Assembly (NCBI GenBank): GCA_018883725.1
Contig: JAHLFN010000081.1
Location: forward strand, 1 to 54,582
Length of the DNA stretch: 54,582 nt
Direction: 5' to 3'
From: Candidatus Fusobacterium pullicola
GTDB lineage: Bacteria > Fusobacteriota > Fusobacteriia > Fusobacteriales > Fusobacteriaceae
A model generated the notes under the pieces. That model saw only the letters and a list, made by a program, of their open reading frames with translations, was not told the DNA's origin and searched no databases. This document shows positions 1 through 54,582 of this stretch, in pieces (within the stretch, counting starts at the first letter, position 1; each line of letters begins with the position of its first letter). The translations under genes and the position numbers were made by a program.

Positions 1-189
1 GAGATAGAGAGAGTAAAAAGTAGGGGAAGATTTACAGTTACAATGGAGAATGAACTGGATAACCTATTGATTTACTATAAATTAAGAGGAGAAAATATAT
101 TAAATATTTTAAAAAAATATAGAGATATAGAGATAAAGGATAAGAGAGAGAGTAAAAGAATTTTAGAGGAGATTAGAGAGAGAATATGA
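1..189 (+). CDS. C-terminal end of an unidentified protein (partial)
   Basis: An open frame enters from the left edge and ends at the TGA at 187-189, giving the last 62 residues of a longer protein. The tail is rich in Lys, Arg, Glu and Ile and looks helical. I do not recognise the family. Its stop overlaps the ATG of the next gene (ATGA at 186-189), so the two are probably translationally coupled and in one operon. Confidence 0.6.
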   Translation, partial: EIERVKSRGRFTVTMENELDNLLIYYKLRGENILNILKKYRDIEIKDKRESKRILEEIRERI

Positions 190-842
190 GAGAGAATAAT
201 GAATTTGAAATAATAGATACAGCTGGATTTGATGCTATAGAGAATAGATTTAAGAAACTTTATCCAAAACAAGATGAACTTCATTTCCATACACAACTTT
301 CATCTAGATTGGGTGGAGATGATCCATTAGATGGAATAAGTATCTTTAGAGGTGATGGATATTATCACTTTGTTACTTTTGGATTTAGTGAACTTTATGA
401 AAAAGAAAGTGATGATATGGAGTATAGTGGTTATGGCTTTGAACTTACTTTTAAATTAAAGATGACTGAAGAGCAAAAAAAGAGAAAGAAAAAGGATTTA
501 GATGCAAAGGATAAAGAGTTAAAAAATATCTGTTCTATTTTTCAAGAATTAGCAAGATATGTATTTGAAACAGGAGAGATATTCCAAGCAAATGAGTATA
601 TTTGGACTGGGCAGAAAGAGGGAATAGATGCCAATAAAAAATCTAAGATAACAGGTTTTATAACTACTATGGATATAGCTGGAGAGATATCTACACCAAA
701 TGGAAAGGTTCAATTTATAGAGCTAGTAGGAGCTACTGATAAAGAGTTAAAAAGTATTGATAGTGGTAAATTAAAAGTAGAAGAACTATTGAAAAAATTA
801 AAAACTGATGTTACAGATTACAACAGAAAAGAGATAGTATAG
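186..842 (+). CDS. SUFU (suppressor of fused) domain protein
   Basis: This 218-residue protein resembles the bacterial suppressor-of-fused family. After about 30 residues it has the typical stretch with LDGISIFRGDGYYHFVTFGF (residues 50-69), followed by a segment ending GYGFELTFKL that forms the family's conserved core. It has no signal peptide or membrane segment and should be cytosolic. In bacteria SUFU proteins are best known as presumed immunity or accessory proteins of polymorphic toxin systems, but many stand alone with unknown function. The ATG at 186 overlaps the stop of the upstream partial gene by four bases. No toxin is visible inside the window, so an immunity role is only a possibility. 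Confidence 0.75.
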   Translation: MRENNEFEIIDTAGFDAIENRFKKLYPKQDELHFHTQLSSRLGGDDPLDGISIFRGDGYYHFVTFGFSELYEKESDDMEYSGYGFELTFKLKMTEEQKKRKKKDLDAKDKELKNICSIFQELARYVFETGEIFQANEYIWTGQKEGIDANKKSKITGFITTMDIAGEISTPNGKVQFIELVGATDKELKSIDSGKLKVEELLKKLKTDVTDYNRKEIV

Positions 843-860
843 AAAGGAAAATTTTAATAG

Positions 861-1856
861 ATGGATTTATTAAATAGAAGTTTCTCTCATATATATATTG
901 AAAGGGAAGCAAAAAAGTATCTTGAGAGTAAGCAGATAATAGAAAAATTTCCAAAGGCTCAAATAGTTGAAATTGAAGATTATAAAGAAGTTTTTTCTAG
1001 AAATAATCAAAATTTTTCATTACAGAAAAAGACACCTAAATTGATATTGGCAGTAAAGAAAGAGAATTATCTCTATGAAGGAGCAAAGGTGTGTGAAAGT
1101 TTTGGAAATGAAAATTTTTATTACTCTTCATCTATTTTAAACTGTATCTACGATTGTGAATACTGCTATCTTCAGGGGGTATATTCATCTGGAAACATAG
1201 TTATATTTGTAAATCTTGAGGATATGTTCCGAGAAATAGAAGAGATATTAAAGAGTAAATCTATGTATATATGTATCTCCTATGATACAGATTTGATGGC
1301 TCTTGAAGAGATAACAGGGTTTGTGAAAAGATGGTATGAGTTTGTAGATAAATATAAAAATTTGAAGATAGAGCTTCGTACAAAAAGTGCCAGTATAAAG
1401 GTATTTCAGAACTTGAAACCAAATCCTAATTTTATAATAGCTTGGACTATATCTCCTAAAGAGTTTGCTCAAAAACATGAAAGAGGAGCTGTATCTTTTG
1501 ATATGAGAATAAAGGTAGCTAAGAGTTTAATAGAGAGTGGTTGGAATATAAGGGTATGCTTTGACCCTATGATAAAAATAGAAAATTTTAATCAAATATA
1601 TGGAGAGATGGTAAGAGATACATTCAAAGAGATTGATAGTTCAAAGGTGTTAGATGTAAGTATTGGAACTTTTAGAATATCTAAAGAGTATATGAAAAGA
1701 ATGAAAAATAATAGAAAGAACTCGATTATTTTAAATTATCCATTCCAATGTCAAGAGGGAGTGTATACTTACTCGGCAGAGGAAAATGAAAAAATGCTAA
1801 ATTTTATGAAAAACTTGATATTGGAGTATGTAGAGGAGAAAAAAATATTTATATAG
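861..1856 (+). CDS. Spore photoproduct lyase-like radical SAM protein
   Basis: The 331-residue protein aligns by eye along its whole length with spore photoproduct lyase (SplB), the radical SAM enzyme that repairs thymine dimers in spore DNA. It has the SPL-type CX3CX2C cluster motif at Cys95, Cys99 and Cys102 followed by YLQ. Downstream it has a TKS/TKF-like strand, a WTISP segment matching the family's SINAD region, and a motif resembling GFIVAPI. In B. subtilis SPL the hydrogen-donor Cys141 sits in the sequence FEASCTSD; here the matching stretch is ICISYDTD with Tyr at residue 141. The host is not expected to form spores, so a canonical spore repair role is doubtful. It lies 10 bp before an SDR gene and is probably cotranscribed with it. 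Confidence 0.8.
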   Translation: MDLLNRSFSHIYIEREAKKYLESKQIIEKFPKAQIVEIEDYKEVFSRNNQNFSLQKKTPKLILAVKKENYLYEGAKVCESFGNENFYYSSSILNCIYDCEYCYLQGVYSSGNIVIFVNLEDMFREIEEILKSKSMYICISYDTDLMALEEITGFVKRWYEFVDKYKNLKIELRTKSASIKVFQNLKPNPNFIIAWTISPKEFAQKHERGAVSFDMRIKVAKSLIESGWNIRVCFDPMIKIENFNQIYGEMVRDTFKEIDSSKVLDVSIGTFRISKEYMKRMKNNRKNSIILNYPFQCQEGVYTYSAEENEKMLNFMKNLILEYVEEKKIFI

Positions 1857-1866
1857 AGGAGAAGAG

Positions 1867-2559
1867 ATGAAAAGAGTATTGATAACAGGGGCTACCTCAG
1901 GGATAGGATTGGCTATATCAAAAAAGTTACTATCAATGGGACATGTTGTTTATGGAGTGGGAAGAGATTTCAGTAAAGTTGATATAGAGAACAATAATTT
2001 TTATACAATAGTATGTGATCTTATAAAGTATCAGAATATAGAAGAGATGGTAAAAAAATTAAAAAAAGAAGTTGAGATAGATATACTAATTAATTGTGCT
2101 GGGATTGGTTATTTTGGACCTCATGAAGAGATTAATCCAACAAAGCTCCATAAAATGATAGCTCTTAATTTAGAAGCTCCTTTAATATTAACTCAACTTT
2201 TATTGAGAGATTTGAAAAAAAGAGAGGGAGTTATTATAAACATATCTTCTATTACAGCTACTAAATCTAGTACATATGGATGTGCATATTCAGCTACTAA
2301 GGCTGGACTAGTTCATTTTTCAAAGGGATTATTTGATGAGGTAAGAAAAACAGGAGTTCAGGTCATATCAATCTTACCAGATATAACTAAAACCCCTTTT
2401 TATGATGAGTTAAACTTTAGAGAGGGAGAAGAGGAAGAAAGCTATATTCTACCAGAGTGTGTAGCTGATGCTGTAGAAAATATCCTTTCTCAAAGAAGAG
2501 GAACAGTAATTACTGAGGTAATTATTCAACCTCAAAAACATATTATAAGAAGAAAATAA
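1867..2559 (+). CDS. SDR-family NAD(P)-dependent oxidoreductase
   Basis: A 230-residue classical short-chain dehydrogenase. The N-terminus carries the Rossmann TGxxxGIG motif (TGATSGIG, residues 7-14), followed by the NCAG strand-4 motif and the catalytic Tyr-x-x-x-Lys as YSATK, with a preceding Ser in NISSIT. Its length is normal for a short oxidoreductase. There is no signal peptide, so it is cytosolic. The substrate cannot be inferred. It starts 10 bp after the SPL-like gene with its own GAGGAGA ribosome site, which suggests that the two enzymes work in one pathway or stress response. The run ends before the rubrerythrin promoter. Confidence 0.85.
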   Translation: MKRVLITGATSGIGLAISKKLLSMGHVVYGVGRDFSKVDIENNNFYTIVCDLIKYQNIEEMVKKLKKEVEIDILINCAGIGYFGPHEEINPTKLHKMIALNLEAPLILTQLLLRDLKKREGVIINISSITATKSSTYGCAYSATKAGLVHFSKGLFDEVRKTGVQVISILPDITKTPFYDELNFREGEEEESYILPECVADAVENILSQRRGTVITEVIIQPQKHIIRRK

Positions 2560-2583
2560 TATGAAAAATAATTTAAAAAAAAC

Positions 2584-2612
2584 TTGACAAAAAAGGTAAT
2601 ATATAGTATATT
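2584..2612 (+). promoter_or_regulatory. Sigma-70-type promoter of the rubrerythrin gene
   Basis: TTGACA at 2584-2589 is followed after exactly 17 bp by TATATT at 2607-2612. It lies 87 bp before the rubrerythrin start, and the leader contains the dyad listed separately. Confidence 0.8.
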
Positions 2613-2635
2613 ATTATTGTGGTAAAAATGAAATG

Positions 2636-2650
2636 ATTACAAAAAGTAAT
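2636..2650 (+). promoter_or_regulatory. Perfect dyad downstream of the rubrerythrin promoter
   Basis: ATTAC-AAAAA-GTAAT is a perfect 5+5 inverted repeat beginning about 24 bp after the -10 box, so it lies in the early transcribed region. Its position suits a repressor operator, for example for a peroxide-responsive regulator, but the sequence is not a good PerR box and the regulator is unknown. Confidence 0.35.
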
Positions 2651-2698
2651 TAAATATAGAAGTTAAAATTTTTATATGAGATTTAAGGAGGAATTAAA

Positions 2699-3256
2699 AT
2701 GGCAAAATGGAGATGTAAAGTTTGTGGAGAAATTATAACTGATGAGACTATGACTCAATGTCCTGTATGTAAGGCTGGAAAAGATAAATGGGAAGAAGTA
2801 GTAGAAGGAGCTGGAAGAGTTTGGGCTACTGAGCACAAAATCGGAGAAGGATTAGCTTGTGGAGATGCTGAAATAATCGCTGGATTAAGAGCAAACTTCG
2901 AAGGAGAGTGTACAGAAGTTGGAATGTACCTAGCAATGTCAAGAGTAGCTGACAGAGAAGGATATCCAGAAGTAGCAGAAGCTTACAAAAGAATAGCTTT
3001 CGAAGAAGCTGAGCACGCAGCTAAATTCGCAGAATTATTAGGAGAATGTGTAACTGCTTCTACTGAAGAAAACTTATCAAGAAGAGTTGAAGCTGAGTAT
3101 GGAGCAACTTCAGGAAAATTCGATATCGCTAAGAGAGCAAAACAATTAGGATTTGATGCTATCCACGATACAGTTCATGAAATGGCTAAAGACGAAGCTA
3201 GACACGGAAGAGCTTTCGCAGGATTATTAGAAAGATATTTCGGAAAAAAATTCTAA
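2699..3256 (+). CDS. Reverse rubrerythrin (N-terminal rubredoxin, C-terminal diiron domain)
   Basis: This 185-residue non-haem iron protein reduces hydrogen peroxide, and in some anaerobes oxygen, with electrons from NADH through rubredoxin-type partners. The N-terminus carries a rubredoxin domain with Cys6-x-x-Cys9 and Cys21-x-x-Cys24. A ferritin-like four-helix domain follows, with diiron ligands visible in FEGECTE, FEEAEH and KDEARH. In classical rubrerythrin the rubredoxin domain is C-terminal, so this is the reversed arrangement known from clostridia and other anaerobes. It is monocistronic, with a near-consensus promoter, a strong GGAGG site and a terminator directly downstream. The codon use (many GGA, GCT and AAC) looks like that of a highly expressed gene. 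Confidence 0.93.
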
Positions 3257-3276
3257 TTAATTCATAAGTAATAAAG

Positions 3277-3309
3277 AAAAACTAGGTAGGATTCCTATCT
3301 AGTTTTTTT
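3277..3309 (+). terminator. Intrinsic terminator after rubrerythrin
   Basis: The stem has a 14-base arm at 3277-3290 and its complement at 3294-3307 with one G-U pair and a 3-base loop. It ends in a run of seven T. Confidence 0.9.
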
Positions 3310-3328
3310 ATTTTCTAGTAAAAATATA

Positions 3329-3357
3329 TTGATAAAATTAATGAGATAAAGTATAAT
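3329..3357 (+). promoter_or_regulatory. Promoter of the YfcC transporter gene
   Basis: TTGATA at 3329-3334 is followed after 17 bp by a consensus TATAAT at 3352-3357, 33 bp before the start codon. Confidence 0.75.
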
Positions 3358-3389
3358 TATAAAGTCTTAAATTAAAAAGGGAGGTAGAG

Positions 3390-4892
3390 ATGAAAAAGAA
3401 ATTTAATATGCCAGATACATATGTGATAATATTTTTTGTTGTAATTTTTGCAGCAATACTTACACATACTGTACCTGTAGGGAAATTCCAAATGGAAAAA
3501 GTAACTTACATCACTGAAACAGGAGCAGAAAAAACAAGAGTTGTTCCAGTAGCAGGAAGTTTTGCATATGAATTAAATGAACAAGGGGAACCGTTAGTAA
3601 AAGGTGTTAAATTTTTTGAGCCAGGTGGAAACGTTGGTGTAGCTAACTATGTGTTTGAAGGAATAACAAGTGGAGATAAATGGGGAACTGCTGTAGGAGT
3701 AATAGCTTTTATTCTAATAACAGGAGGAGCTTTTGGTATAATACTAAGAACTAAGGCAGTAGAAGCTGGACTATTTTCTTTAATTAAGAAAACAAAAGGA
3801 TCTGAGTATCTTCTATTACCAATAGTATTTTTCTTTTTCTCACTAGGAGGAGCAGTTTTTGGAATGGGAGAGGAAGCTATTCCATTTGCAATGGTACTAA
3901 TTCCAATAGTTATTGGAATGGGATATGATGCTATAACTGGAATTTTAATAACTTATGTTTCAACTCAAATAGGATTTGCAACTTCATGGATGAATCCTTT
4001 TAGTGTAGCTATAGCTCAAGGAGTTGCAGGAGTTCCAGTGTTATCAGGAGCAGGATTCAGAATTGCTATGTGGATATTTTTTACGGGATTAGGTATAGCA
4101 TTTACTTTAAGATATGCAAAAAGAGTAAAAGAGAATCCAGAGTCATCAATCTCTTACGAAACAGATGCGTATTATAGAAGTGAATTCAGTATTGAAGAGC
4201 ATCAAGATATGGAGTTTAAGCTAGGACATAAATTAGTATTAGCAATCGTAGTTTTAGGAATGGCATGGATAATTTATGGAGTTGTAAAATTTGGATATTT
4301 CTTACCAGAAATAGCAACTCAATTTGTAATAATGGGAGTAGCATCTGGAATTGTTGGTGTTATATTTAAACTTGATGATATGAGAATCAATGATATAGCT
4401 TCATCTTTTAGAAAAGGAGCAGAGGATTTAATAGGAGCAGCTATAGTTGTTGGAATGGCAAAAGGAATTGTATTAGTATTAGGTGGAGCAGAAGCAGGAG
4501 AGCCAAGTGTTTTAAATACAGTTCTAAATTGGGTAGCAACAGGATTAAGTGGATTACCATCAGCAATATGTGCTTGGATGATGTATATTTTCCAATCTAT
4601 ATTTAATTTCTTTGTAGTTTCTGGATCTGGACAAGCAGCTCTTACTATGCCAATAATGGCACCATTATCAGATTTAGTTGGAGTTCCAAGACAAGTTGCC
4701 GTACTTGCCTTCCAATTAGGGGATGGATTTACTAATCTAATAGTTCCAACTTCAGGTATATTAATTGCAATATTAGGAATAGCGAAATTAGATTGGATAG
4801 TTTGGGCTAAATTTCAATTAAAGTTTCAAGGAATTTTATTTTTCTTTGGTTCGTTATTTGTTATAGCTGGAGTATTAATGAATTTACAATAA
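3390..4892 (+). CDS. yfcC: YfcC-family inner-membrane transporter
   Basis: A 500-residue polytopic membrane protein of the YfcC/DcuC-like group (Pfam DcuC, IT superfamily), with about twelve hydrophobic segments. It starts directly with a transmembrane segment (residues 11-28) ending in the THTVPVGKF motif typical of YfcC proteins. The conserved GGAVFGMGEE segment and the SGSGQAALTMPIMAPL region near the C-terminus are both present; the latter is shared with DcuC-type carriers. Members are annotated as C4-dicarboxylate or basic amino acid/peptide-derived substrate carriers, and the substrate cannot be told from sequence. The gene stands alone with its own promoter and terminator. The start at 3390 follows GGGAGG at good spacing. 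Confidence 0.88.
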   Translation: MKKKFNMPDTYVIIFFVVIFAAILTHTVPVGKFQMEKVTYITETGAEKTRVVPVAGSFAYELNEQGEPLVKGVKFFEPGGNVGVANYVFEGITSGDKWGTAVGVIAFILITGGAFGIILRTKAVEAGLFSLIKKTKGSEYLLLPIVFFFFSLGGAVFGMGEEAIPFAMVLIPIVIGMGYDAITGILITYVSTQIGFATSWMNPFSVAIAQGVAGVPVLSGAGFRIAMWIFFTGLGIAFTLRYAKRVKENPESSISYETDAYYRSEFSIEEHQDMEFKLGHKLVLAIVVLGMAWIIYGVVKFGYFLPEIATQFVIMGVASGIVGVIFKLDDMRINDIASSFRKGAEDLIGAAIVVGMAKGIVLVLGGAEAGEPSVLNTVLNWVATGLSGLPSAICAWMMYIFQSIFNFFVVSGSGQAALTMPIMAPLSDLVGVPRQVAVLAFQLGDGFTNLIVPTSGILIAILGIAKLDWIVWAKFQLKFQGILFFFGSLFVIAGVLMNLQ

Positions 4893-4901
4893 TATATGAT
4901 C

Positions 4902-4940
4902 AAAGGTTATAGATTAAATTAATATCTATAGCCTTTTTTT
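4902..4940 (+). terminator. Intrinsic terminator after yfcC
   Basis: Inverted repeat 4902-4914 / 4924-4936 (13 bp, one G-U pair), running into seven T residues. Confidence 0.9.
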
Positions 4941-5035
4941 ATTATATTTTTTTATAATCTGATTTACATTTAAAAAAATGTTATAATATATCTATATGTA
5001 TACTAAATTAAGATGATATATTTGAAAAAGGGAAT

Positions 5036-5233
5036 ATGGTAGGGAAGGGGAAAGTTATGTGTATTCAAGATTATGAAAAAATAATAAAGAGATATTTAAA
5101 GAAAAAAATAGGATTTTCTTTAGCAATAATGATAAGTTTTCTCATAACTGGAGAGATAATATATGGCTCTGGAGAATATAAGAATAAAGAGAAGAATACC
5201 CAATTCTTTTTTAATTTGTTTTTAAATAATTAA
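5036..5233 (+). pseudogene. Autotransporter N-terminal remnant (signal peptide only)
   Basis: This 65-codon frame resembles the extended signal region at the start of large fusobacterial type V autotransporters. It has a short charged helix with KRYLKKKIGFSLAIMISFLI (residues 18-37) followed by a TGEIIYG cleavage-like end. After about 20 more polar residues it stops. Normal family members are one to several thousand residues long with a C-terminal beta barrel, and neither passenger nor barrel follows here. An extended -10 (TGT-TATAAT, 4979-4987) precedes it and a strong hairpin terminator follows, so the stub could still be transcribed. The true start may be the ATG at 5057. Either a decayed autotransporter or an independent small exported peptide is possible. 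Confidence 0.5.
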
Positions 5234-5234
5234 T

Positions 5235-5299
5235 AAAAAGAAGAAAATTTTACTAAAGTAAGCATCAGCTATTAACAAAGTAAAACTTTCTTCTTTTTT
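5235..5299 (+). terminator. Long hairpin terminator, possibly bidirectional
   Basis: Arms 5235-5254 and 5279-5299 pair over about 20 bp with one mismatch. A T-run ends the plus-strand copy and an A-run starts it, so it can serve both the stub at 5036-5233 and the oppositely oriented repressor gene that ends at 5336. Confidence 0.8.
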
Positions 5300-5335
5300 A
5301 TCTATAATTTTTTTAGGGTTATGAAATTTTTTATT

Positions 5336-6025
5336 TTATCTAACATCATTAATAACTTTTAAAACTTTTCCTATTACTTTGAACTCATCTTGAGGATAAA
5401 CATAGATAGGTTGATAATTAGGATTATCACTTAAAAGGGCAAAGAAATTTTTAGTAACTTTTATTCTTTTGACAAATGACTCACCATTTACTAAAAATGC
5501 ACCAACTTCTCCATCTCTTAATTCATTGCCTTGTCTACAAAGAATGATTGATTGATTTTTGATCGTAGGCTCCATTGAATCACCTTTTACATTTATAGCA
5601 AAAATATTTTCAGAATTTTTGATACCAGGTAAAGAGATATAATCTATTGGTTCTTCGTCAGTAATCATACCTATTCCAGCACTTATTCTTGAAAATAGAG
5701 GAATAAGTACATTATTATTTGAAATATCTTTAATTACTTTTCTTTTAGAAAGTTCTTTTTCATCAGATAATCTTTTTATTTCATTTAAAATAATAGCAGG
5801 AGTTCTTTCAATAGCTGCAAGATATTTTAATTTGTCACCCTCAGAAGGAGTAAGAAGTAATATTTTTACAAACTTATCTAGTATCTCTTCGCTAGGAGGA
5901 TTTTTTACCTCTCCTCTTTCAATTCCATTATAGTATGATTGGGTAATACCAGCCATTTTTGCAAATTTATTTTGACTAAATCCAAGAGCTTCTCTTCTAG
6001 TTTTTAAATAAGTTTTAAAATCCAT
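5336..6025 (-). CDS. LexA/CI-like repressor: XRE helix-turn-helix plus S24 autoprotease
   Basis: A 229-residue regulator. Residues 5-60 form an XRE/Cro helix-turn-helix (FSQNKFAKMAGITQSYYNGIERG). The C-terminal half is a peptidase S24 domain with the catalytic dyad visible as Ser150 in GDSMEPT and Lys186 in SFVKRIKV. A candidate self-cleavage bond, Ala116-Gly117, lies 34 residues before the Ser, close to the spacing in LexA. These features predict RecA-stimulated self-cleavage and derepression after DNA damage, as for LexA and phage CI. It is divergent from a small unknown gene, and the 170-bp region between them holds AT-rich palindromes that may be operators. No phage genes adjoin it. It could be the host's SOS-type regulator or a relic of a mobile element. 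Confidence 0.85.
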   Translation of the reverse strand: MDFKTYLKTRREALGFSQNKFAKMAGITQSYYNGIERGEVKNPPSEEILDKFVKILLLTPSEGDKLKYLAAIERTPAIILNEIKRLSDEKELSKRKVIKDISNNNVLIPLFSRISAGIGMITDEEPIDYISLPGIKNSENIFAINVKGDSMEPTIKNQSIILCRQGNELRDGEVGAFLVNGESFVKRIKVTKNFFALLSDNPNYQPIYVYPQDEFKVIGKVLKVINDVR

Positions 6026-6062
6026 ATCATTACCTCCTATTTATATATAATTAATTATAATA

Positions 6063-6078
6063 TATTTTTTAAAAAATA
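6063..6078 (+). promoter_or_regulatory. Palindrome in the repressor upstream region
   Basis: TATTTTTTAAAAAATA is a perfect 16-bp palindrome 38 bp upstream of the S24 repressor start. It is a plausible autoregulatory site, but such palindromes arise easily in AT-rich DNA. Confidence 0.3.
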
Positions 6079-6106
6079 GCAACAAAAAACTTTATAAAAT
6101 AAAGGG

Positions 6107-6175
6107 TTGACAAACTTAAAAAATAGATATAATATATATTTATAAATATAGTTATCTATTTGTAAATATAATATT
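6107..6175 (+). promoter_or_regulatory. Promoter and paired operator-like dyads of the small gene at 6195
   Basis: TTGACA at 6107-6112 is followed by a GATATAAT-type -10 (6126-6133) at a short 15-bp spacing, or TAATAT at 17 bp. Just downstream are a perfect palindrome TATATTTATAAATATA and a related imperfect copy, CTATTTGTAAATATA, about 20 bp apart. This is the pattern expected of tandem binding sites for the divergent XRE/S24 repressor. Confidence 0.45.
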
Positions 6176-6194
6176 TGGTGATTGGAGGTTATTT

Positions 6195-6422
6195 ATGAAA
6201 ATATTAATAAGAAATAAAAAATGGGAAACTTCTTTTGAGAAGGTTAAATTAATATGTGAAGTAACTGGTAAAAATAATATATTTAGCATAAAATTTTCTT
6301 ATAACGGAAATGAAGTAACTATACAAACAAATAATTTGGATAATACATTTAAATATCTTGAAAATATTTTTAATAGTAGTTTAGAGAATGATTCATATTT
6401 AAAAGAAAAAATGGTAATATAA
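6195..6422 (+). CDS. Small hypothetical protein divergent from the S24 repressor
   Basis: This 75-residue protein is not recognised. It has alternating polar and hydrophobic residues (ICEVTGKNNIFSIKFSYNG), suggesting a small beta-rich fold followed by a helix, and no signal peptide or membrane segment. A GGAGG site precedes the ATG at good spacing. Its promoter region contains operator-like dyads beside the LexA-like repressor, so it is probably controlled by that repressor, which would make it a damage-inducible gene. This is inferred from position only. Confidence 0.6.
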   Translation: MKILIRNKKWETSFEKVKLICEVTGKNNIFSIKFSYNGNEVTIQTNNLDNTFKYLENIFNSSLENDSYLKEKMVI

Positions 6423-6464
6423 TTATCAAAAAAGTAAAAATTATTTTGCATTTATTTTGATAAT
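6422..6464 (+). repeat. 10-bp inverted repeat overlapping the rpiR-type promoter
   Basis: ATTATCAAAA at 6422-6431 and TTTTGATAAT at 6455-6464 are exact complements separated by 23 bases. There is no T-run, so it is not a normal terminator. The right arm lies in the spacer of the next promoter, so an operator or looping site is possible. Confidence 0.4.
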
Positions 6465-6474
6465 GGACTATAAT
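6446..6474 (+). promoter_or_regulatory. Promoter of the RpiR-family regulator
   Basis: TTGCAT at 6446-6451 and TATAAT at 6469-6474 are separated by 17 bp, 45 bp before the start codon. Confidence 0.65.
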
Positions 6475-6518
6475 AAAATATAAAATAATATAATTGTATA
6501 AAAAAGAGAGGGAATTCC

Positions 6519-7370
6519 ATGAAAAAGAAAGTATTGGGATATTTAGATGAAAATTATAATTCTTTCAGTAAAAGTTTTAAAAAAATAGCTGAATATATAA
6601 AATATAATCAGAGTATAATATCTTTTATTTCAATAAATGAATTAGCAAAGGAAACAAAGACAAGTCCAGCTACAATAACAAGATTTTCTAAAAATTTAGG
6701 ATTTAAAGGTTATCCAGATTTTCAAAAAATATTTCAAAAAGAAGTAGAACAACAAACATCTTATATGAAAGGGCTAAAAAGTAGTATTACAGAGAGAGAA
6801 GATAGTAGTTCTGTATTGCAAGAGATGATAAACACTAATATAGAACTTTTACAAGAGATGGATGTTTTAGAGATAGAGAAAAGCTTAGATCAGGCTGTAG
6901 AATGGATAAAAAATAGTAGAAAACTATATATATTAGGAGCAAGAGGATCATATGCTTTAGCATATTATCTATATTTTATGCTCAAAGAATTTAGAGAAGG
7001 TGTAGAATTGATGATATCTGGAGCTTCAGATTTTACAGACAAATTACTATATACTCAACCAGAAGACTTATTATTTACAATTTCATTCCATCCATACACT
7101 AATTTTACATATCAAGTTACGGAATTTTTCAAAGAACATGGAAATAAAGTTATAACAGTTACAGATAAAAAGGATTCAACTTTAGGAAATATTTCTGACT
7201 TAGTTTTAACTACTAAAAATGGAGAGAAAGCCTATACTTTTGTACCTGGAACTGTAATAATAAATGCTTTACTTGTAAAGTTAGGGATAGAAGATAAAGA
7301 AAATACTGTTAAAAAGTTAGATAAATTAAAAGAGATCACAGATAGATTTAATATTTATTTAGATAAATAG
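6519..7370 (+). CDS. MurR/RpiR-family transcriptional regulator
   Basis: A 283-residue regulator. The N-terminal HTH_6 domain (about residues 1-77) has the family's TSPATITRFSKNLGFKGYPDFQ recognition region (residues 48-69). The C-terminal SIS phosphosugar-binding domain (about 110-255) begins ILGARGSYALAYYL and contains the FTISFHPYT-type loop. Members sense phosphosugars or amino sugars and repress or activate nearby catabolic genes. No sugar catabolic gene adjoins it: proC follows at 13 bp, so the target may lie elsewhere. An inverted repeat overlapping its promoter could be an autoregulatory site. Confidence 0.88.
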   Translation: MKKKVLGYLDENYNSFSKSFKKIAEYIKYNQSIISFISINELAKETKTSPATITRFSKNLGFKGYPDFQKIFQKEVEQQTSYMKGLKSSITEREDSSSVLQEMINTNIELLQEMDVLEIEKSLDQAVEWIKNSRKLYILGARGSYALAYYLYFMLKEFREGVELMISGASDFTDKLLYTQPEDLLFTISFHPYTNFTYQVTEFFKEHGNKVITVTDKKDSTLGNISDLVLTTKNGEKAYTFVPGTVIINALLVKLGIEDKENTVKKLDKLKEITDRFNIYLDK

Positions 7371-7383
7371 TTAGGAGTTGATT

Positions 7384-8196
7384 ATGAAGTTAGGATTTAT
7401 AGGTTGTGGAAATATGGGGGAAGCCTTTTTAAAAGGAATTATAAATTCGGAAGAGGTAGAGACAAAAAATATATATGTATATGACAAATTAAGAGGAAAA
7501 GAAGTAGCTGATAGATATAGTGTAACTCTTTTATCTAATGAATTAGCTATAGTAGAAGAGTGTGATATCATATTTTTAGCAGTGAAACCCAATGTGTATT
7601 TTGATGTAATAGATAAAATTAAGGATAGTGTTAATAGTAGTAAAATTATTGTTGCTATGGCTCCTGGTATAACTATGGAGAATATTTTAGACGAGATAGA
7701 TAATAGAAATAGCAAGATAATAAGAACTATGCCAAATCTTCCACTTATGGTTCAAGAGGGCTGTATAGCATATGCTTTTAATGAAAATATAGAAGAGGAA
7801 GAGAAAAAATTTTTCAAAAATTTATTTGAAAGAATTGGAGTAGCTATTGAAACAAAAGAGGAACTATTTGATGCTGTTATAGGAGCATCTGGATCATCTC
7901 CAGCTTTTATGTTTATGTTTATAGAGGCTCTTGCAGATGCAGCTGTTTATGAAGGATTACCAAGAAGTGATGCTTATAAGTTAGTAGGACAAACTTTAGT
8001 AGGTTGTGGAAAATTATTTTTAGAGAGTGGGAAACATCCAGGAGAATTAAAAGATAGTGTTTGTTCTCCAGGGGGTACAACAATAGTTGGAGTTAGATAT
8101 CTTGAAGAAGCCGGATTCAGAGGTGCTGTAATAAAAGCTGTTACTGAAACTATAAAAAAATCTAAAGAGATGAGTCAAAATAGCAATAATAATTAA
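7384..8196 (+). CDS. proC: Pyrroline-5-carboxylate reductase
   Basis: A 270-residue enzyme that reduces pyrroline-5-carboxylate to proline with NAD(P)H, the last step of proline synthesis. The N-terminal Rossmann motif is GFIGCGNMGEAF, followed by AVKPN and the MPNLP signature. The C-terminal dimerisation region contains the ProC signature: GSSPAF, then LKDSVCSPGGTTIVGVRYLE. I chose the ATG at 7384 because GGAG at 7374-7377 lies 6 bases upstream; the in-frame TTG at 7378 would abut the ribosome site. It is probably cotranscribed with the RpiR gene and is followed by the tRNA promoter. Confidence 0.93.
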   Translation: MKLGFIGCGNMGEAFLKGIINSEEVETKNIYVYDKLRGKEVADRYSVTLLSNELAIVEECDIIFLAVKPNVYFDVIDKIKDSVNSSKIIVAMAPGITMENILDEIDNRNSKIIRTMPNLPLMVQEGCIAYAFNENIEEEEKKFFKNLFERIGVAIETKEELFDAVIGASGSSPAFMFMFIEALADAAVYEGLPRSDAYKLVGQTLVGCGKLFLESGKHPGELKDSVCSPGGTTIVGVRYLEEAGFRGAVIKAVTETIKKSKEMSQNSNNN

Positions 8197-8204
8197 AAAA
8201 ATAT

Positions 8205-8233
8205 TTGACAAAAATATAAAATTATGATATTAT
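8205..8233 (+). promoter_or_regulatory. Promoter of the tRNA cluster
   Basis: TTGACA at 8205-8210, a 17-bp spacer, and TATTAT at 8228-8233, 12 bp before the first tRNA. Confidence 0.8.
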
Positions 8234-8244
8234 CTTATGTGCTT

Positions 8245-8328
8245 GGAAGGTTATCCTAATTGGTAAGGAACCGGTCTTGAAAACCGGCGCCGCAAGGCTT
8301 CAGAGTTCGAATCTCTGATCTTCCGCCA
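8245..8328 (+). tRNA. tRNA-Ser (UGA)
   Basis: The acceptor arms GGAAGGT and ATCTTCC pair. The anticodon stem CCGGT/ACCGG encloses CTTGAAA with anticodon TGA. The class II variable arm (GCC-GCAA-GGC) is present, as is the T arm with TTCGAAT. GCCA is encoded at the 3' end. Confidence 0.93.
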
Positions 8329-8333
8329 TAAAC

Positions 8334-8424
8334 GGTGAAGTGGCAGAGTGGCCTAATGCACTCCCCTGCTAAGGGAGAGTACCTATAAACGGTACCGAGA
8401 GTTCAAATCTCTCCTTCACCGCCA
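8334..8424 (+). tRNA. tRNA-Ser (GCU)
   Basis: The acceptor arms GGTGAAG and CTTCACC pair. The anticodon loop CTGCTAA is flanked by CTCCC/GGGAG and carries anticodon GCT. It has a long variable arm (GTACC...GGTAC), TTCAAAT in the T loop, and an encoded CCA. It begins 5 bases after the first tRNA-Ser. Confidence 0.93.
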
Positions 8425-8436
8425 TTTGAATGAAAC

Positions 8437-8460
8437 GGGTAGTAAGACTACCCTTTTTTT
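8437..8460 (+). terminator. Terminator after the two tRNA-Ser genes
   Basis: Stem GGGTAGT (8437-8443) / ACTACCC (8447-8453), a 3-base loop, then seven T. The following tRNA-Arg therefore depends on read-through or on its own unrecognised promoter. Confidence 0.85.
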
Positions 8461-8468
8461 ATAAAAAT

Positions 8469-8545
<77 letters not shown>

Positions 8546-8565
8546 CCTATGATTAAAATAATGTT

Positions 8566-8589
8566 AGAGAGTTTATACTCTCTTTTTTT
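8566..8589 (+). terminator. Terminator after tRNA-Arg
   Basis: AGAGAGT (8566-8572) pairs with ACTCTCT (8577-8583) across a 4-base loop and is followed by a T-run. Confidence 0.85.
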
Positions 8590-8645
8590 ATTAAAAATAT
8601 AAATTGATTAATATATCATAAAAATAGTAAAAGATAGGAGAGGTT

Positions 8646-9281
8646 ATGTTTGGAATATTAAATTATCAAGTTTTTATTACATCTTGTATTATACTAGCAT
8701 TGATTCCTGGAAGTGATACTATGTTTATATTGGGGCAATCAATAATGAATAGTAGAAAATCAGGAGTATATTCAGCTTTAGGTATATGTTCGGGAATACT
8801 TGTACACACTTTTTTAGCAGCTTTTGGTTTATCATTAATTTTAAAAAATTCATTGACAGCATTTAATGTTGTAAAATTTTTGGGAGCTATGTATCTTGTT
8901 TATATGGGAATAAAGAGTATAAAATCAAAAGAGAGTTTATTGGTGACAGAGGGAGCCACTCCAAAAGAAAACTTAAAAAAATCATTTTTTCAAGGAATGA
9001 TAACTAATATATTAAATCCAAAGGTAGCATTATTTTTCTTAGCTTTTTTACCTCAATTTGTAGATACTACAAATAGTTATGGGGCTCTTCCTTTTGCTAT
9101 TTTAGGATTAACATCCTTTGTAATATCTGGAATATGGTGTGTATCACTTTCAATTTTTGCTTCATTTATAGCAGTTTTTCTTAAAAAAAATCAAAACTTT
9201 GGAAAAGTAATAAACAAAATTTCTGGGACAATATTTATTGTATTGGGAATAAATTTGCTTAGAGCAAAGATAAATAGCTAA
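8646..9281 (+). CDS. LysE/RhtB-family amino-acid exporter
   Basis: A 211-residue inner-membrane protein with about six transmembrane segments. The N-terminal motif LIPGSDTMFILGQS matches the LysE/RhtB signature (PGPDxLxVxxxS type). The second conserved block, GAMYLVYMGIKSIKSK, ends the third segment, and NPKVALFFLAFLPQF matches the conserved middle motif. Such proteins export amino acids or their analogues. It stands alone after the tRNA-Arg terminator with a GGAGAGG site before the ATG. Specificity is not predictable. Confidence 0.88.
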   Translation: MFGILNYQVFITSCIILALIPGSDTMFILGQSIMNSRKSGVYSALGICSGILVHTFLAAFGLSLILKNSLTAFNVVKFLGAMYLVYMGIKSIKSKESLLVTEGATPKENLKKSFFQGMITNILNPKVALFFLAFLPQFVDTTNSYGALPFAILGLTSFVISGIWCVSLSIFASFIAVFLKKNQNFGKVINKISGTIFIVLGINLLRAKINS

Positions 9282-9304
9282 CTTGAAAGAAATAAATAAA
9301 ATAC

Positions 9305-9333
9305 TTGACTTTTTGTAGTAAATTTAATATAAT
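9305..9333 (+). promoter_or_regulatory. Promoter of the infC-rpmI-rplT operon
   Basis: TTGACT at 9305-9310, 17 bp, then TATAAT at 9328-9333. A leader of about 170 bases follows before infC. Confidence 0.8.
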
Positions 9334-9339
9334 TATAAA

Positions 9340-9490
9340 GGTAATTAAATAAATATTGAAGAAGAAACTACCTGTTTCTCACCTTATGGGCTAGAGGCTT
9401 ACACAAGGTCAAAACTTTTAAAATGAGAATTAACATTTGTTTATTATAAAGGTTGAGACACAGGGCATAGTTTGTCCTGTTTTTTATTTA
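9340..9490 (+). promoter_or_regulatory. infC leader with attenuator (L20-leader-like)
   Basis: The leader can form two competing structures. A long-range helix pairs 9374-9385 (GTTTCTCACCTT) with 9449-9461 with one bulge and one mismatch. The intrinsic terminator pairs ACAGGGC (9460-9466) with GTCCTGT (9474-9480) and runs into T. The two share bases 9460-9461. This is the logic of the L20-controlled infC leader known from Firmicutes, where ribosomal protein L20 binding favours termination. Membership of the L20 leader family is inferred from position and architecture. Confidence 0.65.
9460..9486 (+). terminator. Attenuator terminator upstream of infC
   Basis: A seven-base-pair stem, 9460-9466 / 9474-9480, with one G-U pair and a T-run, lies inside the leader before the infC ribosome site. 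Confidence 0.75.
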
Positions 9491-9514
9491 TAATTAAAAA
9501 TGGAGGTGCTTACT

Positions 9515-10018
9515 ATTACTGATAAAATTAGAATCAATGAAAAAATCAAAGGAAAAGAATTTAGAATAATCTCATCTTCTGGGGAACAATTAGGAGTTAT
9601 GAGTGCAAATGCAGCACTTGAATTAGCTAGACAAGAGGGATTAGACTTAGTTGAAATAGCAGCTACTGCAAAGCCACCTGTATGTAAAATAATGGATTTT
9701 GGAAAATACAGATATGAGCAAACAAGAAAAGCTAAAGAAGCTAAGAAAAATCAAAAGCAAACAGTTGTAAAAGAGGTAAAAGTAACAGCTAGAATAGATA
9801 GTCATGATTTAGAAACTAAGATGTCTCAAATTAGAAAATTCTTAGAAAAAGAAAATAAAGTTAAAGTAACTTTAGTTTTATTTGGAAGAGAAAAGATGCA
9901 TGCAACATTAGGTGTAGATACACTTGATGATATAGCTGAAAAATTTGCTGATATAGCTGAAGCTGATAAGAAATATAGTGATAAGCAAAAACATATAATC
10001 TTATCACCAAAAAAATAA
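9515..10018 (+). CDS. infC: Translation initiation factor IF-3, AUU start
   Basis: This 168-residue IF-3 binds the 30S subunit and checks start codon and initiator tRNA pairing. The N-domain begins ITDKIRINEKI and has GKEFRII and LDLVEIA. The KPPVCKIMDFGKYRYEQ block and the C-domain KEVKVTARIDSHDLETK are intact. A strong ribosome site, GGAGGTG (9502-9508), lies 8 bases before ATT at 9515. The only in-frame ATG (9500) and GTG (9506) overlap that site and cannot use it. The start is therefore most likely AUU, as in E. coli infC, where it lets IF-3 repress its own synthesis. It is first in the operon with rpmI and rplT. Confidence 0.93.
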   Translation: MTDKIRINEKIKGKEFRIISSSGEQLGVMSANAALELARQEGLDLVEIAATAKPPVCKIMDFGKYRYEQTRKAKEAKKNQKQTVVKEVKVTARIDSHDLETKMSQIRKFLEKENKVKVTLVLFGREKMHATLGVDTLDDIAEKFADIAEADKKYSDKQKHIILSPKK

Positions 10019-10058
10019 TAAAAAAACAGATTTAGATATTTGAGAGGAGGACATTATT

Positions 10059-10265
10059 ATGCCAAAAATGAAGACTCATAAAGGAGCTAAAAAAAGAATT
10101 AAAGTTACAGGAACAGGTAAATTCGTAGTTAAACACTCAGGAAAAAGCCACATCTTAACTAAGAAAGATAGAAAAAGAAAGAACAACTTAAAGAAAGATT
10201 TCGTAGTAACTGAAACTTTAACAAGACACATGAAAGCTTTATTACCATATGGAGCAGGAAGATAA
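10059..10265 (+). CDS. rpmI: 50S ribosomal protein L35
   Basis: 68 residues, strongly basic, with the L35 signature [20 protein letters not shown] at the start and the conserved [11 protein letters not shown] middle. It is the second gene of the infC-rpmI-rplT operon, with a GAGAGGAGG ribosome site. Confidence 0.97.
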
Positions 10266-10315
10266 TTAGTTTATCATAAAATCATATTTTTGTGAAATAA
10301 TTAGGAGGAAATGTA

Positions 10316-10666
10316 ATGAGAGTTAAAACTGGTATAGTTAGAAGAAGAAAACATAAAAAAGTTTTAAAAGCAGCTAAAGGATTTAGAGGTGCTTCTGGTG
10401 ACGTTATAAAACAAGCTAAACAAGCTACAATGAGAGCAGCAGCTTACTCTACAAGAGATAGAAAAGTAACTAAGAGAAGAATGAGACAATTATGGATCAT
10501 CAGAATAAATACTGCAGCTAGATTAAATGGATTAACTTATTCTACTTTAATGAATGGACTTAAGAAAGCTGGAATCGTTTTAGATAGAAAAGTTTTAGCT
10601 GATATCGCTTTAAACAACGCAGCTGAATTTGCTAAATTAGCAGAAACTGCAAAAGCAGCTCTATAA
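10316..10666 (+). CDS. rplT: 50S ribosomal protein L20
   Basis: 116 residues, the standard length. The N-terminus has [18 protein letters not shown] and the C-terminal block has [19 protein letters not shown]20 binds 23S rRNA early in 50S assembly and in other bacteria represses its own operon through the leader mRNA, which fits the attenuator seen upstream of infC. It is the last gene of the operon and a terminator follows. Confidence 0.97.
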
Positions 10667-10686
10667 TTTAGATTAAATAGAAAATT

Positions 10687-10715
10687 AAGAGAGTTCTTAC
10701 GAGGCTCTCTTTTTT
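10687..10715 (+). terminator. Terminator of the infC operon
   Basis: AAGAGAG (10687-10693) pairs with CTCTCTT (10705-10711), followed by T residues. Confidence 0.85.
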
Positions 10716-10802
10716 ATTTTATTAAAAAATATTAATATTTATAAAAAAATGAAAAGTTATTGAGAATATAAAAATGTTGTGATAAGATTATTTCAAATCA
10801 AG

Positions 10803-10904
10803 GCAAAGGAGGAGTATCCAATAGCAGTTGGTAAAGATGATAAAGCCTTAGTTGAAAATATAGATAAAACTTTAAAAAAAATTAGCACTCAAGTATTGAC
10901 GTAG
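10803..10904 (+). pseudogene. Remnant of an amino-acid ABC transporter binding protein
   Basis: In one frame this stretch reads AKEEYPIAVGKDDKALVEN at the start and continues IDKTLKKI before a TAG at 10902-10904. It closely matches the C-terminal motif of family 3 solute-binding proteins (typically YGIAVKKGNKELLEKIN followed by a helix). There is no start codon or upstream domain, so it is a broken C-terminal fragment. The hsp20 promoter and CIRCE-like element lie at its 3' end. Confidence 0.5.
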
Positions 10905-10908
10905 CTAA
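10882..10908 (+). promoter_or_regulatory. Degenerate CIRCE element before hsp20
   Basis: The left half is a perfect TTAGCACTC, the spacer is 9 bases, and the right half CGTAGCTAA keeps five to six of nine consensus positions (consensus GAGTGCTAA). It overlaps the -35 box of the hsp20 promoter, as expected for HrcA repression. hrcA and a perfect CIRCE are present at 38.6 kb in this window. Confidence 0.7.
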
Positions 10909-10924
10909 TAAAAAGGAGTATAAT
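10896..10924 (+). promoter_or_regulatory. Promoter of hsp20
   Basis: TTGACG at 10896-10901, 17 bp, then TATAAT at 10919-10924. Confidence 0.8.
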
Positions 10925-11006
10925 TAAATTATAAAAGGAAGAAGGTATTAAAGCTATATGAAACTTAAAAAATTAGATATTATTAAATATTAAGGAGATG
11001 GTTTAT

Positions 11007-11435
11007 ATGTTAATGCCTAGTATTTTTAGAAAAGGATTTATGAATGATATTTTTGAAGATGATTTCTTTAAAGACAACTTTAGAAATCAAAATTTAGTTG
11101 GAAAAACAGATATTAAAGAGTTAAAAGATAGGTATCTTTTAGAGGTTGAATTACCTGGATTCAATAAAGAGGATATTAAAGCGGAAGTAAATAATGGATA
11201 TCTAATTATTACAGCAACTCATGATGAAAATAAAGATGAAAAAGATAAAGATGGAAAATATATTAGAAAAGAGAGATATACAGGACAATGTACAAGAAGT
11301 TTCTATGTAGGAGATAATGTTTCTCAAGAAGATATCAAAGGAAAATTTGAAAATGGACTTTTAAAATTAGAAGTTCCTAAAAAAGAGCCTAAAGAGAAAA
11401 TAGAAAATAAAAAATATATACAAATAGAAGGATAA
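11007..11435 (+). CDS. hsp20: Hsp20/alpha-crystallin small heat-shock protein
   Basis: A 142-residue ATP-independent holdase chaperone. The alpha-crystallin domain spans about residues 33-125: KTDIKELKDRYLLEVELPGF, then the NGYLIITA strand, and the signature FENGLLKLEVPKKEP, with an IQIEG-like tail. I chose the ATG at 11007 because AAGGAG (10992-10997) lies 9 bases upstream; the ATG at 10998 would touch it. A degenerate CIRCE over its -35 box points to HrcA control together with the dnaK cluster. It is transcribed alone and converges on a minus-strand hypothetical gene. Confidence 0.92.
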   Translation: MLMPSIFRKGFMNDIFEDDFFKDNFRNQNLVGKTDIKELKDRYLLEVELPGFNKEDIKAEVNNGYLIITATHDENKDEKDKDGKYIRKERYTGQCTRSFYVGDNVSQEDIKGKFENGLLKLEVPKKEPKEKIENKKYIQIEG

Positions 11436-11471
11436 AATATTCAAATTAAATAATTAAATTAAGGTAAATAA

Positions 11472-11575
11472 AAAACTCAAGGATGTATATGAGTAAAGAA
11501 GTAAAGGGCAGTTTTAGAGTAAACTTTCTAAGTTTGACCAATTCTTTCTTTTTCATATAATTATCCTTGAGTTTT
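11472..11575. repeat. Inverted repeat of about 100 bp between convergent genes
   Basis: AAAACTCAAGGAT plus TATATGA (11472-11492) is mirrored by TCATATA plus ATCCTTGAGTTTT (11553-11575), giving about 20 paired bases with small internal gaps around a 60-base interior. It sits exactly between two convergent genes and may be a bidirectional terminator with a large loop. A small MITE-like element or a structured RNA is also possible. No clear target-site duplication was seen. Confidence 0.6.
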
Positions 11576-11584
11576 AATATTTTA

Positions 11585-11896
11585 CTAAAACTCTTTCGTT
11601 ATATCTTTGGCATAGTAATTTGGAAATTTTTCATTTAAAAATTTTTCACCAAGTTGTTGCGTTTCTTTTAGATATCTTTTTATATTTTCATACTCTTCAG
11701 GAGCTTTAAACCCAGTTTCCACTATTTGAAAAAACTCGATATTTTCTTTATTGATTATAGCTCCGTTAAATTCAAATTTTCCCTCATTCTTAAATGGAAG
11801 ATATACAGTTTTTAAAATCTCCTCTTTAGTTGGAAGATTTAAAATCTTTTTTATATCCTCTTCGTTCTTTAGTTTAAAAAATACATTATAAAACAT
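11585..11896 (-). CDS. Hypothetical protein, 103 residues
   Basis: I do not recognise this small protein. It starts MFYNVFFKLKNEEDIKKILN and has several charged amphipathic helices with two short hydrophobic strands, and no signal peptide or membrane segment. A strong AAGGGGG site precedes the ATG. It lies 42 bp downstream of the large DUF4132 gene on the same strand, so the two are probably cotranscribed. Nothing in the sequence gives a function. Confidence 0.7.
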   Translation of the reverse strand: MFYNVFFKLKNEEDIKKILNLPTKEEILKTVYLPFKNEGKFEFNGAIINKENIEFFQIVETGFKAPEEYENIKRYLKETQQLGEKFLNEKFPNYYAKDITKEF

Positions 11897-11938
11897 ATTG
11901 TTCCCCCTTCTGTTTTAATTTGATTATATTTAATTTTT

Positions 11939-14900
11939 TTACATATCAAGAGTTGTTATCTCTTCTAGTACAAAATATATGAAGTTTAAAAATCTAGAAT
12001 TAAGTTTTTCTGCTTCAATATTATCTTCAAAAATTGAGTTTATTTTAATCTCTTTAATAGCTCTAGATTTAGAGAAAAGAGAAAATGAGATTTCAACAAA
12101 GTTACGATTTATCTTATCTACTAATATTAACTTATCTTCATTAAACTCTGGAGAATACATTTCAGCAAAATAATCATTTAAAAGTGAATTTATTTTTTTC
12201 ATAGTTAAAGATAATCCAATAAACTTCTTAATATTAATAGTTGAAGTTTTAAAAATATTAAATTGTTGTGGTAAAAAAGCTTTAAAGTTTTTATTAATAT
12301 TTTCTAAATTTTCTTCAATTTCACCAGAATAGAAAATTTTAATATTTTCTATATTTGATAGAGGCTCTCCACTTTTAATATCTATAAATTTTTCTCCATC
12401 ATAATAACAGTAATATTCTGTATTTTTAAATGTAGCTACCCATAAGATGTTTTCAGCAATTACCTTTGTAAAATAAGAGCTTTCAATCTCATTTTTCCAA
12501 CTTTCTAATGACCAAATTCTCTCTCCTATCATATTGTAGAACATATATTTTTTTATTTCATATAGAAGAAACTCTTTTTTCTTTTTAAATCTTTTTATCT
12601 CTTTTTGATAAAAACTCACTCTATCCTCATCATCTTCAAATTTAGCTGAATATTTAGGAAGAGATTTTACCTCTTTATTATCTTGATTAAAAATAGTAAG
12701 TTCTAACTCTTTATTCAATGCTAATTTTATTTTTCTTTTTCCAAAATTAAGAAATTTCTCTCCATTTTTATCAAAATTCATAGAAAAACTCATATTTGAG
12801 CTAAGTAAAAGAGTTGTTGTATTAAAATTTTTCTGTTCAACCAAAGATAAAGTTCTTCCTAATTCATTATGATGAATATCAGCTTTAATAAATTTTAATT
12901 CATTATTAAATTCCTCTCTTTTTATAGTGAAAAATAGAGAGAGTAAACTTCTAGTTAATTCAAGTTTTGGTTTAGTTATAATATCTTCTAGAAAATCAAA
13001 TATTTTATCCATTCCATAATCATCAGCTGTAAGAAGGTATGTTCTTACAATGGAACTAGTGTGTACTGGAGAGTTATCCTTAACCCAAGTAGTAAAAAGA
13101 GAATCTAAACATCTATTCAAGTCATCTATATTTACAAATTCTCTAATAGTTTTTCCTATTTCAATATCTTCAGAATTGTTATTATTCATATAAAGAGCTA
13201 CATATAGTTTGATAACTCTTTCATCAACAAAATCATCAGAGTTTTTCTTTCTTACCATAGAATAAGCTTCTGATTTAGGATAGAAAATATCTTTTTTATA
13301 GTTGTCATAGATTGAAAATACATAATTTTCAAGTTGAGAATAGATACTGAAATCCTTTCCTTTATTACTTTCCCAAACTTTTTTTAGAGCTTTAATATTT
13401 GCTAAAACTCTTTTATTTTTTGTTTTAGAAAGTTTTTCAATCTCTTCACTACACTCTTTCTCACTATCTTTTAGTATATCAAATATCTCTTCAAGAATAA
13501 ATCCATCAGACGTAGACAGATATGAAAGTAGCTTAGTTACATCAAAGTTATAATCTGTTTGATAAGAAAGTCTTAAAACCTCATCAAGTGTATAATCTAT
13601 GAATGTCTTTTTTTCAAGTAATTCGTAGAAAATATCTTCATTATCCTTTAAAAATTTTGAAAATTGCTCTTCAGATAAGATATTTACAAAGTCAATAGTT
13701 CCACTAATTAGAAATTTTTTACTGATAGAGGTATTTTTAGACAAAATCTCCCATGGATTTTTACCATTATTTTTTAATCTTTCAAAATGAGCAACCATAT
13801 TTATAAATTCATTTATGTCCCATTTATTATTCTCATAAAATTTAGAAAGTGTAGCTATATATTCCTCAACATCTGAATAAGTTAACATATATCCTAAAGT
13901 ATTGATAAGCTCCACTCCAAGTTCTCTATCTTTTGTTTCTTCTAAGGTTTCAAGAAGAGTTTCTATTTCAGTTTTAAATTTACTGATAAAATTTATTTCT
14001 AAATCCTTAGATATAAAATTATTATTGATAAGTATTCCTAAGATATAGGCTCCAAGCTCAATATTTTGTAAAAGCATTCTCTCTAGAACTTCAAGTGCTT
14101 TTTCATGATTATCTAGTATAAATTTTCTCATAGGAGTTACTATATTGTATTTCTCACTTCCTCTATATAGATATACAAGTTTATAGATAAAAGGAAGCTT
14201 AGAGTTATTAACTAAATCAAAATACTCGTTTTCATCTTCTGTTACTAAATTTTCTATAGAATAAGAGAAAGTAAGTATTTCAAATAATCCAGAGATAGTT
14301 TTTCTATTCTCATTTTCAATATTTAATGTAAAGTAGATGTTTTTTAAGAAATGAATCAATTCTTCATCAAAATTTATAACATCAGTATCCTTTAAGCTAT
14401 TTGCTAACTCAGTTGCATTAAAATCATAGTTTAAAATATTTTTTATTCTTTCACTTGAGTAGATTTCACAAAGAGAGTTTAATATGAAAGCTTCAACAGC
14501 AGATGCATCTTTTTCAATTTTAAGGGTATATTTCAATTTTAATATTTTAGCAATAAGGTATCTATTTTTTTTACTATTATCAGAAGATAGATAGTATTCT
14601 AAAAAACTTGGGAATTTTTTATTTACATCTTCGATCATAGAATAGAGTATCTCTTCATCATTTATATTAGTGAAAATGTATTCTAAATCTTTAGCTAAAA
14701 ATTCATTATCTATCCCTAAACTTTTATATATAGTTGTTTTATTACTAAAAGGGCAAGAAGATAATTCAGCTATTAATTTATCTGGGCAGTAAGTGTATCC
14801 TAATGTAAATAATCTCTTAATGATATTACTATCTTCACTTTTTTTAAGAGTTTTATTTTTATTAAAAAGATCTAGCTCAGAAAAAAGAGTATGGTTATAA

Positions 14901-15031
14901 AATTTTATCTTATTTAACTCAGATTTAGAAAACTCTATATCTTCTTCATTAAATAAATAGTTCTCAATTTTTTGCTTGAGAGCTTTATTACAGCTACTTA
15001 ATAAATATTTTGATATTTTATCTTTACTCAT
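11939..15031 (-). CDS. Large DUF4132-domain protein
   Basis: This very long cytosolic protein (1030 residues) is made mainly of charged helical repeats. The C-terminal third resembles the DUF4132 domain found in MolR/YehI-like proteins. It has a helix of Lys/Glu-rich residues, then ERIWSLESWKNEI and a short hydrophobic ENILWVATF strand, which match the family's W..E.W and LIW motifs. No enzymatic residues are evident. DUF4132 proteins often occur beside WGR-domain or MoxR-type ATPases, but none is nearby here. The ATG at 15031 was chosen because GGAGGAG lies just before it; an upstream ATG at 15046 overlaps poorly with any ribosome site. Function unknown. Confidence 0.75.
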   Translation of the reverse strand: MSKDKISKYLLSSCNKALKQKIENYLFNEEDIEFSKSELNKIKFYNHTLFSELDLFNKNKTLKKSEDSNIIKRLFTLGYTYCPDKLIAELSSCPFSNKTTIYKSLGIDNEFLAKDLEYIFTNINDEEILYSMIEDVNKKFPSFLEYYLSSDNSKKNRYLIAKILKLKYTLKIEKDASAVEAFILNSLCEIYSSERIKNILNYDFNATELANSLKDTDVINFDEELIHFLKNIYFTLNIENENRKTISGLFEILTFSYSIENLVTEDENEYFDLVNNSKLPFIYKLVYLYRGSEKYNIVTPMRKFILDNHEKALEVLERMLLQNIELGAYILGILINNNFISKDLEINFISKFKTEIETLLETLEETKDRELGVELINTLGYMLTYSDVEEYIATLSKFYENNKWDINEFINMVAHFERLKNNGKNPWEILSKNTSISKKFLISGTIDFVNILSEEQFSKFLKDNEDIFYELLEKKTFIDYTLDEVLRLSYQTDYNFDVTKLLSYLSTSDGFILEEIFDILKDSEKECSEEIEKLSKTKNKRVLANIKALKKVWESNKGKDFSIYSQLENYVFSIYDNYKKDIFYPKSEAYSMVRKKNSDDFVDERVIKLYVALYMNNNNSEDIEIGKTIREFVNIDDLNRCLDSLFTTWVKDNSPVHTSSIVRTYLLTADDYGMDKIFDFLEDIITKPKLELTRSLLSLFFTIKREEFNNELKFIKADIHHNELGRTLSLVEQKNFNTTTLLLSSNMSFSMNFDKNGEKFLNFGKRKIKLALNKELELTIFNQDNKEVKSLPKYSAKFEDDEDRVSFYQKEIKRFKKKKEFLLYEIKKYMFYNMIGERIWSLESWKNEIESSYFTKVIAENILWVATFKNTEYYCYYDGEKFIDIKSGEPLSNIENIKIFYSGEIEENLENINKNFKAFLPQQFNIFKTSTINIKKFIGLSLTMKKINSLLNDYFAEMYSPEFNEDKLILVDKINRNFVEISFSLFSKSRAIKEIKINSIFEDNIEAEKLNSRFLNFIYFVLEEITTLDM

Positions 15032-15112
15032 AGGCTCCTCCATCATTGATTTTATTCACTACTATTTTACCACATAATTTAAATATATCCTAATTTCTTA
15101 TTAGAATAAATG

Positions 15113-15121
15113 TGGTATAAT
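15113..15121 (+). promoter_or_regulatory. Extended -10 promoter of comM/yifB
   Basis: TGG-TATAAT at 15113-15121, 41 bp before the start codon. The -35 region is weak. The same TGGTATAAT string stands before hydG and yqeK. Confidence 0.6.
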
Positions 15122-15161
15122 GATATAAAAGAGAAAAAATCTCTAAAGGGGGAATTAGACT

Positions 15162-16664
15162 ATGAATAAGAGGGTGTTAAGTTCTAGTTATATTGGAGTG
15201 GAGTCATTTTTAGTTGATGTGGAAGTGGATATAAGTAATGGACTTCCAAATTTTTCAATAATAGGTTTAGGGGATACAGCAATTTCAGAGAGTAAGGATA
15301 GGATAAGGACAGCATTAAAAAATAGTGGATTTAAATTAGAACCCAAAAAAATTATAGTAAATCTATCTCCAGCAGGAGTAAAGAAAGAGGGAGCTCATTT
15401 TGATTTACCTATTGCTGTGGGAATAATGATGGCAATGGGATTTTTGAAAGATAGATATAGTATTTTGGATAACTATCTTTTTTTAGGAGAACTTTCACTA
15501 ACTGGAGAGATAAAAAGAGTAAGAGGAGCATTAAATAGTGTAATATTTGCAAAGGAAAAGGGGTATAAGGGAGTTGTATTACCAATAGAGAACTATCAAG
15601 AGGCAATTTTGATAAAAGGAGTGGATATAATTCCAGTAAAAAATCTTCAAGAGGTAGGAGAATTTATCTCTAAAAATATAGTGAAGAGTGTACAAGAGCA
15701 AATTCTTTTACCTAAGGAGGAGAGTGAATTAGATTTTTCTGATGTAAAGGGACAAAGTATGGCAAAGAGAGCTTTAGAGATTGCTGCTGCTGGAAAGCAT
15801 AACATAATTTTAATAGGAAGTCCGGGCTCTGGAAAAACCATGCTTTGTAAAAGAATTACAACAATACTACCACCTTTAAATGAACAAGAGATAATTGAAA
15901 GTACAAAAATATATAGTATAGCTGGAGAACTTTCAGAGGGAAGACCAATAATAAACACCCCACCTTTTAGGGCTCCACACCATACAAGTACCCCTGTAGC
16001 TATAATAGGTGGGGGGAAAAAAGTTGTTCCTGGAGAGGTTAGTCTTGCTTCAGGAGGAGTACTTTTTTTAGATGAATTGGCAGAGTTTCCAAGAAGTGTT
16101 TTAGAAAGTTTGAGACAGCCATTAGAAGATGGAGTTGTATCTATATCAAGAGCTCAATATAGAGTTGAGTTTAAGACAGATTTTATCTTTATTGGAGCAA
16201 GTAATCCATGTCCATGTGGATTTTTACTAGATGATAATGGAAGATGTAATTGTACTTCGACTGAGATAAATAAGTATATGAAAAAGATATCCGGTCCAAT
16301 TATGGATAGAATAGATTTACATGTTGAAATGAGAAAGTTAACAGATGAAGAACTTATGAACTATAGTATAGGAGAGAGTTCTAATAGTATAAAAGCTAGG
16401 GTTATGAAAGCAAGAGAACTACAGAAAAGAAGATACGGAGAAGGAGTATATAACGGAACTATATCCCAAAAACAGATACAAAAATATTGTAAATTATCTG
16501 AAGAGAATAGAGAGTATTTTAAAAAAGTAATTCAAGTTATGGAAATTTCAGCAAGAGGATATGATAAAATTTTAAAGGTAGCTAGAACAATAGCTGACTT
16601 AGAGGGAAGTGAAAATATAGAGAAGGAACACTTGATGGAGGCTGTTTCTTTTAGAAATAAATAA
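15162..16664 (+). CDS. comM: YifB/ComM-family Mg-chelatase-like AAA+ ATPase
   Basis: A 500-residue protein. The N-terminal part (1-170) is the ComM/Lon-like domain (GVESFLVDVEVDISNGLPNF, then LSPAGVKKEGAHFDLPIA). The central Mg-chelatase AAA+ domain has a Walker A GSPGSGKTML near residue 220 and a Walker B VLFLDELAEF. CPCGF...C.C is a conserved cysteine cluster of the family. The C-terminal helical domain follows. ComM is a hexameric helicase that drives branch migration of the D-loop during natural transformation. Length is standard. It is monocistronic with an extended -10 promoter. Confidence 0.92.
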   Translation: MNKRVLSSSYIGVESFLVDVEVDISNGLPNFSIIGLGDTAISESKDRIRTALKNSGFKLEPKKIIVNLSPAGVKKEGAHFDLPIAVGIMMAMGFLKDRYSILDNYLFLGELSLTGEIKRVRGALNSVIFAKEKGYKGVVLPIENYQEAILIKGVDIIPVKNLQEVGEFISKNIVKSVQEQILLPKEESELDFSDVKGQSMAKRALEIAAAGKHNIILIGSPGSGKTMLCKRITTILPPLNEQEIIESTKIYSIAGELSEGRPIINTPPFRAPHHTSTPVAIIGGGKKVVPGEVSLASGGVLFLDELAEFPRSVLESLRQPLEDGVVSISRAQYRVEFKTDFIFIGASNPCPCGFLLDDNGRCNCTSTEINKYMKKISGPIMDRIDLHVEMRKLTDEELMNYSIGESSNSIKARVMKARELQKRRYGEGVYNGTISQKQIQKYCKLSEENREYFKKVIQVMEISARGYDKILKVARTIADLEGSENIEKEHLMEAVSFRNK

Positions 16665-16698
16665 AAAGTTAAAAAATATAACTTTTTTCTCAAGATTA

Positions 16699-16707
16699 TG
16701 GTATAAT
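16699..16707 (+). promoter_or_regulatory. Extended -10 promoter of hydG
   Basis: TGG-TATAAT at 16699-16707, 45 bp before the start codon, with no strong -35. Confidence 0.6.
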
Positions 16708-16751
16708 AAGAATTATTTACTTTAAAAGTCAATTTTTAATTGGAGGAGAAA

Positions 16752-18155
16752 ATGAGAGAGGAAAAATATGATATCAGTTTTCTAAATGAAGAAAAAATTA
16801 ATAATATATTAAAATCTGCAACTGAAAAGGCTAAGGATAGAAAATATGTAGAAGAGATAATCGAAAAAGCAGCCTTAGCAGAGGGAATAACAGCAGAGGA
16901 ATCAGCAGTTCTTTTAAATATTGAAGATAAAGAGTTACTTAAAAAAATGTTTAAAGTAGCTAAGCAAATTAAAGAGAAAATATATGGTAAAAGAATAGTT
17001 ATGTTTGCTCCACTGTATGTAAGTAACTATTGCGTAAATAATTGTGTTTACTGTGGATATCAACACTGTAATGAGGATTTAAATAGAAAAAAATTAACAA
17101 GAGAAGAGTTAGTAAATGAAGTAAAAGCTCTAGAGAAATTAGGTCATAAAAGAATCGTTTTAGAGGCTGGAGAGGACCCAATTAATTGCTCTTTAGACTA
17201 TATATTACAATGTATTAAGGACATTTATTCAATCAAGTTTGAAAATGGAAATATAAGAAGAATAAATATAAATATAGCAGCTACGACAGTGGAAAATTAT
17301 AAAAAATTAAAGGAAGCTGAGATAGGAACATATACTTTATTCCAAGAGACATTCCATAAGCCAACTTATGAAAAATTACATCTTTCAGGTCCTAAAAAAG
17401 ACTACTATTATCATACAACTGCTATGTTTAGAGCTAGAGAAGCTGGAATAGATGATGTAGGTATTGGAGTACTATATGGATTATATGAGCATAAATATGA
17501 GACAGTAGCTATGATATTGTATGCTAATGAGTTAGAGAGAGCTACTGGAGTAGGACCACATACTATATCTGTGCCTAGATTAAGAGAGGCAAGTAATGTT
17601 ACTCTTGAACAATATCCGCATCTTGTAAATAATGAGGAGTTTAAAAGATTAGTAGCTGTATTAAGATTGGCTGTTCCATATACAGGAATGATACTTTCAA
17701 CAAGAGAGGAAGCTAACTTCAGAGATGAGGTTATTGAATTAGGAATTTCACAAGTAAGTACTGGTTCTTGTACAGGTGTAGGAGGATACTCTGAAGCCAA
17801 TGAGAATACTGCTCAATTTGAAGTAGGAGATCATCGTTCTCCAATGGAGATGTTAGAGAGTTTAATAAATAGTGGATATATCCCAAGTTACTGTACAGCT
17901 TGTTACCGTTCAGGAAGAACAGGAGACAGATTTATGGAGATAGCTAAGAGTGGAAAAATAAATGTTATGTGTGAGGCTAATGCCCTTATGACATTAAAAG
18001 AGTTCCTATTAGATTATGCAGATGAAGATCTTAAAAATTTAGGAAGCAAAGCAATATTAGAAGCTTTAGATAAGATGCCAGATGAGAATTTTAAAAATAA
18101 AATAAAGGGATTCTTGAAAGATATCGAGAACGGAGCTAGAGATATCTCTGTTTAA
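16752..18155 (+). CDS. hydG: [FeFe]-hydrogenase H-cluster radical SAM maturase HydG
   Basis: HydG splits tyrosine to make the CO and CN ligands of the [FeFe]-hydrogenase H-cluster. Cys94-x3-Cys98-x2-Cys101 (CVNNCVYC) binds the radical SAM 4Fe-4S cluster. Near the C-terminus, CTACYRSGRTGDR and the later MCEANAL give the CxxC...C pattern that holds HydG's second Fe-S cluster; ThiH, the nearest relative, lacks it. The ATG at 16752 follows GGAGGAG; the in-frame TTG at 16740 precedes that site and is unlikely. HydE and HydF are not adjacent, so they must be encoded elsewhere. Gene stands alone with its own promoter and terminator. Confidence 0.93.
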   Translation: MREEKYDISFLNEEKINNILKSATEKAKDRKYVEEIIEKAALAEGITAEESAVLLNIEDKELLKKMFKVAKQIKEKIYGKRIVMFAPLYVSNYCVNNCVYCGYQHCNEDLNRKKLTREELVNEVKALEKLGHKRIVLEAGEDPINCSLDYILQCIKDIYSIKFENGNIRRININIAATTVENYKKLKEAEIGTYTLFQETFHKPTYEKLHLSGPKKDYYYHTTAMFRAREAGIDDVGIGVLYGLYEHKYETVAMILYANELERATGVGPHTISVPRLREASNVTLEQYPHLVNNEEFKRLVAVLRLAVPYTGMILSTREEANFRDEVIELGISQVSTGSCTGVGGYSEANENTAQFEVGDHRSPMEMLESLINSGYIPSYCTACYRSGRTGDRFMEIAKSGKINVMCEANALMTLKEFLLDYADEDLKNLGSKAILEALDKMPDENFKNKIKGFLKDIENGARDISV

Positions 18156-18176
18156 AAAATATATTTAAATAAAAAA

Positions 18177-18216
18177 ACTGTTATACTTCTAAATTAAGAG
18201 TGTAACAGTTTTTTAC
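18177..18216 (+). terminator. Terminator after hydG
   Basis: ACTGTTATACT (18177-18187) pairs with AGTGTAACAGT (18199-18209) with one G-U, then a T-run. Confidence 0.85.
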
Positions 18217-18314
18217 ATTATATAAATATTATTCTTGATTTTTATTTTGTAAAAATCAAAGTTATAAGTTATTCATTATCTTTTGAGTATAGAATATACA
18301 ATTAAATTAAGATG

Positions 18315-18323
18315 TGATATAAT
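18315..18323 (+). promoter_or_regulatory. Extended -10 promoter of the hybrid kinase gene
   Basis: TGA-TATAAT at 18315-18323, 53 bp before the start codon; -35 weak. Confidence 0.5.
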
Positions 18324-18375
18324 TTATATTAAAGTAGAAAAAATTAATATATAAATTTTTTAGGGAGTAGGAATT

Positions 18376-20889
18376 ATGAAGGAAAGATTGAAAAAGTATA
18401 TTAGGAAAAGAGCAATATTTGGTTTAACAATACTTTCATTTTTTATGATTCTATCTATTTTTTCACTATTAGTAGTGAAAGATAAAATTTTAGATAATAT
18501 ACAGCTAATGGGGAAACAAATATCAGAACAATTATTAATAAAAGAGAATGAAAAAATTGGAAATTATGAGATGTTTGTTAGAACTGCAGGAATTTGGTTA
18601 AATGACCAAATAGAGAAACACAAATCTGATGATGAGTTAAGAGAGTGGATGAAAGAATATACAGATTATATTAATCAGGAGTTAAATACTAAAAAAGTAG
18701 AAATCTATGCGGCTATAGATAAAAAAATTATAGGTGTTACTTATTGGAAAGGAAATGAACATTTTAATGTAGATGAAGCTGAGTGGTATAATTTGGCTAT
18801 ATTGACTAACGGAAAAGTTATTTATACAGATACTTATAAAGATATCAGAACAGGAGAGTCGAGTTTTACAGTAGCTAAAAAAATAAATGAGAATGGAGAT
18901 GTTTTAGCTGTAGATATATATTTAGACGAGTTATCAGAACCAGGATTTTATAAGGATTTACCTCTTGGAAGTTCATATTTTCTTTGTGATGCTAAGGGAA
19001 ATATAGTTTATAGTATACATAGAAGTAAAAATAGTGAAAATGAAATAAATAGATATATTCAAAAGGTAATATATGAGATATTAGATGGAAAACATGATGT
19101 AGCAGATTCTTTTACTATTGATTTAGAAGGGAAAAAAAGAGGAGTGTATTACTCCTTATCAAAAAATGGATGGATATCTATATTAACAATACCGTATACC
19201 ACTTTATTAATTGAAGTAGAGGAATTATATTACTTTTATATAGGAAGCTTCGTATTACTTATATTAATAGGAATAGTGTCTTATTATAGAGAAGTTTGCT
19301 TGAATAAAAAAATAGAAGAAACTAATGAAGCTGTAAGAGTTTTAGGAAATTCATATTATGCTATTTATAGAATTGATTTTAAAAAAGAGAGATATTTTAT
19401 GTTAAAGGGTTCTGGGTATATGCAAGAACTATTATCTCGTTCGGGAAATTATCAAATTTTTATAGAAGCTTTAATCGAAGTAATAGAACCAGAAGCAAGG
19501 GAAGAATTTAGAAAAGGATTTTCATTAGAAAGCATCAGAGATTTAGTTAAAAGAAGAGTAAAGGATTTTGGTGGGGATTTCAAAAGAAAATTTGGTTCAG
19601 AATATAAATGGGTAAACGTAAGAGTTCTTTATGATGAAGCTTTAAGTATTAATGAAGTTATTTTATGTTTTAAAGAGATTAATGATGAGAAGAAGCAACA
19701 ATTAGAACACACAGAATTACTAAAAGATTCATTGAAAACAATGGAAAAAAATATGAAATCTAGAAATATATTTTTCTCAAATATGTCCCACGATATGAGA
19801 ACTCCTTTAAACGGAATAATTGGTTTATCTGAGTTGGCAAAATCTCATGTAGAAAGTCCAAGTGAAATATTAAAATATCTAGAAAAAATTAATAGTTCAA
19901 GTAAACAACTTTTAAATCTAATAAATGATATTTTAGATTTGTCTAAAGCAGACTTCGGAAAATATAAATTGAATAGAGAGGAATTTTCTCTAAAAGAGAG
20001 TATAGAAGAGAGTCTAATTCTTTTTGAAGTAGATGCTAAAAAAATGGAAAAAGATTTTGAAGTTATATATAAAATAGAAAATAATAGAGTTATTGGTGAT
20101 TTTAATAAAATACGTCAAATTTTAAATAATATTATCTCAAATGCTTTTAAATATACAAGAGTTGGAGATAAAATAACTTTAACAATAGAAGAGATAAAAA
20201 GAGAAAAGTATTCTAATTTCCGTTTTGAAGTAAAAGATACCGGTTATGGAATGACTGAAGAATTTTTAGAAAGAATATTTCTTCCTTTTGAAAGAGAAAC
20301 AAGATTTGGAGCTAAAGGTATAAAGGGAACTGGTCTAGGAATGCCGATTGTAAAAAATCTAGTTACACAATTAGAGGGAGAGATTGCTATAACAAGTGAA
20401 ATAGAGAAGGGAACAACAGTTTCTATAATTATTCCATTGGAGATTTCTAAAGAAAAAGTGGAAGTAAAAGTCAAAGAAGAGAACGGATTTGAAACTTCAC
20501 TTGAAGGAAGAACAATATTAATTGCTGAAGATAATGAGATTAATATGGAAATAGCTACAGAATTTTTACAAATGAAAGGATTAAATATAATACAAGCTTG
20601 GAATGGATTGGAGGCAGTTGAGAAATTTGAAGCTTCTAAAGTAGGAAGTATTGATGTTATACTAATGGATATGCAAATGCCAGAGTTAGATGGATGTGAA
20701 GCAGCTAAAAGAATTAGAAATCTAGGTAGAAGTGATGCTAAGAGTATTCCAATAGTGGCAGTAACAGCCAATGCTTTTCCTGAGGATATATCAGCAACAA
20801 CTTTAGCAGGAATGAATGGACATATATCTAAGCCGATAGATTTTAATATATTAGAGAAGAAATTGAAAGAATATTTAAAAAGAAAGTAA
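18376..20889 (+). CDS. Membrane hybrid histidine kinase (Cache sensor, HK, receiver)
   Basis: An 837-residue sensor. A transmembrane segment near residues 13-35 and a second near 287-307 enclose an extracytoplasmic domain of about 250 residues of Cache type. A PAS-like linker leads to the HisKA domain with phosphoacceptor His472 in NMSHDMRTPLNG. The HATPase domain shows ISNAFKYT (N box), DTGYGM (G1) and GTGLGM (G2). A C-terminal receiver has acidic residues in IAEDNEIN and phosphoacceptor Asp765 in LMDMQMPELDG. No Hpt domain is present, so phosphate would need a separate relay. It lies 8-11 bp before a REC-HD-GYP gene, suggesting that it controls c-di-GMP breakdown. The signal is unknown. Confidence 0.9.
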   Translation: MKERLKKYIRKRAIFGLTILSFFMILSIFSLLVVKDKILDNIQLMGKQISEQLLIKENEKIGNYEMFVRTAGIWLNDQIEKHKSDDELREWMKEYTDYINQELNTKKVEIYAAIDKKIIGVTYWKGNEHFNVDEAEWYNLAILTNGKVIYTDTYKDIRTGESSFTVAKKINENGDVLAVDIYLDELSEPGFYKDLPLGSSYFLCDAKGNIVYSIHRSKNSENEINRYIQKVIYEILDGKHDVADSFTIDLEGKKRGVYYSLSKNGWISILTIPYTTLLIEVEELYYFYIGSFVLLILIGIVSYYREVCLNKKIEETNEAVRVLGNSYYAIYRIDFKKERYFMLKGSGYMQELLSRSGNYQIFIEALIEVIEPEAREEFRKGFSLESIRDLVKRRVKDFGGDFKRKFGSEYKWVNVRVLYDEALSINEVILCFKEINDEKKQQLEHTELLKDSLKTMEKNMKSRNIFFSNMSHDMRTPLNGIIGLSELAKSHVESPSEILKYLEKINSSSKQLLNLINDILDLSKADFGKYKLNREEFSLKESIEESLILFEVDAKKMEKDFEVIYKIENNRVIGDFNKIRQILNNIISNAFKYTRVGDKITLTIEEIKREKYSNFRFEVKDTGYGMTEEFLERIFLPFERETRFGAKGIKGTGLGMPIVKNLVTQLEGEIAITSEIEKGTTVSIIIPLEISKEKVEVKVKEENGFETSLEGRTILIAEDNEINMEIATEFLQMKGLNIIQAWNGLEAVEKFEASKVGSIDVILMDMQMPELDGCEAAKRIRNLGRSDAKSIPIVAVTANAFPEDISATTLAGMNGHISKPIDFNILEKKLKEYLKRK

Positions 20890-20900
20890 AGGAGTAGATG

Positions 20901-21956
20901 ATGAATAATAGAGATACGATTCTAATAGTTGATGACCAAGAAATCAATAGAGCAATATTAAGTCAAATTTTTATAGAGAAATATCAAATTGTAGAAGCTG
21001 AAAATGGAAAAGTGGCCTTAGAATATATAAAAAATAATAAAGAAAGAATAGTAGCGATATTATTGGATATAATAATGCCAGAAATGGATGGAATGGAGCT
21101 ATTAAGAATTCTAAAAAAAGAAGAACTAGAAGAGAATATTCCTATTTTTTTAATAACAGCAGATACCTCTCAAGAGAAAATGAGAGAGGGATATGAATTA
21201 GGGGTAAATGATATTATCGAAAAACCATTTGTTCCATTTTTTCTAGAAAAAAGAATAAATAGTATTGTAGAATTATATAAAACAAAGGAAAGATTAAATA
21301 ATATAGTTGAACATCAAGCTGAAATTATTGAGGAGAAAGTAAAGGATATAAAAATTTTGAGTAACACTATGCTTGAAACATTAGCCTTAGCTATTGAGTT
21401 TAGAAGTGGAGAGACAGGTCAACATGTACAAAATATAAGAAAGTTAACTTTTAAACTTTTAAGAAAATTAAAACAGGAAAATTATGAAGAATGTGTAAAC
21501 TTAACAGATGAAGATATAGAAAATATTACAAATGCTTCTATACTACACGATATAGGGAAAATAGCTATTCCAGATGCTATATTAAATAAACCAGGAAGAT
21601 TTACTCCAGAAGAGTTTGAAATAATGAAAACTCATTCAGCAAGGGGAGGCGAGATAATAGAGAGGATACCATGTAAAGAAAAAAGACCATTATTTAGATA
21701 TGCTTATGATATTTGTCGTCATCATCATGAGCGTTGGAATGGAAAGGGATATCCTGATGGTTTAGTTGGAAAAGAGAATAAAATTTGGGCTCAAGTAGTA
21801 GCTTTAGCAGATGTTTATGATGCTTTAATAAGTAAGAGATGTTATAAGGATCCATATGAAAGACAGAAAGCTGTTGATATGATAGTGAATGGAGAGTGTG
21901 GAGAATTTAATCCAGAGTTGATAAAAGCTTTTATAGAGATAGAGAAAGAATTATAA
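20901..21956 (+). CDS. Response regulator with HD-GYP c-di-GMP phosphodiesterase domain
   Basis: About 351 residues. Residues 1-125 form a receiver domain (LIVDDQEINR, phosphoacceptor Asp in LLDIIMPEMDG, and the Lys of EKPF). After a coiled-coil linker (about 130-165), the HD-GYP domain carries HDIGK and the signature HHHERWNGKGYPDG. HD-GYP enzymes hydrolyse c-di-GMP to pGpG or GMP. It immediately follows a hybrid kinase and precedes a c-di-GMP riboswitch, so it probably sets the local c-di-GMP level on phosphorylation. Two ATGs at 20898 and 20901 are possible; the second has the better spacing from AAAGGAG. Confidence 0.92.
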   Translation: MNNRDTILIVDDQEINRAILSQIFIEKYQIVEAENGKVALEYIKNNKERIVAILLDIIMPEMDGMELLRILKKEELEENIPIFLITADTSQEKMREGYELGVNDIIEKPFVPFFLEKRINSIVELYKTKERLNNIVEHQAEIIEEKVKDIKILSNTMLETLALAIEFRSGETGQHVQNIRKLTFKLLRKLKQENYEECVNLTDEDIENITNASILHDIGKIAIPDAILNKPGRFTPEEFEIMKTHSARGGEIIERIPCKEKRPLFRYAYDICRHHHERWNGKGYPDGLVGKENKIWAQVVALADVYDALISKRCYKDPYERQKAVDMIVNGECGEFNPELIKAFIEIEKEL

Positions 21957-21985
21957 AAAATAATAAAGGATATTAATATTTAAAA

Positions 21986-22014
21986 TTGATTTTTTCAAAG
22001 TAATATAGTATAAT
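21986..22014 (+). promoter_or_regulatory. Promoter of the first riboswitch-controlled unit
   Basis: TTGATT at 21986-21991, a 17-bp spacer, and consensus TATAAT at 22009-22014. It lies in the gap after the REC-HD-GYP gene and starts the riboswitch leader. Confidence 0.8.
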
Positions 22015-22026
22015 GAAAAAAAGGAA

Positions 22027-22093
22027 ATATGGCAAAATAACGGCAACGTTATGACGCAAAGCTATAGGGTCTTATGGAGACAGCCAGTTGCAA
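22027..22093 (+). promoter_or_regulatory. Cyclic-di-GMP-I (GEMM) riboswitch 1
   Basis: The aptamer core matches the class I c-di-GMP riboswitch. A first hairpin ATAACG-GCAA-CGTTAT has a GNRA tetraloop. The invariant GACGCAAAGC follows, then AGGGTC and a second stem-loop closing with GACAGCC, and TTGC at 22088-22091 pairs back to GCAA at 22032-22035 (P1). It sits between a promoter and a terminator ahead of a pilin-like gene. The cGAMP-binding variant differs by only a few positions and is not excluded by eye. Confidence 0.9.
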
Positions 22094-22132
22094 CTTAAAA
22101 GATATAAAAATCTTTCAAGTTGCATTTTTTTT
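22089..22132 (+). terminator. Riboswitch 1 expression-platform terminator
   Basis: TGCAACTT (22089-22096) pairs with AAGTTGCA (22117-22124), an inner AAAGAT/ATCTTT helix extends the hairpin, and eight T follow. The 5' arm takes the same bases as the 3' strand of aptamer P1, so c-di-GMP binding should hinder termination (a predicted ON switch). Confidence 0.85.
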
Positions 22133-22161
22133 AATCAAAATAAAAAGTTTAGGAGGATATT

Positions 22162-22623
22162 ATGAAAAAATTATTATTATTATTTGGAATTATGTCTAGC
22201 TTATTAATGGGAGAGAATGAAAAATCTGTAGATGTACAAGTTACAGCAAGGGTAATAAAACCTATTGAAGTTGTAAATAAAAAGGATGTAGAATTTGGAA
22301 CTATTGTAGTTGGACAAGAGAATGTAAAAGCAAAGTCAAATGGTTCTATAACTTTTTCTGGAGAGGAAAAAATAAGAGTAAGTTGGAAAGCTGAAGATGG
22401 TCACGGATTTAATAAGATAAATGATCCGATAGTGGTTACTATAGCTAATGGAGAAAATGAGATTAAGACACTAATATCAACTGAAGAAGTTTCAAATGGA
22501 GTTTTAAACTTAAATGGTACTCAAGAAACAATAGTGTTTAGTGGAAAAATAGATAAAGTACCAGAAGTGGCTCCAGGTAGTTATTCTGGAAACTTCACAG
22601 TAAGAGCAGAGTATATAGATTAA
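22162..22623 (+). CDS. Pilin-like subunit A (DUF4402/CS1-like)
   Basis: A 153-residue exported protein. The signal peptide is about 17 residues (MKKLLLLFGIMSSLLMG). The mature N-terminus has alternating hydrophobic residues (KSVDVQVTARVIKPIEV), like the donor strand of CS1/CFA-type pilins. VEFGTIVVG and the closing PGSYSGNFTVRAEY are typical of DUF4402-like beta-sandwich subunits. The other subunit genes in this locus share the same pattern. It is the first gene after c-di-GMP riboswitch 1. It may be a minor or initiating subunit, or an alternative major pilin. The family assignment is by pattern only; the usher and chaperone genes downstream support it. Confidence 0.75.
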   Translation: MKKLLLLFGIMSSLLMGENEKSVDVQVTARVIKPIEVVNKKDVEFGTIVVGQENVKAKSNGSITFSGEEKIRVSWKAEDGHGFNKINDPIVVTIANGENEIKTLISTEEVSNGVLNLNGTQETIVFSGKIDKVPEVAPGSYSGNFTVRAEYID

Positions 22624-22652
22624 TAAAAAAGAGAAATAGAGGGAGGATTGAG

Positions 22653-24758
22653 TTGCGAGTGAAAAGATTAGTATTTTATTTTTTCCTAATAACTAGTATA
22701 GTTTTTGGGGGAGAAGGGTTAAAGGTAGGATATCCTTTAAATCTTACAGATATGTATTTTTACAAAGATTTAGAAAGTATTGCCTATAAAGGAATTTATA
22801 GTGATTTATTAAAGGATTTTAATAAAGATGGTAAATATGATTTTGAGTATCAAGGTGGAAATGAAACAGGAGATTTAGTTTTAAGAGTAACACAAACTGA
22901 AGAAAATGGGAATTATAACTATATAGTTACTCCATTTAGTTATAGAGCGGTTGTGTTAGTAAATATGGATAGTATGTTTACTAAGGTAGATGATTTATAT
23001 GGACTAACAGTAGGATATATAAAAAATCAAAGAGGAATAGAAGCGATTGAAGGTAGAAATAAAGGAGTAGAGTTTTATAAGACTTCTTTTGAAAATGAAA
23101 ATCAAGCAATATTAGCTTTAAAAAATAAAAAAGTAGATGCTATTGTTTTAAAAGATTGGAATGAAAGTAATCCATTAGAAAAGAATTTTAGAGTAATTAG
23201 TACTGTACTTACAAAGGAACAAATTGGAGTTAATAAAACAAAAGTTGATTTATATGAAAGTCTAAAAAAATATTTTGAAACTTTAAATGATACGACTCTT
23301 AACGAGATTGTTGATAAAAATAGAATAGCTTTTTATACATACCTTTTAAAAGATACTCCAGATTATAGTTTTATAAAGGAGAAATATAAGAGTTTAAAAA
23401 TATCTTTACCAAAAGATAAATATTATTTACCAATTTACTATGAAGAAAATGGAATATATAAAGGGTTATTATTTAATATCTTAGATGATATAGAAAAAAT
23501 AGTAGGAATACCTTTTGAAGTTATAGCTGATAGAGAAAAAGCTGATATAAGAGGATTATATATAAGTAAGGAAACAGATGCAAATCTTGTAGCTACAAAA
23601 CCTTACTATAAAACTGACATAGCTGTTGCAAGTACAAAAAAATCTTATTTGATGACAGAGATAAGCGATTTGGATAACTCAAAAGTTATAGTAGTTGAAA
23701 ATCAAACTGTAGGAAAGTATGTAGAAGATAGAACTGAGGGAGTAACTTTGGTGACAGCTCCTACAATTCAAGAGGGAGTAAATAAACTAATTGCTGGAGA
23801 GGGAGAATACATAGTTTCATATAGTAACCCTTTAAGAGGGGTAATTTTAAATACCTTTGTTGATAAAAAGGTGGGAATTATAGGGAGAATTAATGAAAAA
23901 TTTGGTATCTCTATGGGAGTAAAAGCAGATGATGAAGCACTATTTAATATAATTAATACAATATTAAATAGTTATTCAGTAGAAGAAACAACATTAGAAA
24001 CAAATAGAACAGCTCAAGTAATAATAAAAACAGACTATTCTATGGCTGCTAAAATTGGAATTCCATTAGCAATTATAGCTCTTATATTAGCAATAGCTTT
24101 AAGAAAGGCTGTAATTAATAAAAGAAAAGCAGAGAAAATAGGTAATACTTTATTAGAAACAATGGTAAAGGTAAATCAATTAAAACAAACAGAGTCAGGA
24201 TTACATGCTAAAAGAATATCTCTTCATGCTGAAGTTTTAGGAGAGAAGTTAGGATTATCAAAAGATTTAATAGATGGAATGAAACAATATGCAATAATCC
24301 ATGATATTGGAAAAGTTATTGTTCCAGCTGATATCTTAAATAAGAGTGGAAAGTTAACTCCAGAAGAGTTTGAAGTAATGAAAAAACACTCAGAGTTTGG
24401 ATATGAGATTATAAAAGAACTTGAATTAGGTAAGATAGCAGAAAATGTAGCTAGATATCACCATGAAAAATGGAATGGAAAGGGATATCCATTAGGATTA
24501 AAAGGAGAAGAGATTCCATTAGAGGGAAGAGTAATAGGTATTTTAGATGTATATGATAGTATGAGAGAGGATAAAGTATATAAAAAAGGATTATCTCATC
24601 AAGAAGCGATTGAAATTATTAAAAATGAGAGAGGGGTAAGTTTTGATCCAAAAATAGTAAAAGTGTTTTTAGAAAATGAAAAACTATTTGAAGATATCTA
24701 TAACAAAACTTCTGGAAAAATAGATCTAGTAGAAGAGTACTATAGAATAATGAAATAA
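22653..24758 (+). CDS. Periplasmic-sensor HD-GYP c-di-GMP phosphodiesterase
   Basis: About 701 residues. A signal sequence is followed by two tandem Venus-flytrap modules of the SBP_bac_3 type (about 20-240 and 245-455). A transmembrane segment (near 470-490, IGIPLAIIALILAIALR) then leads to a cytoplasmic HD-GYP domain with HDIGK and YHHEKWNGKGYPLG. The layout is that of BvgS-like sensors, but with a c-di-GMP hydrolase as output. A ligand in the periplasm, probably an amino acid or small organic anion, would adjust c-di-GMP. The start is TTG at 22653, 6 bases after GGGAGG; GTG at 22659 is the alternative. It is the second gene of the riboswitch 1 unit. Confidence 0.88.
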   Translation: MRVKRLVFYFFLITSIVFGGEGLKVGYPLNLTDMYFYKDLESIAYKGIYSDLLKDFNKDGKYDFEYQGGNETGDLVLRVTQTEENGNYNYIVTPFSYRAVVLVNMDSMFTKVDDLYGLTVGYIKNQRGIEAIEGRNKGVEFYKTSFENENQAILALKNKKVDAIVLKDWNESNPLEKNFRVISTVLTKEQIGVNKTKVDLYESLKKYFETLNDTTLNEIVDKNRIAFYTYLLKDTPDYSFIKEKYKSLKISLPKDKYYLPIYYEENGIYKGLLFNILDDIEKIVGIPFEVIADREKADIRGLYISKETDANLVATKPYYKTDIAVASTKKSYLMTEISDLDNSKVIVVENQTVGKYVEDRTEGVTLVTAPTIQEGVNKLIAGEGEYIVSYSNPLRGVILNTFVDKKVGIIGRINEKFGISMGVKADDEALFNIINTILNSYSVEETTLETNRTAQVIIKTDYSMAAKIGIPLAIIALILAIALRKAVINKRKAEKIGNTLLETMVKVNQLKQTESGLHAKRISLHAEVLGEKLGLSKDLIDGMKQYAIIHDIGKVIVPADILNKSGKLTPEEFEVMKKHSEFGYEIIKELELGKIAENVARYHHEKWNGKGYPLGLKGEEIPLEGRVIGILDVYDSMREDKVYKKGLSHQEAIEIIKNERGVSFDPKIVKVFLENEKLFEDIYNKTSGKIDLVEEYYRIMK

Positions 24759-24786
24759 ATGCAATAGGCAAAAAGAAGGTGAAGAC

Positions 24787-26217
24787 TTGAAAAATAAATT
24801 TTTGATTTTCTTATTTCTTGTTTGTTCTTCAATAGGTGTTTTGGGGGAAAATATTGGAAATATAAAAGAAGAGTTTTTTATAACAGAATATACAGAAGAA
24901 AGCTCAACTGAAAATCTAAAAATAGAACAGGAATTGATGATACAGACTGTAGATCCTGTGAAATTAGCAGATAGTTATTCAAGAAGAGTAACAGGCTTAA
25001 TTTATGATACTCTTTTTGTAAATAGTAATGGAGAGATTGTTCCAAATTTAGTTGAAAGATATAATTGGCAAGAGGAAAATAAATTATTTATAAAACTTAA
25101 ATCAGGAATAAGATTTCATGATGGAAGTGAGCTTACTTCTAAAGATATTGAGAATTCGTTAATGAGATTAAAGAAAGAGGGTACAGTATCAGAGATGTAC
25201 AACTCTATTCTAGGAATAGAGATAGTAGATAAGTATAGTTTTATAATTAATTTAAATATAAGAGATGGATTATTATTAAATGCTTTATCAAACTCTTTTT
25301 CAAGTATTGTAAAAGTGGATAATGGTAAATTTTATGGAACAGGACCATATTCAATAGAAGTTTTTAATGAAGGTGTTTTAAAATTAAAGAATTTTGATAA
25401 ATGCTTTGATAGAAATGAAAATATGTATAAAGAGATAGAGATAAGATGGGATCTAAATCCTAATCAAAGAATCATAAAGTATACGAATGATATTAACAAT
25501 TTTGTTTTTGATTTGTATAAAGAGGATATAGAGAAGGCAGAGGATTATGATTTACTAAGTGATGAAGCAGTAGTAGAGAAAAGTCCAATTTATGATACTT
25601 TAGGATTGATGTTTGGAAAAAAATATACTATAGATGAGAGAGTAGCTATAGAGAGAGCTATATATCAAAATGTAGATGGTTTTTTCCCAGAAGATTTAGT
25701 TGAAGCAGAGCTTTCTAAGATTGATAAAAATTATAATTTAAATGAAGCTAAAAAATTAATTAGTGAAGTAGGTTTAAAATCTAAGAAAATAGATATAATG
25801 GTCTTAAATACTGAACATAATATGAAAATTGCAAATTATGTTAAGAAAAATTTAGAAGACGCTGGAATGAAAGTAACTTTACTTCCTCATGGAATGATAT
25901 CTTTTTATCAAAAACTTTATGCTAGAGATTATGATACTGCAATATACAATATAAATATTAGTACAGTTTATCCAATATTAAGTTTGGAAAAAATACTGAT
26001 CTATGATATAGGGGATAAGGAAACAGCGAATGCTTTACTTCCTTTTATTGAATTGATGAGAAAAGAAAAAAATCCTGAGAAAGTAAAAAAAATATTTGAT
26101 AAGGTTTTATCTTTGGTTAATAAGAATATGTTATATATTCCTATTGAACATAAGGAAACTTTCCAAATAGCTGAAGAAGAGAATATGAAAAGATTTCATA
26201 AGATAGTAGGATATTAA
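24787..26217 (+). CDS. Orphan family 5 (peptide-type) solute-binding protein
   Basis: A 476-residue exported protein with a short signal peptide ending around VLGEN. It resembles SBP family 5 proteins such as OppA/DppA: a DPVKLADSYSRRV opening, then the signature region NLVERYNWQEENKLFIKLKSG and FHDGSELTSKDIENSL. There is no lipobox cysteine, so it is probably soluble in the periplasm. No ABC permease or ATPase is nearby. Lying directly after the Venus-flytrap HD-GYP sensor, it could deliver a ligand to that sensor rather than feed a transporter. The start is TTG at 24787 after AAGGTG. The family call is reliable; the role is inferred. Confidence 0.75.
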   Translation: MKNKFLIFLFLVCSSIGVLGENIGNIKEEFFITEYTEESSTENLKIEQELMIQTVDPVKLADSYSRRVTGLIYDTLFVNSNGEIVPNLVERYNWQEENKLFIKLKSGIRFHDGSELTSKDIENSLMRLKKEGTVSEMYNSILGIEIVDKYSFIINLNIRDGLLLNALSNSFSSIVKVDNGKFYGTGPYSIEVFNEGVLKLKNFDKCFDRNENMYKEIEIRWDLNPNQRIIKYTNDINNFVFDLYKEDIEKAEDYDLLSDEAVVEKSPIYDTLGLMFGKKYTIDERVAIERAIYQNVDGFFPEDLVEAELSKIDKNYNLNEAKKLISEVGLKSKKIDIMVLNTEHNMKIANYVKKNLEDAGMKVTLLPHGMISFYQKLYARDYDTAIYNINISTVYPILSLEKILIYDIGDKETANALLPFIELMRKEKNPEKVKKIFDKVLSLVNKNMLYIPIEHKETFQIAEEENMKRFHKIVGY

Positions 26218-26241
26218 TCAGATAAAAGGGGGAGAAGGGAA

Positions 26242-27060
26242 ATGAAAAGATTATATTGTATAATACTAAGCTTGATATTATTTTCTTTTTCTTATGGAGA
26301 CAATGAGTATACAGCTTATATAAAAAGAGTTAACTCAATTGGTACTTTTATAGGAGATACAGCACAAGGTGTAGAGTATAATTTTGATATATGTATTGAA
26401 CCAAGAAATAATGGAAATGCTTTAGAAGACGATTATTTTATTAAAGAAGATAAAGCAGAGAATAGCAAAATAATTATGACTCTAGATAAGATACAATTGC
26501 TTGAAGGAAGACCAAAATATTACTTTCCTATTAACAGTGATAATAAGTTAGATGAGATGAAATTGAAAGTGACTGGAAGAATAAATTTAAAAAATGGAAT
26601 TGAGAATCTAGTTGGTACAGAGAGAATAAAAATTGGTGATATACAAGAAAAAAATCATAAAAGAGGAGTTTATTTAACATTTGACTATAGTATACTAAAA
26701 AAAGAGGATACAGTAAGTTTAAGAGTTGTAAGAGATATGGACTTAGGAGTAGCTGTAGCTGGATATCCATTAAGAAGTAGTAAACCAGCTATTGTAGAGA
26801 TAAAAGGAATAAAAAGTAATGGAGCAAGAGTAGAAGTAGAAAAAGAAGTAGCAATCATAAATGAAGCTAAGAAAAGCTCTTTAAATGTAATGCTTGACGT
26901 AGAAAATTATAAAGCACGTCAAACTAGTGATAAATCAGTTATAGAGTTAAAACCAACAAATGATTCTGTAGAGATAAAAATAAATGGATATAGTAAAACA
27001 GAAAAAAATACGCCATCTGGAGTATATAAAGGAGCTTTTAAAGTGAGAGTGATTTACTGA
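26242..27060 (+). CDS. Two-domain putative tip adhesin / minor pilus subunit
   Basis: A 272-residue exported protein (signal peptide about residues 1-19, ending FSYG). The N-terminal 160 residues are not recognised. The C-terminal 110 residues follow the subunit pattern of this locus: MDLGVAVAGYP, then IVEIKGIKSNGARVEVE, and the closing TPSGVYKGAFKVRVIY. A unique N-domain fused to a pilin-like C-domain is the layout of chaperone-usher tip adhesins such as CfaE and FimH. Its stop overlaps the usher start (ATGA at 27060), so the two are translationally coupled. The receptor-binding role is inferred. Confidence 0.65.
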   Translation: MKRLYCIILSLILFSFSYGDNEYTAYIKRVNSIGTFIGDTAQGVEYNFDICIEPRNNGNALEDDYFIKEDKAENSKIIMTLDKIQLLEGRPKYYFPINSDNKLDEMKLKVTGRINLKNGIENLVGTERIKIGDIQEKNHKRGVYLTFDYSILKKEDTVSLRVVRDMDLGVAVAGYPLRSSKPAIVEIKGIKSNGARVEVEKEVAIINEAKKSSLNVMLDVENYKARQTSDKSVIELKPTNDSVEIKINGYSKTEKNTPSGVYKGAFKVRVIY

Positions 27061-29690
27061 TGTGGAGACTAAAAAATAAGTTATCAATCATAGGGATAAT
27101 TGTTTTTTTATTAGGAACTCAGACAGTGTATACTAAAAATCCAGAGAAAGATATCGAGGATGTATATTTAGAGATAAGAGCTGAAAGATTAAATGATGAT
27201 TTCTATATGATAAAGTATGATAATAGTAAAAATGAAGCATATATAGGGTTAAAATCATTTTTCTTCTTTTTACAATTATTTAGTTTAGATGTAAATACTC
27301 AAAACTATACAGTTAGTGGAATGATAAACGGAAAAGATATATCTACAAGATTTACTCAAGATGAAGCCTTTGTAGATGAAAATGATGAGTTATATGTAAA
27401 AAGTAAAGCATTAATTGAAAAAATGGATTTTGAGTATCTAACTTTAGACATGGAAACTTTAGTCTTAGATGTAAATCCTAATTTCGTATTACCTTATGAA
27501 GAGAAAGAGCAAGGAAGAGTAGAGAGACTTAGATTAGAGGAAAGAAAAGTACTTGAGGGAGAGCAATTTGATTTAGAGATGAAAAGAAAATTGATTTCTC
27601 CAGGGATATTGAAGTTAAAGTATGACTTAAATGATGTAAAAAATAGTGATGATTATAACTTTAGTTATGAGTATGGTTCACAACTTCTATATGGTGAACT
27701 TTATGTATCTGGAGATATAAAGCCTGAAAGTGAATTAAATGAGATCAATTTAAAATATACTGATATTATAGAAGATAATGATTTAACAATAGGATATTTA
27801 GATACTACTTTTCCTAGTTTTGCAAGTTTAGAGTCAGATTTAATAGGGATAAGTTTGGATAACTACGATACATATTCACAAACAGAGAATGGAATAACAG
27901 TAATTAGAGGAGAAGCAGATGATGCGGATTCGATAGAGTTATATAGAAATGGAATGTTAGTAGATTACTTAACTTCTCCACCAAGAAATTTTGAATTTAG
28001 ATTGGCAGATGGAAGTACTAATGCAAGATATTTATTAAAAATATATTATAAAAATGGTGGAATAGAGGAGAGATATGTATATTCTTTAAATGATATGGAT
28101 GCTCTTGCAAAAGGAAAATGGAAGCCAGTTATTCAAATAGGAAAAACAAAAGAAAAAGGAGATTTTCAAGCATTAGTTAAGAGTTACTATGGGGTAACAG
28201 ATAAGTTTACTCTAGGAGCAGGATATCTGAATTTAATTAACTCAGATGGAAGAAACTTGAAAATGATAGAGAATGACTTTATCTATAATACAAGACATCT
28301 GAATTATCCAACTTTAATTAACTTTACGAATTATTATGAAGTAGATAAGAATGAAGAGAGTTATAATTTAAGTATTAGTCAAAATATAAATGATTATGAA
28401 CTAAAATTTACAGAGGAAAAGTATTCACCATTTGTTGTAGGAGAAGAGGGAACAAAAAAATATGATTCGTTATCTTTGTACAAACCTTTTGAATATAATT
28501 CATATGAAATAGGAGTGTCTAAAACTACAGAGTTAATGAGATCCTTTAATACAAATGAGAGCATAGAAAATACTACAAAAGATATTTATGGTGCTTTCTA
28601 TACATCCTATTTTAATCCATGGTCATTTTCTTTTAGAGTAACTAGAACTTTAAGTGGAGACTATAAATATATAACTTATGAACCAAGTATCTCTTATTCG
28701 GGTTGGGCACTTATAGTTTTAGATGCAGAAATAACAAAGTATGATGATTATAGTAAATATTTTGAATCATATGGATTAAGAGCAGATAAAAGAAGAGTAG
28801 AGATATTGAAAGATAGATTGTATATGGATCTAGGTTTAGAAGCAAAATTTGTAAAGGGAGTTACTTCAGGAAATAAAGATAGCTTTGTTTATGGAATTAC
28901 ATTCAGTATGGATTTAGAAGATTATATCAATATAGATGTAAATAGTGATATAGAGGTTGCAGATAATGGAAAAAGTACTTCTACTACTGGTTTAACAGTA
29001 ACTAAAGCAATAAATTTAGCAACTCCTTTAGCAAAAATGGATAATGATATATCTGTTAATAACTATACAATTCAAGGAAAAGTTTTCTTAGATAGAAATG
29101 GAAATGGAGTATATGATAAGAAAATAGATGTTCCTTTAGAAGGTGTTGGAGTTTTAATAAATAACCAAGAATTTTTAACAGATAAGTATGGAAACTATCT
29201 AGGAGATAATTCAATTATAGACGAGATAATAACACTAGATGTAAATAGAAAAACAATAGATCCTATGTATAAAAATTCTAAGGGAACTATAAGAATAAAA
29301 GCACGTAACTCTAACTCTTTAAAGGTAGATATTCCGATCGAAGTAGTATCAATGCTAACTGGAAATATTTGGAATACAGAAGACTTTACAGAGAGAGAGT
29401 TTACTCAAAATATTGTTATGTCAAGTATTCAATTAGAAAAAGATGGAAAGGTTTATAAAGAGATAGACCCAGAGTTTGATGGATTATTCTTCTTTGACGA
29501 TATTCCTCCTGGAAAATATAATATGAAATTTATTTATTTAGGACAGGAAAATGTTAAGTTTTCACCTGAAAATATAGAGGTAAATGTAAAATTACAAGAT
29601 CCAGATGAAGGAGAGTATTTTGAAGGTTTAGATACTAAGATGGTAAGAGAAGAAGAGGTAGAAAATACAGAGGATATTAATAATTATTAA
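27060..29690 (+). CDS. Outer-membrane usher (alternate/CS1-like chaperone-usher family)
   Basis: An 876-residue outer-membrane protein with an N-terminal signal segment. The N-domain (about 30-160) has the YIGLKSFFFFLQLFSLDV region seen in CS1/TcfC-type ushers. The plug region is clear near residues 285-345: ADSIELYRNGMLVDYLTSPP, then a strand pair and GIEERYVYSLND. A long run of alternating beta strands (about 355-670) forms the barrel. The C-terminal domain opens with VFLDRNGNGVYDKK, a Ca-binding-like SdrB/carboxypeptidase-regulatory motif common in alpha-type ushers. Ushers polymerise and secrete pilus subunits. It is coupled to the adhesin gene upstream and followed by a repeat protein and the chaperones. 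Confidence 0.78.
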   Translation: MWRLKNKLSIIGIIVFLLGTQTVYTKNPEKDIEDVYLEIRAERLNDDFYMIKYDNSKNEAYIGLKSFFFFLQLFSLDVNTQNYTVSGMINGKDISTRFTQDEAFVDENDELYVKSKALIEKMDFEYLTLDMETLVLDVNPNFVLPYEEKEQGRVERLRLEERKVLEGEQFDLEMKRKLISPGILKLKYDLNDVKNSDDYNFSYEYGSQLLYGELYVSGDIKPESELNEINLKYTDIIEDNDLTIGYLDTTFPSFASLESDLIGISLDNYDTYSQTENGITVIRGEADDADSIELYRNGMLVDYLTSPPRNFEFRLADGSTNARYLLKIYYKNGGIEERYVYSLNDMDALAKGKWKPVIQIGKTKEKGDFQALVKSYYGVTDKFTLGAGYLNLINSDGRNLKMIENDFIYNTRHLNYPTLINFTNYYEVDKNEESYNLSISQNINDYELKFTEEKYSPFVVGEEGTKKYDSLSLYKPFEYNSYEIGVSKTTELMRSFNTNESIENTTKDIYGAFYTSYFNPWSFSFRVTRTLSGDYKYITYEPSISYSGWALIVLDAEITKYDDYSKYFESYGLRADKRRVEILKDRLYMDLGLEAKFVKGVTSGNKDSFVYGITFSMDLEDYINIDVNSDIEVADNGKSTSTTGLTVTKAINLATPLAKMDNDISVNNYTIQGKVFLDRNGNGVYDKKIDVPLEGVGVLINNQEFLTDKYGNYLGDNSIIDEIITLDVNRKTIDPMYKNSKGTIRIKARNSNSLKVDIPIEVVSMLTGNIWNTEDFTEREFTQNIVMSSIQLEKDGKVYKEIDPEFDGLFFFDDIPPGKYNMKFIYLGQENVKFSPENIEVNVKLQDPDEGEYFEGLDTKMVREEEVENTEDINNY

Positions 29691-29705
29691 AAAGGAGTAA
29701 TAACA

Positions 29706-30611
29706 TTGAAGAATTCAAATTTAGTGAAAATTTTTATGATTATGTTTCTATTTACCTGTTCTTATGCTGAAGTAAACAGAGTTGCAAAACTTAGTGATAA
29801 AACAGTAAAAAATAATGTAGTATATCTGAAAGGGGAGAAAACTCCCTTTTCGGGTAAAATACAAGATGGGGGAATAGAGCAAGAGTACAGAAATGGAATT
29901 AAAAATGGAATATTTAAAGGAAAAATTCAAATAGATGGAAAAGATTACCTATATGAAGGAAAATATGTTGAGGGGATCAAGGACGGAATTTGGACTTTAA
30001 AATATTTAAATGGCAAAAAAAGAGCTGTAGTTGAGTATAGTTATGATAAGCCAGTAAATAAATGGAAATACTACTATGAAAATGGACAATTAGAAAGTGA
30101 AGAAACTTTTGATAAGAGTGGAGTACTTTCAGGAGAGGTTGCAGTTTATGATGAAGAGAGAAATGTGTTGAAAAAAGCCAATTATTTGAATGGTTTTTTA
30201 CAAGGAGAAGTAGTTTTTTATGAAAGTAAAGGGGTACTAGATACAGTAGCAAATTTTGATAAAGGAAAACTTAATGGAAAAGTAGAAGTTTTTTCGATAA
30301 ATAGTTTACAATTAGAGGGAAATTATAAAGACAATAAAAGGGTATCAGTATGGAAACTTTATTATACAAGTGGTGATTTAAAGGTTACTGTTCCATATAG
30401 AAATGGATTAAAATCTGGAAAGTCTATTGTATATGATAGAGCAGGAGGAATAGTTCAAGTAAACTATTATAAAGATAACAATGAAGTTACAGCAGATGGA
30501 AAATTAATAAGAGAAGCAAAACCATTTAAGGATGGAATAGTAGAAAAATTTAAAAAGTTTAATGCTAATCTAAATAGCTTAAAGGTCAATAAAGCTTTAT
30601 CAGAAGTTTAG
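29706..30611 (+). CDS. MORN-variant (YwqK-like) repeat protein, exported
   Basis: A 301-residue protein with a signal peptide (about 21 residues, ending SYAEV). It consists of about nine repeats of the MORN-2/YwqK type, each near 22 residues, such as EYRNGIKNGIFKGK, YYENGQLESEETFDKSGVLSG and VPYRNGLKSGKSIVYDRAGG. These repeats form elongated beta sheets and usually act as scaffolds. Lying between the usher and the chaperones, it may be an accessory periplasmic or outer-membrane part of the pilus. The start is TTG at 29706, 7 bases after AAAGGAG. The repeat call is sure; the role is not known. Confidence 0.8.
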   Translation: MKNSNLVKIFMIMFLFTCSYAEVNRVAKLSDKTVKNNVVYLKGEKTPFSGKIQDGGIEQEYRNGIKNGIFKGKIQIDGKDYLYEGKYVEGIKDGIWTLKYLNGKKRAVVEYSYDKPVNKWKYYYENGQLESEETFDKSGVLSGEVAVYDEERNVLKKANYLNGFLQGEVVFYESKGVLDTVANFDKGKLNGKVEVFSINSLQLEGNYKDNKRVSVWKLYYTSGDLKVTVPYRNGLKSGKSIVYDRAGGIVQVNYYKDNNEVTADGKLIREAKPFKDGIVEKFKKFNANLNSLKVNKALSEV

Positions 30612-30622
30612 TGGAGGAAATA

Positions 30623-31072
30623 ATGAAAAAAATAATACTTATATTTATCTTAGCAATATTCTCAACATTGAGCTATTCACTGAACTTCTCGATAGCTCCT
30701 ACAAAATTTGAAGTAGATTTAAATAAAAGAGAGACACAAGAAGCTTTTATAATTAATAATACTTCTTCTCCTCTAAGAATAGAGGTATATTTAGATACAC
30801 TTGAGGGATATGAAGAAAAAAATTTAAACTCTAATATAGTAATTTTCCCTAAAAAAGTATCAGTGAGACCAGGGGGAAAACAGACAGTAAGATTTAGAGT
30901 TAAAGATACAGAGAACCTAAAAGATGGAGAATACAGAAGTTTATTAGTATTTAAAGAGATTCCAAAGGATGTAAAAACTACAGGAACTAATAAAAGTGAT
31001 GAGATAATTACTGAATTTTCATTTATAACTGAATTAGCGGTTAGAATAATAGGAGTAAAAGGAGAGAAGTAA
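30623..31072 (+). CDS. One-domain periplasmic pilus chaperone
   Basis: A 149-residue exported protein with a signal peptide ending about SYSLN. It matches the N-terminal Ig-like domain of fimbrial chaperones: SIAPTKFEVDLN, IINNTSSPLRIEVYL, then VSVRPGGKQTVRFRV and a closing REYR-like GEYRSLLVFKEIP. It stops near residue 149, where the full chaperone of this locus (31614-32360) continues with a second domain. The ATG at 30623 lies 5 bases after GGAGG. Its stop overlaps the next pilin gene's ATG by one base. It may be a partner dedicated to that subunit. Confidence 0.72.
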   Translation: MKKIILIFILAIFSTLSYSLNFSIAPTKFEVDLNKRETQEAFIINNTSSPLRIEVYLDTLEGYEEKNLNSNIVIFPKKVSVRPGGKQTVRFRVKDTENLKDGEYRSLLVFKEIPKDVKTTGTNKSDEIITEFSFITELAVRIIGVKGEK

Positions 31073-31593
31073 TGAAGAAGATATTAAAAATATGCTCACT
31101 TCTATTTACTATTTCAACTCTATCTTTAGCCCTTGAAAGCTATGTAAGTACTACAGATGAAGAGGTTGAAGCAAGATTAAAGATAAGTGCTACAGTTGTT
31201 GAGGATGTAAGTGTAGAAACTCAAAGTGTTGAATTTGGAAGTGTAGTATCGGGAGTAGAGAGAAGTAATCCCAAAGTGGATGGGAAGATAAACATTACAG
31301 GAGAGATTGGAAGAGGGGTAACTATTGCAATTAACCACAATGGAAATAGAATAGATATGGCAGATAATAGCAAACAGGTAGAATTGAAAAATTCTAAAGA
31401 TGAGAAATTAGAAGGAATAAGTTATTATCCAGAGTTTTCTAGTGGTATAGAGAAAAAGAAGATAACAGGAAATAAATTTATATTAAATGGTAGAACGGCT
31501 ACTATGAATGTCGGTGGAAAATTAGTAGTTCCAAAAACAATAAATACAGGAAACTATACTACTAATATGGCAATAAGAGTTTACTATAATTAA
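31072..31593 (+). CDS. Pilin-like subunit B (DUF4402/CS1-like)
   Basis: A 173-residue exported protein (signal peptide about 20 residues). The mature N-terminus shows the donor-strand pattern EARLKISATVVEDVSVETQ, followed by VEFGSVVSGVERSNPKVDGKINITGEIG and the closing GNYTTNMAIRVYY. It is clearly related in layout to the subunits at 22162 and 32550, especially in the YYPEFSS segment that recurs as YHPEFST in the latter. It is translationally coupled to the one-domain chaperone upstream and precedes the two-domain chaperone. Confidence 0.75.
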   Translation: MKKILKICSLLFTISTLSLALESYVSTTDEEVEARLKISATVVEDVSVETQSVEFGSVVSGVERSNPKVDGKINITGEIGRGVTIAINHNGNRIDMADNSKQVELKNSKDEKLEGISYYPEFSSGIEKKKITGNKFILNGRTATMNVGGKLVVPKTINTGNYTTNMAIRVYYN

Positions 31594-31613
31594 GAGAATA
31601 GAAGGAGAGACAC

Positions 31614-32360
31614 ATGAAAAAGTTAACAGCGAGTTTATTGTTTTTTATTTTAGGTGTTATGTCATACTCTTTAAACTTTACTGTTTATCCAACAAGATTT
31701 GAGGTAGATAGTAAGAAAGTAACTACTGAAGAGATGACAATTGTAAATAATACAAATGGTCCACTGAGAGTAGAGATATATCCAGAGGGGGATATAGAGT
31801 TTGGAGAAGAGTATAATTTGAATTCAAATATTAAACTTTTCCCTAAGGCTGTAGCAGTAAAACCAGGAGGTAAGCAAGCTGTAAGATTTAGAGTAAAACC
31901 TGACACAAAAATGAAAGATGGAGAGTACAGAAGTTATATTACATTTAAAGAGATACCTTATGATATAAAATCTACAGCTAGTGAGGAAAAGAAGGAAGCT
32001 GAAGGGGTAACAACAGGAATTAACTTTATAACAGAGATATCAATACCAGTGTTTAGTATAGGAGAGAATAAGATAGTAAAGGGAGAGATGTCGAACTTTA
32101 AGTATCATTATGATGGCAAAGATATGGCATTTTCTTTTGATACAAAGTCTGAAGGGAATACTGCTGTAATCTATAAATATAGCTTAAAAATAGATGGAGA
32201 GGAGCCTTTAGAGGGAATACTTGGTTATAGCAAAAGAGATGGAGAAGGAAAGTTAGAAATAAGTATGGAACTTAAAGAGGGATTAAAAGGAAAGAGTGGA
32301 ACATTGAGAATTTATGACCAAGTTAATAAAGAGTATTTTAACCAAAAAATAAAATTATAA
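31614..32360 (+). CDS. Two-domain periplasmic pilus chaperone
   Basis: A 248-residue exported protein (signal peptide ending about SYSLN). The N-domain has FTVYPTRFEVDSKKV, IVNNTNGPLRVEIYP and VKPGGKQAVRFRVKP, closely similar to the one-domain chaperone at 30623. A linker with EEKKEAEG leads to a second beta domain (about 150-248) ending NQKIKL. Fimbrial chaperones donate a strand to subunits and deliver them to the usher. It is the last gene of the riboswitch 1 unit. The second riboswitch and major pilin follow. Confidence 0.75.
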   Translation: MKKLTASLLFFILGVMSYSLNFTVYPTRFEVDSKKVTTEEMTIVNNTNGPLRVEIYPEGDIEFGEEYNLNSNIKLFPKAVAVKPGGKQAVRFRVKPDTKMKDGEYRSYITFKEIPYDIKSTASEEKKEAEGVTTGINFITEISIPVFSIGENKIVKGEMSNFKYHYDGKDMAFSFDTKSEGNTAVIYKYSLKIDGEEPLEGILGYSKRDGEGKLEISMELKEGLKGKSGTLRIYDQVNKEYFNQKIKL

Positions 32361-32375
32361 AAAATAAAAAAAAGC

Positions 32376-32404
32376 TTGCAAAAATAAAAAAACAGGTGTA
32401 CAAT
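32376..32404 (+). promoter_or_regulatory. Promoter of the second riboswitch unit
   Basis: TTGCAA at 32376-32381, 17 bp, then TACAAT at 32399-32404, directly after the chaperone gene. A weaker match than the first unit's promoter. Confidence 0.6.
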
Positions 32405-32426
32405 TAGAATATAAAGAAAGAAAAAT

Positions 32427-32493
32427 ATTTGGCAAAACAGTGGAAACGCTGTGACGCAAAGCTATAGGGCCTTCTAAAATGGCAGCCAGTTGC
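32427..32493 (+). promoter_or_regulatory. Cyclic-di-GMP-I (GEMM) riboswitch 2
   Basis: The core is nearly identical to riboswitch 1: GGCAAAA, a first hairpin ACAGTG-GAAA-CGCTGT with a GNRA tetraloop, GACGCAAAGCTATAGGG, a second stem-loop, and GCCAGTTGC. The stem sequences differ but keep pairing (for example ATAACG/CGTTAT versus ACAGTG/CGCTGT), which supports a real conserved RNA. It precedes the probable major pilin. Confidence 0.9.
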
Positions 32494-32523
32494 AGGATAA
32501 TTTAATTAAATTATCCTTTTTTT
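32494..32523 (+). terminator. Riboswitch 2 expression-platform terminator
   Basis: A perfect 24-base palindrome (32494-32517) starting immediately after the aptamer's TTGC is followed by a T-run. Unlike platform 1, its arm does not obviously overlap P1, so the switching direction is uncertain. Confidence 0.85.
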
Positions 32524-32549
32524 ATTAAAAAATTTTAGGAGGGATTTAT

Positions 32550-33059
32550 ATGAAAAAATTATTATTATTAGCAGGAATCTTAGTAGTTGGAGTAGCATCT
32601 TTTGCAGGAGAAGCTGATTGGAGTAGCAATTCAGTAGAAAAAAAATTACAAGTAACAGCAACAGTTGTAAAAAATCTAGAAATAGATACACAGGATGTTA
32701 AATTTGGTGAAGTGGCAGCAGGAATGAAAGGAATAGCACCTAAACAAAATGGGAAAATAGAAATAAAAGGTGAGGCTGGAGCAACAGTAAAAGTTATGTT
32801 GAAAGATGAAGGTGGGAATGAAGTTAAAAAAGGAACTGTAGTAAGATTATGGGGACCTACTTCATCTAATACTAAAGAAAATATTGATTATCATCCAGAA
32901 TTTTCTACTAAAGATTATGGATTAGTTGATAATGGTGGTTATGGTTGGAAAGATATAGATGTAAAAGGAAAATTAGATGTACCAGAAAATGCTACTCCAG
33001 GTGAATATAGTGCTGTTTTAACAGCTCGTGTTTCTTATGTAAAATTTGCTGATAAATAA
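32550..33059 (+). CDS. Probable major pilin (DUF4402/CS1-like subunit C)
   Basis: A 169-residue exported protein with signal peptide MKKLLLLAGILVVGVASFAG. The mature N-terminus, SVEKKLQVTATVVKNLEID, is strikingly like that of the CFA/I and CS1 major pilins, whose donor strand begins VEKNITVTASV. VKFGEVAAGMKG, GKIEIKGEAG and the closing TPGEYSAVLTARVSY follow the subunit pattern. It has its own promoter and c-di-GMP riboswitch, a strong ribosome site (AGGAGGG) and a terminator directly after it. These are the signs of a gene made in excess over the rest of the locus, as expected of a shaft subunit. Confidence 0.78.
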   Translation: MKKLLLLAGILVVGVASFAGEADWSSNSVEKKLQVTATVVKNLEIDTQDVKFGEVAAGMKGIAPKQNGKIEIKGEAGATVKVMLKDEGGNEVKKGTVVRLWGPTSSNTKENIDYHPEFSTKDYGLVDNGGYGWKDIDVKGKLDVPENATPGEYSAVLTARVSYVKFADK

Positions 33060-33089
33060 TTTAATAAAAGCATAATTAGAGATTATTAT

Positions 33090-33122
33090 ATACCCTAGTG
33101 GGAAACTACTAGGGTATTTTTT
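33090..33122 (+). terminator. Terminator after the major pilin gene
   Basis: ATACCCTAGT (33090-33099) pairs with ACTAGGGTAT (33108-33117), followed by T. It lies between pilin and porin genes, so the porin would receive only read-through unless it has its own promoter. Confidence 0.9.
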
Positions 33123-33136
33123 ATAGAGGGAGAGAA

Positions 33137-34216
33137 ATGAGAAAATTAGGATTATTATTAGGAACATTAGTACTAGGAGTATTAGCTTCAGCTAAGGAAA
33201 TAGAGCAAGCTCCACCAGAGATATTAGTAGAAGAACCAGTAAAGGTTATAGAAAAAGAGATAATAGTATATAGAGACAGGGAAGTAGATAATAGCTTTAG
33301 ACCTAATGGTGAGTTAAATCTTGAGTATAGATATTATGGAGATACAGAGAGACAAAATAAAAATAGTTGGAATGGGTATAATAATAATTATTCAAGAACT
33401 CAATTAGAGGGAATTATAAATACAACTGAGAGTCAAAAGTTAGAGTTTAGAATAAGAGATTATAACAATTTAAATGAAGATGAGATAGATAGACCTAATT
33501 ATACAGAGACAAGGTTAAGATACTACTTTGATCATGGGGTATTGTCAGAAAGCAAAATTAATTTTACTTCAAGAGTACACTATATGAAAAATGGGAATGA
33601 TAACCATGATAAACAAGAGATAGAGTATCAAGCAAGATTTAATTTTGTAGATTACCTATTTAGCAATGAATATGTAAAACCTGTAGATCTAACAATAGCT
33701 CCATATTATAGATATACTTGGAATCAAAATAATAGTTCAGACTATGACAATGAGTTAGGGCTTTATTTTAACTTTCAATATGATTTACCATTTGGTTTTG
33801 GTACTCAACTAGAAGTAGATACATTTGGATTTCATTTTTATGGAAATGATAAATATGGAAATGTAATTGATGAAGATGGCAAATATAGTGATAAAAATAC
33901 AGATTTAGCTGTAAAATTTTATATTACTCAAAATACTATACTATATAGTAACGAGAACTTAGTGTTAGATTTTTTTGTTGAAGCTGGATATGACCCATAT
34001 ACATGGACAGCGAAACATGAGAAGGAAACTGATGCTACTACTTACTCTTTAAAAGCAGATCCACAGTTGAGATTATTTTATAATGTAACTCTAGAGTATC
34101 AAATTTATACTTTAATTGGAGCAGAGTATAGAAATTGGGATATAACTACAGAATCCACAGCTAAAAATTGGAGATGGCAACCATTTATGGCTTTAGGATT
34201 TAATATGGTATTTTAA
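33137..34216 (+). CDS. FomA-family outer-membrane porin
   Basis: A 359-residue outer-membrane beta-barrel protein. The signal peptide (MRKLGLLLGTLVLGVLASAK) is followed by a Pro/Glu/Val linker and the sequence IIVYRDREVDNSFRPNGELN. This resembles the mature start of FomA, the major porin and adhesin of Fusobacterium (VYRDREV...WRPNG). Many alternating aromatic strands follow, and the protein ends with Phe (LGFNMVF), the usual last residue of barrels recognised by BamA. It lies 78 bp after the major pilin, beyond a terminator, with its own GGGAGAG site. It may be a general porin or serve the pilus. Confidence 0.85.
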   Translation: MRKLGLLLGTLVLGVLASAKEIEQAPPEILVEEPVKVIEKEIIVYRDREVDNSFRPNGELNLEYRYYGDTERQNKNSWNGYNNNYSRTQLEGIINTTESQKLEFRIRDYNNLNEDEIDRPNYTETRLRYYFDHGVLSESKINFTSRVHYMKNGNDNHDKQEIEYQARFNFVDYLFSNEYVKPVDLTIAPYYRYTWNQNNSSDYDNELGLYFNFQYDLPFGFGTQLEVDTFGFHFYGNDKYGNVIDEDGKYSDKNTDLAVKFYITQNTILYSNENLVLDFFVEAGYDPYTWTAKHEKETDATTYSLKADPQLRLFYNVTLEYQIYTLIGAEYRNWDITTESTAKNWRWQPFMALGFNMVF

Positions 34217-34229
34217 AAAATGGAAGTAT

Positions 34230-34262
34230 GTGCTGGTAGAGTCAGCTATCAGCACTTTTTTT
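34230..34262 (+). terminator. Terminator after the porin gene
   Basis: GTGCTGGTAG (34230-34239) pairs with CTATCAGCAC (34246-34255) with one G-U, then seven T. Confidence 0.9.
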
Positions 34263-34333
34263 ATTGCTAAAAACTATGCTCTTTGTTATACTTATAGTAT
34301 ATAGATATATAGAATAAAAGGGGTTATTTAGTT

Positions 34334-36457
34334 ATGAGAAACAAATTTTTTGATATGAAAATAATGATAATAGGGATATTATTTACTATATTAATAGTTA
34401 TCTTTCAAATATATAAACATAGAATAACAGAAGAGAATCAAATTAAAAATGTAGGGATAATTTTAACTAATAAAATAAAGGTTAAGATGGAAGTTTTGGA
34501 GGATGTAACAGAGTATTTGAAAGAATTTACTATAATAAGAAAGGGAAATTTATCACAAGAGGATTTTTATAAAATTTCCAAATATTTATATTCACTTTAT
34601 AAAGATAATGAAATTATGGGGATATTTTATTTAAAAGGTGGAAAAGTTGAATATATATATCCATTGAAAAGAAATGTAGGGACATTAGGTTTAGATATTT
34701 TTAAGGCTGAAGATAGGAAAGAAGATGCTTATTTAGCAATGGAGAAAAAACAAGCAGTAGTATCTGGACCATATGATTTATACCAAGGTGGTAGAGGATT
34801 AATTATAAGAAATCCGATTTTTATGGAAGAAGAGGATGGTAGTGATAAATTTATTGGATTTAGTGTTGTTATTGCAAAATTTCCAGATTTTATAGATAGT
34901 ATTGACTTAAATGAGGTTTCAGATTATAACTATAAAATAACTACATTTTCAAATGGAGAGGAAAAATTAATTGCTAAAAGTAAAGGTGAGATGACATTAC
35001 CTAGAGTATTTACTGTAAACATTTTTAATAATAAGTGGAAAATAGCCTTAGAACCAATTAATTTTCTGGGGAAATTAGATGGAGTTTTGGTTGTATTTGT
35101 GAGTTTGATTATTTTGACTCTAATACTATCAAATCTTTCACATAGATATAAAGAAAATCGTATGTTACTTGAAGAGCTAGAATTAGAAAAGGAGTTATTT
35201 GAAGTAGCTTTAGAAAATAGTAATATGGTTATCTTTACATATGATGATGAAACTGGAAAAATAATTTTTAGAAATAAAAGATATTTTATAGAGGAATATA
35301 GTAATTATACAGAGATATACCCTGAAATGTTAGAGGGAAGTCTAATTATAGAAGAGGGAAAAGAAAAACTTATAGAGATATTCTCGGCGATAAAAGGTGG
35401 AAGAAAGAGTGCTTCTTGCATAGTTAAAAAGAAAAATGAAAAATATAGATATATTTGGGAAAAAATAACACTGCTAAATCCCTTTGTTGATAAATATGGT
35501 ATGAGAAAAATAATTGGAGTAGTTGAAAATATAACTGATTCTAAAGAAAAAGAGTTAAAGTTAGAAAGAGAAAGACATTATAAGAATGCCTTGAATGAAG
35601 GTTCTGTATTTTATTTAGAGGGAAATATTACAGCAAATAGCATACTGTTATTAAATGTTGAAAATTTTGAAGAGAATAAAATAGAGTATGAGAGTTTCAT
35701 AAAAAAATATATAAAAAATAATATTTATGAAGATGACCAAAAATGGCTAGAGAAAGCTTTAAGTATAGAAGGATGTAAAAAAAAATATTTTGAATATGGG
35801 AGTAAAGCTTTTACAGTAGAGTATCGTTGTCTTCATGAAGAAAGATATATTTGGGTAAGAGCAAATATTTATTTTACAGCGACTCCTAAAAATGATGAGT
35901 TGAATATTGTAATAGTAGTTAGAGATATAGATGAAGAGAAAAAAAGGGAGATGTCTTTAATAAATCAAGCAGAAAGAGATATGTTGACAGGATTATACAA
36001 TAGAAGTGCTATAAAAAATAGAATAAATGATTTTTTCTCTCATGATGTAAGAAGTGGAGCATTCTTTATTTTAGATTTAGATAATTTCAAAAGTATAAAT
36101 GATAACTATGGTCATCAATATGGAGATATTGTTTTAAAAGATACAGCAAAAATTTTAGTAAATAGTTTTAGAGAAGAGGATTTAGTAGCTAGATTAGGTG
36201 GAGATGAGTTTGTTGTTTTTATGAAGGATATTAAAAGTAGTGAAATTGCAGAAAGAAAAGCAAAATTATTAACTACCGCTTTGAAAAGAGTTTATAAAGA
36301 GCAAGGAAAAAAAATAGAGATAAGTGCTTCAATAGGAGTAGTAGTAACTTTCAATAGTAAGAAAGATTTTGAAACTCTTTATTTAGCTGCAGATGACTTA
36401 ATGTATGATATAAAAAGAGAAAAGAAAGACGGATATAAGTTGGTTGTAAATTTTTAA
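34334..36457 (+). CDS. Membrane diguanylate cyclase (extracytoplasmic sensor, PAS, GGDEF)
   Basis: A 707-residue protein. Transmembrane segments near residues 9-25 and 248-265 enclose an extracytoplasmic sensor, probably Cache-like. Two PAS-like regions (about 285-415 and 420-535) lead to a GGDEF domain at the C-terminus with DLDNFKSINDNYGHQYGD and ARLGGDEFVVF. The inhibitory I-site RxxD is present as REED, exactly five residues before GGDEF, so product inhibition is expected. It makes c-di-GMP from GTP. It follows the pilus locus, which is read by two c-di-GMP riboswitches, and overlaps in direction with a second hybrid kinase 18 bp downstream. Confidence 0.92.
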   Translation: MRNKFFDMKIMIIGILFTILIVIFQIYKHRITEENQIKNVGIILTNKIKVKMEVLEDVTEYLKEFTIIRKGNLSQEDFYKISKYLYSLYKDNEIMGIFYLKGGKVEYIYPLKRNVGTLGLDIFKAEDRKEDAYLAMEKKQAVVSGPYDLYQGGRGLIIRNPIFMEEEDGSDKFIGFSVVIAKFPDFIDSIDLNEVSDYNYKITTFSNGEEKLIAKSKGEMTLPRVFTVNIFNNKWKIALEPINFLGKLDGVLVVFVSLIILTLILSNLSHRYKENRMLLEELELEKELFEVALENSNMVIFTYDDETGKIIFRNKRYFIEEYSNYTEIYPEMLEGSLIIEEGKEKLIEIFSAIKGGRKSASCIVKKKNEKYRYIWEKITLLNPFVDKYGMRKIIGVVENITDSKEKELKLERERHYKNALNEGSVFYLEGNITANSILLLNVENFEENKIEYESFIKKYIKNNIYEDDQKWLEKALSIEGCKKKYFEYGSKAFTVEYRCLHEERYIWVRANIYFTATPKNDELNIVIVVRDIDEEKKREMSLINQAERDMLTGLYNRSAIKNRINDFFSHDVRSGAFFILDLDNFKSINDNYGHQYGDIVLKDTAKILVNSFREEDLVARLGGDEFVVFMKDIKSSEIAERKAKLLTTALKRVYKEQGKKIEISASIGVVVTFNSKKDFETLYLAADDLMYDIKREKKDGYKLVVNF

Positions 36458-36475
36458 GGAAAGTTGGTGGAATAG

Positions 36476-38437
36476 ATGATAGATGAAAAAGTTATCCATG
36501 ATATTTTGCAAGAGGCTGATATAGGAATATGGACAATAGAAATTGATAATAATAAATTACCAAGAATGTTTGCAAATGATACTATGTTAAGTTTAATAGA
36601 AGCAAATAAAAATGATACCCCAGAAGCTGTTTATAGAAAATGGTTTGAAAATATAGAGGAAGAGGATTATAAAAGAGTAAATCAAACTGTAGAAGAGATA
36701 GTTAAAGTTGGTAAAGCTGAAATAAGTTATTCTTGGAAAAGTCCTAAAAGGGGAAAAACATATGTAAGATGTGGAGGAACATTAGATTCTAAATATTTAG
36801 ATGGAATTAGAATTTCAGGGTATCATCAGGATATTACTGAACTTACTTTAGCTAAAAAAGAAAAAGAATGGTTAGAGAAATTAAACATTGATATAACAAA
36901 CTCCTTAGGAATACTTTATGATGGAATATATCGTATTGATTTAGAGAAAAGAGATATTAGTATATTAAAATCTATTTTTTCTAAAAAGAAAATAGAAAAA
37001 AAATTAAGTTATGAAGAGTTTTTAGAAATATTGGAAAAGCATTTTGAAGGTGAGGAGATAGAACAACTAAAGGATGATTTTTTAATAAAGAATTTGAAGA
37101 AAATTTTAACTCAAAAAGAGAGTGTAAAGATAAGAGAGATAAAGAATAAAAATAATTGGTATGAGTATACAATATTTTTTAAAAAAGAGAGTGAAGAAAA
37201 TAGATACTTAATAATAACATTAAAAGATATAACTGATAGAAAAAGTAAAGAGGAAGAGAATACAAGAAATTTGAAAGAAGCTTATGAGGCAGCTAAGCAA
37301 GCTAACATATCAAAAACTAGTTTTTTATCAAGAATGTCTCATGATATAAGAACTCCAATAAATGCCATAATAGGAATGGTAGGAATAGCTAAAAGAAATT
37401 TAGAAGATAGAGATAAAGTAGACGGATGTTTAACAAAGATTTTAAAGGCAAGTAATATTTTGTTGGAGTTAATAAATCAAGTTCTAGATATGAGTAAAAT
37501 AGAGAATGAAAATTATATAGAAAAAATAGAAACTTTTAATTTAAAAAATCTAACAAATGAATTAAGTCAAATTTATTGTGAATTGGCTAAGAAGAAAAAG
37601 CAAGATTATAGTTTAAGATATGAAAACTTAAAAAATGAGTATGTAAAATCGAATATTGTATCTTTGCAGAGGATTTTTACTAATGTTGTTTCAAATGCAA
37701 TAAAATATACACCAAAAGGTGGTAAAATAGAAATAGTAGTAAGAGAATTAAAAAATGAAAAAGAGGATAGGAAAAGCTATCAGTTAGAAGTTAAAGATAA
37801 TGGAATAGGAATATCAAAGGAATTTTTAAAAAAAATTTACGAACCTTTTAGTAGAGAAAAAAGTTCAGAAATAGGAACAGGATTAGGAATGTCTATAGTG
37901 CATAACTTAGTTTCAATACTAAATGGAAATATAGAAATAGATAGTGAGTTAGGTAAAGGAACAACCGTATATGTGACTTTAGAGCTTGAAATAGAGAGAA
38001 AAAAAGAAGAAAAAAGAGAAGAGATAGAAGCTGAAGAAGAGAGATTGGAAGAGCTGAACCTTAAAGGTAAAAAAATATTACTCGTAGAGGATAATGAGTT
38101 AAATTGTGAGATTGCTTATGAGCTTTTAAGTCTTACAGGAGCAGAAGTAAAAATAGCAGAAAACGGTACAAAAGCAGTAGAAATTTTTAAAAATTCTAAA
38201 ATAGGAGAGTTTGATATTATATTTATGGATATTCAAATGCCTATAATGGATGGTTATATGGCTACTAAAAATATAAGAGAGCTTGATAGAGAAGATGCAA
38301 GGAGTATAGTAATAGTTGCTATGTCAGCAAATGCTTTTTCAGATGATATTCAAAAAGCAAGATATTATGGTATGAATGATCATATTCCAAAACCTATCGA
38401 TATAAAAAAAATAATTAATATTTTAAAAGCAATATAG
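36476..38437 (+). CDS. Soluble hybrid histidine kinase with receiver
   Basis: A 653-residue protein without transmembrane segments. An N-terminal PAS domain (about 5-125) and a second PAS-like region (about 135-255) precede a coiled-coil. The HisKA motif is RMSHDIRTPINAIIG, and the ATPase shows VSNAIKYT, DNGIGI and GTGLGM. The C-terminal receiver has LVEDNELN, the phosphoacceptor Asp in FMDIQMPIMDG and the Lys in PKPID. It forms a pair with the GGDEF gene 18 bp upstream. Like the kinase at 18376 it has no Hpt domain. Its output partner is not evident but may be the REC-HD-GYP at the other end of the locus. Confidence 0.9.
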   Translation: MIDEKVIHDILQEADIGIWTIEIDNNKLPRMFANDTMLSLIEANKNDTPEAVYRKWFENIEEEDYKRVNQTVEEIVKVGKAEISYSWKSPKRGKTYVRCGGTLDSKYLDGIRISGYHQDITELTLAKKEKEWLEKLNIDITNSLGILYDGIYRIDLEKRDISILKSIFSKKKIEKKLSYEEFLEILEKHFEGEEIEQLKDDFLIKNLKKILTQKESVKIREIKNKNNWYEYTIFFKKESEENRYLIITLKDITDRKSKEEENTRNLKEAYEAAKQANISKTSFLSRMSHDIRTPINAIIGMVGIAKRNLEDRDKVDGCLTKILKASNILLELINQVLDMSKIENENYIEKIETFNLKNLTNELSQIYCELAKKKKQDYSLRYENLKNEYVKSNIVSLQRIFTNVVSNAIKYTPKGGKIEIVVRELKNEKEDRKSYQLEVKDNGIGISKEFLKKIYEPFSREKSSEIGTGLGMSIVHNLVSILNGNIEIDSELGKGTTVYVTLELEIERKKEEKREEIEAEEERLEELNLKGKKILLVEDNELNCEIAYELLSLTGAEVKIAENGTKAVEIFKNSKIGEFDIIFMDIQMPIMDGYMATKNIRELDREDARSIVIVAMSANAFSDDIQKARYYGMNDHIPKPIDIKKIINILKAI

Positions 38438-38453
38438 ATAAAATATATAGAGT

Positions 38454-38496
38454 AGGACTTTTACAATTTAGAAGAGGTAAAGGTCCTTATTTTTTA
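38454..38496 (+). terminator. Terminator between the kinase gene and hrcA
   Basis: AGGACTTTTAC (38454-38464) pairs with GTAAAGGTCCT (38477-38487) with one G-U, then a T-rich run. Confidence 0.85.
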
Positions 38497-38514
38497 TAAA
38501 AAATAAAAAAAAAC

Positions 38515-38543
38515 TTGACAAAAAGAAAAAAATATTATATATT
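38515..38543 (+). promoter_or_regulatory. Promoter of the hrcA-grpE-dnaK operon
   Basis: TTGACA at 38515-38520, 17 bp, then TATATT at 38538-38543. The CIRCE operator begins 14 bp downstream. Confidence 0.85.
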
Positions 38544-38556
38544 TACATTATAAGAA

Positions 38557-38583
38557 TTAGCACTCTTAATAAACGAGTGCTAA
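38557..38583 (+). promoter_or_regulatory. Perfect CIRCE operator
   Basis: TTAGCACTC - 9 bases - GAGTGCTAA, the exact consensus HrcA binding site, 17 bp before the hrcA start. Confidence 0.97.
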
Positions 38584-38599
38584 CAAAAAGGTGGTAAAA

Positions 38600-39628
38600 A
38601 TGTCTATAACAGAGAGAGAAAAACTCGTATTAAACGCTATAGTAAACTATTACCTCAATTTTGGTGATACTATAGGTTCTAGGACATTGGTAAAAAAATA
38701 TGGTATTGATCTTTCCTCAGCAACTATTAGAAATGTAATGGCTGATTTAGAAGATATGGGATTTATAGCAAAAACTCATACCTCTTCTGGAAGAATTCCT
38801 ACTGATAAGGGATATAAATACTATCTTGATGAACTTTTAAAAATAGAGAAACTTACGAAACAGGAGAAAGAAAATATTGAACTTTCTTATGAGAATCGTG
38901 TAAATGAATTGGATATGTTATTACAACATACATCTTCACTTCTTTCAAAGTTGACTACATATGCTGGAATAGCAATGGGGCCAGCTATAATAATAGAGAA
39001 GGTAAAAAAAGTTGAGTTAGTACATATAGATGATTATATGATAATAAGTATAATCGTTTTAGAAAATAGAACTGTAAAAACTAAAAAGGTAATACTGACA
39101 AATCCAATAACTAAAGATGAGTTAGCTGAGCTTACTGAAGAGATAAATGAGAGATTGAAAGTTGAAGATTTAAGTTCAACAGAGATTGAAAATTTTATAT
39201 TAGGTAAGAAGAAAATTATTCCTAAGGTAGCACAGCATTATGAGGATGATGGGAAGCTATTTATTAATAATGTACCAAGTATATTTAGAGATAAAAATGT
39301 AAATGAAGTTTCAGAAGCATTGGAACTATTTAATCAAAGAAAAGATATCAGAGGAATATTTGAGCATATAATAAATACAAGAAATACTACAAATGGAAGA
39401 GTAGAGGTAGTATTTGGAGATGAGCTAGGAATAAAGGAACTAGAGGATTATAGCTTTGTATATTCAACATATAGCATTGGAGATTCACAAGGGGTAATCG
39501 GAGTAATAGGACCTAAGAGAATGGCTTATTCGAAGACAATGGGACTTATAAAATATGTAACTCAAGAGGTAAATAAGGTAATAAATCAAAATCAGATTGA
39601 GAGAAAGGATGAAATTGATGAAAGATAA
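38600..39628 (+). CDS. hrcA: Heat-inducible transcription repressor HrcA
   Basis: A 342-residue repressor of heat-shock genes that binds CIRCE. The N-terminal winged helix begins ITEREKLVLNAIVNYYLN and contains SSATIRNVMADLEDMGF and the SSGRIPTDKGYKYYLD motif, all typical of HrcA. The central GAF-like dimerisation region and the C-terminal IGVIGPKRMAYSKTM block are intact. I chose ATG at 38600, 5 bases after AAAGGTGG; the in-frame GTG at 38591 lies inside that site. It is first in the operon, behind its own CIRCE, and overlaps grpE. Confidence 0.95.
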   Translation: MSITEREKLVLNAIVNYYLNFGDTIGSRTLVKKYGIDLSSATIRNVMADLEDMGFIAKTHTSSGRIPTDKGYKYYLDELLKIEKLTKQEKENIELSYENRVNELDMLLQHTSSLLSKLTTYAGIAMGPAIIIEKVKKVELVHIDDYMIISIIVLENRTVKTKKVILTNPITKDELAELTEEINERLKVEDLSSTEIENFILGKKKIIPKVAQHYEDDGKLFINNVPSIFRDKNVNEVSEALELFNQRKDIRGIFEHIINTRNTTNGRVEVVFGDELGIKELEDYSFVYSTYSIGDSQGVIGVIGPKRMAYSKTMGLIKYVTQEVNKVINQNQIERKDEIDER

Positions 39629-40208
39629 AATAAAAGAGATGTTTGGAAAAAAAGAAGAAGATAAAAAAGAGTGTGGATGTGGACCTGAATGTGAGTGCTC
39701 TTGTAAAGATGAGAAAGTAGAAGAGCCAAAGCAAGAGGATATATTAGCACAAAAAGATGAAGAAATAGGAAAATTAAAGGCTGAAGTAGAGGATTGGAAA
39801 CAATCATACTTAAGAAAGCAAGCTGAATTCCAAAACTTTACAAAGAGAAAAGAAAAAGAGATGGAAGAACTTAGAAAGTTTGCTTCTGAAAAGATAATAA
39901 CTAAACTTTTAGATGGACTAGATAACTTAGAGAGAGCTATAGCAGCTTCATCAGCAACTAAAGACTTTGATGGACTAGTAAAAGGAGTAGATATGATACT
40001 AGGACAATTAAAAGGAATTATGGAATCTGAGGGAGTAGAGGCTATAAAGTCAGAAGGAAAGTATGACCCTATGTATCATCATGCCGTAATGGTAGAGGAT
40101 AACCCAGAGTTTGAAGATGATCACATTGTATTAGAGTTACAAAAAGGATATACAATGAAGGGAAAAGTAATCAGACCATCAATGGTTAAAGTTTGTAAAA
40201 AAGGATAA
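39618..40208 (+). CDS. grpE: GrpE nucleotide exchange factor with Cys-rich N-terminus
   Basis: A 196-residue GrpE, the exchange factor that releases ADP from DnaK. A long coiled-coil (about 45-110) leads to the beta-wing head with the family's ending GYTMKGKVIRPSMVKV. The N-terminus is unusual: five cysteines at residues 19, 21, 25, 27 and 29 within a Gly/Glu-rich stretch (ECGCGPECECSC), a possible metal or redox site not typical of GrpE. The start ATG at 39618 is 9 bases after AAAGG, inside the end of hrcA (11-bp overlap); ATG at 39609 is too close to that site. Confidence 0.92.
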   Translation: MKDKIKEMFGKKEEDKKECGCGPECECSCKDEKVEEPKQEDILAQKDEEIGKLKAEVEDWKQSYLRKQAEFQNFTKRKEKEMEELRKFASEKIITKLLDGLDNLERAIAASSATKDFDGLVKGVDMILGQLKGIMESEGVEAIKSEGKYDPMYHHAVMVEDNPEFEDDHIVLELQKGYTMKGKVIRPSMVKVCKKG

Positions 40209-40243
40209 TCAAATCATAGTAAATAAAGTTTTAATATAGATAG

Positions 40244-42085
<1,842 letters not shown>

Positions 42086-42115
42086 TATAGATAAAAAGTT
42101 CTAATGAAAGTATAG

Positions 42116-42152
42116 AAGGGGAGAAGGGGTTATACCCCTCTTCCCTTATCTT
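42116..42152 (+). other. Strong hairpin without T-run between dnaK and the epimerase gene
   Basis: A G-rich arm (GGGGAGAAGGGG, 42119-42130) folds on CCCCTCTTCCC (42136-42146) with one mismatch. No T-run follows, so it is not a standard terminator. An mRNA processing or 3'-stabilising role that would separate dnaK from later genes is plausible. Confidence 0.6.
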
Positions 42153-42175
42153 ATAATTATAAGGGAGAATGGAAT

Positions 42176-43048
42176 ATGGAGATAAGATTAAATAATGGTT
42201 TATTAGAAGTTAGATTAGAAAGTTTTGGTGCAGAATTAGTAGGGCTTAAAGATTTAAAAAATGGTAGAGAGTATATGTGGCAAAAGGATCCAAGATTCTG
42301 GGCTAAATGTTCTCCTATACTATTTCCTTTTGTTGGAGCTTTGAAAGAAAACAGATATTTTTATGAAGGAAAAGAGTATCAAGTAAAAACAAGACATGGA
42401 TTTGCAAGAGATTATGAGTTTAAAGTAAATCATCAAGATGAAAAAAGTGTTGAGTTTCTATTTGAAAGTAATGATGAAACACTAAAAATTTATCCTTTTA
42501 ATTTTAAACTTTATTTAAAATATATCCTAGAGGGAAAAAAGCTTAAGATGGAGTATAGAGTTGAAAATTTAGGAGATAAAAAGATGTATTTCTCTTTAGG
42601 AGCACACCCAGCATTTGCACTACCAGTAGGTAATGGGATAGACTATTCTGATTACTATATAGAGTTTGAAAAAGAGGAGAGTGGAGAGATAAAAATAGTA
42701 AATAATGCACTAATTGACTCTCAAAAAACAGAAAAAGCTTTTGATGGTAAAAAAATAGTTTTAACAAAAGAGAGATTCAAAAATGATGCTTTGATAATAG
42801 AGAATCCTAACTCTTCAAAAGTAAATATTAAAAATGATAAAACTAACTACAATGTAAGTTTTACATATAAAGGATTTACGTATATGGCTTTCTGGAATAT
42901 GGTAGGAGCTGAGTATGTTTGTTTAGAGCCTTGGTGTGGAATATCTGATTATGATAATTGTAGTGGTAATATAGAAGAAAAAAAAGGTATTGAAGTAATT
43001 GGTGTTGGAGAAAAATTTATAAGAAATATAGATATAGAAATTCTATAA
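42176..43048 (+). CDS. Aldose 1-epimerase family protein (LacX-like)
   Basis: A 290-residue cytosolic protein of the aldose epimerase/galactose mutarotase fold, in the LacX subgroup. It has the family's early KDLKNGREYMWQKDPRFW block, followed by SPILFPFVG, TRHGFARDYEF and AHPAF with its catalytic-type histidines, and CLEPWCG near the end. Members interconvert sugar anomers or bind hexose phosphates. Its position between dnaK and dnaJ is odd, and nothing else in the cluster concerns sugars. It has a ribosome site of its own after a hairpin. Confidence 0.87.
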   Translation: MEIRLNNGLLEVRLESFGAELVGLKDLKNGREYMWQKDPRFWAKCSPILFPFVGALKENRYFYEGKEYQVKTRHGFARDYEFKVNHQDEKSVEFLFESNDETLKIYPFNFKLYLKYILEGKKLKMEYRVENLGDKKMYFSLGAHPAFALPVGNGIDYSDYYIEFEKEESGEIKIVNNALIDSQKTEKAFDGKKIVLTKERFKNDALIIENPNSSKVNIKNDKTNYNVSFTYKGFTYMAFWNMVGAEYVCLEPWCGISDYDNCSGNIEEKKGIEVIGVGEKFIRNIDIEIL

Positions 43049-43113
43049 ATTTAAAATCTATGATATAATTAAAAAAGAGTGTAAAATTATTGTTGAAGGA
43101 GAGAGAATATTAA

Positions 43114-44292
43114 ATGGCAGATAAAAGAGATTACTATGAAGTCCTAGGAATATCTAAAGGAGCTTCAGAAGATGAAATAAAAAAAGCATATAGAAAAGCA
43201 GCCATGAAATACCACCCTGATAAGTTCAGTAATGCAAGTGAAAAAGAGAAAAAAGAAGCTGAAGAAAAATTTAAAGAGGTAAATGAAGCTTATCAAGTTT
43301 TATCAGATGCACAAAAGAAAGCTCAATATGATCAGTTTGGACATGCAGCATTTGAGCAAGGAGCTGGAGGATTCGGTGGTGGATTTGGTGGCTTTGGTGG
43401 AGCTGGAGGATTTGAAGATATATTCAGTTCATTCTTCGGTGGAGGAGGTTCTGGATTTGGAGGATTCGGTGGTGGATTTGGAGGTTCATCAAGAAGAAGT
43501 TATGTAGAGCCAGGAAGAGACTTAAGATACCAAGTTGAGATAACACTTGAAGAGGTAGCAACAGGAGTAGAAAAAACTCTGAAATATAAGAGAAATGGAA
43601 AGTGTAAAAGTTGTGATGGAACAGGTGCAGAATCTGGAAGTGCAATGAAAACTTGTCCAAAATGTAATGGAAGAGGTTATGTAGAGGTAACTCAAAGAAC
43701 AATCTTAGGTAATATGGTAAGTCAAATGGAATGTGATGAGTGCCATGGAAAAGGAAAAGTACCTGAGAAAAAATGTAAATCTTGTGGTGGAACTGGAATA
43801 GCAAAAGAGACAGTTGAAAAGAAAGTAAGAATACCAGCGGGAATAGAGAATGGACAAAAATTAAGACTTGATGGTATGGGAGAAGCTAGTGAATCTGGTG
43901 GACCAAATGGAGATTTATATGTGATAGTAAAAGTTAAAGACCATGCAATCTTTGAAAGAGATGAAATGGATATTATGTGTGAAATCCCTATTAAATTTAC
44001 AACAGCTGCTCTAGGTGGAGAGGTAGAAGTACCTACTTTAAAAGGTAAGAAAATAATAAAAATACCAGCAGGAACTCAAACAGGTAAGAGCTTTAGAATG
44101 AGAGGAGAGGGATTACCAGCATTGAGAGGATCTATGGTAGGAGATGAAATTGTAAAAGTTGTTGTAGAAACTCCAATAGATTTAAATGAAAAACAAAGAG
44201 AATTACTAAGAGCCTTTGAAGATAGCTTAAAAGATAAAAACTATACGAAGCATAAAACATGGTTAGATAAAGTAAAAGCATTTTTTAAATAG
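43114..44292 (+). CDS. dnaJ: Chaperone DnaJ (Hsp40)
   Basis: A 392-residue type I J-protein. The J domain occupies residues 5-75 with His34-Pro35-Asp36. The Gly/Phe-rich linker (about 78-128) is long and repetitive ([12 protein letters not shown]). Four CxxCxGxG zinc motifs follow ([32 protein letters not shown]). The C-terminal substrate domain ends with a helical dimerisation tail. It stimulates DnaK ATP hydrolysis and hands over substrates. It is separated from dnaK by the epimerase gene. Confidence 0.97.
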
Positions 44293-44357
44293 TTTGAAAA
44301 ATAAAAGTTTTTATGCTATACTAAAGAGAAGAAAAATTTGGTTAGAGGGGGATAATA

Positions 44358-44630
44358 ATGGAACAATTACTAGGTAAATATGGTGGAATGATACTTACTT
44401 TTGCTATATGGATAGCAGTATTCTATTTTCTATTAATATTACCAAATAAAAAGAAACAAAAGAAACAACAAGAGATGTTAGACTCTATAAAAGAAGGATC
44501 TGAGATTATTACTGTTGGAGGAATAAAGGGAACAGTAGTAGCAGTATTAGGAGATTATGTAGAAGTAAGAGTAGATAAAGGTGTAAAAATAACTTTTAGA
44601 AAAACTGCTATATCAACAGTATTACAATAA
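44358..44630 (+). CDS. yajC: Preprotein translocase subunit YajC
   Basis: A 90-residue inner-membrane protein of the Sec-associated YajC family. One transmembrane segment (residues 11-29) is followed by the conserved LPNKKKQKKQQEMLDSIKEG and EIITVGGIKGTVVAV. It joins SecDF in the translocase holocomplex. A ribosome site GAGGGGG precedes it and a terminator follows. Confidence 0.93.
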   Translation: MEQLLGKYGGMILTFAIWIAVFYFLLILPNKKKQKKQQEMLDSIKEGSEIITVGGIKGTVVAVLGDYVEVRVDKGVKITFRKTAISTVLQ

Positions 44631-44647
44631 TAATTAAAGAAATTTTA

Positions 44648-44684
44648 AGGAGGGTTTAAGGGACAATTCCCTACCCTCTTTTTT
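44648..44684 (+). terminator. Terminator after yajC
   Basis: GAGGG (44650-44654) pairs with CCCTC (44674-44678) with an inner AGGGA/TCCCT helix, then six T. Confidence 0.8.
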
Positions 44685-44706
44685 CATGATAGAGATGGAG
44701 AGATTG

Positions 44707-45714
44707 ATGAAAAAATTTTTTATATTATTTCTGATTATAACAAGTTTCTGTTTTGGAGGAACAATAAGCTCTGTAAGTAAAAGTGGAAGTAAGCTTACTT
44801 TTAATTTTACTGGGAGTAATAAATCAGCTTACCAAATAAACTATGATTCATACAATAGATTGATATTTGTGGAATTTCCAGGAAGTAACCTATCAACAAA
44901 AATTAATGATAAAAATTACTCATCAAAGTATGTTGAAGAATTTTCTACTATTGATTATGGGGGCTCAGTAGGTTTCTTCATAAAACTTAATAAAAATATA
45001 TCCTATTCAACATCTTTTAGCGGTAATGATTTTGTTTTTACATTTAATGATAAGAGTGCTAAAAAACAATATACAATAGCTATTGATGCTGGACATGGAG
45101 GAAAAGACCCTGGAGCTATTGGATTCAATAAGTACTATGAAAAGAATATTGCCCTAGCTGTAGCAAAATATTTAAGAGATGATTTGAAAAAGGATTTTAA
45201 TATAGTAATGACTAGGGACAGTGATGTGTTCGTAACACTTGGAGAGAGACCAAGGATAGCTAATAGGGCTAAAGCTGATATGTTTATAAGTATACATGTG
45301 AACTCGGCAGTAAAAAATACTTTATCAGGTATGGAGGTATTCTATTTCTCTAAAAAATCATCTCCTTATGCTGAAAGAATAGCTGCATTTGAAAACAGTG
45401 TTGGGGATAAATATGGAGAGAAAACTAGTAATATAGTGCAGATAATGGGAGAATTAGCTTACAAGAAAAATCAAGAAATATCTATAGGATTTGCTAAAAA
45501 AACATCTGCTGCTTTAGCTAAAGGATTGGGAATGAAGGATAGAGGAATTCATGGGGCAAACTTTGCTGTTCTAAGAGGTTTTAACGGACCTGGAGTGCTT
45601 GTGGAGTTGGGATTTATTAACAATAAAGATGATATTAATAAATTGATTAATACAAACTCTCAAAAAAAGATGGCCCAAGAGATAGCTAAGATGGTAAGAG
45701 AGAATTTCTATTAA
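44707..45714 (+). CDS. N-acetylmuramoyl-L-alanine amidase (AMIN + Amidase_3)
   Basis: A 335-residue exported cell-wall hydrolase. A signal peptide (MKKFFILFLIITSFCFG) is followed by an AMIN-like domain (about 20-120) that targets the septum or wall. The catalytic Amidase_3 domain (about 130-333) has IDAGHGGKDPGAIG with the first zinc His, the Glu in YEKNIALAV, SIHVNSA with another His, and LVELGFINN with the catalytic Glu. It cleaves the amide between muramic acid and the stem peptide during cell separation. The ATG at 44707 is preferred, 6 bases after GGAG; the upstream ATGs would add an unusual preface to the signal peptide. Confidence 0.92.
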   Translation: MKKFFILFLIITSFCFGGTISSVSKSGSKLTFNFTGSNKSAYQINYDSYNRLIFVEFPGSNLSTKINDKNYSSKYVEEFSTIDYGGSVGFFIKLNKNISYSTSFSGNDFVFTFNDKSAKKQYTIAIDAGHGGKDPGAIGFNKYYEKNIALAVAKYLRDDLKKDFNIVMTRDSDVFVTLGERPRIANRAKADMFISIHVNSAVKNTLSGMEVFYFSKKSSPYAERIAAFENSVGDKYGEKTSNIVQIMGELAYKKNQEISIGFAKKTSAALAKGLGMKDRGIHGANFAVLRGFNGPGVLVELGFINNKDDINKLINTNSQKKMAQEIAKMVRENFY

Positions 45715-45732
45715 TATTAAAGAGGTGTAGAG

Positions 45733-46272
45733 TTGAATAAAAAAGTATTGGTAGTAGTTGGAATAATATGGGGATTGGTAGTAGTAACTGGAATAGCATA
45801 TTTTCAAATGAAAAAATCTTCTGAACAAATAAATATAGTTGAACTGGATAAAAAAGAGAATATGGTAGTTGAAGAGGGAAAAGTAGAGAAGATAACTCTT
45901 TATACACTTTCTGATAAGGGAGATAGGTTGATAAAAAAAGAGGACGAGATTCCACAATATATAAAACCAAAGGATAAAATAAGAAAAATTACACAGCTTA
46001 GCATAGAAAATTTATGGAAAAATAAAGTGTTGAAAACTTCTCAAGTGGAGATAGGAAATATCTTTATAACTGGAGATATGGTATATATAGATGTAGATGC
46101 TAATATGTTAGAATTAAAATCTGAAAATAGAAAAAATTTATTGGCAATATACTCAATAGTAAATAGTGTTACAGAGATAGGAAATATACAAAAAATTAAA
46201 TTTTTAATAGATGGAAGAGAGGAAGAAGAGGGAAGTTTCTCAAAAGTCTATACTAGAAATACAAATATTTAA
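45733..46272 (+). CDS. GerMN-domain membrane-anchored protein
   Basis: A 179-residue protein with an N-terminal membrane anchor or signal (residues 4-24) and a C-terminal GerMN domain (about 75-175), seen from ISIENLWKN-like spacing, YIDVDANMLEL, SIVNSVTEIGNI and KFLIDGREE. GerMN domains are periplasmic or spore-coat modules, often beside amidases, and may bind peptidoglycan. It lies 18 bp after the amidase gene, so the two are probably in one cell-wall unit. The start is TTG at 45733 after AGAGGTG; no ATG lies near enough. Confidence 0.8.
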   Translation: MNKKVLVVVGIIWGLVVVTGIAYFQMKKSSEQINIVELDKKENMVVEEGKVEKITLYTLSDKGDRLIKKEDEIPQYIKPKDKIRKITQLSIENLWKNKVLKTSQVEIGNIFITGDMVYIDVDANMLELKSENRKNLLAIYSIVNSVTEIGNIQKIKFLIDGREEEEGSFSKVYTRNTNI

Positions 46273-46322
46273 TAATTTGGTGTGGTTATTAAGAATAAAG
46301 AGCAAGTATAGCTTGGAGTACT

Positions 46323-46362
46323 AAAAACACAAATTTATTTTGTTTAAAAGTTGTGTTTTTTA
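46323..46362 (+). terminator. Terminator after the GerMN gene
   Basis: AAAAACACAA (46323-46332) pairs with TTGTGTTTTT (46351-46360), then T. Confidence 0.85.
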
Positions 46363-46410
46363 CATTCTCCTTTGCTTATTTGCTCTATTTTTTATATAAT
46401 TAAATAAATA

Positions 46411-46419
46411 TGGTATAAT
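46411..46419 (+). promoter_or_regulatory. Extended -10 promoter of yqeK
   Basis: TGG-TATAAT at 46411-46419, 45 bp before the start codon. Confidence 0.55.
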
Positions 46420-46463
46420 TAAAATGGAAAAGAGTATTTTTTAAGGGGGGTTAGAGCCGAGAA

Positions 46464-47030
46464 ATGTTAGATAGATTAAGGGAACTTGTAAAATCAAGAG
46501 TTACTCAGAAAAGATATATACATACCTTAGGAGTAGAGGAGAAGGCTGTAGAATTAGCTAATAAATATGGTGTTGATGAAGAGAAAGCTAGAGTGGCAGC
46601 AATACTACATGATATTGCTAAAAGTGTAGATGTAGATAGCTTAGAAGAGGTATGTAGAAAATATTTTTCAGATGAGTTATCTGAAGAGGATATAAAGATA
46701 ACAGAGATACTACATGGTTTTGTAGGATATATGATAGCTAGAGATGAGTTAAAAATAGAGGATGAAGAGATATTAGAAGCTATAAAATATCATACTATAG
46801 GAAAAAAAGGACTATCAAAGCTAGGTAGAGTGATATATATAGCTGATGGGATAGAAAAAAATAGAGATTATCCAAATGTGGATAAGATAAGAGAGATAAC
46901 AGATAGAGATTTAGATGAAGGAATCATCTATGAGATAGATAGAAAGATAGAGTATTTAGATAGTTGTGGAGGAAAAATACACAAAAATACTTTAGAGATG
47001 AGAGATTGGCTAAAGAGCCTAAGGGGGTAA
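46464..47030 (+). CDS. yqeK: YqeK-family HD hydrolase (symmetrical Ap4A hydrolase)
   Basis: A 188-residue HD-domain protein of the YqeK family. The first His is in RYIHTLGVEEKA, the HD pair in AILHDIAKS, with later HG and YHTIGK histidines. YqeK hydrolyses diadenosine tetraphosphate symmetrically to two ADP, lowering this stress alarmone. The AGGGGGG site is about 13 bases from the ATG, wider than usual, but an in-frame stop rules out an earlier start. It precedes rnr by 2 bp in a probable operon. Confidence 0.88.
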   Translation: MLDRLRELVKSRVTQKRYIHTLGVEEKAVELANKYGVDEEKARVAAILHDIAKSVDVDSLEEVCRKYFSDELSEEDIKITEILHGFVGYMIARDELKIEDEEILEAIKYHTIGKKGLSKLGRVIYIADGIEKNRDYPNVDKIREITDRDLDEGIIYEIDRKIEYLDSCGGKIHKNTLEMRDWLKSLRG

Positions 47031-47032
47031 TT

Positions 47033-49165
47033 ATGAAGATAGAAAAAGAGTTAGAAAAATTAAAAGAAATATTTAAAAATACAAAGGGAAAGGGTTTAAA
47101 ATTAGATGAGATAACTAAGTTATTGGGGTGGTCTCCAAAGTTTAAAAAGGAGAATAGAGATATAATAGAGAAATGGGTAAGTGATGGTGAACTTATCAAA
47201 AATAATAGAGGTAAATACAATCTTCCAGAAACTCAAGGATATATTAAAGGGGTATTTAGTATAATTAAAGATAGATTTGCCTTTGTTGATACTGAAGATG
47301 AGGGAATTTTCATTCCTAAAAGTGGTTTTAATGGAGCTCTTGATGGAGATACAGTTTTTGTAAGACTGACAGCTGGAATGAAGGGAGATAGAAAAAAAGA
47401 GGGAGAAGTAGTAAGAGTAATAAGTAGAGATAAGGATATAGTTATTGGAATATTCCAAAAAAATAAAAATTTTGGATTTGTAACTCCTACTCACTCTTTT
47501 GGAAGAGATATCTATATTCCAGCTATTAGAATGAAAAATGCTGAAAATAATCAACTAGTAGTAGTAAGAATAACTTTCTGGGGAGATAATGAGAGAAAAC
47601 CAGAGGGAGAGATAGTAGAGATACTAGGAAATCCATATGATACTAAAAATATGATAGAAGCATTGATTATTAGAGAGGGAATGTCTGAAAGCTTTCCACC
47701 AGAAGCGATGGCAGAAGCTAGAAGTATACCTGTAGAGATAGGTAAGAAGGAGTTAGAAGGAAGAAGAGATTTAAGACACCTACCAATTATAACAATAGAT
47801 GGTGATGATGCTAAAGACTTAGATGATGCTGTCTATGTAGAAAAATTAAAAAATGGAAACTATAAACTAATCGTAAGTATAGCTGATGTTTCTCACTATA
47901 TTCCAGAAGGATCTGCATTGGATAGAGAAGCATATAAAAGAGGGAACTCGGTATATTTAGTAGATAGAGTGTTACCAATGTTTCCAAAGGAGATATCAAA
48001 CGGAATATGCTCTTTAAATCCTAATGAGGATAAACTGACTTTTACTTGTGAGATGGAGATAGACCAAAGGGGAAAAGTTGTAGACTCTGATACATATAAA
48101 TCAGTGATAAAAACTGTCTATAGAATGACATATAACAATGTTAATAAGATGATAGCTGGAGATGAAGAGGCTTTAAAAACTTATGCTCCTATAAAAGATA
48201 TGGTTATGGATATGTTAGAACTTTCTAAAATAATTAGAGAGGTAAAATATAAAAGAGGAAGTATAGATTTTGATATTCCAGAAATAAAACTTGTGTTGGA
48301 CGAAAAGGGAAAAGTTGAGTATATAAAAAGTAGAGATAGAGGAGAATCAGAAAGAATCATAGAGGATTTTATGATAGCAGCCAATGAAACGGTGGCAGAA
48401 AAGCTATTTTGGTTAGAGATTCCATCTGTATATAGAACTCACGAAAAACCAGATATGGAAAGAATAAAAAATCTAAATGAAACTTTAGCTAAGTTTAAGT
48501 ACAGAATACACTCTTTAGAGGAGATACATCCAAAACAATTCCAAAAAATAATAGAGGATTCTAAAGAGAGAGGAATTAATCTATTAGTACATAAGATGAT
48601 ATTAATGGCATTAAAACAAGCTAAATACACAGTTGAAAACTATGGACACTTTGGACTGGCTTCTGGGTACTACACTCATTTTACATCTCCAATAAGAAGA
48701 TATGCAGATTTGACTGTTCATAGAATATTAAACTCTGTATTACATGGTTATCCAAATAAGAAAACTATAATGAGAAATATGGAAGAATTACCAGTAACAT
48801 GTGCACACATATCTAAAACAGAGAGAGCAGCAATGAAAATCGAAGATGAAAGTGTTAAAATAAAATTAGTTGAATATATGATGGATAAGGTTGGAGAAGA
48901 GTACGAAGCTACAATAGTAGGATTTAGTAATAAGAGAGTATTCTTTGAAACTGAAGATCATGTAGAGTGTTTCTGGGATGTTGTTTCAGCTAAACACTAT
49001 TATGAGTTTGATGATAGAGAGTATGTGATGAGAGATACTGATACTGGTAAATTCTATAGTATAGGTGATAGATATAAGGTAACTTTAGTAAGAGCAAGCT
49101 TAGCTGAATTAGAGATTGAAGTAGTACCAAACTTTGTAATGGATGAAGGGCTTATATTAAAATAA
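47033..49165 (+). CDS. rnr: Ribonuclease R
   Basis: A 710-residue 3'-5' exoribonuclease of the RNB family. An N-terminal winged-helix and cold-shock-like domains lead to the RNB catalytic domain, in which the acidic motif TIDGDDAKDLDDAVYVEK holds the metal-binding aspartates. The later SGYYTHFTSPIRRYADLTVHR block is the family signature. A C-terminal S1 domain begins GEEYEATIVGFSNK. The ATG at 47033 follows AAGGGGG; an upstream in-frame ATG at 46964 would extend into yqeK and lacks a ribosome site. It degrades structured RNA and takes part in mRNA turnover. Confidence 0.95.
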   Translation: MKIEKELEKLKEIFKNTKGKGLKLDEITKLLGWSPKFKKENRDIIEKWVSDGELIKNNRGKYNLPETQGYIKGVFSIIKDRFAFVDTEDEGIFIPKSGFNGALDGDTVFVRLTAGMKGDRKKEGEVVRVISRDKDIVIGIFQKNKNFGFVTPTHSFGRDIYIPAIRMKNAENNQLVVVRITFWGDNERKPEGEIVEILGNPYDTKNMIEALIIREGMSESFPPEAMAEARSIPVEIGKKELEGRRDLRHLPIITIDGDDAKDLDDAVYVEKLKNGNYKLIVSIADVSHYIPEGSALDREAYKRGNSVYLVDRVLPMFPKEISNGICSLNPNEDKLTFTCEMEIDQRGKVVDSDTYKSVIKTVYRMTYNNVNKMIAGDEEALKTYAPIKDMVMDMLELSKIIREVKYKRGSIDFDIPEIKLVLDEKGKVEYIKSRDRGESERIIEDFMIAANETVAEKLFWLEIPSVYRTHEKPDMERIKNLNETLAKFKYRIHSLEEIHPKQFQKIIEDSKERGINLLVHKMILMALKQAKYTVENYGHFGLASGYYTHFTSPIRRYADLTVHRILNSVLHGYPNKKTIMRNMEELPVTCAHISKTERAAMKIEDESVKIKLVEYMMDKVGEEYEATIVGFSNKRVFFETEDHVECFWDVVSAKHYYEFDDREYVMRDTDTGKFYSIGDRYKVTLVRASLAELEIEVVPNFVMDEGLILK

Positions 49166-49186
49166 TAAAAATAGAGGTGGGATAAA

Positions 49187-49444
49187 ATGAGATTAAGAGA
49201 GTTATTAATGGAAGAGGGAAAAAATATTATAAGTATGATAATTGAGAGTGAGGATATGACATATTCGAGCTCAAATATCTCAAAACTAGATTTAATTCCT
49301 GTCGGAGTAGGAAATTACACACTTGTTTTAAATGAGGTTATATTTGATTTTTCTGACGAGGATTTAGATAAAGAGGGAATTTTAAAAAATGGGATCCTAT
49401 ATTTTGAGCTAGAGAAAGCGAAGATAGAAGTTGGGATGAGATAA
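49187..49444 (+). CDS. Hypothetical protein, 85 residues
   Basis: Not recognised. It is acidic, with alternating strand-like segments (VGVGNYTLVLNEVIFDFSDE and GILYFELEKAKIEVG), suggesting a small beta fold, and no signal peptide. AGAGGTGGG precedes the ATG. It lies 22 bp after rnr and before a terminator, so it is probably cotranscribed with yqeK-rnr. Confidence 0.7.
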   Translation: MRLRELLMEEGKNIISMIIESEDMTYSSSNISKLDLIPVGVGNYTLVLNEVIFDFSDEDLDKEGILKNGILYFELEKAKIEVGMR

Positions 49445-49449
49445 AATTG

Positions 49450-49487
49450 AAGAGGACTTTGGCAAATGAGCTAAAGTCCTCTTATTT
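49450..49487. terminator. Bidirectional terminator
   Basis: AAGAGGACTTT (49450-49460) and AAAGTCCTCTT (49473-49483) are exact complements with a 12-base loop. It separates the rnr unit from the convergent PRD-regulator gene. Confidence 0.9.
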
Positions 49488-49495
49488 TTAAATGA

Positions 49496-51484
49496 TTATA
49501 AAGCTTTTAGATAATTGTAGAGTTCAGATAAAGATAAATTAAGAAATTCATCTTCTTTTGTTTCTAAAAGTTCAAATAAATTAAATAAAAAGTTATGATA
49601 AATATTTTTTTTATTTGTACAAAAACAAATAATTAAACTACAATATTTCTCTTTAAAAAAAATAGGTTTTTTTAATTTTAAAAAACTAAATTTGGTACTA
49701 AACACATTATTTTCATTTAAATAATGTGGAAAGATAGTCCTATTTCCAATATAGATATTATTATTTTTATTTGAAATACTTTCTTTTATTAATGAATCTA
49801 CATATGAATTTTCAATATATCTATGTTCAAGAAGAGGAGCAGTACAAAGTTTTATTCCTTCTTCTATTGAACTAATTTCATCAACTTCATTGATCAAAAA
49901 TGGTTCAATAAATTTTTCTTTATTATCTAAGGGCTTTTCATAAAAAAAAGGAGAGTAGTTATCTTTGAGAAAGATTTTTAATTTTTCGATTTCTAAATTA
50001 TCACAAAATTTTTCAAGTTCATAAATAAATTCTTCAGTATTTATCATAGAAATATCAAATGAAAAATTTTTCAAGTTTTCTATGTCAGCTTTAGTTAATA
50101 TAGGGCTAACTTTGACAATTGGAGTTTTGTCATTTCTCTCTTCTAGATCAATTGTTGTAATTATTAAGTCAAACTGACTATTAATATTCTGGTATTCTTG
50201 TAATGAATAAGTTTGAATACAATTAATTTTAAATAATTCTTTTAATCTCATTTTTAAAAAACTAGATGTACTAATACCAAAATTACAAACTATAGCAATG
50301 TTTTTGATTTTTTTATTTATTAAAGTTCTTTGAATAGCTCTTTCAAATAATAATACTACAAAGGCAATTTCATCTTCAGAGATTTTTAAATTTAAGTTTT
50401 TTTCAAAATTAAGAAAAATATTTTTACAGATTTCAAAAGAATCACTATAATCATGTTTAATTTCTCTCAATATAGAATTACCTAATGTAATATTCTTTAA
50501 ACTTCTGTAAAGTAAGGGTTTTAAATGGTTTAATAATTCGTGGTATAAAATTTTATCTCCAGTTAATGTAATATTTTTTAAATTTGAATACTCTAAAATA
50601 ATCTTATAAGTTTCAATTTCAATATTTAGCCAATTTTTAAAAATATTTAATGGATTTTTTATATTATAAGATGTACCAATTAAAAAATCACAAAGCCATA
50701 ATTTATCATCTAAATTTAGATTGGGAAAATTTTTATCTATAATTGTAAATTCAGAAGAATATTTAAAAAAATTTATATTTTCTCTATATTGTAATCTTGG
50801 TTTGTAAAATTTTAAAAGACAAATAAAAATAATAAATAAATTAAAAGCTTCATCAGAGGTATAAACATTATCTCTAATATTCATTAAAGAAGTACTATTA
50901 ATTTTAAATATTTTATTAGGATTTAAATATTCAAAAAAATAGGAATAGAAAAAAGATTTTTTTCTTGGTTTAAACTTTCCATTTTTAAAAATAATATATT
51001 TATTTAAAAATGAAACCATAAAAAAAATAAAATCAATATCTGTATATTTAAAATAATATTCTAAATTTTCATTTTGAAGTAGATATATTTTATTTTCTTT
51101 TAATATACTCTGTAATAATTTAATATCTGTTTTTAAAGTAGGTTTAGAAACTTCTAATTTTTTACTAAATAATGCTATATTTATATTTTCTTTAAAAATT
51201 AAAGAAAAAAGTATAAATAATGCAATTCTTTCATTTGTAGAAAATGAATAGTAAATTTTGTTAATATCATTAAAAACAATTTCGAGAGGTATATGGATAC
51301 CATTCCAACTTATATTTTGTTTATTTATTAAAATTTGATATTCATTTTTTAATTCAAAATTTAATTCTTCTATTTGGTAACGTATATTTCTTTCAGAAGT
51401 ATTTAAAAATATAGATAGATCATTTAAAGTGTTTAATTTTTCTAAAGATAGAAGTAATTCAAAATGTTTTTTATTTAAACTCAT
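49496..51484 (-). CDS. PRD-domain sugar PTS activator (BglG/MtlR-like)
   Basis: A 662-residue regulator. Two N-terminal helix-turn-helix regions (about 1-160) precede two PTS-regulation domains (about 180-390). An EIIB-like domain follows (VCNFGISTSSFLKMRL, with Cys in the usual site), then an EIIA-like domain at the C-terminus with the GNRTIFPH type histidine motif. Such proteins activate PTS operons and are switched by phosphorylation from HPr and EIIB. It is divergent from an EIIA-EIIB-EIIC operon and almost certainly controls it. The ATG at 51484, 7 bases after AAGGTG, is preferred to the GTG at 51493. The gene is even richer in A and T than its neighbours. Confidence 0.88.
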   Translation of the reverse strand: MSLNKKHFELLLSLEKLNTLNDLSIFLNTSERNIRYQIEELNFELKNEYQILINKQNISWNGIHIPLEIVFNDINKIYYSFSTNERIALFILFSLIFKENINIALFSKKLEVSKPTLKTDIKLLQSILKENKIYLLQNENLEYYFKYTDIDFIFFMVSFLNKYIIFKNGKFKPRKKSFFYSYFFEYLNPNKIFKINSTSLMNIRDNVYTSDEAFNLFIIFICLLKFYKPRLQYRENINFFKYSSEFTIIDKNFPNLNLDDKLWLCDFLIGTSYNIKNPLNIFKNWLNIEIETYKIILEYSNLKNITLTGDKILYHELLNHLKPLLYRSLKNITLGNSILREIKHDYSDSFEICKNIFLNFEKNLNLKISEDEIAFVVLLFERAIQRTLINKKIKNIAIVCNFGISTSSFLKMRLKELFKINCIQTYSLQEYQNINSQFDLIITTIDLEERNDKTPIVKVSPILTKADIENLKNFSFDISMINTEEFIYELEKFCDNLEIEKLKIFLKDNYSPFFYEKPLDNKEKFIEPFLINEVDEISSIEEGIKLCTAPLLEHRYIENSYVDSLIKESISNKNNNIYIGNRTIFPHYLNENNVFSTKFSFLKLKKPIFFKEKYCSLIICFCTNKKNIYHNFLFNLFELLETKEDEFLNLSLSELYNYLKAL

Positions 51485-51603
51485 AGTTTTCACCTTAAAA
51501 AAATATTTAATTTATTATATCATTTTTTATGAGAAGATGCTTCTAAAATTTATTTCAAAATATAATGAAAATAATTTATTCTTTTTGTTTTGAAAAAAAA
51601 TAT

Positions 51604-51619
51604 TTCGTTTTAAAATGAA
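51604..51619 (+). promoter_or_regulatory. Operator-like dyad before the PTS operon
   Basis: TTCGTTTTAAAATGAA is a 16-base near-palindrome (14 of 16 symmetric), ending 12 bp before the -35 of the EIIA promoter. That is where an activator such as the divergent PRD protein would bind. Confidence 0.5.
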
Positions 51620-51631
51620 GTGTTATTTATC

Positions 51632-51659
51632 TTGAAAAAAACAAAAAAACTGGTAAAAT
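51632..51659 (+). promoter_or_regulatory. Promoter of the PTS operon
   Basis: TTGAAA at 51632-51637, a 16-bp spacer and TGG-TAAAAT (-10 at 51654-51659), an extended -10. Confidence 0.6.
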
Positions 51660-51689
51660 TTGTGTATAGAATAAAAAGAGGTGATAAAA

Positions 51690-52139
51690 ATGGAAAAGAT
51701 TCTAAGTGAAGAAAATATTTTTTTAGAAATTGAAGCTAAAACAAAAGATGAGTTGCTAGAGTTACTTGCTGAAAAGTTAAACAAAGCAGGAAAATTGATA
51801 AACAAATCAACCTTTATCAAAGATATATATATTAGAGAGAATGAAGGTATTACAGGAATTGAAAATGGATTAGCATTACCACATGGTAAATCAGAAGGAG
51901 TAAAAGAAACAACTATTGTAGTAGCAAAATTGAAAAAAGCAATTGAATGGGAAACTTTAGATAATTCAAAAGTTGATCTAGTTGTTTTATTTGCTGTTAG
52001 GTTAGAAGATAAAAATGAATTGCATTTAAAATTATTGGCTAAAATAGCTGGAAATTTATCAGAAGAAGAAAATATAAATAGGATAAAAGAAATAAATGAT
52101 AAAAAAGAAATTATAAAAATTTTAGAAAAGGAGTGGTAA
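51690..52139 (+). CDS. PTS fructose-type EIIA component
   Basis: A 149-residue EIIA of the fructose/mannitol type (PTS_EIIA_2). The phosphorylated His65 lies in ENGLALPHGKS, the family's motif. It receives phosphate from HPr and passes it to EIIB. The ATG at 51690 follows AGAGGTG at good spacing. It is first in the EIIA-EIIB-EIIC-aldolase-ROK operon. Confidence 0.93.
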   Translation: MEKILSEENIFLEIEAKTKDELLELLAEKLNKAGKLINKSTFIKDIYIRENEGITGIENGLALPHGKSEGVKETTIVVAKLKKAIEWETLDNSKVDLVVLFAVRLEDKNELHLKLLAKIAGNLSEEENINRIKEINDKKEIIKILEKEW

Positions 52140-52141
52140 TT

Positions 52142-52450
52142 ATGAAAATTGTTGGAGTTTGTGCATGTACAGCTGGATTAGCTCATACTTTTATGGCTCA
52201 AAAGAAATTATTAAGCGTTGGTAAAGAAAGGGGACATCTTGTTAGTATTGAAACCCAAGGATCAATGGGGGTTGAGAATGAACTTTCTCCAGAAGAAATA
52301 AAAAATGCTGATTTTGTAATATTAGCTACAGATATAAAAATTGGTACTGAGAGATTTAAAGGTAAGAAAGTTATAAAAATTCCTACTAATGTAGCAATAA
52401 AAGGAACAGTAAAGTTATATGAAAAATTGGAGGAAAATATAGATAAGTAA
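52142..52450 (+). CDS. PTS fructose-type EIIB component
   Basis: A 102-residue EIIB of the fructose family. The phosphocysteine motif near the start is CACTAGLAHTFMAQ, with Cys9 matching the active cysteine of the CPTGIAHT consensus. It takes phosphate from EIIA and gives it to the incoming sugar. The ATG at 52142 is 8 bases after AAGGAG. Confidence 0.93.
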   Translation: MKIVGVCACTAGLAHTFMAQKKLLSVGKERGHLVSIETQGSMGVENELSPEEIKNADFVILATDIKIGTERFKGKKVIKIPTNVAIKGTVKLYEKLEENIDK

Positions 52451-52463
52451 GAGGTGAAAGATT

Positions 52464-53531
52464 ATGATAAAAAATTTACAAATAAAAAAACATTTATTAA
52501 CAGGAATATCATTTATGTTACCGCTAGTTGTAGCAGCAGGATTATGTATAGCAATAGGTCAAATTATACCTAGGTTTGGAATAGAAACCAAAATTAGTGA
52601 AGTTCTTGTGAATTTAGGTGTTTATGGTATGAATTTATTAGTACCTGTATTTTGTGCCTCTATAGCATATTCAATAGCAGATAAGCCTGGAATAGCTCCA
52701 GGATTAGTTTTAGGATATTTAGCGAATGAAATAAAAGCTGGATTTTTAGGAGGAATATTATTTGGATTTGTTGTTGGATTTGTGGTACTTTGGTTAAAGA
52801 AAAATATAAAAGTTCCTAAATCAATGGAAGGATTAGTTCCAGTAATGTTATTGCCATTACTATCAATAATTATTTGTGGTTTAGGTGCATATTTTATTGT
52901 AGGTGTTCCCATAGTAGCATTACAAAATTTTCTTTTAGATTTTTTAGTTAATTTGGACGGTAAGGGAAAATTTCTTACAGGAGCAATATTAGGGGGAATG
53001 GTAGGATTTGATTTTGGAGGACCAGTGAATAAAACTGCTTCTATTTTTGTTGATGGGCTTTTATTAAATGGAATATATGGTCCAGAAGCAGTTAAAGTAA
53101 TGGTGGCAATGGTTCCACCATTAGGATTAGGATTATCTGTTTTATTAACTAAAAATAAGTATACTAAGGCAGAAATAGAAGGAGCAAAAGTAGCTTTTCC
53201 AATGGGATTATGTATGATAACAGAGGGAGTAATACCAATAGCAGCAAGAGATCCAATTAGAGTTATAGCAGCAAGTACAATAAGTGGGATGATAGCTGGA
53301 GGATTATCAATGTTGTGGAATGTAGGATCGAGTATTCCATCAGGGGGAGTGTTTATAATACCGTTTGTTCAAAATCCATTAGGATTTATAGCTGCTTTAA
53401 TTATAGGAAGTTGTGTAATGGCGGCAATTCTTTCAATAACTAAAAAAGTACCTACTCCTGAAGAAGAAGAAGGAGAGTTAATTATGGAAGAGGATATGAA
53501 TTTGGATGATTTTGAGATAGAAAGTTTATAA
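52464..53531 (+). CDS. PTS fructose-type EIIC permease
   Basis: A 355-residue membrane permease with about nine or ten hydrophobic segments. FMLPLVVAAGLCIAIGQ opens the first, DKPGIAPGLVLGYL and GFDFGGPVNKTA are family motifs, and ITEGVIPIAARDP holds the sugar-binding Glu. It carries the sugar across the inner membrane with phosphorylation by EIIB. EIIA, EIIB and EIIC are separate proteins here, not fused. Confidence 0.93.
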   Translation: MIKNLQIKKHLLTGISFMLPLVVAAGLCIAIGQIIPRFGIETKISEVLVNLGVYGMNLLVPVFCASIAYSIADKPGIAPGLVLGYLANEIKAGFLGGILFGFVVGFVVLWLKKNIKVPKSMEGLVPVMLLPLLSIIICGLGAYFIVGVPIVALQNFLLDFLVNLDGKGKFLTGAILGGMVGFDFGGPVNKTASIFVDGLLLNGIYGPEAVKVMVAMVPPLGLGLSVLLTKNKYTKAEIEGAKVAFPMGLCMITEGVIPIAARDPIRVIAASTISGMIAGGLSMLWNVGSSIPSGGVFIIPFVQNPLGFIAALIIGSCVMAAILSITKKVPTPEEEEGELIMEEDMNLDDFEIESL

Positions 53532-53581
53532 GGAGTTAAAAATTTTATTAAAATATAAAATAATTGAGTGGAGGTAAAATT

Positions 53582-54445
53582 ATGTTAATGAACATGAAAG
53601 AATTATTACAAGTTGCACAAAAGGAGAAGTTTGCTGTAGGAGCTTATAACATAGGAAGTGCAGAATTATTAAAAACAGCTTTAGAAGAATGTGAAGCGAA
53701 TAATGCACCGATAATTTTAGCTATTCACCCCTCAGAGTTAGAATACTTAACAGATGAGTTTATAGAATATGTAAAAGTAAGAGCGATGAAAACACATATT
53801 CCAGCAGTAATTCATTTAGATCATGGTGGAACTAAAGAGCAAGTTATAAGAGCGATTAGATGTGGATTTACTTCAGTTATGATAGATGCTTCGCACTATT
53901 CATTTGAAGAAAATGTAAGAATTACAAAAGAGATAGTTGAAATAGCGAAACCTTTAAATGTATCTGTTGAAGCTGAGTTAGGAACAATTGGAAATTTAGG
54001 AGATTCATATGAAGGAGGAGCAAGTGAAATAATTTATACAGATCCAGTTAAAGCAAGGGAACTAGTCGAGAGAACAGGGATAGATACTTTAGCTGTTGCT
54101 ATAGGAACATCGCATGGGTTATATCCTAAATGGATGACTCCTAAATTAAATTTGGAATTATTAAAAGAAATAAAGAGTCAAGTAGGAATACCATTAGTAT
54201 TACATGGAGGATCTGCTAATCCTGATAATGAAATTGCGGAATCGGTTAAATTAGGTATTTGTAAAATAAATATTTCTAGCGATATAAAAAGTGTATTCTT
54301 TAAAAAAGTAAGAGAAACATTAAAAGAAAATGAAAAACTAATGGAGCCTCATGAAATTTTTTCAACTGCAATAAATGAAGCAAAAAAAGTTGTAAAACAT
54401 AAATTAGAGTTATTTAATTGTATTGACAAAGCAAGATTATATTAA
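53582..54445 (+). CDS. Class II ketose-bisphosphate aldolase
   Basis: A 287-residue zinc aldolase of the FbaA/GatY/KbaY class. HLDHGG (Asp and His, zinc and catalytic), SVMIDASH, EAELGTIGN and LHGGSA are the usual metal and phosphate motifs. It splits fructose or tagatose 1,6-bisphosphate (or a similar ketose bisphosphate) into dihydroxyacetone phosphate and glyceraldehyde phosphate. In a PTS operon it acts on the imported sugar, but exactly which one is not clear. The ATG at 53582 follows GGAGG at 7 bases. Confidence 0.92.
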   Translation: MLMNMKELLQVAQKEKFAVGAYNIGSAELLKTALEECEANNAPIILAIHPSELEYLTDEFIEYVKVRAMKTHIPAVIHLDHGGTKEQVIRAIRCGFTSVMIDASHYSFEENVRITKEIVEIAKPLNVSVEAELGTIGNLGDSYEGGASEIIYTDPVKARELVERTGIDTLAVAIGTSHGLYPKWMTPKLNLELLKEIKSQVGIPLVLHGGSANPDNEIAESVKLGICKINISSDIKSVFFKKVRETLKENEKLMEPHEIFSTAINEAKKVVKHKLELFNCIDKARLY

Positions 54446-54461
54446 CTCAGTGGAGAAATTT

Positions 54462-54582
54462 ATGATAATAGGTGCAATAGAAGCTGGAGGAACAAAATTT
54501 ATCTGTGGTGTTGGAAATGAAAAGGGAGAAATTTTTGAAAAAGTTAGTTTTCCTACTGAAACACCAGAAATTACTTTAGCAA
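54462..54582 (+). CDS. ROK-family fructokinase (partial, N-terminus)
   Basis: The gene runs off the right edge; 40 residues are visible. IGAIEAGGTKFICGVGNEKG is the phosphate-binding start typical of ROK fructokinases (ScrK/GmuE type), and the following FPTETPE is also family-like. It lies 17 bp after the aldolase gene with a GGAG site, so it is part of the PTS operon. A sugar kinase with a ketose-bisphosphate aldolase supports use of a ketose or a ketose-containing sugar. Confidence 0.85.
   Translation, partial: MIIGAIEAGGTKFICGVGNEKGEIFEKVSFPTETPEITLA

Follow-up and report, generated by a model that had tools for sequence, protein, structure and literature searches.

The fimbrial cluster and its two riboswitches

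The window, by which we mean the whole stretch of 54,582 nucleotides that was analysed, carries a fimbrial gene cluster with two riboswitches, RS1 and RS2, both on the + strand. RS1 (22021-22095), the comparison unit, matched the covariance model RF01051 with 58.1 bits, and a cmscan search aligned RS2 (32421-32497) with the full length of the same GEMM-I model (positions 1-87; 62.3 bits, E 7e-10, against a gathering score of 35 bits). No other RF01051 match was present in the whole 1.94-Mb Fusobacterium mortiferum genome, which is 99% complete. RS1 is followed by a gene run (22162-32360, +) comprising a pilin, an SBP3-HD-GYP protein, SBP5, a DUF4402-like protein, an usher-like protein, MORN_2, a chaperone, a pilin and a chaperone-like protein. 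RS2 has a probable promoter visible in the sequence, TTGCAA-N17-TACAAT (32376-32404, +), with a start near 32411; in the second F. mortiferum strain its -10 element reads TATAAT and an alternative TAGAAT is lost. Behind RS2 lies a pilin gene of 169 amino acids (32550-33059, +) that is followed by a terminator (33090-33117, +). An earlier note on this DNA had proposed a split between assembly machinery and major pilin, and the gene order bears it out: the RS1 operon holds minor pilins, chaperones and the usher-like gene, and RS2 a single pilin gene with its own terminator.

PapD_N scored above its cut-off on 30611-31072, indicating a PapD-like chaperone. Searching PDB chains by sequence with profiles of the usher-like protein and the pilin gave no relatives, and predicted folds were therefore used instead. 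The best matches of the RS2 pilin model were chaperone-usher pilins (top E 1.4e-3), and those of the usher-like model, which is of low confidence, were FimD/PapC. With a chaperone, an usher and Ig-like pilins predicted side by side, the regulated genes have the make-up of a chaperone-usher fimbria. Five further species of the genus have, with minor differences, the same succession of riboswitch, pilin, HD-GYP, usher-like, chaperone, riboswitch and pilin/chaperone unit, and related-species clusters contain up to four riboswitches each. The RS2 pilin (32600-33059) shares only 56-57% identity between the two F. mortiferum strains, whereas identity in its flanks is 95-100% over several hundred bases, and leader and signal peptide are conserved. 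This is the pattern to be expected of a major subunit that is exposed and diversifying, or suggests allele exchange.

Close by (34334-36457, +) lies the gene for the one GGDEF protein that was found in the whole genome, a CHASE-GGDEF protein with GHQYGD, RxxD and GGDEF motifs. Three HD-GYP proteins were found genome-wide, two of them in the RS1/RS2 cluster and one of these in the RS1 gene run; neither an EAL nor a PilZ protein was found in the genome. The SBP3-HD-GYP gene of the RS1 run (22653-24758) probably encodes a c-di-GMP phosphodiesterase, and from its position negative feedback is possible; c-di-GMP riboswitches rarely control genes of c-di-GMP metabolism (PMC6366702). No c-di-GMP-II riboswitch was found in the genome, by a search that gave no match in any control genome either. 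Neither of two paralogous fimbrial clusters, located on contigs C19 and C54 (L136:803-12896 and L137:1392-4498), showed a riboswitch match or a decayed riboswitch, and only the cluster in the window appears to be wired to c-di-GMP among the fimbrial clusters of this genome. Across the family, riboswitches occurred in none of the 17 genomes lacking GGDEF proteins and in 37 of the 44 that have them (Fisher P = 6e-10, uncorrected for phylogeny). Four species combine a single GGDEF gene with riboswitches; in three of these the gene and the riboswitches share a contig and are close together, and in the fourth the gene is on another contig. Since the only GGDEF protein and two of the three HD-GYP proteins are encoded in the same cluster, the arrangement resembles a c-di-GMP circuit that is close to self-contained and serves one fimbria.

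Identity and divergence of the two aptamers

The ligand-site residues G20 (32431), A47 and C92 (32493) of RS2 are all intact, and its P2 and P3 helices, GNRA tetraloop and L3 region (32470-32480) are present. P2 (32437-32452) reads ACAGTG-GAAA-CGCTGT in RS2 and ATAACG-GCAA-CGTTAT in RS1. The pairs A-U, U-A, A-U, A-U, C-G and G-C of RS1 are hence replaced in RS2 by A-U, C-G, A-U, G-C, U.G and G-C; two pairs are altered on both sides and one has turned into a wobble, in keeping with the compensatory stem changes that had been claimed. In 112 short-type relatives the P2 pairs are 96-100% canonical, with many pair types. Judged by its sequence, RS2 is a genuine class I c-di-GMP aptamer; the riboswitch class is a known one, the platform uncommon. 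The class I assignment made earlier is upheld by the RF01051 score together with the retained G20, A47 and C92. Position 20 is G, not A, in RS1 and RS2, and a cGAMP-sensing GEMM-I variant was rejected for both. A Hypr-type cyclase, in which a serine replaces the canonical aspartate (PMC6456294), was likewise rejected, as the sole GGDEF protein reads GHQYGD, which we take as the canonical aspartate position. A20, the mark of the cGAMP variant, does occur in the same cluster of related species, where some riboswitches have it (L037 2409-2485 and 15586-15661; L036 15190-15265; L034 17246-17322) next to others with G20.

For comparison, 61 Fusobacteriaceae genomes were searched, 37 of which had an RF01051 match, giving 143 sites (141 above the cut-off outside the window, plus RS1 and RS2). 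RS1 alone among them, in both F. mortiferum strains, has GCAA rather than GAAA as its P2 tetraloop, and it alone, again in both strains, carries TTATGGAG as L3 where the others have a TTTAAAATG-like loop; tetraloop and L3 span 22043-22078. On these sequence features RS1, not RS2, is the odd aptamer of the pair. A tetraloop mutation abolished binding in the Cd1 riboswitch (PMC9262584). The joint change of tetraloop and receptor in RS1 makes different affinities, and hence different thresholds, plausible for the two leaders. The idea of different thresholds, raised earlier from the platforms of the two units, thus stands as plausible, with the GCAA tetraloop and altered L3 of RS1 as its strongest evidence.

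Terminator position and the ribosome-binding site of RS2

The RS2 terminator (32494-32523, +) consists of a perfect palindrome of 24 bases, AGGATAATTTAATTAAATTATCCT (32494-32517), forming a 10-bp hairpin with a dG of -8.2, followed by a U-tract; as had been described, it lies directly after the aptamer, its first base being C92+1. The RS1 terminator (22089-22124) starts at -2, from U90, and overlaps C92 at 22091. It therefore takes the 3' end of P3 as well as C92, and the RS2 terminator takes neither. When the terminator was located at each site and the start of its 5' arm measured relative to C92, starts at or before C92 were found at 102 of the 143 sites, RS1 among them, and at 95 of 110 short-P3 sites, some distant long-P3 sites being poorly classified. 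The different expression platform claimed for RS2 is therefore confirmed, in that its start at C92+1 departs from the overlap in RS1 and most relatives. Making C92 unavailable weakened the RS1 terminator from -13.8 to -0.7 kcal/mol and left that of RS2 at -8.2, whereas making C92+1 to +3 unavailable abolished the RS2 terminator (-8.2 to 0). The RS2 hairpin is weak for the family, in which the median is -13.95 and 8% are weaker. By folding, aptamer and terminator are mutually exclusive in RS1 (-28.8 kcal/mol free vs -21.8 with the aptamer enforced) and are predicted to coexist in RS2 at the termination point (-25.7 vs -24.6 kcal/mol). The pilM arrangement, with C92 sequestered by the terminator, is thus present in RS1 at -2 and absent from RS2 at +1. 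We infer from this layout that RS1 is an ON switch.

The earlier note had also contrasted the two units by whether the terminator shares the P1 strand. The RS2 terminator is indeed free of such a strand, but the contrast does not hold, for no P1 helix is supported in either leader and the RS1 terminator accordingly shares none. Flank pairing in 96 related leaders of the overlapping-terminator type is about as frequent as after shuffling of the flanks among sites (z <= 2.7), and competition for a P1 strand was rejected as a general rule. A P1 helix in RS2 would consist of one U-A pair and two U.G pairs, at a folding cost of about 10 kcal/mol when it is enforced. No stable antiterminator was found in RS2 by secondary-structure folding, and the Cd1-type OFF arrangement, a stable antiterminator taking the aptamer 3' strand, was not seen at that level. 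The 5' arm of the RS2 terminator pairs upstream transiently, with a probability of up to 0.39 before the hairpin is made and 0.54 in read-through RNA; once the hairpin has been transcribed this falls to 0.00-0.02. Because the pairing is lost on completion of the hairpin, no stable antiterminator is predicted, and an upstream antiterminator was rejected. In another genus, four leaders appear to lack a terminator (L046:3581-3656, L050:1713-1788, L047:3701-3776 and L016), and their 5' flank TTAAAATAAAG recurs downstream as its complement CTTTATTTTAA; this suggests another platform in these leaders, probably a translational one.

Folding predicts an 11-bp pairing between the L3 of RS2, CCUUCUAAAAU (32470-32480), and the complementary Shine-Dalgarno (SD) region AUUUUAGGAGG (32532-32542, +). 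In thermodynamic folding, which leaves out tertiary contacts, ligand and kinetics, the full leader reached -34.0 kcal/mol free vs -26.1 with the aptamer enforced, so that the L3:SD fold lies 7.9 lower. The SD:aptamer pairing probability was 0.99 in both of the F. mortiferum strains compared, in which L3 and SD are identical, and this value held over five transcript starts and with about 50 nt of coding sequence added; enforcing the aptamer lowered total SD pairing from 0.99 to 0.30. At sites where the terminator starts at +1 to +3, pairing was 0.99, 0.87, 0.68 and 0.12 (F. mortiferum strains counted once), against a median of 0.04 at 85 sites with overlapping terminators. With RS2 left out, pairing above 0.6 occurred at two of three abutting sites vs five of 85 overlapping ones (P = 0.016), an association that is post hoc, with hypothesis and test drawn from one data set and few independent sites. 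An L3 of 10 bases was present at three of six sites starting at 0 to +3 vs 4/93 (P = 0.03 without RS2). Among 109 foreign L3 loops put into RS2 a single one reached 0.9, and it came from another abutting site. Pairing still averaged 0.81 in RS2 with shuffled spacers, and the AGGAGG-CCUU match therefore does much of the work. Family-wide, L3:SD pairing was not enriched (P = 0.88), and it was rejected as a mechanism of the whole family; mainly sites with abutting terminators show it.

A predicted translational switch and its alternatives

We propose that a rise in c-di-GMP would turn the genes of both riboswitches ON by different routes. RS1 would act by classical antitermination, terminator and ligand competing for C92. 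In RS2 the terminator would have slipped one base off C92; ligand and terminator could then coexist, and any transcriptional control would be weak and leaky at best. Translation, not termination, would now be the main point of decision: without ligand, L3 would pair with the SD region and hide the ribosome-binding site (RBS), and with ligand bound P3 would close and free it. As the ligand-free fold is the one that hides the RBS, the predicted sign is ON again, and RS2 would add pilin output to one c-di-GMP-controlled fimbrial programme. Both the sign and the translational step of RS2 are deduced from modelled folds, and we give about even odds to RS2 being an ON switch that works mostly through translation. 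A class I riboswitch that combines transcriptional with translational action has a precedent in Bc1 (PMC11218506). The model requires read-through of a hairpin that the ligand does not clearly prevent, and the missing family-wide enrichment of L3:SD pairing weighs against it. A broader reading, which we regard as tentative and somewhat improbable, is that sister aptamers, supplied by the one diguanylate cyclase of the genome, decide at different points, RS1 at termination and RS2 at translation with its tetraloop-receptor loop as the anti-Shine-Dalgarno strand, and so set the order of assembly machinery and strain-variable pilin.

The same leader could be an ordinary transcriptional ON switch, in which the ligand holds the residues after C92 (U19-A93, U18.G94, U17.G95), removing the only G-C pairs of the terminator, and the L3:SD match is incidental. 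The loss of the predicted terminator when C92+1 to +3 are blocked and its weakness for the family would fit, as would pilM, where residues after C92 boost affinity about 43-fold (PMC9262584); but covariation in P1 does not exceed chance and the single U-A and two U.G pairs are costly to enforce, and we consider this explanation unlikely, if a serious one. Predicted coexistence of aptamer and terminator can also be taken to mean that the leader binds c-di-GMP while the hairpin fails to respond, leaving constant low expression with control elsewhere. Unresponsiveness of this kind is known from a terminator of the class I riboswitch Bc1 (PMC11218506), and not all C. difficile c-di-GMP riboswitches are functional (PMC6366702). 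We find this improbable, however, given that aptamer core and leader are kept between strains whose pilins have diverged so far, and that further species of the genus also have a riboswitch at the second pilin unit. Coexistence is, moreover, the arrangement of Cd1 (PMC9262584), and Vibrio cholerae has two class I riboswitches of opposite response (PMC6366702), so that an OFF switch of sign opposite to RS1, which the earlier note had considered possible, deserves mention. The transient upstream pairing of the terminator arm would favour it, but that pairing vanishes with the completed hairpin and the translational alternative fold likewise predicts ON; with no stable antiterminator and a ligand-free fold predicted to hide the RBS, opposite sign is unsupported and is, in our view, very improbable.

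The c-di-GMP system of F. mortiferum is unusually small: the genome yielded one GGDEF and three HD-GYP proteins but no EAL or PilZ protein, its two riboswitches share a 16-kb cluster, and one fimbria appears to be what the second messenger mainly serves. Its paired aptamers lend themselves to a clean test of platform drift from transcriptional to translational control around an unchanging aptamer, and of how sensors of a single molecule can come to differ in threshold.

The translational ON model for RS2 can be set beside four known systems. The Geobacter metallireducens pilM riboswitch is an ON switch that loses binding when the terminator takes C75, the equivalent of C92 (PMC9262584). It likewise places a GEMM-I fold beside pilus genes, and since the RS1 terminator takes C92 as well, RS1 has the same ON layout; pilM, however, senses cGAMP, and the RS2 terminator leaves the ligand-pairing C free. 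In Clostridioides difficile Cd1, a class I OFF switch, the full aptamer lacks a P1 helix, none being supported in RS2 either, and aptamer and terminator coexist, as predicted for RS2, but an antiterminator takes C87 (PMC9262584), and no stable one was found in RS2. For Bacillus thuringiensis Bc1, also class I, a dual transcriptional and translational action has been proposed, and one terminator persists in the ligand-bound state (PMC11218506). Bc1 differs in having two terminators and an incoherent scheme, and it hides its RBS at high c-di-GMP, whereas RS2 is predicted to do so at low c-di-GMP. Like RS2 in the proposed model, the C. difficile riboswitch Cdi-2-4, upstream of pilA1, uses c-di-GMP to turn a major pilin gene ON (PMC6366702). 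Cdi-2-4 belongs to class II and serves type IV pili, in contrast to the class I aptamer and chaperone-usher-type pilin of RS2, and in the RS1/RS2 cluster a second riboswitch heads the assembly genes.
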